The position numbers were made by a program, and so were the translations under genes. A stretch of DNA of 64,000 bases from NCBI RefSeq assembly GCF_037201815.1, contig NZ_CP147407.1, positions 2,860,723 through 2,924,722 on the forward strand, read 5' to 3'. The notes under the pieces were generated by a model. It worked only from the letters and a program-made list of their open reading frames with translations, did not search any database and was not told the DNA's origin. This DNA is from Metabacillus sp. FJAT-52054 (lineage in GTDB: Bacteria > Bacillota > Bacilli > Bacillales > Bacillaceae). This document shows, piece after piece, positions 1 to 64,000 of this stretch. Position 1 is the stretch's first letter, and each line of letters begins with the position of its first letter.

Positions 1-94
1 ACACGGAAGATGTACGGCAATCCCCTATCTAAAAGATATCGGAGATGCAGCAATCTGTCACGCTGTAAAGGAACCAGCCTCTTTAATTTTAAAC
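1..94. other. Left edge, nothing recognised
   Basis: This is the 94-base stretch downstream of rplT. I see no open gene and no clean hairpin with a U run, so the end of the infC operon transcript is not resolved inside the window. Confidence 0.5.
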
Positions 95-466
<372 letters not shown>

Positions 467-494
467 CTAGTTTTGTTTCCGATCTATTTTGAAA

Positions 495-695
495 TTATTT
501 AATGTTATCAAGCATGTGGCGAATACGTTTGAAATCGCCTTTGCTAACCAATGAACCTTTGCGAAGCTTACGTTTCGCTTTAGTGGATTTGTTAGCGAAC
601 AAGTGACTTGTGTAAGCGTGTGAACGTTTAAGTTTACCAGATCCAGTCTTTTTGAAACGTTTAGCAGAGCCGCGATGAGTTTTCATTTTAGGCAT
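495..695 (-). CDS. rpmI: 50S ribosomal protein L35
   Basis: Small, highly basic large-subunit protein of 66 residues, the usual size. The opening [21 protein letters not shown] is the family signature. It sits between infC and rplT with 21 and 40 base gaps, and a GAGGAGG ribosome site precedes the ATG. It is co-transcribed with infC and so is expected to fall under the same L20 attenuation control. Confidence 0.98.
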
Positions 696-716
696 AGGGG
701 TTTCCTCCTCGTGTGA

Positions 717-1232
717 TTACTTTTCGAATTTCGGTGCTAATACCAAGAACATGCTGCGTCCATCCATCCTAGGTGAAGACTCGATAGTTGCCACGTCAGC
801 ACAAGCTTCAGAGAAACGATCCAGAACGCGCTGGCCGATTTCTTTATGAGTAATAGCACGTCCTTTAAAGCGGATTGAAGCTTTAACTTTATCGCCTTTT
901 TCAAGGAACTTGCGTGCATTTTTAAGTTTTGTATTAAAATCATGCTCGTCAATAGTCGGGCTGAAGCGAACTTCTTTAATACTGATGATTTTTTGGTTTT
1001 TGCGTGCTTCTTTATCTTTCTTCTGCTGCTCGAAGCGGAATTTACCGTAATCCATGATCCGGCATACAGGCGGTTTAGCTCCTGCAGCAACCATTACTAG
1101 ATCCAGGTTTGCGCGTGTTGCAATTTCAAGCGCTTCCTGACGTGATTTAATTCCAAGCTGGTCACCATTTTGTCCGATTAGACGCACTTCACGAGCACGA
1201 ATGCCATCGTTTACCAACATGTCTTTGCTAAT
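717..1232 (-). CDS. infC: Translation initiation factor IF-3, ATT start
   Basis: IF-3 keeps 30S and 50S subunits apart and checks start codon choice. The body carries the N domain ([13 protein letters not shown]-type start, residues about 10-75), a lysine-rich linker ([14 protein letters not shown]) and the C domain ending in [13 protein letters not shown]. An ATG reading begins MLVNDGIR, but no ribosome site lies close before it. Four codons upstream is ATT at 1230-1232, with GGAGG 9 bases before it (1242-1246). I therefore start at ATT, giving 171 residues. IF-3 genes are known to use rare AUU starts, which IF-3 itself rejects, giving autoregulation. Confidence 0.93.
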
Positions 1233-1475
1233 AGTTAGCCACCTCCATGGTTTATTACTGAATAGTGTTTGGCTACAGCAAAAGTTCAGCTGTCAACCAT
1301 CCTGAGCGTTTCTTTGCGATTTTTAAGCATATAAAAAGTGCGGGCGCATGACACACCCACACTACGAATTCAAATAACCAAGTTTTGATCTCGTCATACC
1401 TGCTAACTGCAAATTGCGTCAATCAGGTGAGAAGCGGGTGCTTCTGCTTTTTCATCAAACAACTATTCAATTAAC
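1233..1475 (-). promoter_or_regulatory. L20-type leader (ribosomal protein autoregulatory leader)
   Basis: The untranslated leader of infC-rpmI-rplT, about 240 bases. It contains the conserved segment with CACCCGCTTCTCACCTGATT around 1424-1443, then the paired AGCAGGT region, and a terminator hairpin at 1338-1362. This arrangement matches the L20 leader known in Bacillus, where L20 binding favours termination. Identification is by memory of the motif and by context; the exact boundaries are estimated. Confidence 0.85.
1331..1362 (-). terminator. Regulated terminator within the L20 leader
   Basis: A 9-bp stem (1338-1346 with 1354-1362, two G-U pairs) is followed on the minus strand by five U at 1333-1337. 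It lies about 100 bases before the infC start, in the place expected for the L20-controlled attenuator. Confidence 0.85.
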
Positions 1476-1482
1476 CTAAAAC

Positions 1483-1511
1483 ATCATACCATCTGTGTTA
1501 TAGGAAGTCAA
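1483..1511 (-). promoter_or_regulatory. SigA-type promoter of infC operon
   Basis: The -35 box TTGACT (1506-1511) and -10 box TATGAT (1483-1488) are separated by exactly 17 bases. The start would fall near 1476, just upstream of the L20 leader. Confidence 0.8.
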
Positions 1512-1680
1512 GCGGCATTACTGAATCACTGTTTTTGATTGTAGCAGACGTGTCCAGTGTTTGCAATAGATTTTTTTCACTGCCTGTTTCAACAATAAGA
1601 AAAAAGGATGGTCCGCTCCAGTATACTTGGCTTTCCCCGGACAGCGCAGACATTGAAGCCCAAAGAAAGCGCCTGAGCAA
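1498..1680 (-). CDS. Doubtful small ORF between thrS and infC
   Basis: An open frame of 60 codons starting at TTG, with only a weak GCGGA before it. Its stop codon region overlaps the -35/-10 spacing of the infC promoter. The peptide (MLRRFLWASMSALSG...) has no recognised motif. I keep it because the 230-base gap has nothing else on this strand, but I think it is more likely noise or a decayed gene than a working one. Confidence 0.15.
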   Translation of the reverse strand: MLRRFLWASMSALSGESQVYWSGPSFFLIVETGSEKNLLQTLDTSATIKNSDSVMPLDFL

Positions 1681-1703
1681 TCCGCTTAAATGATCCCGTA
1701 CGA

Positions 1704-3635
1704 TTACCTGTTGACTTCTTTAGAAATCATTTCAGCAAACTGTGCATAAGGGATCGTTTCTGATTTCTGCTCTCCGTATTTACGGACATTCACTGCGTCT
1801 TCTGCTGCTTCATTGTCTCCAAGGACAAGCATGTAAGGAATCTTTTGAATTTGTGCTTCACGGATTTTATAGCCCATTTTTTCATCGCGTGTATCAAGTT
1901 CTGTGCGAAGACCCAGTGCCTGCAGCTGCTCCTGTACCTTTTTCGCATAATCTAAATGCACAGTCGGTGATACAGGGAGAATTTGCACTTGAACAGGTGC
2001 AAGCCAAGTCGGGAAGGCACCTTTGTATTCTTCAATTAGGAAGGCAACAAAACGTTCCATTGTGGATACGACTCCGCGGTGGATCACAACCGGGCGGTGC
2101 TGCTTGCCGTCTTCCCCTACATAGTTCAGGTCAAACCGTTCAGGCAGGAGGAAGTCAAGCTGGACAGTTGAGAGAGTCTCATCCTTGCCAAGAGCCGTTC
2201 TTACCTGCACATCGAGCTTCGGACCGTAGAAGGCCGCTTCTCCTTCTGCTTCAAAGTAATCATGTCCAAGATCATCCATCGCTTCTTTAAGCATGCTTTG
2301 CGCTTTTTCCCACATCGCATCGTCATCAAAGTACTTCTCTTTATCCTCCGGATCTCTGTAAGAAAGACGGAAAGAATAATTTTCAAGACCGAAATCTTTA
2401 TAGACTTCTTCCACAAGACGGACAACACGGATGAACTCTTCCTTGATCTGGTCAGGACGAACGAAGATATGAGCATCGTTCAATGTCATTCCTCTAACAC
2501 GCTGAAGGCCTGACAGAGCTCCAGACATTTCATAGCGGTGCATCGTTCCAAGCTCTGCAATCCGGATCGGAAGTTCACGGTAGCTGTGAATATCATGCTT
2601 ATAAATCATCATGTGATGCGGGCAGTTCATCGGACGAAGAACCAGATCCTCATTATCCATGCTCATCACAGGGAACATATCGTCCTGATAGTGATCCCAG
2701 TGACCGGAAGTTTTATATAAATCTACGCTTCCCATTACTGGTGTGTAAACGTGATCGTAGCCTAAGCGGACTTCTTTATCGACAATATAGCGTTCAATAA
2801 TCCGGCGGATTGTTGCTCCTTTTGGAAGCCACATCGGCAGACCCTGGCCGACTTTTTGAGAATTTGTAAACAAGCTCAATTCCTTGCCAAGTTTACGGTG
2901 ATCGCGCTCTTTCGCTTCCTCAAGAATTCGCATGTGTTCTTCCAGATCTGCTTTCTTGAAGAAGGCTGTTCCATAGATGCGCTGCAGCATTTTATTGTTG
3001 CTGTCGCCTCTCCAGTAAGCTCCCGCTACGCTCAAAAGCTTAAATTCCTTAAGTTTTCCAGTGGAAGGCACATGGACACCGCGGCATAGGTCAAAAAATT
3101 CACCCTGCTCATAAATGGTCACTGTTTCATCCGCCGGAATCGCTTCAAGCAGCTCAAGCTTCAGTTCATCGCCGATTTCTTCAAAACGTTTTTGCGCTTC
3201 GTTTCTTGAAACCTCTTTACGGACAATCTCAATATTTTCATTAATGATTTTTTGCATTTCTTTTTCAATTTTAGGAAGATCTTCTGAAGAAATGGACTCT
3301 TCCATGTCGATATCATAGTAAAATCCGTTTTCAATAACCGGACCTACGCCAAGCTTCACTTCTCCATATAGTCTCTTGATTGCTTGAGCAAGCAAGTGGG
3401 CCGAGCTGTGGCGCAGAATTTCAAGTGCATCAGGAGAGTCCTGAGTGACGATTTCAATCGTCCCGTTCTCCTGAATAGGTGTACGCAGATCAATAAGAGC
3501 ACCGTCAAGCTTTCCTGCTAAAGACTTCTTTTTAAGACCCGGGCTGATGGATGCCGCTATGTCTTCGGTTGTCGTACCTTTCACAAACTCCTTCACTGCT
3601 CCGTCTGGAAATGTAATGTGTATTGCTTCAGACAT
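1704..3635 (-). CDS. thrS: Threonyl-tRNA synthetase
   Basis: Charges tRNA-Thr in the cytoplasm; 643 residues, the Bacillus ThrS length. Domains in order: TGS ([12 protein letters not shown]..., residues 1-65), second N domain with the [16 protein letters not shown] editing-site histidines, class II catalytic core with zinc-site motifs ([13 protein letters not shown]) and motif 3 region (GRDxG-like [19 protein letters not shown]), then the anticodon-binding domain. The frame stays open 49 codons upstream, but that part is the T-box leader; AAAGGAGTGATC directly before 3635 fixes the start. Expression should rise when tRNA-Thr is uncharged. Confidence 0.98.
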
Positions 3636-3649
3636 CCTGATCACTCCTT

Positions 3650-3960
3650 TTGTTTTTGGAAAAATAAAAAACCCGCCCCTGTAAAAGGGACGAGTTATGT
3701 ATACAGAATTATACAAAGCTTCATCGTGGTTCCACCCTAGTTCCCGGCAAGATTTAAATAAACCTTTGCTCGGCTCTAACATCTGTAACGGGAAAGCCCG
3801 TCAGTCATTAGTGAGGACGCACCTGTTCACGACTGAAGTTCAGAGGGGGTAAGGTGTGCCTTGCCGGTTAAAAAGGTTTCAGCCAGTGCCTTTTCTCTCT
3901 GAAAACCATTCACGCATCCTCATATCCTCATCGAAACTGATTGTGGTTGAATTTGATTCG
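3650..3960 (-). promoter_or_regulatory. T-box leader of thrS
   Basis: The T-box sequence AGGGTGGAACCACG lies on the minus strand at 3725-3738, followed by the terminator at 3660-3692 and the ribosome site. AG-rich stem I sequences (GATGAGGA and AGAGAG) lie at 3890-3932. An ACA threonine codon within GTGAACAGG (3824-3826) is one candidate for the specifier; I could not fold the RNA to prove it. Uncharged tRNA-Thr should pair with the T-box bulge and block termination. Confidence 0.92.
3660..3692 (-). terminator. Terminator arm of the thrS T-box
   Basis: The stem CGTCCCT/AGGGGCG, around a short TTTAC loop, is followed by a run of U. It lies between the T-box motif and the thrS ribosome site, so it is the conditional terminator. 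Confidence 0.8.
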
Positions 3961-3989
3961 ATTATAGACTTTTTCTGTAAAGAAATCAA
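3961..3989 (-). promoter_or_regulatory. SigA-type promoter of thrS
   Basis: TTGATT (3984-3989), a 17-base spacer and a perfect TATAAT (3961-3966). It gives a leader of about 320 bases, enough for a full T-box. Confidence 0.85.
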
Positions 3990-3995
3990 GAAGCT

Positions 3996-4838
3996 TTAAG
4001 GGATTTTTTTTGATTTCAAATAAAACAAAACTTCCGGATGCAGGATGACCCGTTCCTGAAATACATTTTGAATCGTCTGCACCATCCCGTGATCCGGTTC
4101 ATCTGTATAAAGAAAAATTCTTTCCGGTGCAATGCTTACAAGCGGTGCAAGCAGAGCTGTGTCAATATACAGCGGATGATGGAAAAGCAGGTTTTTGTCT
4201 GTCATCCTCCGCAGCTCTGAATCCGTTAATTCCCTGTAATCCTCCGTAAACAGCAGAAAATGCCTGCGATGGAACACATGGATTTCCGGCAAGGCCGAAA
4301 GCTTTTGGAGCAAGTAATCCCTTAGCACCTGGATAAAGTTCTGATACTCCTGTTCAAGCTTATATTCTTCAATGGCGGCCTCTGCATATTTAGTGAGCCG
4401 CTTTAAATAATGATGAAGCCGGAAATGGACGAACGATTCAAAGGAGAAGCTGAGTTCAGGTTTAATAAACTGGGTGAGAGCCTCTTCAATGCAGGCCTTT
4501 TTATCCGAAAACTTCTGAAGGTTTGGGATTTCTGTCCGTTCCCCTTCCATAATGGAATGGGCAATGCTGAGGATCTGCTGCTGTTCATCTTCATCTGTGA
4601 AATAAAATTGGTTTTGAATGATGGAAATGATAAAGGAATTTTCTACTTTTTCCGCAATGTATTCCGCAAGTGCAGGAACGAGAAAGGTTTGAAACCCTTG
4701 TCCCTTATGATCCTGCTCGGCTTCCACATATCCCGGCTTTCCATGCCGGACGGACACCCCGGCTTTATCCGGCCTGCTGTGCAGCCACAAATATAGTGAA
4801 TGTGCATCTTTTTCGGATTCAAAGAAAATCTCAAGCAA
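3996..4838 (-). CDS. ytxC: YtxC-family sporulation protein
   Basis: 280 residues, similar in length and pattern to the YtxC family found only in endospore formers; molecular role unknown. The start is TTG with GGGGGGA 6-7 bases before it. The sequence is rich in aromatic and charged residues with no signal peptide or clear membrane segment. It lies between thrS and dnaI as in B. subtilis. A terminator follows dnaI at 4934-4960, so ytxC is probably transcribed apart from dnaI. Confidence 0.85.
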   Translation of the reverse strand: MLEIFFESEKDAHSLYLWLHSRPDKAGVSVRHGKPGYVEAEQDHKGQGFQTFLVPALAEYIAEKVENSFIISIIQNQFYFTDEDEQQQILSIAHSIMEGERTEIPNLQKFSDKKACIEEALTQFIKPELSFSFESFVHFRLHHYLKRLTKYAEAAIEEYKLEQEYQNFIQVLRDYLLQKLSALPEIHVFHRRHFLLFTEDYRELTDSELRRMTDKNLLFHHPLYIDTALLAPLVSIAPERIFLYTDEPDHGMVQTIQNVFQERVILHPEVLFYLKSKKIP

Positions 4839-4933
4839 AGTTTGTCCCCCCCATAGCGAACATCTGCTTTATGTATATGGAGTGCGGATGATGTTTAGAA
4901 GGGGTTTTTCCAAATTTGCATGGAATTAGAGTA

Positions 4934-4960
4934 CAAAAAAACTGCCCGGTATGGACAGTT
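4934..4960 (-). terminator. Terminator after dnaI
   Basis: An 8-bp stem (4940-4947 with 4953-4960, ATACC loop) is followed on the minus strand by six U. It sits 1 base after the dnaI stop and separates dnaB-dnaI from ytxC. Confidence 0.85.
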
Positions 4961-4961
4961 T

Positions 4962-5894
4962 TTACTGGCGGCGGTTCGCACCTTCAAGCTTAACGGGTGT
5001 GGCCAGGTATTTCATTCTTTCGATAATACGGGCTGCTTTGACTTTCTCCTCTTCTCCTCTTTGGGTATAAGAGAGATGATGTTCAAGCTCCTTCAAATCA
5101 AAATTTGAAGTAAAAAAGGTTGGGAGGTTTTCCGTCATTCGGTATTGCAAAAGCACGCCAAGAATTTCATCTCTTGTCCAGCTGGACATGGACTCGGCTC
5201 CAATATCATCAAGCATCAGCACTTTTACCTTTTTTACGGCATCCATTTTTTCATCCAGCGTGGAATCCTGAATGGAGTTTTTCAACTCTCTCATAAATTC
5301 CGGCAAATACACGAGCATGGAGGGAATGTTTTTATGGGCAAGTTCATTTGCGATCGCACCCATAATATACGTCTTCCCTACTCCGAAGGCACCATGAAGG
5401 TAAATGCCTTTTTGTCTTTTCTTTTGATCAGCAGCTTCCATAAATTCTTTAATCAGCCCAAAAACTTTAACACGGCTATGATCGTCAAATTCAATATCCT
5501 GAAACTGGGCTGCGAGAACATCCTTAGGAATATATAAGCTCTTAATCAAAGACTCATGTTTTTTTCTTTGGTCGGAAACAACCTTTGTTGGACATTGATC
5601 ATATTGGAGATCGATGGTTTTCCCTTGCAGAACCAGCTCGGGGTGATAGCCCTGCAAGAGGTTTTTGCATTCGCCGAGGCTCGGGCAATCTCTGCACTCA
5701 ATGCTTTGCTGGGTGTATTCATAAAGTTTATTTAAGCTTATCTCAATAACTGCCTCATCAATTTTGCTGCTGTTTGCAGAAATGAATGCCTGTATATCAG
5801 GATTAGCCAAAACCTCCTCTTTTAAGGAGCTCAGCCTTTTTTTAAAGTCAGGCCTGTTTGTAACGTTTTTCATCGATTTTCCAATCGGCTCCAT
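4962..5894 (-). CDS. dnaI: Primosomal helicase loader DnaI
   Basis: AAA+ ATPase that loads the DnaC-type replicative helicase in Bacillus; 310 residues, usual length. The N-terminal zinc part has Cys67, Cys70, Cys76, His84 and Cys101, which include the zinc ligand positions known for DnaI. Walker A is GAFGVGKT at residues 168-175 and Walker B is VLMLDDIGAE. It lies 23 bases after dnaB, its partner in the loading pathway, in the nrdR-dnaB-dnaI cluster. Confidence 0.97.
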   Translation of the reverse strand: MEPIGKSMKNVTNRPDFKKRLSSLKEEVLANPDIQAFISANSSKIDEAVIEISLNKLYEYTQQSIECRDCPSLGECKNLLQGYHPELVLQGKTIDLQYDQCPTKVVSDQRKKHESLIKSLYIPKDVLAAQFQDIEFDDHSRVKVFGLIKEFMEAADQKKRQKGIYLHGAFGVGKTYIMGAIANELAHKNIPSMLVYLPEFMRELKNSIQDSTLDEKMDAVKKVKVLMLDDIGAESMSSWTRDEILGVLLQYRMTENLPTFFTSNFDLKELEHHLSYTQRGEEEKVKAARIIERMKYLATPVKLEGANRRQ

Positions 5895-5917
5895 TCATGT
5901 TCACCTCTTATCCGGAT

Positions 5918-7348
5918 TCAGGATTCTGATTTTGACGGATTTTTATAATTTTTAATCCATTCTGCCATTTTCTGCTTTTCCTCTTCGAGAGCTGCCTGCT
6001 GACCGGCATCAGGATTAACTGAAACTTCTTGATCCGGCTTCTGCTCATTTTCCTGATCTTTCAGCCAATCCGGAAGCATTTCACTTCTGACCGGCTTCCT
6101 CCTGGATGAAGATGCAGGTTTATTTTTGCCTCCAGCCCATTCCAGGTATTTCTTATGCTCTTTCTTGGCAAGCTGCATGGCGCCTTCCACTGTCGAAACC
6201 TTTTTCCTGGCCCAATGACCGGCTATTGTCTGAACGAACCCCTTCGACAGTTTCATATCGGCACGCAGCATTACATAGTAAATGAGCACATTTGCAACAC
6301 CCGGCATTAGCTTTTGCCCAATCATAACTTCTTCAATAATCTGCATATCCGCAAGCGTCGGTTCCGCTCCTTCATACAGATCCTTCATAAATTGATAAGG
6401 GGATATCGTTTCAAGCTGGCGGATAATCATCTGTTCCTTCGTCAGCTCTTTGTTTTCAAGGACGGTCCGCTGCATAACCGGCTGAATTTTATTGATCTCA
6501 ACGAGTTTCGGCGTTTTTTTGCCATATTGAAAATCGTACCACTCTCTGGCACTCTTGCGAAGCCATTCCCTGTCAATGGATTCATCCGGCTGAAGCGAAT
6601 CCATGAGCAGGTTTTTCATATTGATCGGATCAATTCCATACACGTAGGACAGCTTCACAATGGTTTCCTTGACAGGCTCCGTAATTGATTTTTTAGAGAT
6701 AACCGATTCTGACAGCCCTTCAAACAGCAAATCAAAGTCAAACACGGATGGTGAGAGGTTCGGCTCATTCCCGTCTGTTTCTCCGATGTATTCTCTTTCA
6801 TCGCCGGGTCCTTCATCGCCTTGCGTCATCGTCATCTCGCTCGGCTGAAGGGACTGAAATACCTCATCAAACGATCGGGTCACATTTTCAGCAGTACCGC
6901 GTTCTTCATCCGTGAAGTATTGTTTAAGCTGCATATAGGTTGTATGTCCAACCCGATTATATAAATAAATATTCAGCATTCCATCGTTAAAAAATGCATC
7001 CGGTTTAAGAGGAGGCTGAATCTCATAGATGAACATGCGGCTGCCGTCCATTTCTTGAAAATAGGAAGTCAGCAAGCCAATTCCTTCAAGCTTAATCCGT
7101 TCAGAATAAAAGCTTTTTAAATTCATTTGAGTCAATGTCATCAAGCGGTGGTGGGGATGTTCCTTTCCCCATACCCGGTCCTGTTCAAGCTCTGCCCACA
7201 AGGTCATATATAAACCAAGAGCAGCCGTACCGAGAAGCGGCTGATAAAGCATAGTTACAAGCTTCCGGTCGTATTCCTGGAGGATGCCCTGGCTTCTCGC
7301 CCGGTACCTGTCACCCGGAATTAGTTCCTTCCAATGATAATCCTTCAC
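5918..7348 (-). CDS. dnaB: Replication initiation and membrane attachment protein DnaB
   Basis: The Bacillus DnaB (not the E. coli helicase) works with DnaD and DnaI to load helicase at oriC and at stalled forks. The 476-residue length is normal. It has the opening MKDYHWKELIPGDRYRARSQG and two DnaD-like winged helix/helical regions. The acidic mid section and basic C-terminal tail (NKPASSSRRKPVRSEMLPDWL) also fit. It lies between nrdR (70-base gap) and dnaI (23-base gap) and is probably in one transcript with them. Confidence 0.95.
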   Translation of the reverse strand: MKDYHWKELIPGDRYRARSQGILQEYDRKLVTMLYQPLLGTAALGLYMTLWAELEQDRVWGKEHPHHRLMTLTQMNLKSFYSERIKLEGIGLLTSYFQEMDGSRMFIYEIQPPLKPDAFFNDGMLNIYLYNRVGHTTYMQLKQYFTDEERGTAENVTRSFDEVFQSLQPSEMTMTQGDEGPGDEREYIGETDGNEPNLSPSVFDFDLLFEGLSESVISKKSITEPVKETIVKLSYVYGIDPINMKNLLMDSLQPDESIDREWLRKSAREWYDFQYGKKTPKLVEINKIQPVMQRTVLENKELTKEQMIIRQLETISPYQFMKDLYEGAEPTLADMQIIEEVMIGQKLMPGVANVLIYYVMLRADMKLSKGFVQTIAGHWARKKVSTVEGAMQLAKKEHKKYLEWAGGKNKPASSSRRKPVRSEMLPDWLKDQENEQKPDQEVSVNPDAGQQAALEEEKQKMAEWIKNYKNPSKSES

Positions 7349-7418
7349 TCCGATTGCCTCCCCATTTATAAGAATAGCGATGGGGAAAAGGAGCCGGAAG
7401 TATCAATGATCCGTACTC

Positions 7419-7880
7419 CTAATTGCTTTCCCTCTTAATCAATTCCTTTAACTCATCTATAAAAACATTAATATCCTTGAATTGTCTGTATACAGAAGCG
7501 AAGCGGACATAAGCGACTTCATCCACCTGTGCAAGGCGATCCATGACCATTTCTCCAACACTATCGCTTTTCACTTCTGAAACGCCATTGTTTCTTAATT
7601 CTTTTTCAATATCCTGGACGATTTCCTCAAGCTTTGTCAGGGGAACAGGTCTCTTTTCACATGCTTTAATCAGACCGCGCAGCATTTTTTCTCTGCTGAA
7701 TTCTTCGCGCGTCCCTTCCTTTTTTACCACAATCAGCGGGATCTCTTCCACTTTTTCAAATGTGGTAAACCGGTATTGGCATTCTTCGCACTCTCGTCTC
7801 CTCCGGATGGCTTTGCCTTCTTCAACCGGTCGGGAATCAAGCACCCGTGTACCCTGATTATGACAAGTAGGACACTTCAT
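7419..7880 (-). CDS. nrdR: Transcriptional repressor NrdR
   Basis: ATP/dATP-sensing repressor of ribonucleotide reductase genes; 153 residues. The N-terminal zinc ribbon has Cys3, Cys6, Cys31 and Cys34, then the ATP-cone domain (residues about 49-139: [30 protein letters not shown]). Its place directly before dnaB-dnaI links dNTP supply with replication and is the standard order in Bacillus. The nrd genes it should control are not in this window. Confidence 0.97.
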
Positions 7881-7945
7881 GTTTTATTAACAGCTCCAAT
7901 CCATGCATGGTAACCGGGCTATGCCCTATATGATCTATCGTTTCT

Positions 7946-8347
7946 TTATTTGCCTGAATTCAGTCCGGATCCGACAAATTTTAATTCACTGTCTAATTTC
8001 TGCTGAAACTCCAGAATGACCTTTCTGCTATAGCCGAAATCTGTCGGAAGAGCCGTGTCGGATGAAACGGAAAAATCAATGGCCGTCTCAAATGGTCTTA
8101 CAGAGATGACTGTTGCTACCAAAAGAGCAGATTTAGGTTTTTGAATCTGCACACTGATTTCCCCGCGCTCCTCTGAAACGGATGTAACTTTACAGCCGCC
8201 TCTGACAGCTGCTGCAGCCTGTACGGCTTCCATTGCTTTTTTTGCCGTTGCTTTATAGTAGCGGCTTCTCAATTCAGGATCTTGATGCGTCTCAGCTGTT
8301 TCGCTATGTGCTGAAAAGAAAGCTTGAACTTTTTTTAATAGACTCAA
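7946..8347 (-). CDS. Conserved hypothetical protein, DUF1499-like pattern
   Basis: About 133 residues when started at the TTG at 8345-8347, which has AGAGGAGA about 9 bases before it; a GTG 24 bases further up gives an Arg-rich extension and lacks its own ribosome site. The pattern SRYYKATAKKAMEAV...VTSVSEERGEISVQ...VRPFETAIDFSVSS...DFGYSRKVILEFQQKL resembles the DUF1499 fold layout, an assignment I make only by eye. No signal peptide or membrane segment is seen. It lies between speD and nrdR; function unknown. Confidence 0.7.
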   Translation of the reverse strand: MSLLKKVQAFFSAHSETAETHQDPELRSRYYKATAKKAMEAVQAAAAVRGGCKVTSVSEERGEISVQIQKPKSALLVATVISVRPFETAIDFSVSSDTALPTDFGYSRKVILEFQQKLDSELKFVGSGLNSGK

Positions 8348-8424
8348 AGATCTTCTTCTCCTCTGCAACACCCTGAATGGGTGTTATATGTATTTATCTC
8401 TATCATACTGTTTTTTCCGGATAA

Positions 8425-8459
8425 TCAAAAGAGGTGTGAATGAATCTTCACACCTCTTT
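8425..8459 (-). terminator. Terminator after speD
   Basis: A 13-bp perfect stem (8428-8440 with 8447-8459) with a 6-base loop. It ends in UUUU on the minus strand and can work in both directions. Confidence 0.85.
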
Positions 8460-8486
8460 ACCCAATGACATTATCAAACTTCAAAA

Positions 8487-8867
8487 TTACTGAGCTTTTG
8501 CTTGAGACTGTTTTACTTGAACAGGTCCCATGCCGCGTGGAATTTCGATATTCTCACGTGTTTGTGCACTAAGTGCCTCAGCAATGTAGTCGGCAGCAAT
8601 ATTCGGATTTAAATCTCCGCATGTGTATACGTCAATACTCGCATACCCATGTTCAGGAAAACTGTGAATGGTTAGGTGGGATTCAGAAATAATGACAACC
8701 CCGCTCACACCTTGTGGAGCAAATTTATGAAAAGCTACCTCTCTAACTTCTGCACCAGACTTTAAAGCAGCATTAACAAACGTTTTTTCAATATAATCCA
8801 TGTCGTTCAACTTATCGAAATCACAGCCCCATAGTTCTGAGATTACGTGTCGTCCCATTGTTTCCAT
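8487..8867 (-). CDS. speD: S-adenosylmethionine decarboxylase proenzyme
   Basis: Makes decarboxylated SAM for spermidine synthesis. This is the short bacterial class 1B enzyme of 126 residues. The proenzyme cleaves itself between Glu62 and Ser63 in the motif [15 protein letters not shown]; Ser63 becomes the pyruvoyl group. His68 and Cys82 (YTCGD) are the other catalytic positions. I use the second in-frame ATG because GGGGGA then has normal spacing and the length equals that of B. subtilis SpeD; the ATG two codons up is only 4 bases from it. It is monocistronic with its own promoter and terminator. Confidence 0.97.
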
Positions 8868-8873
8868 AGTCAT

Positions 8874-9016
8874 GGATCCCCCTTATTCATATTTGGCATT
8901 GAATGAAATTCTCCGCACATTGGCATGCCATACTACCACGGGGGAAAGTTAGTCCTAAGAGGTCCTAACCCTTTAAGTAGCCACAACACCTTGCTCTCAA
9001 GAAGTTCACGAAAAAT
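8874..9016 (-). promoter_or_regulatory. speD leader, 140 bases
   Basis: A long untranslated leader with the heptamer GTCCTAA repeated 10 bases apart (8952-8958 and 8962-8968, read on the plus strand). A small stem-loop can also form there (GUUAG..CCU / AGG..CUAAC). No known riboswitch was recognised. Confidence 0.4.
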
Positions 9017-9045
9017 AGTATACTTCCTTTGAATAGTTTTTGCAA
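9017..9045 (-). promoter_or_regulatory. SigA-type promoter of speD
   Basis: TTGCAA (9040-9045), a 17-base spacer and TATACT (9017-9022). The start would fall near 9010. Confidence 0.8.
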
Positions 9046-9177
9046 CACACTTCACGAAAAAATATTTTCCTGAAATTGAGAACATTTTATACACAATTAG
9101 ATCCTTTAAGATTTCTAACCCCTTTCGCAGTAACATCGTGCAGCATCTAATGGCAAAACAGCATTTATTTTGCCTAT

Positions 9178-9206
9178 AAAAAAAGCTTAGCGAAAAATCG
9201 CCAAGC
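9178..9206 (-). terminator. Terminator after gapB
   Basis: Stem GCTTGGCG/CGCTAAGC (9185-9192 with 9199-9206), followed by seven U on the minus strand. Confidence 0.88.
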
Positions 9207-9221
9207 CTTCAAGAAAGAAGA

Positions 9222-10241
9222 TTATACATTTAATGGCTTTCTTAAACTTACAGCAGCCAGATTCACCAAATCAACAACTCTGCAGGAATAACCCCATTCA
9301 TTATCATACCAGGCCAGAACCTTTACTTTTTTCCCTTCGATGACAATCGTTGAAAGCCCATCAATAATAGCGGAATGCGGATCTGTATTAAAATCGACTG
9401 AAACTAAAGGCTCCGCTGTAAACCGGATAATGCCCTCCATCGAGCCGGAAGCAGCATTTGCAAAAGCTTCGTTGATTTCACTGGCCGTTACTTCGCGTTT
9501 TAAATCAACAACAAGGTCGACAAGAGAGACATTAGGTGTCGGAACGCGAAGTGCCATTCCATGAAGCTTCCCTTTCAAGTGGGGAAGGACAAGCGAAAGG
9601 GCTTTTGCTGCTCCGGTTGTTGTTGGAATAATGGATTGTGCACACGACCGGGCACGTCTTAAATCTTTGTGCGGATTATCTATATTCTTCTGATCATTTG
9701 TATAGGCATGGACTGTCGTCATCAGCCCGTTCTCAATTCCGAATTGTTCGTCCAGAACCTTTACAACCGGGGCAAGGCAGTTAGTTGTGCAGGATGCATT
9801 TGAAATAATTTGATGCTCCTCTTTCAGCATATGTTCATTGACACCCATCACAATCGTAACGTCCTCATCTTTACCCGGAGCGGTCAGGACAACCTTCTTT
9901 GCACCGGCAGCAATGTGATCCATCGCTTTTTCCTTTGAATTGAATTTTCCTGTAGCCTCAATTACTATATCAACATCCAGATCCTTCCAAGGGAGCATTT
10001 TGGGATCCCGATTATTAAGCAGAAGAATTTTGTGACCGTTTACAATTAAGTGATCACCAGCTGGAATAACGTCTCCATCGAATTTCCCGTGATTTGTATC
10101 ATATTTAATCAGATGTGCAAGAGTTTCGGCCGGATAGCTTGCATTGATTGCAGCAATACGAAAATCTTCACCCATAATCGCCTTGCGAAATACCATCCTT
10201 CCGATTCTTCCAAACCCGTTTATGGCTACATTTACGTTCAT
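9222..10241 (-). CDS. gapB: Gluconeogenic NADP-dependent glyceraldehyde-3-phosphate dehydrogenase
   Basis: Reduces 1,3-bisphosphoglycerate during growth on gluconeogenic carbon. It has 339 residues, a Rossmann motif (NGFGRIGR), the catalytic cysteine in SNASCTTNC (near residue 152) and the C-terminal DNEWGYSCRVVDL. The assignment to GapB rather than glycolytic GapA rests on close likeness to B. subtilis GapB (SYPAETLAHLIKYDTNHG) and on the two CcpN-like boxes in front. A terminator follows. Confidence 0.96.
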   Translation of the reverse strand: MNVNVAINGFGRIGRMVFRKAIMGEDFRIAAINASYPAETLAHLIKYDTNHGKFDGDVIPAGDHLIVNGHKILLLNNRDPKMLPWKDLDVDIVIEATGKFNSKEKAMDHIAAGAKKVVLTAPGKDEDVTIVMGVNEHMLKEEHQIISNASCTTNCLAPVVKVLDEQFGIENGLMTTVHAYTNDQKNIDNPHKDLRRARSCAQSIIPTTTGAAKALSLVLPHLKGKLHGMALRVPTPNVSLVDLVVDLKREVTASEINEAFANAASGSMEGIIRFTAEPLVSVDFNTDPHSAIIDGLSTIVIEGKKVKVLAWYDNEWGYSCRVVDLVNLAAVSLRKPLNV

Positions 10242-10263
10242 ATTAAATGACCCCTTCCGCCTT

Positions 10264-10306
10264 TGTGTTATACTAGAAGTGTTAATTATGTAATTAGTAT
10301 ATCACA
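10264..10306 (-). promoter_or_regulatory. Two CcpN-like boxes at the gapB promoter
   Basis: The CcpN consensus, as I recall it from B. subtilis, is TRTGHYATAYW. TGTGATATACT lies on the minus strand at 10296-10306 and contains the -10 hexamer TATACT. A second perfect match, TGTGTTATACT, lies on the plus strand at 10264-10274. The -35 region is weak. This layout should give strong repression on glucose. Confidence 0.78.
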
Positions 10307-10601
10307 TTCGAGGTTTTTGGAAAGATGAAAACGACTAATTTTCTATATTTTTCATTGTTTTTATTGGAATAGTCCGGGTTATAAGATGCACAATTGGTTA
10401 AAAGGTAAAAGAGGGCTGTCCAGAAAGCATGTTTCTAAGCTGCCTCCTCTGTTCGAGATTCGTTTGGTTTTGGCAGATTTCCAATCCAGTTTGCTTGCTT
10501 ATCCTTGGCGACTGTGGGATCTCACCTGTTCCGCTGGTCCCGCAGAGTCAAGAATCTTCCGCTCCACTCAGCCTAACCATAATTGTTCTATATACCTATT
10601 A
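10307..10601. other. Gap holding a decayed GC-rich repeat copy
   Basis: No gene is seen between the gapB promoter and the coaE terminator. The part at about 10499-10572 is a decayed copy of the element found whole near 17892; the rest shows nothing recognisable. Confidence 0.6.
10499..10572 (-). repeat. Decayed copy of the Bacillaceae GC-rich interspersed element
   Basis: Read on the minus strand, this holds GAGTGGAGCGGAAG, then CTGCGGGACCAGCGG, ACAGGTGAGATCCC and CAGTCGC. They occur in the same order and spacing as the left half of the full copy at 17892-18019. The right half and terminal GTTGATT are missing. Confidence 0.7.
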
Positions 10602-10650
10602 CAAAAATACAACCCCCGGAATGCTCAATAACAGCGTCCCGAGGGTTGCA
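10602..10650 (-). terminator. Terminator downstream of coaE
   Basis: A long GC-rich stem (about CAACCCTCGG with CCGGGGGTTG) with an AU-rich loop, followed on the minus strand by UAUUUUUG. It would end the polA-mutM-ytaF-coaE transcript. Confidence 0.8.
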
Positions 10651-10698
10651 TTTATAATACCTTTCCTTTCAGCAGGACTATTTAGACAGTCCTTTCTG

Positions 10699-11301
10699 TT
10701 ACTCGCTGATCTTCCATTTTCTAAGTATCCCGAGAAGCTGAATTTCCGTCTCTTCCCTTGTTCCATTGTTATCGAGCACTTCATCTGCAAGTGATTTCTT
10801 TTCATCGAGCGGCATTTGCGAATCAATCCGCTGCTGAGCTTCTTTCTGGGTATAGCCGTTTCTTTTCATCAAACGCTCCAGCTGAGTTTCGGGGGTCACA
10901 TAAACTAGAAGACTCTTGTCAGCAAAATGGGTGAGTTTGCTTTCAAAAAGAAGCGGAATGTCCAGAATGACCGCTTTGCTGCCTTGCTGAATAGATTCAT
11001 CCCGCTGGCGGATCATTTCTTTTCTGACCTCCGGATGAACAATCTCATTTAGCATCTTTCTTTTTTCAGGATCAGCAAAAATTTCACTTCCAAGCTGCGC
11101 TCTGTCAATCGCACCATCAGGCTGCAAAACACGATGCCCGAATACTTCAGCAATTTTGCTATAGGCAGGTTTCCCTTGATCGACGGCTTCTTTTGCAATT
11201 ACATCTGCATCGACAATCGGGAAGCCCAGCTCCTTCAATAGGGAGGAAACGGTGCTTTTACCGCTGGCAATCCCTCCCGTTAAGCCAATTACTAGTGTCA
11301 T
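10699..11301 (-). CDS. coaE: Dephospho-CoA kinase
   Basis: Last step of coenzyme A synthesis, phosphorylating the 3'-OH of dephospho-CoA. It has 200 residues and a P-loop GLTGGIASGKST at residues 6-17. The DVIAKEAVDQG, LDIPLLFES and YVTPETQLERLMKRNG motifs are typical. It lies 14 bases after ytaF in the polA-mutM-ytaF-coaE run, the same order as in B. subtilis. Confidence 0.97.
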   Translation of the reverse strand: MTLVIGLTGGIASGKSTVSSLLKELGFPIVDADVIAKEAVDQGKPAYSKIAEVFGHRVLQPDGAIDRAQLGSEIFADPEKRKMLNEIVHPEVRKEMIRQRDESIQQGSKAVILDIPLLFESKLTHFADKSLLVYVTPETQLERLMKRNGYTQKEAQQRIDSQMPLDEKKSLADEVLDNNGTREETEIQLLGILRKWKISE

Positions 11302-11315
11302 TTAAATCGTCTCCC

Positions 11316-11957
11316 TTATAGCTTCCAAAATCCAACAAAGATTAAGAGAATCCCGGGAAGACAGCTGAATTTTTCAATCCATGACCATTTTGAGAACAGA
11401 TGGCCTGATTTGATGCCGGCAAGCAGAAAGACGGAACTCATTACGGCAGCTGTCACACTCATAACATAAGGCGAAAACCCAAGCAATGCAGCCCCGAAGC
11501 CGGCACCAAATGCATCCAAAGACAAAGCAGTCCCCAGCAGCAGCGCTTCTATCCCGGCAATATGGCCGGAGCCATCCAAATCAGCTGTTGATGGTCTTTT
11601 CAATATGTGGATGACAATTCCCAGCGATTTGATTTCCAGGTTAAAAAGTGTTTTTTCCCGTTCTTCTCTAGTAAGGTCTTTGGAAGGCCTGAAAAATTGG
11701 TATAGCACCCATGCTCCGATTCCGATCAAAATGATCCCGCCCATTCTTTTCGTCCATTCCGGATCAATAAATGAGCTGAGCAAATGGCCAAGCAGCATGG
11801 CCGCAAGCAAACTAAAAGCAGAGCATAAAGCAATAATGAGCAGTGATTTTATCGGGATTTTCATTTTCTTCAGTCCATAGCTGAATCCGACAGAAAAACT
11901 GTCCAGACTTATGGCAAAAGCCATAATAAAAAGTGAAATGGATGTCATATAAGGCAC
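11316..11957 (-). CDS. ytaF: Sporulation membrane protein YtaF
   Basis: 213-residue membrane protein of the MntP/YtaF family with about six membrane segments. It shows the repeated ISLDSFSVGFSYGLK and LSLDAFGAGFGAALL motifs, each with an Asp inside a helix, as in the MntP manganese exporter; YtaF is linked with sporulation in B. subtilis. The start is uncertain: GTG at 11955 is only 3 bases from GAAGGGG, while ATG at 11946-11948 is 12 bases away. Located between mutM and coaE. Confidence 0.88.
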   Translation of the reverse strand: MPYMTSISLFIMAFAISLDSFSVGFSYGLKKMKIPIKSLLIIALCSAFSLLAAMLLGHLLSSFIDPEWTKRMGGIILIGIGAWVLYQFFRPSKDLTREEREKTLFNLEIKSLGIVIHILKRPSTADLDGSGHIAGIEALLLGTALSLDAFGAGFGAALLGFSPYVMSVTAAVMSSVFLLAGIKSGHLFSKWSWIEKFSCLPGILLIFVGFWKL

Positions 11958-12030
11958 GGGCCCCTTCCGTTCGGTTCTCGTGCATTATATGACATTTGCC
12001 CATCAAAAGTGACGTGTTGAAATGAAAGGA

Positions 12031-12882
12031 TTAAGCATCGGCACTGACCCCCGCGTCAAGCGGCTGGCAGTTCGGACAGTAATGAGTGCCTCTCCCGCCG
12101 GTCGTTTTCTTCTCAATAGGAGTTCCGCATTGTTTGCACGGCTCCCCTTTTCTTCCATAAACGTAAAGCTTCAGCTGGAACATCCCCATTTTCCCTTGGG
12201 AATTGAGATAAGAGCGAATGGTGCTTCCGCCTTGCTCCACCGCTTCATTTAGCGTTGCAATAATTTTGTCCCTTAGAACGTTTATTTCCTCAATTGACAA
12301 TTCTTTAGCTGGTTTGTCAGGATGAACACCTGCTCTGAACAATGCTTCATCCACATATATATTGCCGAGGCCGGTCACGATGCGCTGATCTAGGAGCACG
12401 ACTTTGATCATCCGATTTGTCCGTGAAAGCTTTTCAGCTAAATAGTCTCGTGAAAACTCATTCGAAAAGGGTTCAGGACCAAGCTGGGATAAAGGAAGAT
12501 CCAGCTGCTCTGTTCCTTTTTCAAAAAGATGCATCGTTCCGAATTTCCTTACGTCATCATATCTCAAATGGGTGCCGTCACTGAAGCGGAAAATTACGTG
12601 TGTATGCTTTCCTGCCTCTTCCCCATCCTGGTAAAGCCCATACTTCCCTTCCATTCGAAGGTGTGACACCAGGACATAATCATCCAGTGAAAACATAAGA
12701 AATTTCCCTCTTCTTCCTATATCCTGAATCGTTTGTCCCTTTAACGCATCCTGAAATTGAAGAACATCATCCGGCCGTTTAATCATCTTCGGCCAGCGAA
12801 CTTCGATTTCCGCGATGGACTTCCCTATTATTAGTTCAGAAAGGGTTCTTCTGACGGTTTCTACTTCCGGTAGTTCAGGCAC
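12031..12882 (-). CDS. mutM: Formamidopyrimidine-DNA glycosylase (Fpg/MutM), GTG start
   Basis: Removes oxidised purines such as 8-oxoguanine. The catalytic nucleophile must be the N-terminal proline left after Met removal, in PELPEVETVRR. An upstream ATG would add two residues (MNV) before that proline, so the real start is the GTG codon directly before CCT at 12880-12882, with AAAGGATG about 9 bases upstream. That gives 283 residues. Glu after Pro, Lys in GRRGKFLMF, and the C-terminal zinc finger (CKQC...YCPNC with its Arg) are present. It follows polA by 17 bases. Confidence 0.95.
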   Translation of the reverse strand: MPELPEVETVRRTLSELIIGKSIAEIEVRWPKMIKRPDDVLQFQDALKGQTIQDIGRRGKFLMFSLDDYVLVSHLRMEGKYGLYQDGEEAGKHTHVIFRFSDGTHLRYDDVRKFGTMHLFEKGTEQLDLPLSQLGPEPFSNEFSRDYLAEKLSRTNRMIKVVLLDQRIVTGLGNIYVDEALFRAGVHPDKPAKELSIEEINVLRDKIIATLNEAVEQGGSTIRSYLNSQGKMGMFQLKLYVYGRKGEPCKQCGTPIEKKTTGGRGTHYCPNCQPLDAGVSADA

Positions 12883-12899
12883 ATTCACACATCCTTTTG

Positions 12900-15533
12900 C
12901 TACTTTGCATCATACCAGGAATCTCCGTAGGCATAATCCACTTTTAATGGAACATCCAGCTCAACTGCATGCTCCATGACCTGCGGAACTAATTTTTTTA
13001 GAATTTCAATCTCTTCAGGAGGCGCTTCAAAAATCAGTTCATCGTGCACCTGGAGAAGGAGATTGGACTGAAGTTCTTGTTCTTCAAGCTCTCTCGCCAT
13101 ATCAATCATCGCTTTTTTAATGATATCGGCTGCACTCCCTTGAATGGGTGTATTCATTGCCGTCCGCTCTGCAAAGCTGCGAAGGTTAAAATTACGGCTT
13201 GTGATTTCGGGCAAATAGCGTCTGCGCTGCAGCAGGGTGGAAACGTAGCCTTTTTGCTTTGCATCTCTAACAATGTCATCCATATACTCTTTAACCCCAT
13301 CAAAGCTTTCTAAATAACGGCTGATAAATTCAGCTGCTTCTTTTCTTGTGATGCCTAAGCTTTGAGAAAGTCCGTAATCACTGATTCCGTATACAATGCC
13401 GAAGTTTACGGCTTTTGCCTGCCGCCTCATATTCGAGGTCACTTCGTCCATTTCTACATGGAAAACATCCATGGCAGTCTTCGTATGAACGTCCATGTCA
13501 TTACGGAACGCTTCCATCAGGTTTTTATCCTGAGCAATATGCGCCAGAACTCTCAGTTCGATCTGGGAGTAATCGGCAGCAAAGATCACCCAGCCTTCTT
13601 TTGACGGAACGAATGCCTCACGGATTTTCCGGCCTTCTTCAAGACGGATGGGTATGTTTTGAAGATTCGGGTCTGTCGAGCTAAGACGGCCTGTTTGGGT
13701 CAGAGCCTGATTAAACCGTGTATGAACTTTATGGGTGTCCTCATGAACCACTTTTAAAAGTCCTTCGATATAAGTGGATTGAAGCTTGCCAAGCTGCCTG
13801 TATAAAAGGATCTGCTCCACAATTTCATGCCGGTCGGCAAGCTTTTCAAGAACGTCCGCTGATGTGGAATAGCCTGTTTTCGTTTTTTTCACAGGGGGCA
13901 AGCCCAATTTTTCGAACAAAATGACCCCGAGCTGCTTAGGTGAATTAATATTGAAGGACTCTCCTGCAAGACCATGGATTTTGTTTTCAAGCGCCTGCAG
14001 CTGCTGACCCAAGTCCGCACCCATTTCCTTCAGCTTATTTACATCCACTTTTACACCGATCGCTTCCATCTTTCCGAGAATAATCGCAAGCGGCATTTCC
14101 AGATCATGATAAAGCTCGTACTGATCATTTTCACGAAGCTCTTTCTCCAGGATTTTGCTGAGTTTGCTGAGCGCTTCACCTTTACGGACAAGATGGTCGG
14201 CAAGAATTTCATCCTCCGGAAGTTTTCGCTTTGCTCCTTTGCTGTAAACAGATTCATCCGTTTTTGCTCCGGTAATTCCCTTCATCTTGGCGATTCCAGC
14301 TACATCTTCAACTGTTTGAGAGGCATCCAGAATATAAGAAGCCAGAAGCACATCAAAATCCACCCCGGCAAGTTCAATGCCTTTCCACTTCATGGCGACG
14401 ATCGATCTCTTAGCGTCAAAAACCGTTTTCCTCATGTGCTCATCTTCCGCCCATTTCCTGAAGGGGTCGGAATCCATAGCCAGTCCATAAGGAAGATAAA
14501 AACGGCCGTTTTCGTTAATAATGGCAAAACCAGCGATGTCGCTGCGGTGATAATTTTCATTCCATACCTCAACAACGAAAATGGAATCATCCACAAGCAT
14601 CTCATCTGTTATTTCCTCTGCAGCAGTGAATGGCAAATCTTCAATTTCTTCCGGTTCATCCGTTTCAGAGCCCGTATCGAATTTATCAATCAATGTCTTA
14701 AAGCCAAGCTCTCTGAAAACAGGGAGTACTTCCTGCGGATTATATCCGCTGTATAGAATGTCATCGAGAGAAATTGTAATGGGGGTATCGCGGTTTATCG
14801 TTGCGAGCTCCTTGCTCATGATTGCATCATCGCGATGAGTTTCCAGACGCTCTTTCAGCTTTCCTTTCAGCTGATCAAGCGACTCAAGTACGTTTTCAAC
14901 CGTACCGTACTCTTTTAGAAGTTTAATGGCTGTTTTCTCGCCAATTCCCTGTACCCCTGGAATATTATCCGAACTGTCGCCCATTAGACCCTTCATATCG
15001 ATAATCTGATCAGGTGTCAGGCCGTACTTTTCTTTTACAAATTCAGGAGTATAGGAATCAACCTCTGTAATCCCTTTTTTCGTAATGGAAATCGTTACAT
15101 GCTCACTTGCGAGCTGGGTCAAGTCCTTGTCCCCTGAAATGATTTTCACGTCAAAGCCATCTTTCTCAGCATGCTTCGAGAGCGTACCGATAATGTCATC
15201 AGCCTCATAATTCTCCAGCTGATAGCGGGGAATTTTATAAACATCAAGCAATTCGTGAATAAATGGAAACTGCTCTGAGAGCTCCGGTGGAGTCTTTTGT
15301 CTGCCACCCTTATATTCTGAATACGTTTTATGTCTGAAGGTTGTCTTGCCTGCGTCGAACGCCACTAGCATATGAGTAGGCTGCTCTTCCTCTAAAATTC
15401 TCATCAAAATCATGGTGAAGCCATAAATGGCATTCGTATGTACACCTTTGTCGTTATTCAGCAGAGGCAATGCGAAAAAAGCCCGGTAAGCAATGCTGTT
15501 CCCGTCAATCAGGACTAATTTTTTACTGGCCAA
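12900..15533 (-). CDS. polA: DNA polymerase I
   Basis: Gap filling and primer removal enzyme, 877 residues. Order: 5' nuclease (residues 1-290, LVLIDGNSIAYRAFFALP, GLMGDSSDNIPGVQGIGEKTA), a 3'-5' exonuclease-like middle part with degenerate sites as usual in Bacillus, and the polymerase (about 480-877). Motif A is DYSQIELRVLAHI, motif B RRQAKAVNFGIVYG and motif C QVHDELIFE. The start is TTG with AAGGAGG 7 bases before it. Two back-to-back palindromes lie right before the ribosome site. Confidence 0.97.
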   Translation of the reverse strand: MASKKLVLIDGNSIAYRAFFALPLLNNDKGVHTNAIYGFTMILMRILEEEQPTHMLVAFDAGKTTFRHKTYSEYKGGRQKTPPELSEQFPFIHELLDVYKIPRYQLENYEADDIIGTLSKHAEKDGFDVKIISGDKDLTQLASEHVTISITKKGITEVDSYTPEFVKEKYGLTPDQIIDMKGLMGDSSDNIPGVQGIGEKTAIKLLKEYGTVENVLESLDQLKGKLKERLETHRDDAIMSKELATINRDTPITISLDDILYSGYNPQEVLPVFRELGFKTLIDKFDTGSETDEPEEIEDLPFTAAEEITDEMLVDDSIFVVEVWNENYHRSDIAGFAIINENGRFYLPYGLAMDSDPFRKWAEDEHMRKTVFDAKRSIVAMKWKGIELAGVDFDVLLASYILDASQTVEDVAGIAKMKGITGAKTDESVYSKGAKRKLPEDEILADHLVRKGEALSKLSKILEKELRENDQYELYHDLEMPLAIILGKMEAIGVKVDVNKLKEMGADLGQQLQALENKIHGLAGESFNINSPKQLGVILFEKLGLPPVKKTKTGYSTSADVLEKLADRHEIVEQILLYRQLGKLQSTYIEGLLKVVHEDTHKVHTRFNQALTQTGRLSSTDPNLQNIPIRLEEGRKIREAFVPSKEGWVIFAADYSQIELRVLAHIAQDKNLMEAFRNDMDVHTKTAMDVFHVEMDEVTSNMRRQAKAVNFGIVYGISDYGLSQSLGITRKEAAEFISRYLESFDGVKEYMDDIVRDAKQKGYVSTLLQRRRYLPEITSRNFNLRSFAERTAMNTPIQGSAADIIKKAMIDMARELEEQELQSNLLLQVHDELIFEAPPEEIEILKKLVPQVMEHAVELDVPLKVDYAYGDSWYDAK

Positions 15534-15547
15534 CGTTCTTCCTCCTT

Positions 15548-15575
15548 AAAGCGCAAGCGCTTTGAAATATTTCAA
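15548..15575. repeat. Two adjoining palindromes before the polA ribosome site
   Basis: AAAGCGCAAGCGCTTT (7-bp arms, 15548-15563) overlaps TTGAAATATTTCAA (14 bases, perfect palindrome, 15562-15575). The first ends 2 bases from the polA AGGAGG. Confidence 0.8.
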
Positions 15576-15579
15576 CAGC

Positions 15580-15648
15580 AAAAAAGCCGTCCTATTCTTC
15601 CTCATATTCTATCATGAGTTAACAGAGAAAGAAAAATGGCGGCTTTCT
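15580..15648 (-). terminator. Possible terminator after hflC
   Basis: On the minus strand AAGCCGCC pairs with GGACGGCTT across a roughly 45-base loop, and the stem is followed by six U. The long loop makes it less certain. A polA promoter may lie in the loop, around GATAGAATATG. Confidence 0.45.
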
Positions 15649-15650
15649 AT

Positions 15651-16580
15651 TCAGTTTGTTTGCCCGAGCAGGGTTTGAGCATATGGAGAATCAAATGGAA
15701 GGATGATGACGGTTTCTCCGTCAATGGTTTTCTTATAGGACTCCAATGTGCGGTACAGCCCATAAAATCCCGTGTCGGCCGAATAAGCTTTGTTGTAGAT
15801 TTTTGCTGCTTCCTGTTCCCCCTGTCCTCTGATGACATCTGCATCCGACTCAGCCTTTGCGAGAGTTTCCTTCACTAATTTATCTGCATTGGCAGTTATT
15901 CTGTTTTTGTCCGCATCTCCCTTTGAAAGGTATTCCTGCGCAGTTGAATCCCGTTCTGAAATCATTCTCGTATAGACCGACTTTTCATTGGCTTCAGGAA
16001 GGTCGGTTCTTTTAATTCTTACGTCCGTTACAACAATTCCATATTGATCCCGTTCAAGTGAGTCATTCACAAGCGCGGTCACTTTATCATTCAAGCTTCC
16101 CCTTGAGGATTTTTCATCGTTAATGATCTCATCGTAATTCAGCTGCCCCAATTCGGAACGAATGGAAGAAAAAACGAACTCCGCCATTTTCGCTTCAGCG
16201 TTCACCATATTGCGGGCATTGGAAATGAGTTTTTTCGGGTCTTTAATTTTCCAGACGGCATAATTGTCGATAATCATGCGTTTTTTATCCCTTGTATTGA
16301 TTTCAGCTTCTTTAACGTCGTAGGTCATCTGGTATTTTGGGAGAGAAGAAACACTTTGGACTAAAGGAACTTTTGCATGAAGACCCGGTTTTTCAATAAT
16401 GTTCACCACTTCTCCGAACTGACGGACCACTTTGTATTCATTTTCCTGCACAATAAAAATGCTGGAGAATAGGACAATTAGAAGCAAAGCACAAAGGATC
16501 AGGAACAATCCGAAACGGATATATTTTGAATAGCCGCCGGGAATTTTCTCTTTAAAATTTACGATGTTTTCATTGGCCAT
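15651..16580 (-). CDS. hflC: Protease modulator HflC (SPFH/band 7 family)
   Basis: Membrane-anchored SPFH protein that with HflK forms a cage around FtsH protease in other bacteria. The start at 16580 (MANENIVNFKEKIPGG) has GGGAGTGG before it and gives 309 residues; an earlier start would extend 21 residues into hflK. One N-terminal membrane helix (residues about 20-45) is followed by the SPFH domain (FIVQENEYKVVRQFGEVVN) and a coiled coil. It overlaps the hflK stop by 11 bases, implying coupled translation. Confidence 0.9.
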   Translation of the reverse strand: MANENIVNFKEKIPGGYSKYIRFGLFLILCALLLIVLFSSIFIVQENEYKVVRQFGEVVNIIEKPGLHAKVPLVQSVSSLPKYQMTYDVKEAEINTRDKKRMIIDNYAVWKIKDPKKLISNARNMVNAEAKMAEFVFSSIRSELGQLNYDEIINDEKSSRGSLNDKVTALVNDSLERDQYGIVVTDVRIKRTDLPEANEKSVYTRMISERDSTAQEYLSKGDADKNRITANADKLVKETLAKAESDADVIRGQGEQEAAKIYNKAYSADTGFYGLYRTLESYKKTIDGETVIILPFDSPYAQTLLGQTN

Positions 16581-17562
16581 CTTTGCTGCCACTCCCTTCT
16601 TCTGAAGCTTTCGGTGCGGCTGGCTGAGCTGGATTTTGTGCACCTTTGGAAGGATCGATGAGCGGCAAATATTTCATCGTATTGCCGTCATCCTTCATGA
16701 TATAAATTTGGGCGTTCGGCAAAACCTGGTCGATCGTCTCAAGAATTAAACGCTTTTGAGTAAGTTCTTTGGCGTTTTTGTATTCAGCGAATAATGCGTT
16801 GAATTTAGATGTTTCGCCAATCGCTTTTTGAATACGTGCGGTTTTATCCCCCTGGGCTTTAGAAATGATGGCATCCTTCTCTCCAAGTGCTTCTTCTCTT
16901 TTTTGATTTTCATATTTCTTCGCTTCATTGATTTTTGTGTTCATTGTTTCCCTGGCGTCCGTTACATTCGTAAACGATTTTCTGACTTCCTCATTCGGCA
17001 AATCCACATCCTGCAGCTTAACCGCCAGAATCGAAATCCCAATATCATATTTAGCCATCAATTCTCCTAAGAGCTCCTGCACTTCCTTTTCAATGTCCGC
17101 TTTACCTGAAGTAAGCGCGTCATCTATTTTTGAGCTTCCAATGATGCTTCTTAAAGAGGAAGAGGTGGAATCATAAAGGATTTCTTCCGGTTCTTCTGAA
17201 GAGAATAAAAATTTCTTAGGATCAGAGATTTTCCATTGCACCACCATGTCGGCAAGAACGATGTTCTCGTCACCCGTAATCATTTTCGTTTCTGCCGGGA
17301 AATCTTTCACATCTCCATCTTTTTCCTCATAGCCAAATTGCAGACTGAATGTCTCTTTGGAAAGCTTCTCAACCTTTTGAATTGGCCATGGCCACTTTAC
17401 GTGCAAGCCTGATTCCGTAACCGTATCCTGAACCTCTCCAAGTGTCATAATGACCGCCTGATCTGACTCGTCAACCGTAAACCAGGTGGTAAAGACCAGA
17501 ATAATCGCTATCACGATTACGGCAGCAAATCCTGTCAGTGTATACAATCGTTTGAGTGTCAT
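16570..17562 (-). CDS. hflK: FtsH protease activity modulator HflK
   Basis: Partner of HflC: one N-terminal membrane helix (LTGFAAVIVIAIILVFTTWF), an SPFH domain (VDESDQAVIMTLGEV) and a helical C-terminal half ending in a Pro/Ala-rich tail. The start MTLKRLYTL at 17562 is chosen because GGGGGG lies about 9 bases upstream; the frame runs open 72 codons further but without a ribosome site. 330 residues. B. subtilis has no hflKC at this place, so this pair is an accessory insertion between phoR and polA. ftsH is not nearby. Confidence 0.9.
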   Translation of the reverse strand: MTLKRLYTLTGFAAVIVIAIILVFTTWFTVDESDQAVIMTLGEVQDTVTESGLHVKWPWPIQKVEKLSKETFSLQFGYEEKDGDVKDFPAETKMITGDENIVLADMVVQWKISDPKKFLFSSEEPEEILYDSTSSSLRSIIGSSKIDDALTSGKADIEKEVQELLGELMAKYDIGISILAVKLQDVDLPNEEVRKSFTNVTDARETMNTKINEAKKYENQKREEALGEKDAIISKAQGDKTARIQKAIGETSKFNALFAEYKNAKELTQKRLILETIDQVLPNAQIYIMKDDGNTMKYLPLIDPSKGAQNPAQPAAPKASEEGSGSKDGQ

Positions 17563-17682
17563 CCTTATTGCCCCCCGCCATTCTTTGTATACCTTACTTA
17601 CGTTTATGTGTCTTAGAAGTTTCATATTATGGAAAATTTGAGAAAAAGGTGGGAAGAATGCTTTTTTCAGGGACATAAAAAA

Positions 17683-17715
17683 ATCCACCCGTGAGAACGG
17701 TTGGTTTTCTTTGCG
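17683..17715 (-). terminator. Second terminator-like hairpin upstream of hflK
   Basis: On the minus strand CCAACCG pairs imperfectly with CGGGTGG, followed by seven U. It would stop any transcript coming through the repeat element before hflK. Confidence 0.6.
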
Positions 17716-17857
17716 GCTGGAAGTCTTTGTTGCTGACCACGCTCTTAAGGGGTTACAGAAGCATTCGCCAGTAACCAACCGGATATATGACGATATAGTC
17801 GCGGAAAAATAAGCATGATGGGTATGGAGTAAATCAATCCCTTTACTTGAAAAGAGA

Positions 17858-18019
17858 GGCTATGTAAAGCATGATGTTTATTTTTAACACAGTTGATTGG
17901 AGTGGAAGGCGTGAGACTCCTGCGGGAGCAGCGGGTCAGGTGAGACCCCGCAGGCGCAAAGCGGCGAGGAGGCTCACCGCCCGCCCCGCGGAAAGCGAAC
18001 GCCTGCAACGGAAATCAAC
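17858..18019 (+). repeat. Full copy of a GC-rich Bacillaceae interspersed element
   Basis: The core is 128 bp from GTTGATT (17892-17898) to AATCAAC (18013-18019), with imperfect inverted ends and GC far above the surroundings. It contains nested stems (CTCC-TGCG-GGAG; GGTGAG...CTCACC; CCTGCGGG...CCCGCAGG). A 34-base left arm (GGCTATGTAAAGCATG...) is shared with the short copy near 42143. I recall very similar intergenic repeats in many Bacillus genomes; origin and function are not known to me. Confidence 0.8.
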
Positions 18020-18039
18020 AGACAAGTTTAAAAGTGCTG

Positions 18040-18074
18040 AAAAAAAAGGGACGAAAGCAGATTTGCTTTCGTCC
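18040..18074 (-). terminator. Terminator after phoR
   Basis: An 11-bp perfect stem (18049-18059 with 18064-18074), followed on the minus strand by a C and seven U. Confidence 0.9.
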
Positions 18075-18167
18075 TAAAGATTGGCTCCTTGGATGAAGGG
18101 GTTTTCATCTATTATATTATCAGGGATATGTTAAGTAAGAATAAATACCTTGTAAAGGTATTGTAAA

Positions 18168-19928
18168 CTATTCCGTAATTTTCCGTTTGTTAAATTTAAC
18201 GGTAAAGGTAGTCCCTTCCCCGACTTTGCTGCTGACACTGATTTGTCCTCTATGTGCTTCCACAAGATGCTTAACAATCGCAAGTCCTAGACCAGTTCCG
18301 CCGGAATTTCTGCTTCTTGCCTTATCCACTCTGTAGAAACGTTCAAAGATCCTCGGAATTTCATCTTCGCTAATCCCGATTCCTGTATCTGAAATCGTCA
18401 CAATCGCATGGTCTTTCCCGTTCCTTAACGTTATATGAACAGTCCCGCCTTTAGGAGTATACGTTAATGCGTTGTTTATTAGATTAATAAAAATTTGTTT
18501 AATCCTGTACATATCGCCAATTGCCGGTATCACCTGCGCTTCGCTGTCAACGGTTAACGAAACTTCCTTCTCTTCAGCTTTACTGGATAGTATGGCCACT
18601 ATATCATCAAGAATTTCATGCAGATCACAATCATTAAAGGTTAATTTAAACGCCTGCTGCTCAATTTTGGATAAATCGAGCAAATCCTGAATGAGGGTTT
18701 GAAGCCGGTCGCTTTCCTTTAAAATAATGGATAGAAAATACTCGAGGGTCTGCTGATCTGACATGGCCCCGTCCAAAAGCGTTTCAGAAAATCCTTTAAT
18801 GGATGTAATCGGAGTCTTCAGCTCATGAGATACGTTGGCCACAAAGTCCTTACGCATCTGCTCAAGCTTCTTCAGCTCGGAAATATCATGGAATACGAGA
18901 ACAATTCCTTTCCATTCATCATTGGTTCCGATAATCGGAGCCCCGTAAATTTCAAAATGGCGCCGGTCAATTCCAATTGAGACTTGCAGCTGTTTTCTCA
19001 CCCTGACTTCCGTCATAAAAATCTCTTCAATAATATCTACAATTTCTTTATGCTCAAATGCGTCATAGTAAAGGCGGTAAAGAAAATTTTCCCCATCAGC
19101 ATGAAAGGTTTCTTTATATGCCCGGTTTACCAGGTTAATGTAGCCTCTGCCATCGATTAGTATGAGGCCGCTCCCCATATTTTCAATAAGGGTTTCCAAA
19201 CGGTCCTTTTGCATCTCCTGCGCTCTGGTCATATCCTGAAGGTTTCTCGCCAGTATGTTGATTGACTGGCTGAGCATGCCGGTTTCGTCCATATGGTCTT
19301 CATACGTTCTGGCCTTGTAGTTCCCCTTCGCAAGTTCCATAGCCACTTTGGTAGCACTTTCGATCGGCTTCGTATACTGAGAAGTGATTCTAAATCCAAG
19401 CAGCAGAATCACAATGAGGGAGAGACCAAGACTCGTCACAAGAAGACCCCAGATTTGCTGATTCACCTGTTTGAGCGATTCAATTGGAGTGCTGAGAATT
19501 AAGCAGGCTGTATTCCCGCTGTTATCTTTTATTTCCATCGCATAATAATACAGGCCTTCAGCCTGCCCGTTTAAGCGTTTGCCATCCTTGCTCTCTTTCA
19601 GATCGTTAAAGGCTTTCTTCGCTATTTGCTCATCATTGGGGTGGCGGCTCCCTGCATCATATACGACCCGGCCTTCTTTGTTTATAACGGAAATATGCGC
19701 TTGAGCAGCCTTGCTTGCCTGCTGCAAAAGAGAAGCTGTTTTTTCTGATTCCAGTCCTGCTTCAGAAATAAGCAATTCCGTCAGCTTTGCTTCCTTCTCA
19801 ATCCGTTCTTTAAACGTATCGACATAGTAGCTATTAAAAATTTGTCCAAGAAGCAATCCCAGCCCTACTAAAACGGCAATGATTAAGGTAATGAGCGCAA
19901 ATAGCAGGCGGGAGCGGAATTTATTCAT
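18168..19928 (-). CDS. phoR: Phosphate-sensing histidine kinase PhoR
   Basis: Membrane sensor kinase of the PhoPR system. Started at 19928 (MNKFRSRLLFALI), which has GGAG 10 bases upstream, it has 586 residues. Order: membrane helix 1 (9-32), extracytoplasmic domain, helix 2 (about 165-185), HAMP (about 190-240), PAS (about 250-360), HisKA with FVANVSHELKTPITSIKGF (phospho-His), and HATPase with N, G1 (DTGIGISEDEIPRIFERFYRVD) and G2 boxes. It overlaps the phoP stop by 8 bases. Confidence 0.95.
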   Translation of the reverse strand: MNKFRSRLLFALITLIIAVLVGLGLLLGQIFNSYYVDTFKERIEKEAKLTELLISEAGLESEKTASLLQQASKAAQAHISVINKEGRVVYDAGSRHPNDEQIAKKAFNDLKESKDGKRLNGQAEGLYYYAMEIKDNSGNTACLILSTPIESLKQVNQQIWGLLVTSLGLSLIVILLLGFRITSQYTKPIESATKVAMELAKGNYKARTYEDHMDETGMLSQSINILARNLQDMTRAQEMQKDRLETLIENMGSGLILIDGRGYINLVNRAYKETFHADGENFLYRLYYDAFEHKEIVDIIEEIFMTEVRVRKQLQVSIGIDRRHFEIYGAPIIGTNDEWKGIVLVFHDISELKKLEQMRKDFVANVSHELKTPITSIKGFSETLLDGAMSDQQTLEYFLSIILKESDRLQTLIQDLLDLSKIEQQAFKLTFNDCDLHEILDDIVAILSSKAEEKEVSLTVDSEAQVIPAIGDMYRIKQIFINLINNALTYTPKGGTVHITLRNGKDHAIVTISDTGIGISEDEIPRIFERFYRVDKARSRNSGGTGLGLAIVKHLVEAHRGQISVSSKVGEGTTFTVKFNKRKITE

Positions 19929-20643
19929 CCGACTTTGGCTCCTCAAGCTTGTAGCCAAGTCCGCGAATTGTTTTTATATAAAGAGGCTTCTTCGTATTAC
20001 GTTCGATTTTTTCCCTTAAATGACTAATATGTACATCCACAATACGGGTATCTCCTGCAAAATCGTAGTTCCACACAGCGCTGAGGAGCTGATCCCTTGT
20101 TAGCACTCTTCCTTTATGGCGCGCAAGGTATACGAGAAGTTCAAATTCTTTAGGTGTAAGCTCCAAACGCTCCTGGCTGTAGTAGGCTTCATAATGCTCG
20201 GGCAGAATCCGCAAATCGCCGATGACGATTTTTTCAGATGTTTCCATTTCTTCCTTCGTATCGGTTTCCGTTAAAAATTGTGTGCGTCTTAAAATGGCTT
20301 TAATTCTTGCAACAACTTCCCTTGGACTGAACGGCTTGGTCATGTAATCGTCTGCTCCAAGCTCGAGGCCCAGCACCTTATCGAACTCATCATCCTTTGC
20401 CGTCAGCATCAAAATCGGCACCATTACCTTTTGCTGGCGAAGCTGTTTGCACACTTCAATTCCGTCCATCTTTGGAAGCATTAAGTCAAGAACCATTAAA
20501 TCAGGAGATTCAGTCAGCCCTTTGTGGAGTGCTTCACTGCCATCCATAGCTGTTACTACTTCATATCCTGATTGCTCGAGATTATATTGAAGTAAAGTTA
20601 AAATGGAATGTTCATCATCCACTACTAGTATCTTCTTACTCAT
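19921..20643 (-). CDS. phoP: Phosphate response regulator PhoP
   Basis: OmpR-type response regulator controlling the Pho regulon. 240 residues from MSKKILVVDDEHS, at 20643. The receiver domain (1-120) has the acidic pair DDE, phospho-Asp in LMVLDLMLPKMDG and Lys in TAKDDE. The C-terminal winged helix (140-235) ends in HISHLREKIERNTKKPLYIKTIRGLGYKLE. The frame is open 31 codons further upstream but the ribosome site favours 20643. A SigA-like promoter lies at 20693-20721. Confidence 0.96.
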   Translation of the reverse strand: MSKKILVVDDEHSILTLLQYNLEQSGYEVVTAMDGSEALHKGLTESPDLMVLDLMLPKMDGIEVCKQLRQQKVMVPILMLTAKDDEFDKVLGLELGADDYMTKPFSPREVVARIKAILRRTQFLTETDTKEEMETSEKIVIGDLRILPEHYEAYYSQERLELTPKEFELLVYLARHKGRVLTRDQLLSAVWNYDFAGDTRIVDVHISHLREKIERNTKKPLYIKTIRGLGYKLEEPKSDE

Positions 20644-20692
20644 AAAGGCCTCCAAGTCGTATTTTCCTAAATGGCACTTTGCCATTACTTCT

Positions 20693-20721
20693 ATTATAGT
20701 CAAAGAAGCGGCTCCTACAAA
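20693..20721 (-). promoter_or_regulatory. Candidate promoter of phoPR
   Basis: Perfect TATAAT (20693-20698), a 17-base spacer and a weak -35 TTTGTA (20716-20721). A weak -35 box would fit a promoter helped by PhoP itself, but I found no clear Pho boxes. Confidence 0.5.
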
Positions 20722-20779
20722 AGGGGAAGATGGCAACTTCCAAAGATATTTAGGACAATTTCATTGAAAATAAGATAAA

Positions 20780-20819
20780 AAAACCTAAAAACGGGCTGAT
20801 TCAATTGAATCAGCCCGTT
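20780..20819 (-). terminator. Terminator after the MaoC-like gene
   Basis: A 15-bp perfect palindromic stem (20790-20804 with 20805-20819), then a U-rich tract on the minus strand. Confidence 0.85.
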
Positions 20820-20836
20820 CTCATTGGATAAACCTG

Positions 20837-21313
20837 TTAAAAATTTTCGAATGCCTGTCCATCTTGGGTTTCTGAATAGATAGGGGGAATGACCTCAAGA
20901 ATTCCGCTCGCTGCTAATTTCTCCGCATCATTAAATGCCTCTACAGAAATTCGGATTCGTCCCTGCTCTGCATCTACGTCTTTCACTTCAAAAAAGAATT
21001 GAATCACCTCGTAATGATATACAGGCAAATGAAAATCCAAATGCTGTTTAGTCACATGGCTCCCGGGACCTGGAAGATACTTAGAAATAGCTGAGGTAAT
21101 AAATCCGGAAAGCATAATTGTCGGAACAACCGGTTTCTTGAATGGGGTCAGGGATGCATAATCATGCTGGATGTAAAGCGGATTGGCATCATTCGTAAGC
21201 CCCAGGTACAAAAGCAAATCTTTATCCTCCATTTTTTCGGTCAGGGTCAGCTTCTCCCCTGTATTTATCTCTTCAATCGGCCGCCCGATTTTTCGTTTTT
21301 TTCCTAAAACCAT
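20837..21313 (-). CDS. MaoC-like hot dog fold protein
   Basis: 158 residues of the MaoC/R-hydratase type. The hydratase motif reads TNDANPLYIQHDYA (around residue 41), and VPTIMLSGFITSAISKYLPGPGS follows, as in enoyl-CoA hydratases of the PhaJ type. At the place of the catalytic His (five residues after the Asp) there is Tyr, so hydratase activity is doubtful; it may bind acyl-CoA or act on another substrate. It stands alone between phoP and mdh with its own terminator. Confidence 0.8.
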   Translation of the reverse strand: MVLGKKRKIGRPIEEINTGEKLTLTEKMEDKDLLLYLGLTNDANPLYIQHDYASLTPFKKPVVPTIMLSGFITSAISKYLPGPGSHVTKQHLDFHLPVYHYEVIQFFFEVKDVDAEQGRIRISVEAFNDAEKLAASGILEVIPPIYSETQDGQAFENF

Positions 21314-21409
21314 CTATATCGCACCCCCTAAAAGTAATCGCTTACATTAAAATGGTAGCCTTGCCCGCTGATATTTCCTTTAATAGATCAGCGGAAACAA
21401 ACCCATATG

Positions 21410-21437
21410 AAAAGAAATTGGAGTTTCCTCCAATTTC
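21410..21437 (-). terminator. Terminator after mdh
   Basis: A 10-bp perfect stem (21414-21423 with 21428-21437) closed by a GAAA tetraloop on the minus strand, then UUUU. Confidence 0.85.
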
Positions 21438-21446
21438 CGTGTCGTT

Positions 21447-22391
21447 CTATTCGTTATTAGCAAGAACCTTCATAACATTTTTTACTGATTCAGCCGATTT
21501 GCTGAGTGCCGCTTTTTCATCGTCTGTCAGTTCAAGCTCGATAATCTGCTCTAACCCATTTTTGCCAAGCACTGCCGGAACTCCAAGATAAATCCCATCG
21601 TACCCGTATTCTCCTTCAAGATAAGCAATAGCCGGAATGACACGGCGCTGGTCTTTTACAATTGCTTCCGTCATTTCAACCAGGGAAGCAGCCGGAGCAT
21701 AATAAGCACTGCCGTTTCCTAGAAGGTTCACAATTTCTCCGCCGCCTTTGCGTGTTCTTTCCACTATGGCATCCAAACGTTCTTTAGGAATCAGTGTTTC
21801 CAATGGAATTCCGCCAGCATAGGAATATCTTACAAGAGGGACCATGTCATCTCCATGGCCGCCAAGAACGAATCCTGTTACATCCTTAACAGAAAGGTTC
21901 AGCTCTTGTGCTACGAATGTACGGAACCTTGCTGTATCAAGAACACCGGACTGGCCGATTACGCGGTGCTTAGGAAAACCGGATTCAGTGAAGACAGCGT
22001 ATGTCATGGCATCGACTGGATTTGTCAAAACGATAATTGTACAGTCCGGAGAGTAGTTTGCAATTTCCTTTGTAACACTTCTCATGATTTTTTCGTTGGT
22101 TGCCACAAGATCGTCTCTGCTCATTCCAGGTTTTCTGGCAATTCCTGCAGTAATGACAACTACATCGGATCCAGCCGTATCTTCATAGCTCGACGTTCCT
22201 GTAATATTTGCATCAAAACCCATAACCGGACCTGCCTCAAGCATATCAAGCGCTTTTCCCTTTGTAGGGTTTTCCATTTGCGGAATATCCACAAGTACAA
22301 CATCGCCCAATTCTTTTGCTGCAAGAAGGAAAGCAGTAGTTGCTCCTGTAAAGCCGGCCCCGATGACAGAAATTTTTTTGCGTTTGTTCAT
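21447..22391 (-). CDS. mdh: Malate dehydrogenase
   Basis: NAD-dependent malate to oxaloacetate step of the TCA cycle. 314 residues from [21 protein letters not shown]; the ATG three codons earlier overlaps the GGGAG ribosome site. Nucleotide motif GAGFTGAT, substrate loop [13 protein letters not shown], catalytic [12 protein letters not shown]. It is the LDH-like type used by Bacillus. Last gene of citZ-icd-mdh, 102 bases after icd. Confidence 0.97.
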
Positions 22392-22493
22392 TTTCTCCAT
22401 CTCCCATACGATAAAATAATCCGACCGTTAAAAGGTAATGAATGTAAAGCCAGGCAATGCCGGAATCAGCATTGCCTGTAATTTATCAATCTA

Positions 22494-23765
22494 TTAGCCC
22501 ATGTTTTTAATAAGCTCGTCCCCGAATTGAGAACATTTAACTTCTGTTGCGCCATCCATCAGACGGGCAAAGTCGTAGGTTACAACTTTAGAAGCAATGG
22601 TTTTTTCCACAGATTTAATGACTAATTCTGCTGCTTCGTTCCATCCAAGGTGCTCAAGCATAAGTACGCCAGAAAGAAGAACGGATGAAGGGTTTACTTT
22701 ATCCAGTCCGGCATATTTAGGAGCAGTACCATGTGTAGCTTCGAAAATAGCATGTCCAGTTTCATAGTTAATGTTCGCTCCAGGAGCGATACCGATTCCG
22801 CCTACTTGTGCAGCAAGAGCGTCGGAGATATAATCACCATTCAGGTTCATTGTGGCCACAACATCAAACTCGCTTGGACGTGTAAGGATTTGCTGAAGGA
22901 AGATGTCGGCAATCGAATCCTTCACAATAATTTTCCCTGCTGCTTCTGCTTCACTTTGTGCATGGTTTGCTGCGTCCTTGCCGTCTTTTTCTACGATTCT
23001 GTCATATTCAGCCCATGTGAATACTTTATCGCCGAATTCTTTCTCAGCAAGCTCGTAGCCCCAATTTTTGAACGCGCCTTCTGTGTATTTCATAATGTTT
23101 CCTTTGTGTACAAGTGTTACGGATTTGCGTCCCTGATCCAGCGCATATTGAATCGCTGCGCGTACAAGACGGGAAGTTCCTTCCTGAGACACAGGCTTGA
23201 TTCCAATTCCAGATGTTTCAGGGAAGCGGATTTTGTTTACGCCCATTTCGTTTTGAAGGAAGTCAATCAGCTTTTTCACTTCATCTGAGCCGCTTGCATA
23301 TTCAATACCGGCATAAATATCCTCTGTATTTTCGCGGAAGATGACCATATCCGTATCTTCAGGTCTTTTAACCGGTGAAGGAACACCAGTGAAATAGCGG
23401 ACTGGACGAAGGCAAGTGAAAAGGTCCAGTTCCTGGCGAAGTGCTACGTTAAGAGAACGGATTCCTCCTCCGACTGGAGTTGTCAAAGGTCCTTTGATCG
23501 CGATCATATACTCGCGGATCGTATCAAGTGTTTCTTCAGGCAGCCAGCTTCCTGTAGCATTGAACGCTTTTTCTCCTGCAAGAACTTCTTTCCAGACGAT
23601 CTTTTTCTCGCCGCTGTAAGCTTTTTCAACCGCCGCTTCAAGAACGCGGGATGCAGATGCCCAGATATCAGGACCGATTCCGTCTCCTTCAATGTAAGGG
23701 ATGATTGGCTGATTCGGAACATTTAATACACCGTTAGATACTGTAATTTTTTCACCGTTTGTCAT
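22494..23765 (-). CDS. icd: Isocitrate dehydrogenase (NADP)
   Basis: Oxidative decarboxylation of isocitrate to 2-oxoglutarate. 423 residues from [17 protein letters not shown], equal to B. subtilis Icd; the longer frame lacks a ribosome site. Substrate site [23 protein letters not shown] with the regulatory Ser, the NADP-specific C-terminal part [21 protein letters not shown], and metal site [19 protein letters not shown]. It lies 156 bases after citZ, with a stem-loop between. Confidence 0.97.
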
Positions 23766-23808
23766 GTTTCTTACCTCCCGTTTATGTATACTGCCCACAT
23801 TAAAATGG

Positions 23809-23838
23809 TAAAAGAGGTTAACTTTTCAGTCAACCTCT
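23809..23838 (-). terminator. Stem-loop between citZ and icd
   Basis: A 10-bp stem (23813-23822 with 23829-23838, one G-U), followed on the minus strand by UUUUACC. It is probably a partial terminator or a 3' end that lowers icd relative to citZ. Confidence 0.6.
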
Positions 23839-23921
23839 AACCGAATAATGCTGCTGAATTCTTTCCGCCTGCTTTCAGACTGAAAATTTAAAGCACCATC
23901 CTGCGGTTTTCTTCGTATGAA

Positions 23922-25040
23922 TTAAGAACGCTCTTCAATTGGTATATAGCGCTGTTTGTCCGGACCGATATAATCGGCACGCGGGCGGATCAGGCGGTTG
24001 TTTTCATATTGCTCAAGAATATGGGCAAGCCATCCTGAAACACGGCTGACCGCAAAGATCGGTGTGAATAAATCGTGATCGATTCCAAGACTGTGATAGA
24101 CAGACGCGGAATAAAAATCCACATTCGGCAAAAGCGATTTTTCAGAAGTGACAATCTCTTCCACCTTAAGGGACATTTCATACCATTTGCTTTCACCTGT
24201 CAGGTTGGAAAGCTTTTGGGACATTTCTCTTAGATGCTTCGCACGCGGGTCTCCATTTTGATAGACGCGGTGCCCGAAGCCCATGATTTTTTCTTTGCGG
24301 GAAAGTTTTTCCTGAATATATGCTTCAGCATTTTCCACATCGCCGATTTCAGTCAGCATCTTCATTACAGCTTCATTGGCTCCGCCGTGAAGAGGCCCCT
24401 TCAAAGCTCCGATTGCCGCTGTAACTCCGGAATAAATATCAGATAAAGTTGCGACACATACGCGAGCTGTAAAAGTGGAAGCATTCAATTCATGATCTGC
24501 ATGCAGAACAAGCGCTTTATTAAAAGCCTCTACAGCAACATGGCTCGGTTCTTCCCCTGTCAGCGTATAAAGGAAGTTCGCAGCAATTCCATAATCAGGC
24601 CGCGGCTCAACCGGTGCAAGACCTTTACGGATCCGGCTGAATGCTGTTACAAGCGTTGGAAGCTTAGCCTGGAGACAGATTGCTTTGCGGTAGTTTGCCT
24701 CTTTGGACATATCGTCCGCTTCCGGATCAAAAAGACCAAGCATGGATACAGCTGTACGAATAGCTGCCATTGGATGAACTTCAGAAATTGAATACTGTTT
24801 GAAATGCTCAATTACCTGGTGCGGAATGCCTGCATTATCTGCAAGCTGTGTTTTAATTTGTGCCAGCTCTTCCTCTGCAGGAAGCTTCCCATGCCATAAC
24901 AAATAGATTACTTCTTCAAAACTTGCATTATCTGCCAGGTCATCAATGTTATAACCCACATATGTAAGGGTATCATCGATGATGGAGCTTACTGCAGAAG
25001 TAGTCGCTACTACCCCTTCAAGACCGCGAGTTGCTGTCAT
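23922..25040 (-). CDS. citZ: Citrate synthase
   Basis: First TCA step, oxaloacetate plus acetyl-CoA. 372 residues from MTATRGLEGVVATTSAVSSIID, with GGAGA 8 bases before; the TTG two codons up is not favoured. Catalytic motifs: HADHELNASTFTARV (His), FGHRVYQNGDPRAKHLRE (His), and the Asp in NVDFYSASVYHSLGI. First gene of citZ-icd-mdh, with a leader of about 230 bases. Confidence 0.97.
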   Translation of the reverse strand: MTATRGLEGVVATTSAVSSIIDDTLTYVGYNIDDLADNASFEEVIYLLWHGKLPAEEELAQIKTQLADNAGIPHQVIEHFKQYSISEVHPMAAIRTAVSMLGLFDPEADDMSKEANYRKAICLQAKLPTLVTAFSRIRKGLAPVEPRPDYGIAANFLYTLTGEEPSHVAVEAFNKALVLHADHELNASTFTARVCVATLSDIYSGVTAAIGALKGPLHGGANEAVMKMLTEIGDVENAEAYIQEKLSRKEKIMGFGHRVYQNGDPRAKHLREMSQKLSNLTGESKWYEMSLKVEEIVTSEKSLLPNVDFYSASVYHSLGIDHDLFTPIFAVSRVSGWLAHILEQYENNRLIRPRADYIGPDKQRYIPIEERS

Positions 25041-25415
25041 ATCCAATCTCTCCTTTGCGCAATTTTCCCTGAATTGTTTAAGATTAAAAGAAAGGATTTC
25101 CTTCTCTTATTCTATCAAACATAAAATGAATGAGCGCTTGCTCAGCAAGCTGCCATTATGAAAGCGATTCACAGGAAAAGTAAATGCTTACATTTTCACA
25201 TAAGCAAATAATCAGAAAAGTCCCAATAAATCATCTCTCTGTTTGGAAAGGCATACAATAAATTTGTTGCCTATTGTCATTATAAACAATAATCTGACAT
25301 TTGTGAATCGAAAGCACCTAAAAGCGCACAAAAAAATTTGCCAAAAAAATTTAATAAAAGGGAAATGCTTGATTTAACGCCATTTCCCTTTGTTCAAATT
25401 CATGTAATTGCTATA
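25041..25415 (-). promoter_or_regulatory. citZ promoter region with cre-like sites
   Basis: No gene in this 375-base gap. TTCACA (25302-25307), 17 bases and TATAAT (25279-25284) form a good promoter. A perfect dyad TATTGT-N8-ACAATA (25272-25291) covers the -10. Downstream lie a cre-like TGTAAGCATTTACT on the minus strand (25179-25192; 12 of 14 to the CcpA consensus) and a weaker TGAAAGCGATTCA on the plus strand (25159-25171). Confidence 0.65.
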
Positions 25416-25874
25416 TTAGCCAAAAAGTTTAACGAATTGCATCACAAGATAGGCAATCCCCGCTCCTATTAATGGACCAACCGCAACCCCATTAAAAAGA
25501 GCCACGGCCAAAATGGTTCCCAGGACAAGCGCTGCTGTAATATGAGGATCCTGCGCAAGCAGCGTCACGCCATTTTTAGCAATTAATGCCACGGCAATTC
25601 CTGAGCCCACTGCAATCCATGCGTAATAGGATTTGAGCGCATCTCCCATCTGCTTAAACCCTATGTCCCCTGTAGCGATCGGCACAAGGACCGCAATGGT
25701 AATAACCGTCACTCCCCAATTGATTCCTTTTGACTGCAGAAGCGGAAATAGCTTCGCATCAAGCCCCGTCCATTTGACGGCAAGCAAAAAACCTACAGCG
25801 ATCATCAGTGACTGATTTTTAGCAAAGACCCCTATTCCGAGAAGAATAAGAAGAAAAAGACTTGCCTGACTCAT
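25416..25874 (-). CDS. ytwI: DUF441 membrane protein YtwI
   Basis: 152 residues from MSQASLFLLILLGIG, chosen because GGGGGG lies just before; the longer frame starts without one. Four or five membrane segments rich in Gly, Ala and Val; the DUF441 hallmark LLLLGIG...KNQSLMIAVGFLL...NWGVTVITIAVLVPIATGDIG is present. Function is not known. It is divergent from ytvI with only about 87 bases between starts. Confidence 0.85.
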   Translation of the reverse strand: MSQASLFLLILLGIGVFAKNQSLMIAVGFLLAVKWTGLDAKLFPLLQSKGINWGVTVITIAVLVPIATGDIGFKQMGDALKSYYAWIAVGSGIAVALIAKNGVTLLAQDPHITAALVLGTILAVALFNGVAVGPLIGAGIAYLVMQFVKLFG

Positions 25875-25960
25875 CGTAGCCCCCCTCATTTTTGACATGT
25901 TTCCGTATTTCAGGAGTAAGTATAATAGTACAACCCTTCCTTAAAGAGGAGGATCGCTTA

Positions 25961-27067
25961 TTGAATGCACTTGCAGCCGCTATCATAAGAGGATTGATTG
26001 CAGCTGGCGCTTTAGCCGGAATTATTCTCCTGCTTTTTGCCGCCATTCCAATCATGTATCCATTCATCTTGGCCTTTTTTCTAGCATGGTTTATTAAAAA
26101 ACCTTCCGACCTTCTGCATAGAAAAACAGGATTGCCTGCCGGGGTATCCGCAGGACTCGTCCTGATAAGCCTCATTGTCATCGTAACGGGCTTAACCGCT
26201 TTATTGACATTGGAATCCATTGCAGTGATTCAGCATGCTGCTTCATCTCTGCCCGCCTATTTAAATACTATGTCTGGAGCGTTTAACCATATTCTCTCCT
26301 ATCAGGTTTCCCCCCTCATAGAGAAAATTTCAGAACAATTTTCTGCATTGAGCACAGCACAGCAAACGACTATTATTGCAGAGCTGCAGCAGGCAGGAAA
26401 CGGCTTGATTGGGGAAGCCGGCAGTATATTGAGGGCCTCGCTTAATGCTATCCCTGCGATCATTATGTGGATTCCTAATGCTGCAAGTGTAATAGTCATT
26501 ATCGTCATCGCCGCCTTTTTCATCTGCAAAGACTGGGATCATGTCATTCTTTTCTTAAATAAGAAGCTCCCTCAGGCAGCCGTTAGCCGAATCTTTCTAT
26601 TTGGCGCTGAGCTGGGCCATGCACTGACCGGTCTTGTTAAAGCCCAGCTGCTGCTGAACACCATTACACTTGCAATTGTATTTCCCGGCCTTCTTATTCT
26701 CGGCGTCTCTCAGGCTTTGACCATCAGCCTCTTTATTGGGATCGTCGATTTTATTCCATACGCAGGAACCGGCACGATTTTTATCCCTTGGGCCCTCTAT
26801 TTAATGCTTATGGGTCAAACGAAGCTCGCAAGCGGATTGGCAATCCTGTTTATCATCGTCATGATGGCAAGACAGATTCTGGAACCGAGAATTTACTCGC
26901 GGTCGATCGGGCTCAATCCGCTGCTCACTCTAATGAGTATTTATGCCGGATACAAATGCTTTGGCCTTCTGGGAATGGCACTTGGGCCCGTCATCCTTGT
27001 TATCGTCCAAAGCATGTATAAGCTCCGGCTCTTCCACGACCTTTGGAAGTATATTGTTCAAAAATAG
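25961..27067 (+). CDS. ytvI: Sporulation integral membrane protein YtvI (AI-2E/PerM family)
   Basis: 368 residues started at TTG 25961, which has AAAGAGGAGG 8 bases upstream; the frame is open further but has no ribosome site. Seven to eight membrane segments and the PerM-family C-terminal block (GIVDFIPYAGTGTIFIPWALYLML; RQILEPRIYSRSIGLNPLLTLMSIYAGYKCFGLLGMALGP). YtvI is linked with sporulation in B. subtilis. TATAAT at 25921-25926 lies upstream, but no good -35 box. Confidence 0.88.
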   Translation: MNALAAAIIRGLIAAGALAGIILLLFAAIPIMYPFILAFFLAWFIKKPSDLLHRKTGLPAGVSAGLVLISLIVIVTGLTALLTLESIAVIQHAASSLPAYLNTMSGAFNHILSYQVSPLIEKISEQFSALSTAQQTTIIAELQQAGNGLIGEAGSILRASLNAIPAIIMWIPNAASVIVIIVIAAFFICKDWDHVILFLNKKLPQAAVSRIFLFGAELGHALTGLVKAQLLLNTITLAIVFPGLLILGVSQALTISLFIGIVDFIPYAGTGTIFIPWALYLMLMGQTKLASGLAILFIIVMMARQILEPRIYSRSIGLNPLLTLMSIYAGYKCFGLLGMALGPVILVIVQSMYKLRLFHDLWKYIVQK

Positions 27068-27079
27068 AAGACAAACAGA

Positions 27080-27114
27080 AAAAAGGACGGTTGAACTGGA
27101 ATCCCGTCCTTTTT
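27080..27114. terminator. Two-way terminator between ytvI and fxsA
   Basis: AAAAAGGACGG (27080-27090) pairs with CCGTCCTTTTT (27104-27114). A/U tracts on both sides suit the convergent genes. Confidence 0.9.
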
Positions 27115-27116
27115 CT

Positions 27117-27503
27117 TTATCTGATGATGGTGATTCGATCCCTGTTCATCCGTTTTTGAATCGCTCGGAGTATGAACGGTTTGATTCCTTTTCTTGAAAC
27201 CGGAAAAAGCAAAAAGAACCCTGCGACATCTGAGATAAATCCAGGAGTCATTAGTAAAACGGCCCCGATGAGAATGCAGATTCCATCAATAAGTGCATTT
27301 CCCGGCAACTGTCCTGCATTCATATTTTGCTGGGCCTTTTTCCATGTTTCAAGCCCCTGCTGCCTGGCCAGCCACGCTCCGCCTAATCCTGTGGCAACAA
27401 TCAACAGAACGGTAGGGATCAGCCCCAATGTCCTTCCAGACCATATAAGCAAACCAATTTCAAGAGCGGGTACAGCTATAAGCAAAAGTACAAGCCATCT
27501 CAA
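27117..27503 (-). CDS. fxsA: FxsA family membrane protein
   Basis: 128 residues with three or four membrane segments: MRWLVLLLIAVPALEIGLLIW, LGLIPTVLLIVATGLGGAWLARQQG, then IDGICILIGAVLLMTPGFISDVAGFFLLFPVSR. The last block with MTPGFISDVAGF is the FxsA signature. In E. coli FxsA lowers exclusion of phage T7 when overproduced; its normal job is unknown. It lies downstream of pyk, as in B. subtilis (YtzA). Confidence 0.9.
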   Translation of the reverse strand: MRWLVLLLIAVPALEIGLLIWSGRTLGLIPTVLLIVATGLGGAWLARQQGLETWKKAQQNMNAGQLPGNALIDGICILIGAVLLMTPGFISDVAGFFLLFPVSRKGIKPFILRAIQKRMNRDRITIIR

Positions 27504-27543
27504 TTGCCTCGTCTCCCATCCGGCAAAAATGCGCAGGTTTTTG

Positions 27544-27573
27544 TAAAAAAAGAGAAGGAACAGCGTCCTTCCC
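27544..27573 (-). terminator. Terminator after pyk
   Basis: An 8-bp stem (27552-27559 with 27566-27573, one G-U), followed by seven U on the minus strand. Confidence 0.85.
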
Positions 27574-27583
27574 TTTCTACTTA

Positions 27584-29344
27584 TTAAATTACGCTTGCAT
27601 GACCTTTGTAGATCGCACCGCGAGTGCCGTCAACCGTTATTTCCATTCCATCCTCTAAAAGCGATGTAGCATTTTCAATCCCTACGATTACAGGAATTCC
27701 AAGGCTAAGCCCTACTACTGCAGCATGGCTCGTTAATCCGCCTTCTTCTGCAATAAGAGCCGAAGCCTTATTCAATGAATCCATCATCTCACGGTCTGTT
27801 CCTCTCGTGACAAGGATCGCACCCTCCGTCATTTTGGAAGCTGCTTCTTCCGCATTATTTGCAATAACGACTTTGCCGAATGCAGATTTGCGGCCGATAC
27901 CTTGACCTTTAGCAAGGATATCTCCGACAATATAAACCTTCATAAGGTTCGTTGTACCCGCTTCGCCGATTGGCACACCAGCCGTAATAACAATCAGGTC
28001 ACCATGTTTGACAATACCTGTGTTAATGGATTCCTGAACAGCATTCTCAAGCATTTCATCCGTTGAACCAGCCTTCGTTCCCGTTTTTGAGAAGACTCCC
28101 CAAACAAGAGCAAGCTTTCTGGATACAGACTCACAAGAAGTCACAGCTACAATTGGTGCCTGAGGACGGTACTTGGAAATCATTCTTGCTGTATGTCCGC
28201 TTTCAGTCGGTGTCACAACGGCACTGACATTCAAGTTCAGTGCTGTATGTGCTACAGATTGGCCGATTGCATCTGTAATCGTCATGCCCGTTTGTTCGCG
28301 GCGCTTAGACAGCGTTCCTTTGTAGTCAAGAGCAGTTTCAGCTCTGGAAGCAATGTTGTGCATCGTTTGAACCGCTTCAATTGGATATTGTCCAGCAGCT
28401 GTCTCACCGGACAGCATGATTGCATCCGTACCGTCAAAAATCGCATTGGCTACGTCACTTGCTTCTGCACGTGTAGGACGCGGGTTGCGCTGCATGCTGT
28501 CAAGCATTTGTGTAGCTGTAATAACAGGCTTTCCAAGTGCGTTGCATTTTTTAATCAGGTCTTTTTGTACAAGAGGAACTTCCTCAGCAGGAATTTCAAC
28601 GCCCAAATCTCCGCGCGCTACCATCAAGCCATCAGAAACTTCAAGGATTTCGTCGATATTGTCGACTCCCTCCTGGTTTTCAATTTTTGGAATGATTTGA
28701 ATATCCGTTGCTTTATGCTCTTCAAGAAGCTCGCGGATTTCAAGCACATCAGATGCACGGCGGACGAAAGAAGCCGCAATAAAGTCCACTCCCTGCTCGA
28801 TTCCAAATACGATATCTTTAGCATCTTTTTCTGTAATTCCAGGAAGGTTTACACTCACACCCGGAACATTGACGCCTTTTTTATTCTTAAGCGTACCGCT
28901 GTTAAGGATTTTGGTTCTGATTTCGCCGGCAGCTTTATTTACTTCAAGAACTTCAAGACCGATTAGTCCATCGTCAAGAAGGATGATAGATCCAGCATGA
29001 ACATCTTCTACGAGTCCTTCATAGGAAATGGAGAATTTATCAGTTGTTCCGGTCACTTCATTCATGGAAACAATGATTTCTTTGTCTCTTTCCAGTTCGA
29101 TCGCGCCATCCTGCATGGAATGTGTACGAATCTCTGGACCTTTTGTGTCAAGAAGGATCGCAACCGTTTTGCCAGTCAGCTTTGAAGCTTCCCTGATGTT
29201 TTTGATGCGGTTGCCGTGCTCTTCGAAATCTCCGTGGGAAAAGTTAAGACGGGATACGTTCATTCCTGCTTCCATTAATGCTGTAAGCTTCTCGACAGAT
29301 TCACTTGCAGGACCAATAGTACAAACTATTTTTGTTTTACGCAT
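27584..29344 (-). CDS. pyk: Pyruvate kinase with C-terminal PEP-utiliser domain
   Basis: Last step of glycolysis, PEP plus ADP to pyruvate. 586 residues: TIM barrel with B domain (1-340; [47 protein letters not shown]), allosteric domain (345-470), and an extra domain (about 475-586) with [22 protein letters not shown]. This is like the mobile phosphohistidine domain of PEP-using enzymes, typical of Bacillus PykA. It follows pfkA by 51 bases and shares its promoter. Confidence 0.97.
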
Positions 29345-29395
29345 GCAGATAATTCCTCCTAATTCTATTATGGAAACGATACCAAATTGGCTGCG

Positions 29396-30539
<1,144 letters not shown>

Positions 30540-30575
30540 ATAGAAACGTGTCCCTTAAGAAAGGGGAGCACGTTT
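30540..30575 (-). terminator. Terminator after accA
   Basis: AAACGTG plus CCCT pairs with AGGG plus CACGTTT around a short loop, with one internal mismatch region. UUUCUAUUU follows on the minus strand. Confidence 0.75.
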
Positions 30576-30577
30576 CA

Positions 30578-31555
30578 TTAATGCATGCCAAGCATTTCTT
30601 CGGCAAATGATACCTGGCCAATCGCTTTGTATTTTTGATAGCGGTGTTCGATAAGCTTACTCTTGTCCATTTTCGACAGTATCTCCATGGATTTGCTCAA
30701 ATGCTGTTCAATTAAAAGAGCCTGCTCCTGTAAATTACGGTGTGCTCCGCCTTTTACCTCGCTGATGATTTCATCAACGACCCCCAGTTCCTTAAGATCG
30801 GGGGCAGTTATCTTCATGGATTCAGCTGCCCTTTTTGCCTGGCCTGAATCCTTCCAAAGCAGCGCAGCCGCTCCTTCAGGTGAAATAACAGAATAGGTGG
30901 AGTTCTCAAGCATCAGCAAATGATTTCCGACACCGATTCCTAGAGCACCTCCGCTTCCCCCTTCTCCAATCACAATACAAATCACTGGAACGGAAAGTCC
31001 GGCCATTTCAAAAAGATTCTTTGCAATGGCTTCGCTCTGGCCCCGCTCCTCTGCAGCTTTTCCGGGATAAGCTCCTTTTGTATCAATAAACGTAATGATG
31101 GCACGTCCGAATTTATCCGCTTGTTTCATTAGTCTGAGTGCTTTCCGGTATCCTTCAGGGTGAGGAGAGCCGAAATTGCGGCGGATATTCTCTTTTGTAT
31201 CCTTTCCGCGCTGATGTCCGATAACCGTTACCGGGGTTCCTTTAAACTTGGCGATTCCGCCGACGATGGCTTCATCATCTCCAAAATAACGGTCACCATG
31301 GCACTCGAAGAAATCGGTAAAAAGAATGTCCATATAATCCATTGTAGTCGGACGCTTCGGATGTCTGGCAATTTGCACTCTGTCCCATGGGCTGATATTT
31401 GAGTAAATATCCTTTTCAAGCTTTTCCAGCCTGGATTCAAGCCTCTCAATCTCTGAAGAAAGGTCAACATCTGCCGTAGCCGTAAATTCTTTCAGCTCCG
31501 CTATTTTCTTCCTTAGTTCAATTACCGGTTTTTCAAACTCAAGCTCTCCAACCAT
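30578..31555 (-). CDS. accA: Acetyl-CoA carboxylase carboxyltransferase, alpha subunit
   Basis: Transfers carboxyl from biotin to acetyl-CoA, giving malonyl-CoA for fatty acid synthesis. 325 residues with the opening [40 protein letters not shown] and the oxyanion-forming [40 protein letters not shown]. Its ATG overlaps the accD stop by one base (TAATG), as expected for subunits made in equal amounts. Confidence 0.98.
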
Positions 31556-32409
31556 TAGTGCCTGCCTCCTTGATGAAGATCCAAAATTCTGGCGAGTGTT
31601 TCCCTCAGTTCAAGGCGTGAAACAACTGAATCCAGCTGCCCGTGCTTTAGCAAAAATTCCGCTGTCTGGAAATCTTCAGGAAGTTCTTCGCGGATTGTCT
31701 GCTCAATAATCCTTCTTCCGGCAAATCCGATTAATGCGCCTGGCTCTGCAAGATTATAGTCACCGAGTGATGCAAAGCTGGCAGAAACTCCTCCGGTAGT
31801 AGGATGAGTCATAACCGAAATCGTTAAGCCGCCCTCATTGCTGAACAATTTTAATGCAGAGCTTGTTTTCGCCATCTGCATGAGGCTTAACACCCCTTCC
31901 TGCATCCTCGCTCCGCCTGAAGCGGTAAAGATGATGAACGGAAGCTTGTTCTTTTTCGCTTGTTCAACCGCTCTCGTTATTTTCTCTCCAACAACTGAAC
32001 CCATGCTCCCCATACGGAAGCTTGCATCCATCACAGCGATCACTGTACGGATTCCGTCAATCGTTCCTTCTCCGGTAACGACCGCTTCATTTTGCGACGT
32101 TTTCTTGCGGTCTTTTTCCAGCTTTTCTTCATAATCCGGAAAGTTCAGTGGATTTTCTGAAATCATATCCTTATCGTATTCCTTAAACGAATGCTCGTCG
32201 AACAAACTCGTTATTCTCTCTTTTGCATTCATCTGTAAATGATAATCACAGTTCACGCACACCTTCAGGTTTTTATTTAATTCTTTTGTTACCAGGATTT
32301 TCTTACAGTTTGGACATTTCGTCATGATGCCTTCAGGAACATCCTGCCTGGCTTGTTCAGAAGGGACGGAAGCGTATTTCTTTTTCTTTGAAAAAAGATC
32401 CTTAAGCAA
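31555..32409 (-). CDS. accD: Acetyl-CoA carboxylase carboxyltransferase, beta subunit
   Basis: Partner of AccA. 284 residues with an N-terminal four-cysteine zinc ribbon (CPNCKK...CVNCDY, residues about 32-55) and the crotonase-like core ([39 protein letters not shown]). It lies 103 bases after the FadR-type regulator, with no clear terminator between, so it could also be read from the malic enzyme promoter. Confidence 0.97.
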
Positions 32410-32512
32410 TCTGAGTACCCCCTAACGAGTATTTCTCTTAATCTTAATGATAGCAGACAAGTATTTATATGTTACTTTAGCGAAAAAGATGCGCATTTTA
32501 TGTAAAACGGTG

Positions 32513-33151
32513 TCATAGAGAGAGATTTTTGTACTTGGAAATCCGTTCGTATACTTGAAGGACAAGGTTTCTGTTGTTCAGCACGAGCGCTGACATCAGC
32601 TCTTCATAAATCGGAATCGGCGGTTCCTTAAGCTTGCTGCCTGCTTTCAGGTAGTCAGCAAGAACGAGCCACGTTCGAAAAAGCAGATGGTTTCCACCCA
32701 TATGAATCAGTTTGCCCATAAGCTCCTGCGGATTATTAATTCCTTTCCTGAAATCCTGATCGAGCTGGATAAGCTTCTTCTTGTCAAAGGATTGCAAGAT
32801 TTTCATCAAAGCGTCTTTCTCTATCAAAACACTCATCTCAAAAATATCCTCAATAGCCTTTGAGTCTTCCAGTACAAAAAGACCGAGAACGCTGACAAGA
32901 TGATTTTCGCTGAAGTCCTTTATAAACGTTCCTTCTCCTCTTTTTGTCTCAATGATTCCCAGAAGTTCGAGTGCCCTCAATGCCTCTCTAACAGAAGAGC
33001 GGCCGACGTTTAACCGGTCGGCCAGCTCTCGTTCAGATGGAATTTTATCTCCCGGCAATAGTCCGTCCTTCTTTATGATCAATCTGATCTGCTGAAGCGT
33101 CTCTTCATAGACTCTCGACTTTGGACCAGGCACGTTATTCACTGGACTCAT
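32513..33151 (-). CDS. FadR-type GntR transcriptional regulator
   Basis: 212 residues: winged helix (residues about 10-80) with PSERELADRLNVGRSSVREALRALELLGIIETKRGEGTFI, the GntR signature, then a helical FCD-like ligand domain (about 95-210). Its start overlaps the malic enzyme stop by 4 bases (ATGA), so the two are coupled. A FadR-like operator (34414-34426) in front of the malic enzyme gene points to autoregulation. Ligand unknown; malate, pyruvate or an acyl-CoA would fit the neighbours. Confidence 0.9.
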   Translation of the reverse strand: MSPVNNVPGPKSRVYEETLQQIRLIIKKDGLLPGDKIPSERELADRLNVGRSSVREALRALELLGIIETKRGEGTFIKDFSENHLVSVLGLFVLEDSKAIEDIFEMSVLIEKDALMKILQSFDKKKLIQLDQDFRKGINNPQELMGKLIHMGGNHLLFRTWLVLADYLKAGSKLKEPPIPIYEELMSALVLNNRNLVLQVYERISKYKNLSL

Positions 33152-34383
33152 TCCTTGCCGATAATGGCAAGCTGTCTTGTTTTTTCAGCAACCTCTTCCG
33201 GTGAAACCTTGATGCGCGCCACTCCTGTTTCCATTGCGGCTTTTGCTACAGCGGCCGCCACAGCAGGTGCCACTCTCGGATCGAAAGGAGCAGGAATGAC
33301 ATAATCAGGCCGGATTTCAGATTCATCAATCAATCCAGCAATGGCTTCAACAGCTGCCATTTTCATCTGTTCATTGATATGCGTGGCACGTACATCAAGC
33401 GCCCCTCTGAAAATGCCGGGAAAAGCAAGGACGTTATTCACCTGGTTCGGGAAGTCCGAACGGCCGGTTCCGATGACCATGGCTCCTGCTTCACGGGCAT
33501 CCTCAGGCATGATTTCCGGAACCGGATTGGCCATTGCAAAAATGATCGGATTCTCCTTCATACTTTGAACCATTTCTTTTGACAGGGCGCCTTCAACGGA
33601 TACACCGATAAACACGTCTGCATCGGTCAGCACATCAGCAAGCGTTCCTTCTTTTTTTTCACGGTTCGTAAACTTGGCCACCTGATCTTTCACTTCATTC
33701 ATTCCTGCAGGACGTCCTTCATAAATGGCTCCCTTGGAATCACACATAATAATATCTCTTACACCATAGCGGTACAGCAGTTTAATAATGGCAATTCCGG
33801 CAGCTCCTGCACCGTTTGCCACTACTCTGATCGATGACATTTTCTTTCCGGCAAGCTTCAGCGCATTCAAAAGACCGGCAGCTGTCACAATCGCTGTCCC
33901 ATGCTGATCATCGTGGAAAATTGGAATGTTTGTTTCTTTCTTCAGCCTCTCCTCAATAACGAAGCAATTAGGTGCTGCAATATCCTCCAAATTCACTCCG
34001 CCGAATGTCGGCTCAAGGAGCTTAACCGTTTCAACAATCTGATCAATATCCGTTGTATTCAGGCAAATTGGAAAAGCATCTACACCGGCAAAGCTTTTGA
34101 ACAGAACCGCTTTCCCTTCCATAACCGGGAGAGCCGCTTCAGGACCAATATTCCCAAGTCCAAGAACCGCAGTTCCATCAGAAACAACAGCCACCATATT
34201 CCCCTTCATGGTATAATCGTAAACTTTGCTTTTATCATCATAAATTGCTTTGCATGGTTCTGCCACACCAGGAGAATACGCAAGGCTTAAGTCCTTTGCA
34301 TTTCTGACCGGTACTTTTGATTTAGACTCCAGTTTCCCCTTGTTCACACGATGCATATGCAGCGCTTCTTCTCGTAAAGACAT
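33148..34383 (-). CDS. ytsJ: NAD(P)-dependent malic enzyme, short type
   Basis: Decarboxylates malate to pyruvate. 411 residues from MSLREEALHMHRVNKGKLE, the same opening as B. subtilis YtsJ; the ATG three codons upstream sits in the ribosome site. Motifs: SLAYSPGVAEPCKAI, VLGLGNIGPEAALPVMEGK, FHDDQHGTAIVTAAG, and the Rossmann site VVANGAGAAGIAIIKLL. It heads a transcript with the FadR-type regulator. In B. subtilis YtsJ supplies NADPH during growth on malate. Confidence 0.93.
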   Translation of the reverse strand: MSLREEALHMHRVNKGKLESKSKVPVRNAKDLSLAYSPGVAEPCKAIYDDKSKVYDYTMKGNMVAVVSDGTAVLGLGNIGPEAALPVMEGKAVLFKSFAGVDAFPICLNTTDIDQIVETVKLLEPTFGGVNLEDIAAPNCFVIEERLKKETNIPIFHDDQHGTAIVTAAGLLNALKLAGKKMSSIRVVANGAGAAGIAIIKLLYRYGVRDIIMCDSKGAIYEGRPAGMNEVKDQVAKFTNREKKEGTLADVLTDADVFIGVSVEGALSKEMVQSMKENPIIFAMANPVPEIMPEDAREAGAMVIGTGRSDFPNQVNNVLAFPGIFRGALDVRATHINEQMKMAAVEAIAGLIDESEIRPDYVIPAPFDPRVAPAVAAAVAKAAMETGVARIKVSPEEVAEKTRQLAIIGKE

Positions 34384-34413
34384 TCCTCTCACTCCTCATC
34401 CATTTCCAATGCA

Positions 34414-34426
34414 GTGGTCAGACCAC
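34414..34426. promoter_or_regulatory. FadR-like operator before malic enzyme
   Basis: A perfect 13-base palindrome GTGGTCAGACCAC around a central base. It contains TGGTCAGACCA, an exact fit to the FadR subfamily pattern TNGTNNNACNA. It lies 30 bases before the malic enzyme start, near or just after the promoter, where a bound repressor would block transcription. Confidence 0.75.
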
Positions 34427-34455
34427 CTATGTAATATAAAAACTATAACACATGC

Positions 34456-34492
34456 AAGGAAGGCAGACAAAAAAAATTTGTCTGCCTTCCTT
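34456..34492. repeat. 16-bp palindrome at the end of dnaE
   Basis: Perfect inverted repeat (34456-34471 with 34477-34492) around an A/T loop. Its right arm overlaps the dnaE stop. The U run is in the loop and not after the stem, so it is not a standard terminator; it may protect the 3' end. Confidence 0.7.
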
Positions 34493-37400
34493 ATTCTTTC
34501 AGCACAACATGATCTTCACCGAGGAGAGCTTTCAGCATCCCAATGCATTCTTCCGAGGCGGCAGCCGTTTTATACCCGTTCAGCTGGACGGTTTTTTTAT
34601 CCTCAGGGTTGAAAAGGTAGACCGGCGTGTTCCCTGTATGCTTTCCGAGTACTTCCCTAAGCATGGCCATTCTCTCTGCACTCCGGTCCCGATTTTCGAT
34701 TTTAAGGAATAATGTCCCTGCCGATACCGGCTTACTGATGTCCTTTAAAGGCTCCGCTTTTTGCAAAATAAACTGCACGGAATCATCACGCAGCTCTGCT
34801 TTTCCTTCCGCGAGCAAAAGTGTTCCCTCTTTGATGATCTCCGAAAGCTTCGCATATTGGCCTGGAAAACAAACGCCTTCCGCATCTCCTGTTTCGTCAC
34901 TCATCGTAAGGAACGCCATGAGATCCCCTTTTTTTGTACGAATTGTTCGGACTTTTGATAAATAAACACCTGCTCGAATATACGATCCTGCTTTTCTCTC
35001 GATCTGATCCAGCTTGACCGTCTTTTGAGCTGCCAGGATTTCCTTAAAGCTGCTGACAGGGTGATCGGAAAAATAAAATCCAAGCGATTCTTTTTCGAAC
35101 TGAAGCTTTTCGGCAATCGTAAACGGTTCAACCTCAATGTATTTTGGCTTCAATGTAAATTCGTCTTCAAAGCCCAAATCCATTTGGCCGTCTCCTGATT
35201 CAGGCCTCATTAATTCGGCATGCTCGAGCGCTACATCCAATGTAGCAAGCAGTGACTCCCTCCCAATATTGAACTCATCAAACGCCCCTGAGAAAACAAG
35301 GGCCTCAAGAGTTCTCCGGTTCGCCGTTTTCGCTGAAACTCTCAGACAAAAATCAAAAAGGTCGGCAAAAGCCTTTTGCTGCCTGGCTCTGAAAATATCT
35401 TTCACAGCGGCAATTCCAACATTTTTAATAGATGAAAGGCTATACCGGATTGCTCCATTTTCAAGCTTAAAAGGGACTTCACTCTTATTCACTGATGGCG
35501 GCAGAATCTTGAGTTCTTTGCCGCGGGCTTCCTTCACATATTGGGCAGTTTTCTCATCGTTCCCAATTGAACTGGTCAGCAGGGCCGTCATAAAAATAGA
35601 AGGATAATGGGCTTTTAAATAAGCAAGCTGGAACCCGATCATACTGTATGCAACCGCATGACTCCGGTTAAATCCGTAATCTGCAAAGCGGACGATTAAA
35701 TCATATACTTCATTCGCAGTTTTTGCTGTGTATCCTTCTTTCGTGCATCCATCTACAAAGTGCTTTCTTTCTTCGTCCAAAACACTTTTCTTCTTTTTTC
35801 CGACTGCTCGTCTCAGCAAATCGGCATCCCCCAGTGAAAACCCCGCCATCACTGAAGCGATTTCCATGATTTGCTCCTGATAGACTATGACTCCATAAGT
35901 AGGCTCCAATAGCTCTTTCAAATCAGGATGAGGATAGGCAATCGGTGCCTTACCATGCTTTCGTTCTATATAGTTTGGAATATTCTCCATCGGACCCGGC
36001 CTGTACAGGGCATTAACGGCAGCAATGTCCTCAAGGCTTTCAGGCTTCAGCCTCCTAAGCACGCTGCGCATTCCTTCTGACTCCAGCTGGAAAACTCCTG
36101 TTGTATCCCCTTCACTCAGCAGCTGAAAGGTTTTCAGATCATCATAGTCTATTTTTTCAAATGAAGGAGCGGTACCTGTTTGAGCCTTCACCATTTTCAC
36201 GATTGATTCAATCAGCGACAGGTTTCTGAGACCCAGAAAATCCATCTTAAGCAGGCCGAGTTCTTCCAGATGATCCATTGAGTATTGTGTTAAATACACA
36301 TCCTGGTGGCCTTCTCTTAGCGGAACGACTGATGTAAGCGGATCTTCACTGAATACAACGCCGGCAGCATGGGTGGATACATGCCGTGGCAATCCCTCAA
36401 TTTTCGAGGCAATTTCAACGATTTTAGCAGCTGCAGGAGAATTCTGTACTTCCTTCAGAAATGCCGGAGACTCTTTTAACGCTTTCTCAAGTGTCACTCC
36501 AGGACCTGAAGGAACTTTTTTCGCAAGCTGATCCGCCTCTTTTGGAGAGATCCCCATAACTCTCGCTGTATCCCTTATAGAGGCACGGGCAGCGAGTGTA
36601 CCGAATGTAATGATCTGCGCAACATGGTTTGAGCCATACTTTTCAGCCACGTACTCAATGACTTCATCTCTTCTTGTATCCGGAAAATCAATATCGATAT
36701 CCGGCATGCTGATTCTTCCCGGATTTAGGAACCGTTCGAACAGGAGCCGGTGTTTTATTGGATCAACGTCCGTAATTTTTAGCACATATGCAACGAGCGA
36801 CCCAGCTGCAGATCCCCTGCCCGGACCTGTCAGAATCCGGTTTTCATGAGCAAACTTCATAAAATCCCAAACAATTAGAAAATAATCGCTGAAGCCCATG
36901 TTTTTAATCACATCAAGTTCATACGTAAGCCGTCGGTAAACATCTTCTGCAGGCTCAGGATAACGTTGTTTCAGCCCTTCCAGGCAAACCCGCTCCAAAT
37001 ATTCATCAGCAGGCTCCCCGCCCGGTGCGGGGAAGGATGGAAGCCTCGCTTTTCCAAGTCCCAGTTCTACATGGCAGCGGTCAGCAATCTTAAGCGTGTT
37101 CTCCAGCGCTTCTGGAAAATTATTGAAAATCTCGGCCATCTGCTGTGCAGATTTAAAATACCTCTCTTTAGAATCTTCCGCTGTATCCTCGTTTAGCTTC
37201 TCGCCATTTTGAATAGCAATTAAACTTTGATAAGCAAGATAGTCTTCTTTTTCGAGATAATGAACGTCATTCAGAGCAGCCAAACCTGCACCGGATGTGG
37301 CGGAGACCTTTAGAATAGATTGATTCAAACTCTCCTCTTGTTCCGTCTGTTCGGTTTTTTGAATACCTAAATAGAAGGAATCTTCACCGAATAACTCCAG

Positions 37401-37856
37401 ATAATGTGCAGCAGCACGTTCTGCCTCCTCAACCTCCCCGTTCTCAAGCAAGGTTTCAATCCATCCTTCTCTGCCTGGTGAAAGGGCAATAAGCCCTTCC
37501 CGATAGCTTTTCATCCATCGATCGGGGATTCCATTTGGTGACTTCGTTTGAAGAGCACTGCTGATTTTCAGCAGATTTTGATAGCCTTTGTAGTTTTCTG
37601 CAAGGAGAATGAGCGGGTATCCCTGGGGAATGGTATCACCTTGGGGAAGAACTGCGGCGGTCAAGCCGAAAATCGGTTTAATTCCATTTTTTTTGCACTG
37701 TTTATAAAAGGCCACTGTACCATACATAACGCCTTGATCAGTTAAAGCGAGCGTATTAAAATGAAGCTCTGCCGCTTTTTGGACAAGCCTGTCCAGGCGC
37801 ACAGAACTATTCAGCAAACTGTAAGAGCTTTGTAATTGGAGGTGAACAAACGGCAT
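34491..37856 (-). CDS. dnaE: DNA polymerase III alpha subunit DnaE
   Basis: The DnaE replicase that extends primers on the lagging strand in Bacillus, beside PolC. About 1121 residues from MPFVHLQLQSSYSLLNSSVRL; an ATG two codons earlier is nearly as good. PHP domain (1-270; LTDQGVMYGTVAFYKQC), catalytic palm with PDIDIDFPDTRRDEVI, a helix-hairpin-helix region, and a C-terminal OB fold (VRTIRTKKGDLMAFLTMSDETG). Single gene with its own promoter. Confidence 0.96.
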   Translation of the reverse strand: MPFVHLQLQSSYSLLNSSVRLDRLVQKAAELHFNTLALTDQGVMYGTVAFYKQCKKNGIKPIFGLTAAVLPQGDTIPQGYPLILLAENYKGYQNLLKISSALQTKSPNGIPDRWMKSYREGLIALSPGREGWIETLLENGEVEEAERAAAHYLELFGEDSFYLGIQKTEQTEQEESLNQSILKVSATSGAGLAALNDVHYLEKEDYLAYQSLIAIQNGEKLNEDTAEDSKERYFKSAQQMAEIFNNFPEALENTLKIADRCHVELGLGKARLPSFPAPGGEPADEYLERVCLEGLKQRYPEPAEDVYRRLTYELDVIKNMGFSDYFLIVWDFMKFAHENRILTGPGRGSAAGSLVAYVLKITDVDPIKHRLLFERFLNPGRISMPDIDIDFPDTRRDEVIEYVAEKYGSNHVAQIITFGTLAARASIRDTARVMGISPKEADQLAKKVPSGPGVTLEKALKESPAFLKEVQNSPAAAKIVEIASKIEGLPRHVSTHAAGVVFSEDPLTSVVPLREGHQDVYLTQYSMDHLEELGLLKMDFLGLRNLSLIESIVKMVKAQTGTAPSFEKIDYDDLKTFQLLSEGDTTGVFQLESEGMRSVLRRLKPESLEDIAAVNALYRPGPMENIPNYIERKHGKAPIAYPHPDLKELLEPTYGVIVYQEQIMEIASVMAGFSLGDADLLRRAVGKKKKSVLDEERKHFVDGCTKEGYTAKTANEVYDLIVRFADYGFNRSHAVAYSMIGFQLAYLKAHYPSIFMTALLTSSIGNDEKTAQYVKEARGKELKILPPSVNKSEVPFKLENGAIRYSLSSIKNVGIAAVKDIFRARQQKAFADLFDFCLRVSAKTANRRTLEALVFSGAFDEFNIGRESLLATLDVALEHAELMRPESGDGQMDLGFEDEFTLKPKYIEVEPFTIAEKLQFEKESLGFYFSDHPVSSFKEILAAQKTVKLDQIERKAGSYIRAGVYLSKVRTIRTKKGDLMAFLTMSDETGDAEGVCFPGQYAKLSEIIKEGTLLLAEGKAELRDDSVQFILQKAEPLKDISKPVSAGTLFLKIENRDRSAERMAMLREVLGKHTGNTPVYLFNPEDKKTVQLNGYKTAAASEECIGMLKALLGEDHVVLKE

Positions 37857-37889
37857 CTTCATCCCATCCTAACGGCATTCATTATTTTT

Positions 37890-37918
37890 ATTATAGAACA
37901 AGCGTGCGCTCTTCACAA
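37890..37918 (-). promoter_or_regulatory. SigA-type promoter of dnaE
   Basis: TTGTGA (37913-37918), a 17-base spacer and perfect TATAAT (37890-37895). Confidence 0.8.
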
Positions 37919-38108
37919 ACTTCATCTCTCTTGAAACCTATGCAAAAGCTCGCTGTGGATTTTTACAGGATATTAAATTGCTCGGGACTCTTTAAAGATC
38001 CTCTCCCCCCTGCAAACAGCAGGCCAGTTCAGCAGAGCATGATTTAATTTTGCCGGAACATACTTTGAACAGTCTGTCCATATATTGAAGCAAGGGGATG
38101 ATGAACGT

Positions 38109-38441
38109 ATGGAAAAAGCATTTTTGCCTGCTTTTATTGATAGCTATTTCATTGCTCTAGGGGTTCTCTTAGGAGGAAGCATCATTGGAGGGGTTGGAGC
38201 TTACTTATCAGGCGAACCCCCAATGACAACCATTGTTGAATTTGCTAACCGTCTTAAGATTTGGGCTCTTGTCGCGGCAATCGGCGGAACCTTCGATGCC
38301 TTTTACAGCTTTGAACGCGGTCTGTTTAACGGAGAGACTAGGGATATTTTAAAACAAGTCATGCTGATTGTTTCCGCTATGGGGGGAGCCCAGACAGGCT
38401 GGATTATTATAACCTGGCTTACACAGGAGCACCTTTCATGA
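38109..38441 (+). CDS. ytrH: Sporulation membrane protein YtrH
   Basis: 110 residues from MEKAFLPAFIDSYFIALGVLLGGS, with AAGGGGATGATG before the ATG; a TTG eight codons earlier is possible but less likely. Three membrane segments, and the family block RLKIWALVAAIGGTFDAFYSFERGLFNGETRDI. In B. subtilis ytrH and ytrI are SigE-controlled and needed for full spore resistance. CATATATT at 38079-38086 could be a SigE-type -10 box, but the -35 part is weak. Confidence 0.9.
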   Translation: MEKAFLPAFIDSYFIALGVLLGGSIIGGVGAYLSGEPPMTTIVEFANRLKIWALVAAIGGTFDAFYSFERGLFNGETRDILKQVMLIVSAMGGAQTGWIIITWLTQEHLS

Positions 38442-38941
38442 GAATTCCGCCTTATCACAGACAGCCTGGATGGCAGCGTTTTTTTGCCGGGATGATGGCT
38501 GGAGCGGCAGCTGCATGGTGCGTCTTTCTTTTCACGTATGGCGTTCTTCAGGAAAAGCAGGTGAAAATTATTCAGGAGCAGAAATCAGCAGTACTTGAAC
38601 TGACCCGCAAAAACAGCATTTATCAGGAGGATTCAAGAGAACTGAATGAAGAAGTCAACAAGAAACTTGTTGTTCAGGAATTAAATGTGAAGCTGACAAA
38701 TGGGGAAAGATTCAAGCTGAGTCCGTTAACGATCCACAAAATAGAAATTGAGGCAAAGAAAGATCTATCTGATTTGCTTGAGAGGGATTTGGAAAGCATC
38801 TTTGAAAGCCGAAAAATTATTAAAAAGGCAATAGAAAATAAAGTATATCGGATTGATGACAAGGACTATCGGCTTTTAGTTAAGGAAATGACTATTTATA
38901 CAACCCTTTACCTTGAAGTAGAGGTTTCATTCGTTGATTAA
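38438..38941 (+). CDS. ytrI: Sporulation membrane protein YtrI
   Basis: 167 residues with one N-terminal membrane anchor (FFAGMMAGAAAAWCVFLFTYGVL), then a coiled-coil stretch and a C-terminal domain (MTIYTTLYLEVEVSF). It overlaps ytrH by 4 bases (ATGA), so the two are made together. Known as a sporulation protein in B. subtilis; molecular role unclear. Confidence 0.9.
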   Translation: MRIPPYHRQPGWQRFFAGMMAGAAAAWCVFLFTYGVLQEKQVKIIQEQKSAVLELTRKNSIYQEDSRELNEEVNKKLVVQELNVKLTNGERFKLSPLTIHKIEIEAKKDLSDLLERDLESIFESRKIIKKAIENKVYRIDDKDYRLLVKEMTIYTTLYLEVEVSFVD

Positions 38942-39035
38942 GTGTTTTTTTGGATTTTTATTCATTTTTATCGCAAATCCCTTCTTCCTTGGATACAATA
39001 TATTTACAGCTGCAAATAAAAAAGGAGGGATAAGT

Positions 39036-39260
39036 ATGGAGTTGCTGACACAGAAAATGTTTGTAAACGAAAAGGTGGAACGGATGAAAAAAGGGTATTC
39101 TGCTTACGCTGAGTCGCCGGAAATGGCAAGCCTGCTGAAAAAAGAAATCAGCAAGCTTAAACTCAAGGTTTATGAGGATATAACTGAGATGGGATCCTGG
39201 TTTATCCCTGAAACCTCAGGAGATCAAGAAATCAAACGGCTGCCAAAGACACCGTTATAG
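39036..39260 (+). CDS. Small conserved protein downstream of ytrI
   Basis: 74 residues from MELLTQKMFVNEKVERMKKGYSAYAESPE. The start is fixed by AAAAGGAGGG just before; the frame is open 34 codons upstream, back into ytrI, but without a ribosome site. It is soluble and helix-rich with charged residues. Its place between ytrI and nrnA suggests the small Bacillus YtzJ-type protein, but I cannot confirm it. It ends only 2 bases from the convergent nrnA stop. Confidence 0.75.
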   Translation: MELLTQKMFVNEKVERMKKGYSAYAESPEMASLLKKEISKLKLKVYEDITEMGSWFIPETSGDQEIKRLPKTPL

Positions 39261-39262
39261 GG

Positions 39263-40213
39263 TTATTTCTGCTGATAATCCCTGCATATAAGCTCCAGTT
39301 CCTCAAAAACCTGTTCCGCTTCTTCCCATTGATGGATGGAGGCGCCGGCAGCCAGCGGGTGCCCGCCTCCCCGGTATCTTTTTGCCAATTCATTAATAAC
39401 AGGCCCTTTAGAACGGAGACGTACCCGGATTTGATCCTCTTCTTCCACGAAAAAGACCCAAGCCGTCATTCCTTCAATATCCCCTAAAATGCTGACAAGC
39501 TGTGAAGCTTCTGAAGCGGTCGTCTCGTATTTTTCAAGCAAATCCTGTCTAATGATAACGCTCGCTGCTCCTGATGGGGATACTTCGAAATTTTGAAGAA
39601 CATATCCGCTCAATTTAGCCACATTTATTTTTGTCTTGTACAAGCTGCTGTATAGCTTATTAATGGAAAAACCGTGGTCAATCAACTCACTCGCATATTT
39701 AAAGGTGCGATCGGTTGTACTCGGGAACAAAAATCTTCCGGTATCCCCAACAATTCCTGCATAGATTAGTTCCGCGCCTTTTTGGCTGATTTCAAGTCCG
39801 CTTCCTTTACCCTCAAGGAAAAGCTCGTAAATCATTTCACTGACAGAGCTTGCAGACGTATCGACCCATATCAAATCTCCATACTGATCTTCATTTGGAT
39901 GATGATCGATTTTAATAAGCATCGCTCCTGAGTGATAACGCTGGTCGCTCACACGCTCCTGGTTTGCTGTGTCACACACAATCACAAGCGCCCCATCGTA
40001 ATCCTGATCTGAAACAGTATCCATTTTGTATAAGAATTCAAGTGAAGGCTCTGTTTCGCCGGTTACAAGGACTCTTTTTTCCGGAAAAGAAGTTTTTAAT
40101 ATTTCAGCAAGTCCGCATTGCGATCCTAGCGCGTCGGGATCGGGGCGCACATGTCTGTGAATTATGATGGTTTCATATTGTTTAATCGTATTCAGTATTT
40201 GGTCTCTCATCAC
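39263..40213 (-). CDS. nrnA: Bifunctional oligoribonuclease/PAP phosphatase NrnA
   Basis: DHH-family phosphoesterase degrading short RNA (2-5 nt) and removing phosphate from 3'-phosphoadenosine 5'-phosphate. 316 residues (or 315 from the second Met). DHH domain with HRHVRPDPDALGSQ, VIVCDTAN and IKIDHHPNEDQ; DHHA1 domain with RYRGGGHPLAAGAS near the C terminus. Same place as ytqI in B. subtilis. Confidence 0.95.
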   Translation of the reverse strand: MMRDQILNTIKQYETIIIHRHVRPDPDALGSQCGLAEILKTSFPEKRVLVTGETEPSLEFLYKMDTVSDQDYDGALVIVCDTANQERVSDQRYHSGAMLIKIDHHPNEDQYGDLIWVDTSASSVSEMIYELFLEGKGSGLEISQKGAELIYAGIVGDTGRFLFPSTTDRTFKYASELIDHGFSINKLYSSLYKTKINVAKLSGYVLQNFEVSPSGAASVIIRQDLLEKYETTASEASQLVSILGDIEGMTAWVFFVEEEDQIRVRLRSKGPVINELAKRYRGGGHPLAAGASIHQWEEAEQVFEELELICRDYQQK

Positions 40214-40360
40214 TTTCTCCTTTAGTCTCTTTATACCATTTATTAAAACACAACCAATAAGGAAACTAAAGAATGCTTTTCTTATTTCAAAACAAAGATG
40301 GAAAAAAAGGACGTCCAGAGATAAGATTAGAAGTAACTTACAGTGTTGGGAGCTGAATAC

Positions 40361-40663
40361 ATGCCTATACTGGCGTTTCTAATTGTAGCTGCATTTTCCT
40401 TCTATTTCTTCTACAAACTAAAGTACTACCGGTCCGGTAAACCAATGGAACGAGGCCTTTATTCCGGCAAATCAAGAATGGCTCTTGGAGTCTTTGTCTT
40501 TTTATTCGGAGTCAATCAATTTTTCCTCTATCCATCTGCCGTTTCCATTTCGATCGGCATCATCTTTATAATCCTTGGAGCCGGCAGTTTCTGGGCAGGG
40601 CAAAAAATGCGCAGGCACTACCGTCCGCTTGCAGATAAAGAACATCAGAAAATGTCCATATAA
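40361..40663 (+). CDS. ytpI: YtpI family membrane protein
   Basis: 100 residues from MPILAFLIVAAFSFYFFYKLKYYR, with GGGAG 8 bases upstream; an earlier start lacks one. Three membrane segments and the family core KPMERGLYSGKSRMALGVFVFLFGVNQFFLYPSAVSISIGIIFIILG. Function unknown. Located between nrnA and ytoI as in B. subtilis. Confidence 0.88.
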   Translation: MPILAFLIVAAFSFYFFYKLKYYRSGKPMERGLYSGKSRMALGVFVFLFGVNQFFLYPSAVSISIGIIFIILGAGSFWAGQKMRRHYRPLADKEHQKMSI

Positions 40664-40697
40664 AAAGGGTTCGGCCACATCGGCCGGAACCCTTTTT
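40660..40697. terminator. Two-way terminator between ytpI and ytoI
   Basis: AAAAAGGGTTCGGCC (40662-40676) pairs with GGCCGGAACCCTTTTT (40682-40697), with one mismatch. It serves both convergent genes and includes the ytoI stop region. Confidence 0.9.
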
Positions 40698-42012
40698 AGC
40701 TTCGTTCCATGATTTGAACCATCATCATTGCTTTCCCGACAATAACACCTTCATTGTAAACATCCACATCCATCTTTCCGAATTTTCTTCCTACCTCGAG
40801 AATGCGGGGATGAATCTCAATGAGTGTTTCCATTTGAACGGGCTTCATAAAGAAAATCGATAGGTTTTCAACAACCAAATCTCCTTTTTTCTGTGAACGC
40901 AAAAGCCTGTTTGCCGCTTCCGTTACGAGCGTCGTAAATACTCCGTACGAGATGGTTCCTAAATGATTTGTCATCTGCGGTGTGACGCTGCACTTATAGA
41001 CATGTGCATTTTTTGATTCATCCGTATCAACAAATTGATTCGTCACAATATCATCGAGCTTTTCGCCAATCTGCGGCTGCCGCTGGATCACTTGAAGGGC
41101 TTTCAATACATCCTGCCTTGAAATCATTCCCTCAAGCTTATTGTGAGCATCGGTGACAGGAAGCACTTCAATGCCTTCCCAAACCATCATTTGTGCAGCA
41201 GAGGCTACAGATGTTTTCCCATTTACCGTAATCGGATTTCGGGTCATCACCCGCTCAACCGAGCTCCCTCTGTCGTGGCCCATAATATCCTTAGATGTGA
41301 CCATCCCCAATACTTTCCGGTTACGGTCTATAACAGGAAACCGTCCATGGCCAGTATCCTGATTGTACTCATACCACATCTCTACTTTATCCGTTCCATG
41401 AAGGCAAATTGTCTGATCGGCAGGCGTTAAAATATCCTCCACCAGCACAATTTCCTTCTTTATCAGCTGATCATATATGGCCCGGTTAATCATCGTCGCA
41501 ACGGTAAAAGTATCATAGCTTGTAGAGATCACCGGTAGCTCCATCTTATCCGCCAGCTTTTTTACATGGTCATCTGTATCAAAGCCCCCGGTCACAAGAA
41601 CGGCTGCCCCCGCTTCCAAAGCAAGCTGATGAGCATTTGTCCGATTTCCGACAATCAGCAGATTTCCGGCACCGGTATAACGCATCATGGCTTCAAGCTT
41701 CATAGCGCCAATAACAAATTTATTAAGTGTTTTATGCAGACCCGAACGGCCCCCTAAAACCTGTCCTTCAACTACATTTACTACTTCAGCAAATGTTAAT
41801 TTTTCAATGTTCTCTTTTTTCTTCCGCTCAATCCGTATGGTACCGACTCGTTCAATCGTGCTGACAAATCCTTTATTTTCAGCCTCTTTAATTGCACGGT
41901 AAGCGGTTCCTTCACTTACATTCATCTCTTTAGCAATTTGCCGGACGGATATTTTTTCACCGACTCCAAGCGAATCAATATATTTTATAATTTGCTCATG
42001 CTTTGTCGCCAA
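40696..42012 (-). CDS. ytoI: YtoI: HTH, DRTGG, CBS pair and hot dog domain protein
   Basis: 438 residues when started at TTG 42010-42012 (LATKHEQIIKYIDSL), preceded by AAAGGGTGA; a start eight codons earlier has no ribosome site. Order: GntR-like winged helix (1-60, VRQIAKEMNVSEGTAYRAIKEAENKGFVSTI), DRTGG domain (75-180), two CBS domains (190-310, FPVIDRNRKVLGMVTSKDIMG and VLPVTDAHNKLEGMISRQDVL), and a 4HBT-type hot dog domain (about 330-435). Probably a nucleotide-sensing regulator; ligand unknown. Confidence 0.88.
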   Translation of the reverse strand: MATKHEQIIKYIDSLGVGEKISVRQIAKEMNVSEGTAYRAIKEAENKGFVSTIERVGTIRIERKKKENIEKLTFAEVVNVVEGQVLGGRSGLHKTLNKFVIGAMKLEAMMRYTGAGNLLIVGNRTNAHQLALEAGAAVLVTGGFDTDDHVKKLADKMELPVISTSYDTFTVATMINRAIYDQLIKKEIVLVEDILTPADQTICLHGTDKVEMWYEYNQDTGHGRFPVIDRNRKVLGMVTSKDIMGHDRGSSVERVMTRNPITVNGKTSVASAAQMMVWEGIEVLPVTDAHNKLEGMISRQDVLKALQVIQRQPQIGEKLDDIVTNQFVDTDESKNAHVYKCSVTPQMTNHLGTISYGVFTTLVTEAANRLLRSQKKGDLVVENLSIFFMKPVQMETLIEIHPRILEVGRKFGKMDVDVYNEGVIVGKAMMMVQIMERS

Positions 42013-42142
42013 GCTTTTCACCCTTTGTCTGCTCATATTTCCAATATTTATTATAAGCCTGGTTACCCCGCACTTTCAACGAAGGTTATCGATTTGTTAG
42101 ATTTTACAACTATTTATAGGCAAAGCTCTGTTAAACTGGGCT

Positions 42143-42215
42143 GTTGATTGCAGTTAGCAGGCGTTCGCTTTCCACTCCAATCAACAGGTGTTAAAATTCA
42201 ACACCATGCTTTCAC
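42143..42215 (-). repeat. Internally deleted copy of the GC-rich element
   Basis: A 43-base core with perfect 8-base inverted ends (GTTGATTG 42143-42150, CAATCAAC 42178-42185). On the minus strand it reads GATTGGAGTGGAAAGCGAAC, joining the left and right ends of the full element. About 30 further bases of the shared flank (GCATGGTGTTGAATTTTAAC region) follow at 42186-42215. Confidence 0.8.
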
Positions 42216-42228
42216 ATTGCCACAGGCA

Positions 42229-42262
42229 AAAAAACAGAATTCCCGGCATCGGAAATTCTGTC
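42229..42262 (-). terminator. Terminator after ytkL
   Basis: ACAGAATTTCCG pairs with CGGGAATTCTGT (one mismatch), followed by seven U on the minus strand. Confidence 0.85.
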
Positions 42263-42282
42263 TTTTACACACTCTCTAAAAT

Positions 42283-42962
42283 TTACAGGGTGATTTTATC
42301 ACCAGCATGAAGGATGTGGCCCACTCCCTCGGGTAAAAGGGAAACAAATTCTTCAGGATTCTGTTCAATTACAGGGAACGTATTGTAATGGACAGGAATC
42401 ACTTTTTTCGCTTTCAGCCATTCTGCTGCCGCAGCAGCATCTTCAGGGCCCATAGTAAAATTATCACCGATCGGCAGGAAGGCAGCGTCAATTGTGTGGC
42501 GCTCACCGTACATTTTCATATCCCCGAACAATGCGGTATCTCCTGCAGCATAAACCGTTTTATTATCTGCCGTAAAGAGAATTCCCGCTGGCATACCGGT
42601 ATAAACAATCGTCCCGTCTTCCTCCGTATAGCTGGAACCGTGGAAAGCCTGTGTCAATTTCACTGTACCAAATTCAAACTGATGGGAACCGCCGATATGC
42701 ATCGGATGCACCTTCAAACCCTTTGTTTCCAAGTAATTGGCCAATTCAAACGGCGCCACCACGAGCGCATCGTTATCCTTTGCAAGCTGAATGGTATCCC
42801 CCACATGATCGCTATGTCCATGGGTGAGTAAAATCACATCAAGCTTGACATCCTCCGCTTTCAAATCACACTGTCCGTTTCCCGTAATAAACGGATCAAT
42901 AAAAATCGTTTTCCCATTGCCTGAATTTCCAACACTGAATGTCCATGAAATGTAATCTCCAC
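42283..42962 (-). pseudogene. ytkL: UPF0173 metal-dependent hydrolase with a 1-base frameshift
   Basis: Metallo-beta-lactamase fold protein of the YtkL type. The intact part holds [26 protein letters not shown] and VHYNTFP. Its natural N-terminus is in another frame: GTG at 42960-42962 (GAGGTG just before) gives [15 protein letters not shown], then the frame must shift to reach [15 protein letters not shown]. One A is missing near 42917-42918 (GCAATGGG instead of GCAAATGGG). Without the shift, translation would begin inside the gene and lose the first strand. It is either a real mutation or a sequencing error. Confidence 0.85.
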
Positions 42963-43140
42963 TATAAGCACCTCACTGTCATAGTCTGTCTCACTAAAAC
43001 TATATCATAATGACTGGGTATGAGCTCCCCATACACCTTTCTATAGCACATTTTAGCGGCATGTAAACCATGAAGTGAAAGGAATTTGGCGTATTCGTGA
43101 AGCCAACATTATCCACAGCAGGGATGCGCAAACGAACCTG

Positions 43141-44259
43141 TTATCTCCCTAAAAACGATTCCGGGGCACTATATGGAAACTGCCCCTCTTCCGCCACCGT
43201 TCTATACGTCACGAAGCCCCCGCACGTATTCAGTCCATTTTTCAGGGCATCATCATCATTCAGGGCTTTTTTAAATCCTTTATTCGCAATTTGAAGGGCA
43301 TAAGGAAAGGTTACATTTGTGAGGGCCAAGGCAGAGGTTCTCGGAACAGCGCCAGGCATATTGGCTACCGCATAGTGAAGGATGCCATGTTTTTCATAAA
43401 CAGGATTTTCATGGGTCGATACGCGGTCTGCCGTTTCAAAAATTCCTCCTTGATCAATCGCAATATCTACAATGACAGACCCCTGCTCCATCCCCTTTAC
43501 CGTCGTCTCAGACACGAGTTTTGGCGCTTTGGCTCCAGGAATCAGAACCGCCCCGATCGCGAGATCCGCCCACACAACCGATTCATGAATATGATACGGA
43601 TCAGACATCAGTGTCATCACTCGTTCACCAAACACATTCTCAAGCTGCCGGAGTCTGCCGGCACTTACATCCAATATACGCACCTCTGCGCCAAGACCTG
43701 CAGCAATTTTAGCCGCATTGGCTCCCGCTGTCCCTCCGCCGATAATTGTCACCTTTCCGCGGTAAACCCCCGGTACACCTGCCAGAAGAATCCCCTTGCC
43801 GCCCTTATGCTTCTCCAAAAACTCTGCTCCGATTTGAGCAGCCATTCTTCCCGCAACCTCACTCATCGGTGTAAGGAGAGGCAGCGAACCATCTCGCAGC
43901 TGGACGGTTTCATAAGCGATGGCAGTCACCTTTTTCTCTAATAGTGCCCTGGTTAATTCAGGCTCCGCAGCCAGATGAAGAAAGGTAAACAGGATCAGCC
44001 CCTCTCTGAAATAGGAATATTCAGAAGCTACCGGTTCTTTTACCTTCATCACCATTTCCGCGCTCCAGACATTTTCTGGGTCTTGTATGATTGCCGCCCC
44101 AGCATCTGCGTACTGCTGATCTGAAAAACCGGCACCAGTCCCTGCACCTGTCTCAACGATGACTTCATGGCCAGCCTTAACCAGCCCGTAAGCACCAGCA
44201 GGAGTCAGCGCCACTCTGTTTTCATTATTTTTTATTTCTTTCGGAATTCCGATTTTCAT
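43141..44259 (-). CDS. ald: Alanine dehydrogenase
   Basis: NAD-dependent interconversion of alanine and pyruvate; in Bacillus needed for growth on alanine and for sporulation. 372 residues. The opening [20 protein letters not shown], the substrate residues in [13 protein letters not shown], the catalytic His in [12 protein letters not shown], and the nucleotide site [24 protein letters not shown] are all present. Ribosome site AGGAGGTG. The upstream region is a tandem repeat block, one unit of which may supply the -35 box. Confidence 0.97.
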
Positions 44260-44303
44260 GGTGTGTCACCTCCTGATATAGCGATTGTGAAAGTCATATT
44301 GAT

Positions 44304-44331
44304 AGTATAAGGACTTGGCTTTGTCTGACAA
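44304..44331 (-). promoter_or_regulatory. Candidate ald promoter built on a repeat unit
   Basis: TTGTCA (44326-44331), a 16-base spacer and TATACT (44304-44309) on the minus strand. The -35 box lies inside the palindrome TTTGTCTGACAAA (44320-44332), which recurs in the flanks of the tandem repeat block. Confidence 0.55.
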
Positions 44332-44825
44332 ACGATAGGATGGCCGCTTTGTCTGACGATTTTGTCTGACAAACGATGAATCAGCCAAACTCGTTTTTCC
44401 AGCCGTTCCTTCTCGTTTTCCAGCCGGACTTACTTGCTTTCCGGCCACTTCACCTGTGATTCCAGCCGATTCCGCCACCTTTCCAGCCAAACTCGTTTTT
44501 CCAGCCGTTCCTTCTCGTTTCCCCGCCGAACTTGCTTACTTTCCGGCCACTTCCCCCGTAATTCCAGCCGATTCCGCCACCTTTCCAGCCAAACTCGTTT
44601 TTCCAGCCGTTCCTTCTCGTTTCCCCGCCGAACTTGCTTACTTTCCGGCCACTTTAGCCGTGATTCCAGCCACTTCAGCCGTGATTCCAGCCACTTCAGC
44701 CGTGATTCCATCCAATTCCAGAGCCTTTCCAGCCAAACTCTTTTGGTCTGGACAAACGACAGAATGACCGCTTTGTCTGACGATTTTGCCTGACAAACTA
44801 TGGACTGGCCGCTTTGTCTGACAAA
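44320..44825. repeat. Tandem repeat block, 102-bp and 21-bp units with palindromic flanks
   Basis: CAGCCAAACTC recurs at 44382, 44484, 44586 and 44730: two full 102-bp units, then a third of 144 bp because it gained 21-bp repeats (44650-44670, 44671-44691, 44692-44712). Both flanks carry TTTGTCTGACAAA palindromes (44320-44332, 44361-44373, 44813-44825) and related partial copies. All periods are multiples of three, so frames stay open on both strands, but no ribosome site and conserved protein were seen; I treat it as non-coding. Confidence 0.85.
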
Positions 44826-45008
44826 TCGGATCTATGACAAATCCCCGTTCCTCTACAATTACCCTGCTGCTAAAGCTTCCCCTGTCCTGATCGTTGCTTT
44901 AAATTTCTTCTTCATATATTTTCTGCTCAAATCACTTGGTCTTTCTCCATCATATGAATGTCTATCATCATTGGAAAAGCTGCTTGCAAAAAAGGGCGGA
45001 ATAACGAG
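44826..45008. other. Gap after the repeat block
   Basis: A plus-strand frame (44800-45072) runs here with a hydrophobic stretch, but it starts in the repeat flank, has no ribosome site and runs through the SDR terminator, so I do not call it a gene. Confidence 0.5.
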
Positions 45009-45047
45009 AAAAGAACGGACTCTCATCTTTTATGAGTCCGTTCTTTT
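45009..45047. terminator. Terminator after the SDR gene
   Basis: A 14-bp stem (45009-45022 with 45034-45047), with A/U ends on both sides. Confidence 0.88.
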
Positions 45048-45049
45048 CG

Positions 45050-45814
45050 CTAGTTTCCTGATTTTCGTCTAAGTACATCTGCTCCGCCATTTGCATCGAT
45101 AATGGCGCCTGTGATGAAGTCCGATTGGTCGTCGCACAGGAACGTGATAATGCGGGCAATGTCTTCGCCTGTCCCGGACCGTCCGATTGGGGTATTTGGG
45201 TCATGCTGGCTGCGGGCGGAATCAATTGTGGCTTCTTTCATGTCTCCCATAATATTTCCCGGGCAAATCATGTTAGCGGTGATCCCGTTTTCGGCTTCTT
45301 CGTATGCGATGGATTTCGTTAGGGAAGCAAGACCTGCTTTTGAGGCGCTGAAGGCGGACCTATGCAGCCATCCGGGCGCGCTTGCTGCGTCCTGAAATCC
45401 ATATGTAATGAGGCGGCCGAATTTCTGTTCCCTCATAATGGGCACTGTTTTTCTGAAAAGGTGAAATACGGAACTTAAATTTCCTTCGATCATGCTGTAC
45501 CATTCATCATCTGAGTAATCGGCCAGTTTTTTTCGTTCGAATATATAAGGCCCGGCGTTGTTGATGAGGCAGTCGATTCTTCCATAGGCTTGCATCGTCT
45601 TATCGATAATGGCATCCAAATCGCTTTTTTTGGTTACATCTCCTTGAAGAAGAAGCAGCCTCCCGGATAGATGCTGAAACTCATTTTTTAATGCTTCTGC
45701 TGCTTCCCGATCGCTTCGGAAAGTGGCGGTAACCGAGTACCCCTTTTGAAGAAAAGCTTCAGTTACTTTTTTTCCGAGTCCCTTTGTTCCGGCGGTAATG
45801 ATGGCGTGCTTCAT
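45050..45814 (-). CDS. ytkK: Short-chain dehydrogenase-like protein without the catalytic Tyr (YtkK type)
   Basis: 254 residues with the SDR Rossmann motif TAGTKGLGKKV, NNAG (INNAGPY) and the C-terminal GAIIDANGGADV. The catalytic YxxxK site is replaced by FSASK (HRSAFSASKAGL), so the proton-donating Tyr is missing while Lys is kept. My memory of B. subtilis YtkK has a similar AF..AK site, which suggests a conserved non-standard member rather than decay. Substrate unknown; usually annotated FabG-like. Confidence 0.85.
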   Translation of the reverse strand: MKHAIITAGTKGLGKKVTEAFLQKGYSVTATFRSDREAAEALKNEFQHLSGRLLLLQGDVTKKSDLDAIIDKTMQAYGRIDCLINNAGPYIFERKKLADYSDDEWYSMIEGNLSSVFHLFRKTVPIMREQKFGRLITYGFQDAASAPGWLHRSAFSASKAGLASLTKSIAYEEAENGITANMICPGNIMGDMKEATIDSARSQHDPNTPIGRSGTGEDIARIITFLCDDQSDFITGAIIDANGGADVLRRKSGN

Positions 45815-45990
45815 CGTCTAAGCTCCTTTCGAGCTGTGGTTTATATAAGGAATATATTGTATCCTTTTTGCATTGCTGTAATAATAAGGTGAACCTTTTA
45901 GCAAAAGCTGCCGATGCGTTTTATGTCCGCTCCCAGCTCTTCTTTAAATTTCATAAACGGTTCTAAAACATCTGGAGGCAGGTTACTGGG

Positions 45991-47304
45991 ATGATTCCAA
46001 TTGATAAAAAGCCTCTGTACGGCCTTGAGCGCTTCGGACTTGAAGCGGTGCCCGCAGAGCTTAGAAAAACGGGTTGGATTGAGTATTTCATTATCCAATT
46101 TGCTTTTTCATTTAATGCCGGCAATGTTCTGCTGCCGGCTTTGGCTGTTATGGAAGGCGGGCTGAGTTTCAGCCAGGCATTCTTCAGCTGTATCGCAGGT
46201 GCCTTTTTAGCCTTTCTGCTTGTATCTTTTCTGTCATTGCCGGGTTCTGTCAGCGGTCTGCCTGCTCAGTATGCGATCCGGAGTATTCTCGGGAGCCGCC
46301 TTGGGCAATACGCCGCATCTCCCGTTCGTTCTTTAATCTCGCTCTACTGGTTTTCCGTTCAAACAATCGGCGGAACGTGGATGCTGATTGAAAGCTTGAA
46401 AAGATTTGGTGTTCAGAGCCTTTCTTTTCCTTTGGCTGCTGCTGGACTTGGAGCCATAATGATTGGAATTACAATTGTAGGTTTTCATGCTGTGAAAAAG
46501 GCCACTGCCTATTTCCTTCCTTTTTTACTCGCAGGAGAAGGAATCATTATCTATTTATACTTTACTACAAATACGAGGGTAACTGCATCTGTAAGTACTC
46601 AGAGTGCAGATAGTGCGGGAAGTTTGACGATGCTGCTGTTTGCGAGTCTTGTTTTTGTCCAGTATGTAGCCGGTGTAAGTGCTTCTGCCGATATGACCAG
46701 GTATGCCAGATCGCCACTTCACGGATTTTGGGGAATGTTTGCGGGTAACTTTATCGGGTTTTCAATGACAGCTTTTTTAGGTATCTTCAGTGCTTCTTAT
46801 TTTGCTGAAATGAATCCATTTTTATCAGCATCAAGGCTTACAGAATCATCCTTGCTTTTCTCTATTATTCTGGCTGCGTCGATCCTTTCTCTCATTTCAA
46901 TCAATTTAAGCAATGCATACACGGGAAGCTTCAGCCTGCTGAATATATTCCCTTCCCTTGGAAGAATTAAAAGTGCGGTCTTATTCGGAACAGCCGGCAT
47001 TATCCTTAGTACGATGCCTGCAGTAGTTACCGAGGCAAAAAGCTGGATTTCGATCCTCGGCAGTTTATCCATTCCGTTATCTGCTGTCATCGTATCCGAT
47101 TTTCTAATGGTGAAAAAAGGAACGATATCTGATAAAGATCTTTTACAAATGGGGAGTGTTAACAGGCAGGCTGTGTTTTCTATGGCGGCAGGAATTCTTA
47201 TTTACTGGCTGGTCCCTTCAGGCACTGGTCCGGGTTTTATCAGTTTTATAGCAACATGTGTACTTTATATCTTAATCATTCGAAAAAAAGCTGGCACCGA
47301 TTGA
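45991..47304 (+). CDS. NCS1 family permease (cytosine/purine type)
   Basis: 437 residues with about twelve membrane helices. The opening YGLERFGLEAVPAELRKTGWIEYFIIQFAFSFNAGNVLLPAL resembles the NCS1 nucleobase:cation symporters (CodB group), and SASADMTRYARSPLHGF matches the conserved substrate-site region of helix 6. GGAGG lies 11 bases before the ATG. Substrate cannot be fixed: cytosine, purines, hydantoin or a vitamin precursor are possible. No catabolic gene is adjacent. Confidence 0.8.
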   Translation: MIPIDKKPLYGLERFGLEAVPAELRKTGWIEYFIIQFAFSFNAGNVLLPALAVMEGGLSFSQAFFSCIAGAFLAFLLVSFLSLPGSVSGLPAQYAIRSILGSRLGQYAASPVRSLISLYWFSVQTIGGTWMLIESLKRFGVQSLSFPLAAAGLGAIMIGITIVGFHAVKKATAYFLPFLLAGEGIIIYLYFTTNTRVTASVSTQSADSAGSLTMLLFASLVFVQYVAGVSASADMTRYARSPLHGFWGMFAGNFIGFSMTAFLGIFSASYFAEMNPFLSASRLTESSLLFSIILAASILSLISINLSNAYTGSFSLLNIFPSLGRIKSAVLFGTAGIILSTMPAVVTEAKSWISILGSLSIPLSAVIVSDFLMVKKGTISDKDLLQMGSVNRQAVFSMAAGILIYWLVPSGTGPGFISFIATCVLYILIIRKKAGTD

Positions 47305-47316
47305 TGCCAGCTTTAC
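47285..47316. terminator. Two-way terminator after the NCS1 permease
   Basis: AAAGCTGGCA (47287-47296) pairs with TGCCAGCTTT (47305-47314). Its left arm overlaps the permease stop. The better U run is on the minus strand (seven). Confidence 0.85.
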
Positions 47317-47320
47317 TCAT

Positions 47321-47482
47321 TTAGATTTCATCTGCTTTTTCTGCTTGATCTTCGGTAAAATTTTCATCAAAATTCTGCTCTACGACTCCGCTTTCGTATG
47401 CATTTTTGATTTGATCTGACGTTTCCTGATCTGCTGCAGAATCATATTGAATGGACGAATTTTTCGGTTCTTGTTTTTTCAC
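47321..47482 (-). CDS. Small acidic protein downstream of argH
   Basis: 53 residues, GTG start, with GAGGAGGG before it. The peptide begins MKKQEPKNSSIQYDSAADQE and is very acidic, with no Cys and no membrane part. SAADQETSDQIKNAYESGVVEQ resembles small Bacillus proteins of the DUF4025 (YozP-like) type, an assignment from memory only. It lies 47 bases after argH on the same strand. A 7-bp inverted repeat (AGGACAG/CTGTCCT) encloses its ribosome site, so initiation may be controlled. Confidence 0.7.
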   Translation of the reverse strand: MKKQEPKNSSIQYDSAADQETSDQIKNAYESGVVEQNFDENFTEDQAEKADEI

Positions 47483-47529
47483 AGGACAGCCCTCCTCAAG
47501 GTTAATGGGTTCCTGTCCTAGTGTTTGAG

Positions 47530-48936
47530 TTAAGTCGCGTTCGCTTGCAAGGTAACATTTTCCTTTTGGAGCTTTGAATAGGCTTTTTCAAGCGCAGCCT
47601 TCACTGCTTCAAATCCGGTTCCGCCTGCACTCATCCGTTTGGCCACCGCCTCATAGGGATCAATGGCATCATAAAGATCTTCACTGAAAAGCCCTGACGC
47701 TTCCAGGTAATCTTCCAGCGAAAGGTCTTTTAAATAACAGCCTCTTTGAATGCATTGATATACGAGTCTTCCTGTTACTTCATGCGCCTCTCTGAATGGC
47801 ATGCCTTTTTTCGCAAGATAATCGGCAAGCTCAGTGGCATTTGAAAAATCTTTTTGAACGGCAAGGCCCATGTTTTCTTTTTTAACCGTCATGGTATCTA
47901 TCATACCTGCAAAAATTTCAAGACTGCCCTCGACCGTTTTCACAGTGTCGAACATTCCCTCTTTGTCCTCCTGAAGGTCTTTATTGTACGCAAGAGGCAG
48001 CCCCTTCATCACAGTTAAAAGAGAGAAAAGGTTCCCGTAAACCCGTCCGGTTTTCCCTCTAATGAGCTCTGCCATATCCGGATTTTTCTTTTGAGGCATC
48101 ATGGAGCTTCCGGTTGCATAGGTGTCATCGAGCTCCACAAACTGAAATTCCTGAGAGCACCAAAGAATAATTTCCTCACATAATCTGGATAGGTGCATCA
48201 TCATGATGGAGCTATTGTTTAGAAATTCCAGGATGAAATCACGGTCGCTGACGGCATCCAGGCTGTTTTCGTAAATCCCGTCAAATCCAAGAATTTCCGC
48301 TGTGTAGGCACGGTCGATCGGGAATGTGGTCCCAGCAAGCGCTCCAGCCCCAAGAGGCGATAGGCGAATTCTCTTTAGAGAATCACGGAAGCGCTCCTTA
48401 TCTCTTTCAAGCATCCAAAAATAGGCAAGCAGATGATGAGCAAAAGAGATAGGCTGTGCTCGTTGCAAATGGGTGTAGCCCGGAAGAATCGTATATACAT
48501 GTTCCTCCGCTTTTTGAACCAGCACCTGCTGAAGTGCTTCAATTTTCGTAGTGATGATTTGAACATGGTCATTCAAGTAAAGATGCATATCCGTTGCAAC
48601 TTGGTCGTTCCGGCTTCTGCCGGTATGAAGTTTACCGCCAACCGGTCCAATTTCATCAATCAAGTGTTTCTCAAGGTTCAAATGAATATCTTCGTATCTG
48701 GCAGAGAAAGAAAGCTCTCCATTTTTCATTTTGTTTTGCAATGTATGAAGGCCATTCTTTATAAGCTCTGCTTCGTTTTGAGTCAAAATCCCGGTTTTTC
48801 CAAGCATTTGCACATGCGCCAGTGAGCCTTTTATATCTTCTTCAGCCAGCTGCTGATCAAACCCGATTGAAGCGCCGAACTCATCTACCCACTCTTCAGG
48901 GGTTTTCTGAAATCTGCCTCCCCATAGTTTGGTCAT
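47530..48936 (-). CDS. argH: Argininosuccinate lyase
   Basis: Final step of arginine synthesis: argininosuccinate to arginine and fumarate. 468 residues, with the fumarase-superfamily signature [19 protein letters not shown] and the substrate sites [18 protein letters not shown] and [18 protein letters not shown]. It overlaps the argG stop by 4 bases (ATGA). Confidence 0.98.
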
Positions 48937-50138
48937 GCTTCCACCTTCTTTTTATTTTGAACCATGCTGCTTACCTTTGTCGGAAGCCCGTAGAGAGAGA
49001 TGAAGCCGACCGCAGCCTGATGATCGAAAGCATCCTCTGCTGTATAAGTAGCAAGTTTTTCATCATATAGTGAGAACTCGGATTTACGGCCTTCCACAAT
49101 TGCGTGGCCTTTAAAGAGCTTCACACGCACAACCCCTGTCACATGCTTCTGAGTTTCCTTCAGGAAGCTCTCCAATGCAGGCTTAAGCGTTGAAAACCAA
49201 AGGCCATTGTAGATGAGCTCTGTCAGCTTCTGCCCGATAATCGGCTTAAAGTGGGCTACCTCTTTAACGAGCGTTAAATCTTCAAGCTCTTTATGTGCCT
49301 TCAGCAGCGTTACCGCTCCGGGACATTCATAAATTTCTCTCGATTTAATTCCGACCAGGCGGTTTTCAACGTGATCGATTCTTCCGACACCGTGCTTTCC
49401 TGCTAATTCATTTAAATTTAGGATGATTTCAGAAAGGGAATACTCGACTCCGTTAATCGCTGCAGGAACCCCTTTTTCAAAGGTCAGTTCAATGACATCC
49501 GGCTGATCCGGAGTTTTTTCAAGCGGAGCAGTGAGATCATAGGCCTCTTCAGGCGGCGCGGCCCAAGGATCCTCCAATACTCCGCATTCGTTGCTGCGGC
49601 CCCATAGATTTTGATCAATTGAAAACGGGCTGTCTAATTTAATGGGAATCGGGATATTATGCTTCTGGGCATATTCGATTTCTTCCTCACGCGACCAACT
49701 CCACTCCCGTACCGGTGCAATAACTTCCAGGTCAGGGTTTAAAGCCTTAATAGACACTTCAAAGCGCACCTGATCATTTCCTTTCCCTGTACAGCCATGG
49801 GCTACTGCAGATGCTCCTTCTTTTTCAGCTACTTCCACTAGCTTTTTAGCAATGAGAGGGCGTGAAAGAGCGGATACGAGTGGATACTTTTCTTCGTAAA
49901 GCGCATGGGCCTGCAGGGCAAGCAGGGCATATTCTTCTGCAAATTCTTTTTTTGCATCAATGACGTACGATTCGGACGCACCGACCTCTAATGCTTTGCT
50001 TTGAATGAATGCCAGGTCTTTTCCTTCTCCAACGTCGAGGCAGCAGGCGATAACATCATAGCCGCGCTCCTGAAGCCATTTAATTGCAACGGAGGTATCC
50101 AAACCGCCGGAATATGCTAATACTACTTTTTGTTTCAT
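48933..50138 (-). CDS. argG: Argininosuccinate synthase
   Basis: Joins citrulline and aspartate using ATP. 401 residues with the N-type ATP pyrophosphatase loop [15 protein letters not shown] and the conserved [17 protein letters not shown]-like stretch. First gene of argGH. Two ARG-box-like sites lie just upstream at 50164-50197, over the likely promoter, so AhrC/ArgR repression by arginine is expected. Confidence 0.98.
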
Positions 50139-50163
50139 TGTAATCTCCCTCTCTGTATATCAT

Positions 50164-50218
50164 TGTATAAAAATACTTTTATATTTATAAAAATACATCT
50201 TAGAGAAGACTTTAACAA
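50164..50218 (-). promoter_or_regulatory. argGH promoter with two ARG-box-like sites
   Basis: TGTATAAAAATACT (50164-50177) and TTTATAAAAATACA (50184-50197) are close to the ARG box core TGAATWWWWATTCA and begin exactly 20 bases apart, two helical turns. TTGTTA (50213-50218), 17 bases and TATTTT (50190-50195) form the likely promoter, whose -10 lies in the second box. Confidence 0.7.
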
Positions 50219-50309
50219 GGATTCGAACCTTTTTCAACCCTTAAATGCAATCTTTTCGTGAATTTTTATATAAAAGAATGTATGCTCATACAAAAGGAGG
50301 AATTTTGGT

Positions 50310-50609
50310 TTGGGACCTGATTTTATTTTTGATAACCGTCTTGGCATTCACATTCCTTCAAAATTCCGATCAATGAAGGATCGGTCCATCATGATGGCTG
50401 AATGGGAAAAGGAGAGAGGCAAAATTCCAGATCGGATTTCGGAGTTAGAGGATCTGATTCGAGCGAAGCAAAGACTTATGGACAATGAGGAGCATTTCGA
50501 AACGGCCTGCTTATATAATTCAGAAATAGCAGGTCTCGCTTCTGTCATTAATGATCTTTGGCTGTGGTACAGAGCAGCTGATCCTCTTGCAGGAAAAGCT
50601 CATCATTAA
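50310..50609 (+). CDS. Small protein with a UVR-like motif
   Basis: 99 residues, TTG start, with AAAGGAGG 9 bases upstream. The helical middle ELEDLIRAKQRLMDNEEHFETACLYNSEIAGLAS looks like the UVR (UvrB/UvrC C-terminal) motif, a short protein-contact coiled coil also seen in McsA-type proteins. By place, between argG and ackA, it may match B. subtilis YtzD; I cannot confirm this. Function unknown. Confidence 0.72.
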   Translation: MGPDFIFDNRLGIHIPSKFRSMKDRSIMMAEWEKERGKIPDRISELEDLIRAKQRLMDNEEHFETACLYNSEIAGLASVINDLWLWYRAADPLAGKAHH

Positions 50610-50641
50610 AAATAGCCCCCTGCAAAGGAGGCTATTTTTAC
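50606..50641. terminator. Two-way terminator between the small gene and ackA
   Basis: AAAAATAGCC pairs with GGCTATTTTT (plus partial CC/GG pairs inside). A/U ends on both sides serve both convergent genes. Confidence 0.9.
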
Positions 50642-50642
50642 A

Positions 50643-51827
50643 TTATGTTAAACGCATAACATCGCGTGCAATCATGACTTCTTCATTCGTCGGAATGATC
50701 ATGACTTTAACCGGTGAATGAGGATAGCTTACGAAGCGATCGTCGCCGAATGTGTCGTTAAGGGCTGGATCCCAGTAAATACCCATGAATTCAAGGCCGC
50801 GCAGCACGCGGGCACGCACCTCTGCACTGTTTTCGCCGATTCCGGCAGTAAAGATAATCGCATCCACCCCGCTCATGCGGGCAGCGTAGGAACCGATGTA
50901 TTTATGGATACGGCTTGCAAACACCTCAAGAGCCGTCTCCGCCCGCTCGTTTCCTTCTTTTGCGGCCGTCGTGATGTCGCGAAGGTCGCTTGATAATCCG
51001 GAAACTCCAAGCAGTCCGCTTTTCTTGTTCAGGATATTCAATACTTCATCTGCAGAAGATCCTGTTTTTTCCATGATGAATGGGATAAGCGCCGGATCGA
51101 TATTTCCTGACCGTGTTCCCATTGCAACACCTGCCAAAGGGGTGAAGCCCATTGACGTATCAATAGATTTTCCGCCTTCAATGGCTGCAATACTTGCACC
51201 GTTTCCAAGGTGGCAGGAAATCAGGCGCAAATGCTCAAGAGGTCTGCCGAGCATTTCGGATGCACGTTCAGAAACGTATTTATGAGATGTTCCGTGAAAT
51301 CCGTATTTACGAATGCCGTATTTTTCATAATACTCGTATGGCAAGCTGTAAAGGAAGGATTGATCAGGCATCGTCTGATGAAAAGCCGTATCAAATACTG
51401 CTACAGCCGGTACGTTTGGCAGAACTTCCTGGAATGCTTTAATTCCAACAATATTGGCAGGGTTGTGAAGAGGCGCCAAGTCGGAAAGTTCTTCAATTGC
51501 AGCTAACGTTTCTTCCGTTATTGGAGCAGAATCGCTGAATTTTTCGCCGCCATGTACAACCCGGTGGCCAATTCCTTCAATTTCAGAAAGAGAAGAAATG
51601 ATATGAAGATCCGTTAGCTTAGAAAGAAGAATTTTAACCGCAACCGCGTGGTCCGGGATATTTGTTGTTTCTGTTTGCTTTTCGCCATTTACAGTAATGG
51701 TAAATGTAGCATTTTCAAGACCGATTCTTTCTACAAGCCCTTTCGTTACTACATCTTCACTGGGCATATCAAACAGCTGGAATTTAAGTGAAGAACTCCC
51801 AGCGTTAATCGCAATTATTTTAGCCAT
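50643..51827 (-). CDS. ackA: Acetate kinase
   Basis: Makes ATP and acetate from acetyl phosphate in overflow metabolism. 394 residues, with [15 protein letters not shown], the catalytic arginine in [20 protein letters not shown], and the nucleotide site [14 protein letters not shown] near-perfect cre site lies upstream of its promoter (51956-51969), the arrangement by which CcpA activates ackA in B. subtilis. Confidence 0.98.
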
Positions 51828-51912
51828 TATTACCGCTCCTTTAAGTAATCGTACAAGTTGAACGATCTATTCTTATCATTCGTTAAAGTTCCGAAAAATA
51901 TCTGACTTTTCC

Positions 51913-51969
51913 ATTTAAACATTGCCCGGAACACAATGCAATATAAACCGGTACATGCAATCGTTTACA
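51913..51969 (-). promoter_or_regulatory. ackA promoter with upstream cre site
   Basis: TGTAAACGATTGCA (51956-51969, minus strand) matches the CcpA site at 13 of 14 places. TTGCAT (51936-51941), 17 bases and TTAAAT (51913-51918) could be the promoter; the site would then be centred about 57 bases before the transcript start, suitable for activation. Confidence 0.72.
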
Positions 51970-52015
51970 GATAAAAGTCATTGTTTTCGGACTTTTCCTG
52001 ATATTTGGGACAAGT

Positions 52016-52050
52016 GAAAAAGCAGCTTGAGGGATTCCCCAAACTGCTTT
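52016..52050 (-). terminator. Terminator after the pxp operon
   Basis: AAAGCAGTTTGGGG pairs with CCCTCAAGCTGCTTT with two mismatches, followed by U on the minus strand. Confidence 0.78.
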
Positions 52051-52060
52051 ATGAATTGAA

Positions 52061-53251
52061 TCAGAAAAGCTTTGAAAAGTTTGCTGTTATCGTAGAAATG
52101 CTTAAGAAAGCCATAACAATAACGATAATAACACCGAATATCGTAAGGACAATAGGATGTTTATAATCCCCTACTATTGTCTTTTTGTATGCTGCTATAA
52201 GCATTACAGCCAATGTAATCGGTAAAATGAGACCATTTAATGCCCCTGCCAGCAAAAGAAGCTGAACTGGATTTCCGAGGGCAACAAAAACGGTTGCAGA
52301 AATTAAGATAAAAACAATGATCGTTGATTTTTGGTACTTCTGAATAACAGGACTGAAGGTTTGGATAAAGGAAACAGACGTATAAGCTGCACCGATAACC
52401 GAAGTGATGGCCGCTGCCAGCAGGACAACACCGAAGAATTTATATCCCAGATCTCCGGCAGCATGCTGAAACACAGATGCCGGCGGATTGTCTTTGCTGA
52501 TTGTAAGTCCCTGTGCAACAATTCCAAGAGATGCAAGAAAAAGGAAAATCCTCATAAGTGATGCTACTGCGATCCCTGTAACAGCACTTTGATTTACTTG
52601 GTTCAGGGCATTTCTACCTTTAATACCTGCGTCTAGAAGGCGATGTCCTCCTGCAAATGTAATATAGCCTCCCACTGTTCCCCCTACAAGAGTAACAATA
52701 GCGATAAAATAATCTTTTTCGGTATCCGGCATGAATGTTTTCGTCACGGCTTCGCCAATTGGCGGCTGGCTTGAGAACGCTACATAAATCGTAAGAAGGA
52801 TCATCATGAAGCCCATTACTTGGGCAAACTTATCCATAAGCTTGCCGGCTTCTTTAAACACAAAGACCATAATGGCAATCGCGGCTGCTATGATAGCGCC
52901 GAGCTTCTGGTCAATTCCGAAAAGCACGTTGAACCCAAGTCCTGCTCCCCCTATATTTCCAATATTAAAGGCAAGCCCGCCAAATACGATGAGAACGGCT
53001 ACAAAAATCCCAAGACCTGGAAGTACCATATTAGCAATGTCCTGCGCCCTCTTTTCAGAAACGGCAATAATCCGCCATACATTCAGCTGCACCCCAATAT
53101 CCAGGATGATGGTAATTAAAATAACAAACCCAAACGAAGCAGCTAATGTTTCCGTATAAAAGGTTGTCTGGGTTAAAAACCCAGGCCCGATTGCTGAGGT
53201 TGCCATTAGAAAGGCAGCCCCCATTAGTACACTTAAACGATTTTCTTTCAT
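52061..53251 (-). CDS. ycsG: NRAMP-like membrane transporter (YcsG type)
   Basis: 396 residues from MKENRLSVLMGAAFLMATSAIGPGFLTQTTF, with GGGAGGG before the ATG; the frame is open 34 codons further, into pxpA. About eleven membrane helices in NRAMP style (FGFVILITIILDIGVQLNVWRII; GGTVGGYITFAGGHRL). The metal-binding DPGN motif of true NRAMP proteins reads GPGFLTQ here, so metal transport is unlikely. It is the last gene of pxpB-pxpC-pxpA-ycsG and may import 5-oxoproline or a related compound. Confidence 0.85.
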   Translation of the reverse strand: MKENRLSVLMGAAFLMATSAIGPGFLTQTTFYTETLAASFGFVILITIILDIGVQLNVWRIIAVSEKRAQDIANMVLPGLGIFVAVLIVFGGLAFNIGNIGGAGLGFNVLFGIDQKLGAIIAAAIAIMVFVFKEAGKLMDKFAQVMGFMMILLTIYVAFSSQPPIGEAVTKTFMPDTEKDYFIAIVTLVGGTVGGYITFAGGHRLLDAGIKGRNALNQVNQSAVTGIAVASLMRIFLFLASLGIVAQGLTISKDNPPASVFQHAAGDLGYKFFGVVLLAAAITSVIGAAYTSVSFIQTFSPVIQKYQKSTIIVFILISATVFVALGNPVQLLLLAGALNGLILPITLAVMLIAAYKKTIVGDYKHPIVLTIFGVIIVIVMAFLSISTITANFSKLF

Positions 53252-53267
53252 ACAAATCCCTCCCTCG

Positions 53268-54020
53268 TTACATCGTTTTAATTTGAATTCCTGATTCCTG
53301 GAGCTCTTTTCTAATTTTTTTTGCAAATTCCAGAGCGTGTGCTCCATCGCCATGTATACAAACAGTATCTGCAGTCAATGAGATTTCTTCCCCATCTGTG
53401 CTGATCACTTTTTGTTCGGTAATCATTTTCTTCACCTGATCAATGGCCGTTTGATCATCTTTAATCAGGGCATTGGATTGACTTCTTGGAGTCAATGCCC
53501 CGTTATTTTGATAGGTACGGTCAGCAAAAACCTCGCTTGCTGTTTTTAATCCGATGTCCTGTCCGGCTTTTATCAGCTCGCTTCCGGAAAGACCATACAG
53601 GATTAACGATGAATCATATGTATAAATGGCTTTCGCTATCGCTCCAGCCAGGGATGCATCAGCAGCAGCCATGTTATAAAGTGCTCCATGGGGCTTCACG
53701 TGATGCAGAGCTCCTCCCTCGGAACGGACAAATCCGTCAAGCGCCCCAATCTGATACAGGACGATGTCATATGCTTCCTGCGCGGAAATGGCCAAAGCCC
53801 TTCTCCCAAAACCCTGAAGATCAGGAAAACCTGGATGGGCACCGATTGCTGTATGATTAGCCAATGCTTGTCCTACCGTCCTTCTCATTACGGACGGATC
53901 TCCCGCATGAAAGCCGCAGGCAATATTAACGGATGAAACAAGAGGAAGGATTTCCTCATCGTTTCCGATTGTGTAGGATCCAAAGCTTTCCCCCAGATCG
54001 CAGTTTAAATCGGCCCGCAT
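53268..54020 (-). CDS. pxpA: 5-oxoprolinase subunit PxpA (LamB/YcsF family)
   Basis: 250 residues with the family signature [40 protein letters not shown]. PxpABC together open 5-oxo-L-proline to glutamate with ATP, a housekeeping clean-up step shown for B. subtilis. [10 protein letters not shown] and DTVCIHGDG are also conserved. It follows pxpC by one base. Confidence 0.96.
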
Positions 54021-54021
54021 G

Positions 54022-55014
54022 TTAAAGAACCCCCTTTTCGAACTTGTCCCTCACCATGTTTCGGATAAAATCAATTTCCTTTTCCCTTTGAACGAAAAGC
54101 TTTTGGGCTTCTTCAATGGTGGTCTTTTCAAACTTAATCTTTTCACCCGGTTTTAGCTGTGCCAGGTGCGGCAGGTCAACCGCGATTACCTGCCCCATTT
54201 TCGGATAGCCGCCAGTCGTCTGGTGATCGGCCATTAAAATGATCGGCTGTCCTCCTGCAGGTACCTGGATGGTTCCAAATCCCACTGCTTCAGACAGGAG
54301 TTCCCTTTTTTCTTTTAATGCTAAAACAGGTCCCTCTATCCGGTATCCCATTCTGTCGGATTGGCTCGTCAGCGTAAATTCCTCCGTGTTAAAAACGGAT
54401 TGCGAATCCTCTGTAAACCACTCATATTCTCTGCCTTCTATGTATCTGACCGTTTTGTTTACTACGTTATAGTCCGGCTTCATATACCAGCTTGCCGGAA
54501 TGGCTTTGGCTTCTGAATTCCTGATGGCTGCCTTGCCGATCAAATCGGATTCTCTAATATTCAGCTCGTCATTTTCTGTTAGCGCGCGTCCATTCACTCC
54601 GCCTATTCGTGCCTTTAGATAAGTTGAACGGCTGCCAAGCTCCCGCTCCAGGTCATAGCCTCCTGATGCAGCCATATACGTTCTGCAGCCTGAGACAGGT
54701 GCACCGAATTCGAGCTTTGCTCCTGATCTTACAAAGACGGGTCTCCATAGCGGAATGGGCTGCCCGTTAACTTTCGGAGAAAGATTGCCTCCTGTAAGGG
54801 CAATTATGGTATCCTCCGTAAACTCAATGGAAGGCCCGAGCAGGGTCATCTCAAGGGTTGCTTCATCTTCTGGATTTCCGGCTAAAATGTTTGCAAGGCG
54901 GTGTGCATAAAGATCCATTGCTCCGCTTTTAATTACACCATACTTCTGAAAGCCGAATCTGCCATTATCCTGAATCGTGCTCAGCAGACCGGATTGGAGG
55001 ATTTTCAAGCTCAT
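54022..55014 (-). CDS. pxpC: 5-oxoprolinase subunit PxpC (KipA, biotin-dependent carboxylase-like)
   Basis: 330 residues with [33 protein letters not shown] at the N-terminus and [28 protein letters not shown] near the C-terminus, both hallmarks of the KipA/AHS2 family. It lies one base from pxpB and pxpA. In B. subtilis the same protein was first described as antagonising KipI, the inhibitor of the sporulation kinase KinA. Confidence 0.95.
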
Positions 55015-55015
55015 G

Positions 55016-55723
55016 CTATAACTCCTTTAAACGGTTATATTCTTCTTTGCTAATCCGGTAAAACTGAACGGAATCCCCTGCCTTTAAGAGTGCTGGCGGT
55101 TGTTTGGAGGCATCGAACAATGAGAGCGGTGTCCTGCCGATGATTTGCCAGCCTCCGGGTGTCTCAAGAGGATATACCCCTGTCTGAGTTCCTGCGATGC
55201 CTACAGAGCCGGCCGGTATTTTCGGTCTCGGTTTCTCTTTTCTAGGTGCTGCTATTTTCTCAGTCATTCCCCCCAAGTAAGGAAACCCCGGTGAAAAGCC
55301 AATCATGTATACGGGGTATACGCCTTCAGTATGGAGAGCAATGACCTCCTCTTTGCTTATACCATTGTGATTTGCTACTTCATCCAGATCCATTCCAAAA
55401 TCTTCGTCATAGCACACTGGAATTTTTACCGGCTCAGAGCCTGGAGTTTTCACGCTTTCCTGCTCCATTGAGGAAATGATTTTCTCGATTTCTTCCTGGA
55501 TCCTTTCATGGGATTGGCCAGGGCTTTCCTTAAAATAAAGCAAATCAAAAATGATGGTTACATTTGTAAATGCAGGTATGTATTCTGTCAGCCATGGAAA
55601 ATCACCCTGATCCAGCTGATCCGTTAATAATCTGATTTTTATCCGAAGGTCTTCACTTATTTCTTGCCCAAGTTCTACAAGCAAGGCTTGTTCGCTTATT
55701 GGAAAGTAAGCTGCTCTTTTCAT
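55016..55723 (-). CDS. pxpB: 5-oxoprolinase subunit PxpB (KipI)
   Basis: 235 residues from MKRAAYFPISEQALLVELG, with a GAAGGGGGG ribosome site; the frame is open further but only through the promoter. AHS1 family: HTEGVYPVYMIGFSPGFPYLGGM and AGTQTGVYPLETPGGWQIIGRTP. First gene of the operon; a candidate promoter (TTGTGC, 17, TACAAT) lies at 55753-55781. KipI was first known as a KinA inhibitor in B. subtilis. Confidence 0.95.
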   Translation of the reverse strand: MKRAAYFPISEQALLVELGQEISEDLRIKIRLLTDQLDQGDFPWLTEYIPAFTNVTIIFDLLYFKESPGQSHERIQEEIEKIISSMEQESVKTPGSEPVKIPVCYDEDFGMDLDEVANHNGISKEEVIALHTEGVYPVYMIGFSPGFPYLGGMTEKIAAPRKEKPRPKIPAGSVGIAGTQTGVYPLETPGGWQIIGRTPLSLFDASKQPPALLKAGDSVQFYRISKEEYNRLKEL

Positions 55724-55752
55724 TTCCTTCCCCCCTTCTGCCTGATTGTTAT

Positions 55753-55781
55753 ATTGTACATAACCAATTTTTTTAGCACAA
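55753..55781 (-). promoter_or_regulatory. Candidate promoter of pxpBCA-ycsG
   Basis: TACAAT (55753-55758) with a 17-base spacer and a poor -35 TTGTGC. A weak -35 would fit activator control (the B. subtilis kip operon is TnrA-activated), but I found no good TnrA site. Confidence 0.45.
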
Positions 55782-56034
55782 ATCAAATTTTGTCAAATGA
55801 ATAGGAGATGGTATTCATTTCTGCGCTGTACCAGCAATTACTATTTTTCGTCCCTTTTACTAAAACATGCAGACAATACAAGATCAACTCTTATATAATT
55901 GAAAAAAATGGAACGGATGCGAGGTCGTTAACGATGTAAGATTTTCAATCAATCATCATATTCCACTCGAAAGGAGCTCGTCCGATGTAAAGGTACAATC
56001 CTTCCTAAAAATAACGATAAGGGGATGTGCCTAT

Positions 56035-57234
56035 ATGAAAACTGCAAACTTCCGCTACTTATGGATTGGACAGACGATCGCAAATGCAGGCGATATTTTT
56101 TATGCAGTAGGGCTGATTGCCCTGCTTTACGAAGCGACTGGATCGGCATTTTATTTAGCAGCCGTTCCTTTTGCCATTACGGCTTCTAAATTTTCAAGCG
56201 GGCTTGCCGCGCCTCTCCTTCTTGACCGCTGGAAATTAGATGGGGTTCTAGTTTTTTCCCAGGCAGGAAAAACGCTCTTCCTTCTCCTGCTGGCGCTTGG
56301 AATAACTTCCGGACAATCGGGGAATTTACTCTTTATGTTCCTATGCATTATCATAATCTCTATTTTGGATGGATGGGCGGCCCCTGCCAAAAATGCTATG
56401 CTTCCCGGCCTGGTACCTTCGGATGATCTCGTAAAAGCGAACAGCTTTACCGCGAGTATGGATCAAAGCGTACAGCTTGGAGGCTGGGCAGCAGGCGGAG
56501 TGCTGGCTGCTTTAATCGGGTCCATGAGTTTAATTTGGATGTCCGCTGGATTATATGCTTTCTCAACTATTCTGCTAAAGAGAATTAAGCTTCAGCCTAT
56601 CCCTATTGAAAGCAGTTTGAAGGAGGAAGAAATATGGAGCCGCTTGAAGGAAGGATGGATTAGAATTTGGAAGAGTCCATCTCTAAGGGCCATCCATTTC
56701 ATCCTGCTTCTTGAAACAGCGGCAGGAGCCGTATGGATTGCCGCCATCCTTTATGTTTATGTTAAAGATCAGCTGCAGATGGGAGAAGAATGGTGGGGAT
56801 ATATTAATGCCAGCTTTTTCGCAGGACTGATTGCCGGAGGACTCTTAGGTGTCCGGTATGCTTCATGGATTGACCGGAACAGCCGGAAGGTGCTGATCAC
56901 TGGCGCATTTGGAGTCAGTGCTGCAGCCTTTACTTTCGGAATAACCGCAGTACCTTGGCTTGCATTGGCAGCATCTGCTTTTTTCGGGATGATGGAGCAG
57001 CTTAAAAATGTATGTCTGCAGACAGCTGTTCAGCGATTTACACCTGCCGCGCTCCTATCCAAGGTTTATTCAGCCCAAAGCTCTATGCTCGCTCTTACCT
57101 TCGGACTAGGATCGCTTGCTGTAGGAGCTGCGGCGGAGAAACTTCCGATTTATTTGGTTTTTATGCTGTCCTCAGGAATTCTGCTTCTATCAGCAGGATA
57201 CACCATTCTGAGGAAAAACAGACTTTCCTCCTGA
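56035..57234 (+). CDS. MFS transporter
   Basis: 399 residues with about twelve membrane helices. The opening MKTANFRYLWIGQTIANAGDIFYAVGLIALLY and the loop 2-3 region LLLDRWKLDGVLVFSQAGKTL fit the DHA3-type exporter group; LVPSDDLVKANSFTASMDQSVQLGGWAAGGVLAAL is typical of it. An exported drug or siderophore is plausible, substrate unknown. AAGGGGA lies about 8 bases before the ATG. It stands alone, divergent from the pxp operon. Confidence 0.85.
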   Translation: MKTANFRYLWIGQTIANAGDIFYAVGLIALLYEATGSAFYLAAVPFAITASKFSSGLAAPLLLDRWKLDGVLVFSQAGKTLFLLLLALGITSGQSGNLLFMFLCIIIISILDGWAAPAKNAMLPGLVPSDDLVKANSFTASMDQSVQLGGWAAGGVLAALIGSMSLIWMSAGLYAFSTILLKRIKLQPIPIESSLKEEEIWSRLKEGWIRIWKSPSLRAIHFILLLETAAGAVWIAAILYVYVKDQLQMGEEWWGYINASFFAGLIAGGLLGVRYASWIDRNSRKVLITGAFGVSAAAFTFGITAVPWLALAASAFFGMMEQLKNVCLQTAVQRFTPAALLSKVYSAQSSMLALTFGLGSLAVGAAAEKLPIYLVFMLSSGILLLSAGYTILRKNRLSS

Positions 57235-57263
57235 GAATAAAAGAGCATATCCTTTGCACCAAT

Positions 57264-57308
57264 TAAAAAATAGACCGGTCTGGCACCTGCCAGAACCGGT
57301 CTATTTTT
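57264..57308. terminator. Two-way terminator between MFS and ytxK
   Basis: A long stem (AAAAATAGACCGGT with ACCGGTCTATTTTT, plus inner CTGGCA/TGCCAG pairs) serving both convergent genes. Confidence 0.92.
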
Positions 57309-58296
57309 AGCGGCTTTTTTCAAACCATTCATTAATCTGCTTCATCATCGCCTGCATTCCTTCAAAATTAGAGAATTTCGGCAGGTCAGCAAGCATTGCC
57401 TGCTTAGGAGGGGCAGCGCCTTCCCCTTTTTTCTGGAGAATAAAAATGCTCTTGGCATGCTGTTCTCCCTGGAACATAGACAAAGGCAGCTGCAATAACC
57501 CTTGTATATAGGCCTGCTCCTTTATAAATGCATTCAGTTTAGGAGCTTCCTTGGAACTGAAAAGCTGATTAGGGATAATGAAAAACAGGTATCCACCCGG
57601 TTTTGCATGGTTCATGCTTTGTTCAATAAAGAGATGGTGAGCATACGAGTGGCCTTCATCTGCTTTGAGCGAAAAGGCTGACGCTCCTTCATCATTTGGA
57701 TAGTAACCTACAGGCAAATCGCAAATGACAGCATCGGCAGGATCAACAAATAAATTTTGGAGACTGTCCTGGTTATAAAATTGAACGGGATGCTTTTGAA
57801 GATTCGCGTTTATATAAGATAGCTGAATCAGGAGATCATCTACATCCACCCCTGAGCTTTCCACTTTATGATCCTTAAGCTGATTTAAAACAGCTGTAAG
57901 CAGGTTGCCGGTTCCGACTGCCGGATCCAAGAGTGAAAAGGAAGGCTTATTACTCATGAAGCGCTGAACGAGATACCCAACAAAAATCCCTACTGAATCC
58001 GGAGTCATCTGGTGGTTTGGATGGGCGCCTTCCTTCAGGCCCTTTAGCACACACAATTGGAACGCTTTTCTAATCTCTTCTAATTCATATGTATCAAGCT
58101 GGATGTCAGCATAAAGTTTTTTTACTTTTTTCTTAGCCAATTCACTTAACTCATCCTGCAGCACATCACCGTGAAATAAGTTCTCCCCGGTTTCGGCTAC
58201 TGCTTCTATATAGGATAATTGCAATTCTTCGGCCAGCTGTTCAGATGATTCATTTAAAGCAGTAAACAGCTTTTCCATATTTGAAACGGTTTGCAT
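57307..58296 (-). CDS. ytxK: Class I SAM-dependent methyltransferase YtxK
   Basis: 329 residues of the N6-adenine methylase-like type. SAM motif I is LLDPAVGTGNLLTAVL (residues about 122-137). Motif IV, normally NPPY/F, reads DLPVGYYP here. GGYLFFIIPNQLFSS is also typical. The long N-terminal helical part (1-100) resembles type I modification subunits. No restriction gene is nearby, so it is an orphan enzyme; target unknown. Located by tpx as in B. subtilis. Confidence 0.88.
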   Translation of the reverse strand: MQTVSNMEKLFTALNESSEQLAEELQLSYIEAVAETGENLFHGDVLQDELSELAKKKVKKLYADIQLDTYELEEIRKAFQLCVLKGLKEGAHPNHQMTPDSVGIFVGYLVQRFMSNKPSFSLLDPAVGTGNLLTAVLNQLKDHKVESSGVDVDDLLIQLSYINANLQKHPVQFYNQDSLQNLFVDPADAVICDLPVGYYPNDEGASAFSLKADEGHSYAHHLFIEQSMNHAKPGGYLFFIIPNQLFSSKEAPKLNAFIKEQAYIQGLLQLPLSMFQGEQHAKSIFILQKKGEGAAPPKQAMLADLPKFSNFEGMQAMMKQINEWFEKSR

Positions 58297-58375
58297 CCAC
58301 TTCTCCTCCTAGAGCATACTTCCTACCATTTTAGATAAGCTCTGGCTGAAAGACAAGGCTTATGCCTGAAAAAAA

Positions 58376-58440
58376 GCGCAAGCGCCTTGAAGGAATGAAG
58401 GTCTGGGCAGTGCAAAACGTCCTGTTGAAGCGCGGAACTG
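58376..58440. repeat. Possible fragment of a second Bacillaceae repeat
   Basis: AAAAAAGCGCAAGCGCCTTG (58373-58392) is like the beginning of another intergenic repeat I remember from Bacillus genomes. The following bases do not continue it clearly. Confidence 0.35.
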
Positions 58441-58454
58441 ACCGCATGGCGGGG

Positions 58455-58479
58455 GCCTCCGGAAAAATTAACCGGAGGC
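58455..58479. terminator. Hairpin after tpx
   Basis: GCCTCCGG (58455-58462) pairs with CCGGAGGC (58472-58479). There is no U run after it on the minus strand, so termination would be weak. Confidence 0.45.
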
Positions 58480-58492
58480 TTTAGGAACAATA

Positions 58493-58993
58493 TTATTTGG
58501 CAGCCTTAGCGGCTTCAATTGCTGCTTCATAATCAGGATGATTCGTAGCTTCACTAACATATTCAGCGTGTACCACTTCGTTATTGCTGTCGATAACGAA
58601 AACGGAACGAGCAAGAAGGCGGAGTTCTTTAATCGCCACTCCATATGCCTCTCCAAAGCTAAGATCGCGGTGATCGGAAAGTGTCACGACATTCTCCAGT
58701 CCGTTTGCAGCACACCAGCGTTTTTGAGCAAATGGAAGGTCATTACTGATTGTTAAAACCGTAACATTTTCAAGCTTCGCTGCTTCTTCATTGAATTTTC
58801 TTGTCTGTGCATCGCATACCCCTGTATCAATAGACGGAACGACTGAAACAATGCGGATTTTACCTTTTGAGTCCTCAAGTGTTACTTCAGACAAGTCGTT
58901 GGCCAAGACGCGGAAATCTGGTGCTTTGTCCCCTTTTTTCACTTCTTTATTCGGCAAGGTTACAGGATTGCCTTTAAACGTAATATTCGCCAT
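58493..58993 (-). CDS. tpx: Thiol peroxidase, 2-Cys peroxiredoxin
   Basis: Reduces peroxides with thioredoxin. 166 residues; the peroxidatic Cys60 lies in [13 protein letters not shown] and the resolving Cys94 in QKRWCAANG, the correct Tpx spacing. It ends in a poly-Ala/Lys tail ([11 protein letters not shown]). A GGAGG ribosome site precedes the ATG. Confidence 0.96.
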
Positions 58994-59142
58994 GTTTATT
59001 CCTCCTCTATCATCTATGGATCTATGTACAATTTCATGATAGCTTGTCCCGGGAGGCTTTGCAAACTTAACCTCATTCTATTTACTGAATTTTACAAAAT
59101 TTAAAAATCGCAGATAACTTTGGAGGCATAACGAGGCGAATT

Positions 59143-59168
59143 AAAAAAGGTCTGTACTCAGACCTTTT
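59143..59168 (-). terminator. Terminator after the unrecognised gene
   Basis: A 10-bp stem (59145-59154 with 59159-59168), with U after it on the minus strand. Confidence 0.85.
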
Positions 59169-59203
59169 ATAACGCTTAGAGGACGGTGAAGATGTATGCT
59201 TCA

Positions 59204-59824
59204 TTAACGGAACCAAGTACGAAGCAAGCTTCCGATTAACTCCAAATCACTAATTGCTTTATTTAATGCTGCGGGGTTAATGATTGTACTTAGAGTATCC
59301 CTTACTTGACCATCTGCCTTCCAGCCAGCTTTGGAAGAGCTTGTTTCCTGATCACCTAAAGTGAATTTTGCTAATGCATGACCTTCCCCAATATCCTTAA
59401 AACGCTGCGTTAGGAGTTCCATAGCTGAATCCAAGGCTTCTTCCCCGCTCATGACGTTTCTCCGGTTATTTGCCCATTCTCTGAAGCTTTGAGAAAAAGG
59501 TCCTAAACCTGCATTCAAATCGATATTTTTAATAAAATCGATATTTTTTACAAGTCTGGATTGAACCGAAGCAGTTCCTGCTGATAAAGTCCCGGCAGCG
59601 GCTTTTTCTTCGTAGAACTCCTGCCAAAAACTAATGACACCGGCAATTGTCTGAGTAATTCTTGATTTTTGTTCCTCCGAGAAACAATTGTCCAAATAAA
59701 ATAATAGGCATTGTGGCAATGAGTCCAAACCGGGCAGTGCAGGCAACTCGACGGTGATTGGTTCGTACGTCGTTGTACACGTGCATTTTTTTAGAAGACA
59801 AATCAAACAGCAGCCATATACCAA
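59204..59824 (-). CDS. Unrecognised protein with a Cys-rich start
   Basis: 206 residues, TTG start, with AGGAGG 8 bases upstream and its own terminator, so it looks real. The first 20 residues hold six Cys in a row of close pairs (CCLICLLKKCTC), then a Thr/Pro-rich link and a helical body (FYLDNCFSEEQKSRITQTIAGVISFWQEFYEEKAAAGTLSAG). No signal peptide, membrane segment or catalytic motif is seen. The Cys cluster could bind metal, be acylated or cross-link in a spore layer; these are guesses. Confidence 0.65.
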   Translation of the reverse strand: MVYGCCLICLLKKCTCTTTYEPITVELPALPGLDSLPQCLLFYLDNCFSEEQKSRITQTIAGVISFWQEFYEEKAAAGTLSAGTASVQSRLVKNIDFIKNIDLNAGLGPFSQSFREWANNRRNVMSGEEALDSAMELLTQRFKDIGEGHALAKFTLGDQETSSSKAGWKADGQVRDTLSTIINPAALNKAISDLELIGSLLRTWFR

Positions 59825-59917
59825 ATCGCTTTCCTCCTACACTCAAGATAATCCAGTATATGGTTTCAAATTTTTTTTGATTGGACATCCTGGCTGAACT
59901 TATCGAACGGCTTAATA

Positions 59918-59957
59918 CAAAAAGGGAACCCGCTGCCAATCAGCGGGTTCCCTTTTG
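59918..59957. terminator. Two-way terminator after ytfJ
   Basis: A perfect stem AAAAGGGAACCCGCTG with CAGCGGGTTCCCTTTT, with U on the minus strand. Confidence 0.92.
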
Positions 59958-59960
59958 CTA

Positions 59961-60440
59961 TTAAAAGTCAATATCATCTCTCATAGAAGAAGGATGACCG
60001 TTTGATCCGGAATCATTTTTTTTAAACATTTTCTGGATTTTCTCGATCGTTTGCGGTGCAGATTCCAGAATTCTTTCATATAAATGGGTGCTTTCATCCA
60101 GATGAAGCATTTTCACTCCATTATGGCCGACAATCAGGAAGGCAATTGGTGTGATGGAAACTCCGCCTCCGCTCCCTCCGCCAAAAGGCATTCTGCTGCG
60201 ACTGCTGTTTCCGGACACATGTCCTGCCTGAGGCTGGGCAAAAGATTGATCCTCGCCTGAACCTGCCTGGCCGAATTCGCTGCCGCCTGCAGCAAAACCA
60301 AATCCAACCTTTGATACCGTTAAGATCACGCTTCCATCAGGAGTCTCGACTGGATCTCCAATGATCGTATTTACATCTACCATTTGCTTTAAATTTTCCA
60401 TAGCCGTTTTCATTAGACCTTGAATTGGATGGTCGCTCAT
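59961..60440 (-). CDS. ytfJ: GerW family sporulation protein YtfJ
   Basis: 159 residues: HPIQGLMKTAMENLKQMVDVNTIIGDPVETPDGSVILTVSKVGFGFAAGGSEF is the family core. A Gly/Ser/Gln-rich stretch (70-105) and SITPIAFLIVGHNGVKML follow. In B. subtilis YtfJ (GerW) is made in sporulation and is needed for L-alanine germination. It lies 11 bases after ytfI. Confidence 0.93.
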   Translation of the reverse strand: MSDHPIQGLMKTAMENLKQMVDVNTIIGDPVETPDGSVILTVSKVGFGFAAGGSEFGQAGSGEDQSFAQPQAGHVSGNSSRSRMPFGGGSGGGVSITPIAFLIVGHNGVKMLHLDESTHLYERILESAPQTIEKIQKMFKKNDSGSNGHPSSMRDDIDF

Positions 60441-60451
60441 AATGTTGCCCC

Positions 60452-61147
60452 CTATGCAGTATTATTGTGTTCTCCAAATATTTTGGATAAAGGCTTATTG
60501 CCAAAGGATGGCTTTCCGCCCTTCCAATATTTAACGAATCGCAATCCACCGATAATAGCATGCCCGATTCGAAACCGGACCATACCTGTTACCATCGTAT
60601 CCAGACAAAGACCTTGAAAAATCGGAACAATTGATAGAACCGGCTGTGTTTTGAGCTTCATATAGTTTCCTGCCGCTCCGCACATTAAACCCTTTATAGT
60701 CCAAAGCATTCCGGCAGTGCTGCCTGTAGAAGCAGAATCCCCTAACCCGAATCTGGTATGCCATTCAAATTGTGTAATTTCAATATGCTTTAGAAATTTT
60801 CTTGCAATGGTATGAAGACCTGTAATATGCCCTGCCAGTTCTTTGAAATCACGAATTCCCGTTTTCACATCACTTTCTGTAATATGATCTTCCTGTGATT
60901 TCCCGCTGTTCTTTTCTTGGCCCATATTGGATTCCTTAACTACGCTTACACTCATATCCTTCTCATTTGCTTTTATAACAGGAACCTTGAATGTATAGCG
61001 AAGCAATCCGCCCCATGCTCTTACCTTTACTTTCAAGTCATCATTTTTTCCAATCCGGCAATATTCAACGGTGATGGTCAGCTTCGTAAAGGCAATAAGC
61101 AGCATAAAAAGAAAAAGAAATAAAAGAATTCCATAAACCCAAATCAT
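60452..61147 (-). CDS. ytfI: DUF2953 membrane protein YtfI
   Basis: 231 residues: one N-terminal membrane helix (IWVYGILLFLFLFMLLIAFTKLTITVEY), then a soluble part. HIEITQFEWHTRFGLGDSASTGSTAGMLWTIKGLM is the DUF2953 hallmark. Operon with ytfJ, so a sporulation role is likely, but the function is not known. Confidence 0.9.
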   Translation of the reverse strand: MIWVYGILLFLFLFMLLIAFTKLTITVEYCRIGKNDDLKVKVRAWGGLLRYTFKVPVIKANEKDMSVSVVKESNMGQEKNSGKSQEDHITESDVKTGIRDFKELAGHITGLHTIARKFLKHIEITQFEWHTRFGLGDSASTGSTAGMLWTIKGLMCGAAGNYMKLKTQPVLSIVPIFQGLCLDTMVTGMVRFRIGHAIIGGLRFVKYWKGGKPSFGNKPLSKIFGEHNNTA

Positions 61148-61297
61148 CTATACCGCTCCTTTCAGCAATTAAGTATCGCCCAGTACGCCTTTCTTTAATC
61201 GAAAGTCTGTAAACTTGCCTATTGGACTGGACTTAAAAGGGGAGATTGAACATTTAACTCCATGTCCGGCCCCTCCCGCTCCCATCTCTAGCAGAGC
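61148..61297. other. Short gap before ytfI
   Basis: No gene recognised. A 74-codon minus-strand frame (61169-61393) crosses the RDD terminator and is not credible. The ytfIJ promoter should be here but no strong boxes were seen. Confidence 0.5.
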
Positions 61298-61335
61298 AAA
61301 AAAAGCTGCTTCCCAATACGATAGGAAGCAGCTTT
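61298..61335 (-). terminator. Terminator after the RDD gene
   Basis: A 12-bp stem (61302-61313 with 61324-61335), followed by U on the minus strand. Confidence 0.9.
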
Positions 61336-61340
61336 CAATA

Positions 61341-61832
61341 TTAATTTCTATACATGTTTTCATGAACGACTGCCGTATCCGCAAACAGATCATGCAGTGC
61401 CTGTTTTTTGGGAGTAAATCCCGCTACAATGTAAGCGATCCACACCGTTTTACTGATAAATCGCCCGACAAGTTCTCTAAAAAGGATCGTTCCCCATGAT
61501 AGTGGTTTTTCTTGATTTAGTGAAACCACCCGGATGCCGAATATCATTTTACCAAGCGTCTGATTTAGAAATTTCGTCATCAGCACGAAGTATAGAAAGA
61601 AAATAAGCAATTCCAGAAGCGGTTTAGGAGAGAACATCGAACTTCCTCCATCAGTTCCCGAAAAGATAAATATGGGTTTGATCAATATAACATTGATCCC
61701 TGCGATAACAGCAAGGTCAACAAGATAAGCCCAAAAACGAATCCAAAACCCTCCATAAACCGGTTCTGAGCGAACGGGTTCCGATGTAAGGACAGAGGGC
61801 CGTTCCACTGTATCGTCAAATGTCGTGTCCAT
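61341..61832 (-). CDS. yteJ: RDD family membrane protein
   Basis: 163 residues with three membrane segments. VYGGFWIRFWAYLVDLAVIAGINVILI carries the RDD-type pattern (Arg in helix 1, Asp in the first membrane segment), and LNQTLGKMIFGIRVVSLNQEKPLSWGTILFRELVGRFISK is typical of the family. Downstream of sppA by 13 bases, same as sppA-yteJ in B. subtilis, where the pair affects resistance to antimicrobial peptides. Confidence 0.88.
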   Translation of the reverse strand: MDTTFDDTVERPSVLTSEPVRSEPVYGGFWIRFWAYLVDLAVIAGINVILIKPIFIFSGTDGGSSMFSPKPLLELLIFFLYFVLMTKFLNQTLGKMIFGIRVVSLNQEKPLSWGTILFRELVGRFISKTVWIAYIVAGFTPKKQALHDLFADTAVVHENMYRN

Positions 61833-61845
61833 TAAACGCCCTCCT

Positions 61846-62841
61846 TTATTTTGAATACATGTACATCAAACGGCTATTAGCCGGTTTAGAAAATAGTTCG
61901 AATAAGCCAAACATCTGATACTCATCACTGAATACCTTTTTAGCTCCCAAGGAAAGCAGAGAATCAAAGCCTGAGCTTTGTTTATATTCAAAAACTTCAG
62001 GATTCTCGATTTTTAGATCCTTTTCCATTGCAGCTACAGTGTCATCAATGTATCCTAGTTCATCAACAAGCTTTTTTTCTTTCGCCTGGCGTCCGTCATA
62101 GATGCGTCCGTCCGCGATTTTTTTTACATCTTCACGAGTCATTTTCCGGCCTTCAGAAATAACATCCACAAATCCTTCGTAGGCGTTGTTTACCATACCT
62201 TGAAGGATATTGCGCTCTTCTTTTGTCATATCACGCGATGGAGACATAATGTCCTTATATGGACCGCTTTTAATCGTTTCGAACTTCACGCCATATTGCT
62301 TCGCGAGCTCACCATAGTTTACACCTTCCATAATGACTCCAAGTGACCCGGTAAGCGTATCAGGAGCAGCGAAAACTTTATCTGCTGCCGTTGAAATATA
62401 GTAGCCTCCTGAAGCAGCCGTTGTTCCCATGGACACATATAGCGGTTTTTTCGTTTTCTTTTTTAATTCCATTAAATGCTTATGTATTTCTGCACTCTCA
62501 ACTACTCCGCCGCCAGGAGAATTCACTTTCAGTATAACTCCCTGAACGGAATCATCCTTTTGAACCTCTTCAATTTTTTTCAGAAACTCCTGATGATTGT
62601 ATCCAGAGCTTTGAAAATAAGAAGCCGACTCTCCCGTATCCTGAATAACCCCATCTACTTCCAGGACAGCAATTCTATTTTCTGCAGAACCCTCCTGAAT
62701 GATTTCTTCATCGAATTCTGAATCATTCATTGCAAACATTTCATTTGCAGCGCTTTGGAACGTCGTAACCGTATTGAAGATTGCTGAAACGATCACTAAT
62801 ACAAGGGCGATGCCTAACGCAGCCCACCTTTTTCCATTCAT
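61846..62841 (-). CDS. sppA: Signal peptide peptidase SppA
   Basis: Membrane serine protease that degrades cleaved signal peptides. 331 residues from MNGKRWAALGIALVLVIVSAIF, with GAAGGAGG upstream; the longer frame covers the ribosome site. One N-terminal anchor, then the Clp-like fold: NSPGGGVVESAEIHKHL, catalytic Ser in TTAASGGYYISTAAD and catalytic Lys in SGPYKDIMSPSRDMT. In an operon with the RDD gene. Confidence 0.95.
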   Translation of the reverse strand: MNGKRWAALGIALVLVIVSAIFNTVTTFQSAANEMFAMNDSEFDEEIIQEGSAENRIAVLEVDGVIQDTGESASYFQSSGYNHQEFLKKIEEVQKDDSVQGVILKVNSPGGGVVESAEIHKHLMELKKKTKKPLYVSMGTTAASGGYYISTAADKVFAAPDTLTGSLGVIMEGVNYGELAKQYGVKFETIKSGPYKDIMSPSRDMTKEERNILQGMVNNAYEGFVDVISEGRKMTREDVKKIADGRIYDGRQAKEKKLVDELGYIDDTVAAMEKDLKIENPEVFEYKQSSGFDSLLSLGAKKVFSDEYQMFGLFELFSKPANSRLMYMYSK

Positions 62842-63014
62842 TCCATATCCTCCTTCAGTTTCATTTACTTTCATTTCTATCGTCAAAAATGTTCCCTGGT
62901 ATCAGTAAAAAAGAACATGACTTAAGGGATAAATGGTAAAATAAACAACATAACACATTGTATCATAATTTTACTCTTCAAGGATAACATTTCCATTTCA
63001 AAGGAGGATGTACC

Positions 63015-63815
63015 ATGACCAATCGCCGCAATGTATTTTTTTATTATCGGAACTCGGATGATATAGGTGCCAAAGTAGAATCATTGACGAAGCTTGCTGA
63101 AAAATACGGGTTTACGGTTGTATCTCATTCAAAGGATGCAAACATTATTGCAAGCATCGGAGGAGACGGTACATTCCTGCAGGCTGTCAGGAAAACAAAT
63201 TTTAGAGATGACTGCCTGTATGTAGGAATCAGCACAAAAGGGTCCGCCAGCGTTTATTGCGATTTTGTACTGGATGATACAGAAAAAATTATTGAAGCGA
63301 TTACGACGGAGCAGGTTGAAGTCCGGAAATACCCTGTTATCGATGTAAAAATTGATGAATCCGCTTCTTTTAAATGCTTAAATGAATGCACCATCCGATC
63401 AGGGATTATTAAAACATTTGTCATCGACGTGCATATTGATGAAATTCACTTTGAAACGTTCCGCGGAGATGGAATGATCATTTCTACACCAACGGGAAGT
63501 ACAGCTTACAGCAAATCTGTGAACGGGGCTGTCATTGATCCGCTTCTGCCTTGTTTCCAAGTAAGCGAGCTTGCTTCTCTAAACAATAACCGATATCGAA
63601 CATTAGGTTCTTCTTTTGTATTAAGCGGCAGCAGAAGATTAAGATTAGAGGTAGCTCAAGATGGAAATGACTATCCGGTAATCGGGATGGATAATGAAGC
63701 ACTGAGCATCCGCAGCGTGCAGCAGATTGAAGTGACATTAAGCCCTTCTATCATTAAAACGGTAAAATTGAAGGACAACTCCTTCTGGGAAAAAGTGAAA
63801 CGCAGCTTTTTGTAA
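63015..63815 (+). CDS. nadK: NAD kinase
   Basis: Phosphorylates NAD to NADP. 266 residues with SIGGDGTFLQAV (the GGDGT motif), NECTIRSG and DGMIISTPTGSTAYSKSVNGAVI. It corresponds to the second Bacillus NAD kinase (YtdI). AAAGGAGG lies 8 bases before the ATG. Divergent from sppA. Confidence 0.95.
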   Translation: MTNRRNVFFYYRNSDDIGAKVESLTKLAEKYGFTVVSHSKDANIIASIGGDGTFLQAVRKTNFRDDCLYVGISTKGSASVYCDFVLDDTEKIIEAITTEQVEVRKYPVIDVKIDESASFKCLNECTIRSGIIKTFVIDVHIDEIHFETFRGDGMIISTPTGSTAYSKSVNGAVIDPLLPCFQVSELASLNNNRYRTLGSSFVLSGSRRLRLEVAQDGNDYPVIGMDNEALSIRSVQQIEVTLSPSIIKTVKLKDNSFWEKVKRSFL

Positions 63816-63823
63816 GCAATAGC

Positions 63824-63857
63824 AAGGCCGTCCCCTGATTGGGGGCGGCCTTTGTTC
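63824..63857 (+). terminator. Terminator after NAD kinase
   Basis: AAGGCCGTCCCC pairs with GGGGGCGGCCTT, followed by UUUGUUCUU. Confidence 0.88.
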
Positions 63858-63903
63858 TTGATTCAGAGCCAGTTAAGAGAACATATCTGAGCAGATCCTG
63901 GAT

Positions 63904-64000
63904 TCAGAAATCTGCCTTTTCATAAACAACCTTTCCTTCTGCGACTGTCATTGCCACCTTCGTTTTGAGGAGCTCATCCGGATCTTCCATTGTAAAGGGA
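63904..64000 (-). CDS. Amidohydrolase, C-terminal end only (YtcJ type)
   Basis: The last 32 codons of a gene running off the right edge, ending TVAEGKVVYEKADF and TGA at 63904-63906. The pattern DPDELLKTKVAMTVAEGKVVYE is typical of YtcJ-like amidohydrolases (metal-dependent), which lie next to ytdI in B. subtilis. Confidence 0.7.
   Translation of the reverse strand, partial: PFTMEDPDELLKTKVAMTVAEGKVVYEKADF

Follow-up and report, generated by a model that had tools for sequence, protein, structure and literature searches.

Replication-oriented tandem arrays with a 102-bp plan in Metabacillus, possibly read as directional DNA sites

What kind of element is the tandem repeat that stands upstream of ald in Metabacillus sp. 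FJAT-52054, and does it belong to that gene or to the chromosome? We analysed it in a window of 64,000 nucleotides (the whole stretch; contig NZ_CP147407.1, positions 2,860,723 to 2,924,722) and compared its own genome (G000) with that of a sister species (G001), with further genomes of the same genus (G005, G002 and G003) and with three genomes of another genus (G050, G053 and G055).

The array beside ald and its surroundings

An earlier note had described nested 102-bp and 21-bp tandem repeats at this place, and TRF recovered both periods, the first over 44382-44671 (2.8 copies, 93% matches) and the second as a run of 21-mers on the plus strand at 44643..44718 (3.6 copies). Together with the series of steps from core to core, this defined an array at 44382..44741, its C-rich strand being the plus strand, made of 102-bp units (18+21+21+21+21) that carry TTCC[A/G]GCC cores and ending in extra 21-mers; we call this array and its relatives family A. 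The 102-bp copies agree at 94/102 positions (1 vs 2), 91/102 (2 vs 3) and 87/102 (1 vs 3), and the near-identity of copies 2 and 3 noticed earlier was confirmed, as their first 69 bases are the same with no mismatch. The word TTYCAGCC, picked post hoc from this very array, has 22 sites in the window where 7.65 are expected (0/100 shuffles as high), and 11 of the 22 fall within the array.

An assembly artefact is unlikely, considering that the independently assembled Bacillus sp. SJS has a counterpart 91% identical to query bases 1-312 of the array, situated at a contig end. The step series at the end of the ald array counts two 21-bp steps more than the SJS copy, which, with length differences of exactly 102 or 204 bp between the strains at three other loci (see below), agrees with the recent expansion that had been proposed. 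The repeat had also been said to leave both strands open. This held for two plus-strand frames, free of stops over the whole of 44382-44735, but not for the third plus-strand frame (6 stops) or for any minus-strand frame (1, 4 and 2 stops).

Blocks of a second family, B, with core TTTGTCTGAC and a period of 41 bp (13+28), stand on either side of the array, so that the remark that all periods are multiples of three stands for 102 and 21 but not for the immediate surroundings. One B block lies on the ald side (44320..44381, plus strand; G000:C1:2905042-2905103) and the other, partly degenerate, on the far side (44742..44826, plus strand; G000:C1:2905464-2905548). At the same place G001 has the 41-bp block with the 102-bp array missing, while G005 and G002 have neither; therefore, the family A array appears, from this comparison, to be nested in an older 41-bp array.

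The flanking gene ald, which we take to encode alanine dehydrogenase following the earlier note, is an ORF on the minus strand (43141..44259) with an orthologue 92% identical in G001. A consensus scan placed the best predicted promoter of ald, a prediction and not a proof of function, at 44304..44331 on the minus strand (TTGTCA-16-TATACT, 10/12). Its first hexamer, TTGTCA, belongs to the B block, where TTGTCAGAC recurs on the reverse strand of the 41-bp repeat; family B arrays may be a source of -35-like hexamers. Past the array, the next gene is a minus-strand ORF (45050..45814), presumably an SDR-type dehydrogenase, and the same neighbour of ald is found in G001, G005 and G002. The inverted repeat between array and next gene (45003..45055), judged by eye, is likely a terminator hairpin; it is absent from the predictions of the terminator scan. 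Rfam over 43000-46000 gave only two sub-threshold matches, from one miRNA family and both on this hairpin, and a known RNA family was rejected. A phage or plasmid origin was also rejected, as neither collection gave a match at "distant" sensitivity. By prediction only, the ald array lies outside both neighbouring transcripts.

A dispersed family with a common plan

Searching for the unit elsewhere, as had been proposed, showed that the ald array is a member of a dispersed family, a membership that the first reading had missed along with the 18+4x21 plan, the locus-specific spacers and the polarity by replichore. Blastn gave 21 matches in the own genome and a sequence-only profile of the unit gave 56; the listed matches, from which the weakest profile matches were left off, make at least 15 loci, all of them on the chromosome contig, and all locus counts below refer to listed matches. 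By crude codon-scored gene calls, the family A arrays are intergenic.

The anatomy of the arrays is firm. Each 102-bp unit has one 18-bp and four 21-bp steps, and each step starts with a core of about 8 bp, mostly TTCC[A/G]GCC; outside the cores, the sequence is specific to the locus, where all units resemble one another. Among the 26 loci with at least 4 cores in three species (G000, G001 and G005), 456 of the 470 steps were 21 or 18 bp long (360x21 and 96x18, against 10x20 and 4 others). Exactly four 21-type steps lay in 66/72 of the intervals separating successive 18-type steps (17-19 bp), and the distance between 18-bp steps was exactly 102 bp in 59/71; the departures were single 101s, units one 21-mer short or long, and two degraded arrays of G001. 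Over 64 complete units, those of one locus were 0.79-0.96 identical, and those of different loci averaged 0.60. Four orthologous pairs of G000 and G005 score 0.58-0.70. The spacers are thus near saturation; in well-preserved loci 102 bp is nevertheless still the usual unit.

The core drifts as well. Its base 5 is mainly A or G in the own genome (158 A and 58 G of 225) and mainly T, C or G in G005 (224/237), and in a fourth species, G003, the core is TNCGTGCC, with a 38-core array that keeps the 18+4x21 plan throughout. Even the own genome has two arrays that repeat every 102 bp on a different core, TTTAGCCG at 885k and TTCTGGCCG at 2838k. The first of these (G000:C1:885110-885871, 7.4 copies) adjoins a TTCCAGCC array, and G001 has only a few such units there. 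In G050, G053 and G055 the arrays have 21-bp steps and no clear 102-bp plan.

Two further places in the own genome deserve mention. Between metK and pckA, a third small family (GGTCGATATA..., ~20-bp steps, four copies, same polarity) lies between two A arrays (G000:C1:3089977-3090037). The B array at G000:C1:3561796-3562076 has the A-like cores TTCCGGCCG and TTCCACCCG in its spacers, as if the two families had been mixed there.

We also looked at how far the family extends. In the genus, listed family A matches were found in 5/6 genomes, G002 giving no match to family A or B, and across the bacterial family 12/80 genomes matched at E up to 0.001. These 12 include four genomes of genus g2 with one match each (E 3e-4 to 1e-3), which may be chance. 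Several arrays are common to species. G000, G001 and G005 all have those beside a fosB-like gene, an ABC transporter and a DsbA-like gene; G000 shares with G005 the one in a DinB-like/acetyltransferase gap, and with G001 those at metK-pckA, a branched-chain transporter and the 804k site (names that we assumed from the sequences of the flanking genes). Others, the ald array included, are absent from a sister species. G001 has near-empty sites at 211k (9 bp against 274 bp in G000) and 3289k (5 against 119 bp), and at 3184k it has 76 bp, about three units, against 645 bp.

The comparison with SJS rests on the 8/14 loci alignable over both flanks, in a draft whose copy numbers may be collapsed. 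At three of these 8 loci the gap was exactly 102 or 204 bp, SJS being 204 bp shorter at 3184k (with 1 substitution in 387 aligned bases), 102 bp shorter at dinB and 102 bp longer at fosB; 1452k had 311 bp more and metK 255 bp less, while three loci were little changed. Between the two strains, core sites differed less (37/1080, base 5 of the core accounting for 12 of the 37) than spacer sites (80/1366), counts that possible misalignment at loci with copy-number change may affect.

Orientation by replichore

With dnaA set to the plus strand, the C-rich strand of the listed family A loci is minus in the first replichore and plus in the second. In nearly all listed arrays, the strand synthesized as the leading one reads GGC[T/C]GGAA, whether the neighbouring genes are tandem, convergent or divergent. 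This holds for 15/15 loci in G000, 6/7 in G001, 7/7 in G005, 2/2 in G050, 5/7 in G053 and 8/8 in G055, that is, for 43/46 listed loci in six genomes and two genera, and for 39/41 when five loci of E >0.001 (three of G055 and two of G053) are removed. For these counts, dnaA stands at the contig start in G000, G001 and G050 and at 330.9 kb in G005; G053 and G055 have it on the minus strand. The terminus of G000 was placed between 2.03 and 2.05 Mb, where both GC skew and gene direction reverse, and was assumed opposite the origin elsewhere. Equal chances for the two directions give 43/46 a probability of 2e-10, and a bias of 65%, that of permuted words outside arrays (1744:943), gives it 7e-6, both values being too small because orthologues are not independent. 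Family B behaves alike, with 8/8 listed loci in G000 and 7/7 in G001 (of which one is weak and another lies just 34 kb beyond the midpoint), the strand of its nearly palindromic core being taken from the better-scoring match. Around the terminus of G000, from ~1.45 to 2.43 Mb, there are no listed family A loci and three of family B.

Polarity tracks replication and not transcription, because all 10 of the A or B loci of G000 in convergent or divergent gaps are polar (crude codon-scored gene calls, ignoring a low-scoring 75-codon ORF beside the 804k array), and the polar B locus at 2090852 runs against both its neighbouring genes.

Three listed A loci point the wrong way, 1241545 in G001 and 2957009 and 2958742 in G053, so that the wrong direction is tolerated. 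At the first of them the own genome retains two units in the same direction. The flank of 2958742 recurs inverted beside the right-way locus 3831210, with a 101-codon gene near each, which suggests a duplication or rearrangement.

A genome-wide polar single word found no support. Outside arrays, TTCC.GCC counted 22 vs 17 by strand in 220,545 bases, against 1744:943 for the permuted words; exact TTCCAGCC, at 6 vs 2, is too rare to judge.

Possible readings and known systems

The near-uniform direction of the arrays relative to replication hints at a cellular component that would take them as directional signals. We favour, at a probability of roughly 0.4, the reading in which the arrays are helically phased, replication-polar DNA sites that evolve as STAR elements do and are kept through a putative directional reader. 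As 21 bp is about two helical turns, successive cores would mostly lie on the same face. The cores would be sites for a DNA-level reader acting with or behind the replication fork, and selection through this reader would hold core, spacing and polarity and let the spacers drift. Slippage or unequal recombination would add or remove whole 102-bp units, giving the likeness within each locus. Plan and orientation are observed, whereas the reader, selection on polarity and a function are what we infer, and several observations count against them: the 18-bp step falls out of helical phase, G002 is without a match, many arrays were gained or lost between species, and the core is not clearly polar outside arrays. 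Moreover, a single strict reader fails to explain the two own-genome arrays with other cores, and such a multiplicity of cores in one genome, with the three wrong-way loci, speaks against it. A broader form of this idea, more tentative still, would be a Bacillaceae class of polar phased arrays in which the 18+4x21 plan and the likeness of cores within an array are kept, the core drifts between arrays and species, and the reader travels with the fork or behind it.

The main competitor of DNA-level reading, and a serious one, is a satellite, non-functional or selfish, seeded one-way at forks. Seeding by a single-strand process on one template strand would give polarity, slippage would resize the arrays, and core and spacing would only reflect what the machinery of seeding or slippage needs. 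The near-empty sites and the turnover of arrays between sister species, strain differences of exactly 102 or 204 bp, the persistence of wrong-way arrays and the lack of polarity of the single motif are all as this account expects. Against it, cores and step lengths have been kept over several species while the spacers went near saturation, some arrays stay at the same site in three species, and a non-systematic look noticed no transposase or target duplication.

An element acting as RNA is an unlikely alternative, either as a C-strand Rho-dependent terminator for head-on transcription or as a G-strand structured leader or sRNA. In its favour, most arrays have about twice as much C as G on one strand, the C-rich RNA at ald is less structured than its shuffles (z +2.5; 99/100 shuffles fold at least as well), and in 10/10 arrays tested in G000 the G-strand RNA folds more stably than its column-permuted controls (z -3.0 to -4.9). 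But the G-strand effect passes z -2 in just 2/7 arrays of G005, so RNA structure was rejected as a conserved trait, the C-strand z scatters from -3.7 to +2.9 across arrays, and in one array C and G are almost balanced. Such an element would also leave the 21-bp steps unexplained, and orientation follows replication, not the neighbouring genes.

Translations of such repeats recur as hypothetical proteins in Bacillaceae annotations. A repeat protein of 6+7+7+7+7 residues per unit would fit the divisibility of 18, 21 and 102 by three, the frames open over whole arrays (the best C-strand frame, +2, is stop-free in 16/22 loci) and the halved stops of C-strand frame +1 (0.20 vs 0.40 per unit); we nonetheless rejected it as very improbable, since stops occur in each frame across the 22 loci (26, 17, 17, 52, 86 and 82 in the six frames), for the most part about as often as column composition predicts, small changes in length are usually non-triplet, five array ORFs gave nothing above the Pfam cut-off, and the bracketing family B has its 41-bp period. 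This agrees with the earlier note, which had seen no real protein at ald. Multiple-of-three periods do not come from coding, because small length changes are mostly of a single base (10 of the 470 steps are 20 bp) and each frame has stops across loci.

A DNA-level array with cores every two turns and directional reading tied to the fork, or to something that follows it, is the least strained account. If true, replication-polar arrays would be a directional chromosome mark not described before; if polarity instead stems from seeding, the arrays record strand-biased insertion at forks. A literature search by title and start of abstract, with most subscription papers outside its scope, found no description of them. 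Intergenic repeats such as STAR are still given as having no known function (PMC3532100); the present arrays offer an explicit handle, as their spacing plan is fixed, their core drifts and the fork, not the genes, sets their orientation.

Among known systems, KOPS and SRS, read by FtsK and SpoIIIE, and Chi are short, non-palindromic words, G-rich on the leading strand and oriented from origin to terminus. The arrays share this richness and this orientation; the difference is that those are dispersed single words, whereas here polarity sits in arrays and the lone core is not clearly polar. Set beside CRISPR, in which identical repeats with unrelated spacers adjoin cas genes, only ~8 bp are common between steps here and the "spacers" recur every 102 bp. 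The TAACTGA direct repeats of Beggiatoaceae and Cyanobacteria are likewise dispersed intergenic tandem arrays of a short word, with a 7-bp period and no higher-order unit in the description that we drew on (PMC4679880). In its Microcystis sample, those between stop codons have a single chromosomal orientation throughout, while in Maribeggiatoa the repeats are tied mainly to start codons (PMC4679880).

Closest in behaviour, not in sequence or plan, are the STAR elements of Staphylococcus, direct repeats between genes that share a short core and have locus-private spacers, alike within each locus, and a copy number that varies between strains (PMC3532100). Our arrays are intergenic as well, with locus-specific spacers, and their repeat number varies too, as in the comparison with SJS. 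The STAR core, however, is 14 bp long, T(G/A/T)TGTTG(G/T)GGCCC(C/A), at a spacing of at least 40 bp, unlike TTCC[A/G]GCC and its relatives, and STAR elements have no 18+4x21 plan. The word "orientation" is absent from the main text of the STAR paper, so that polarity is not described there (PMC3532100).
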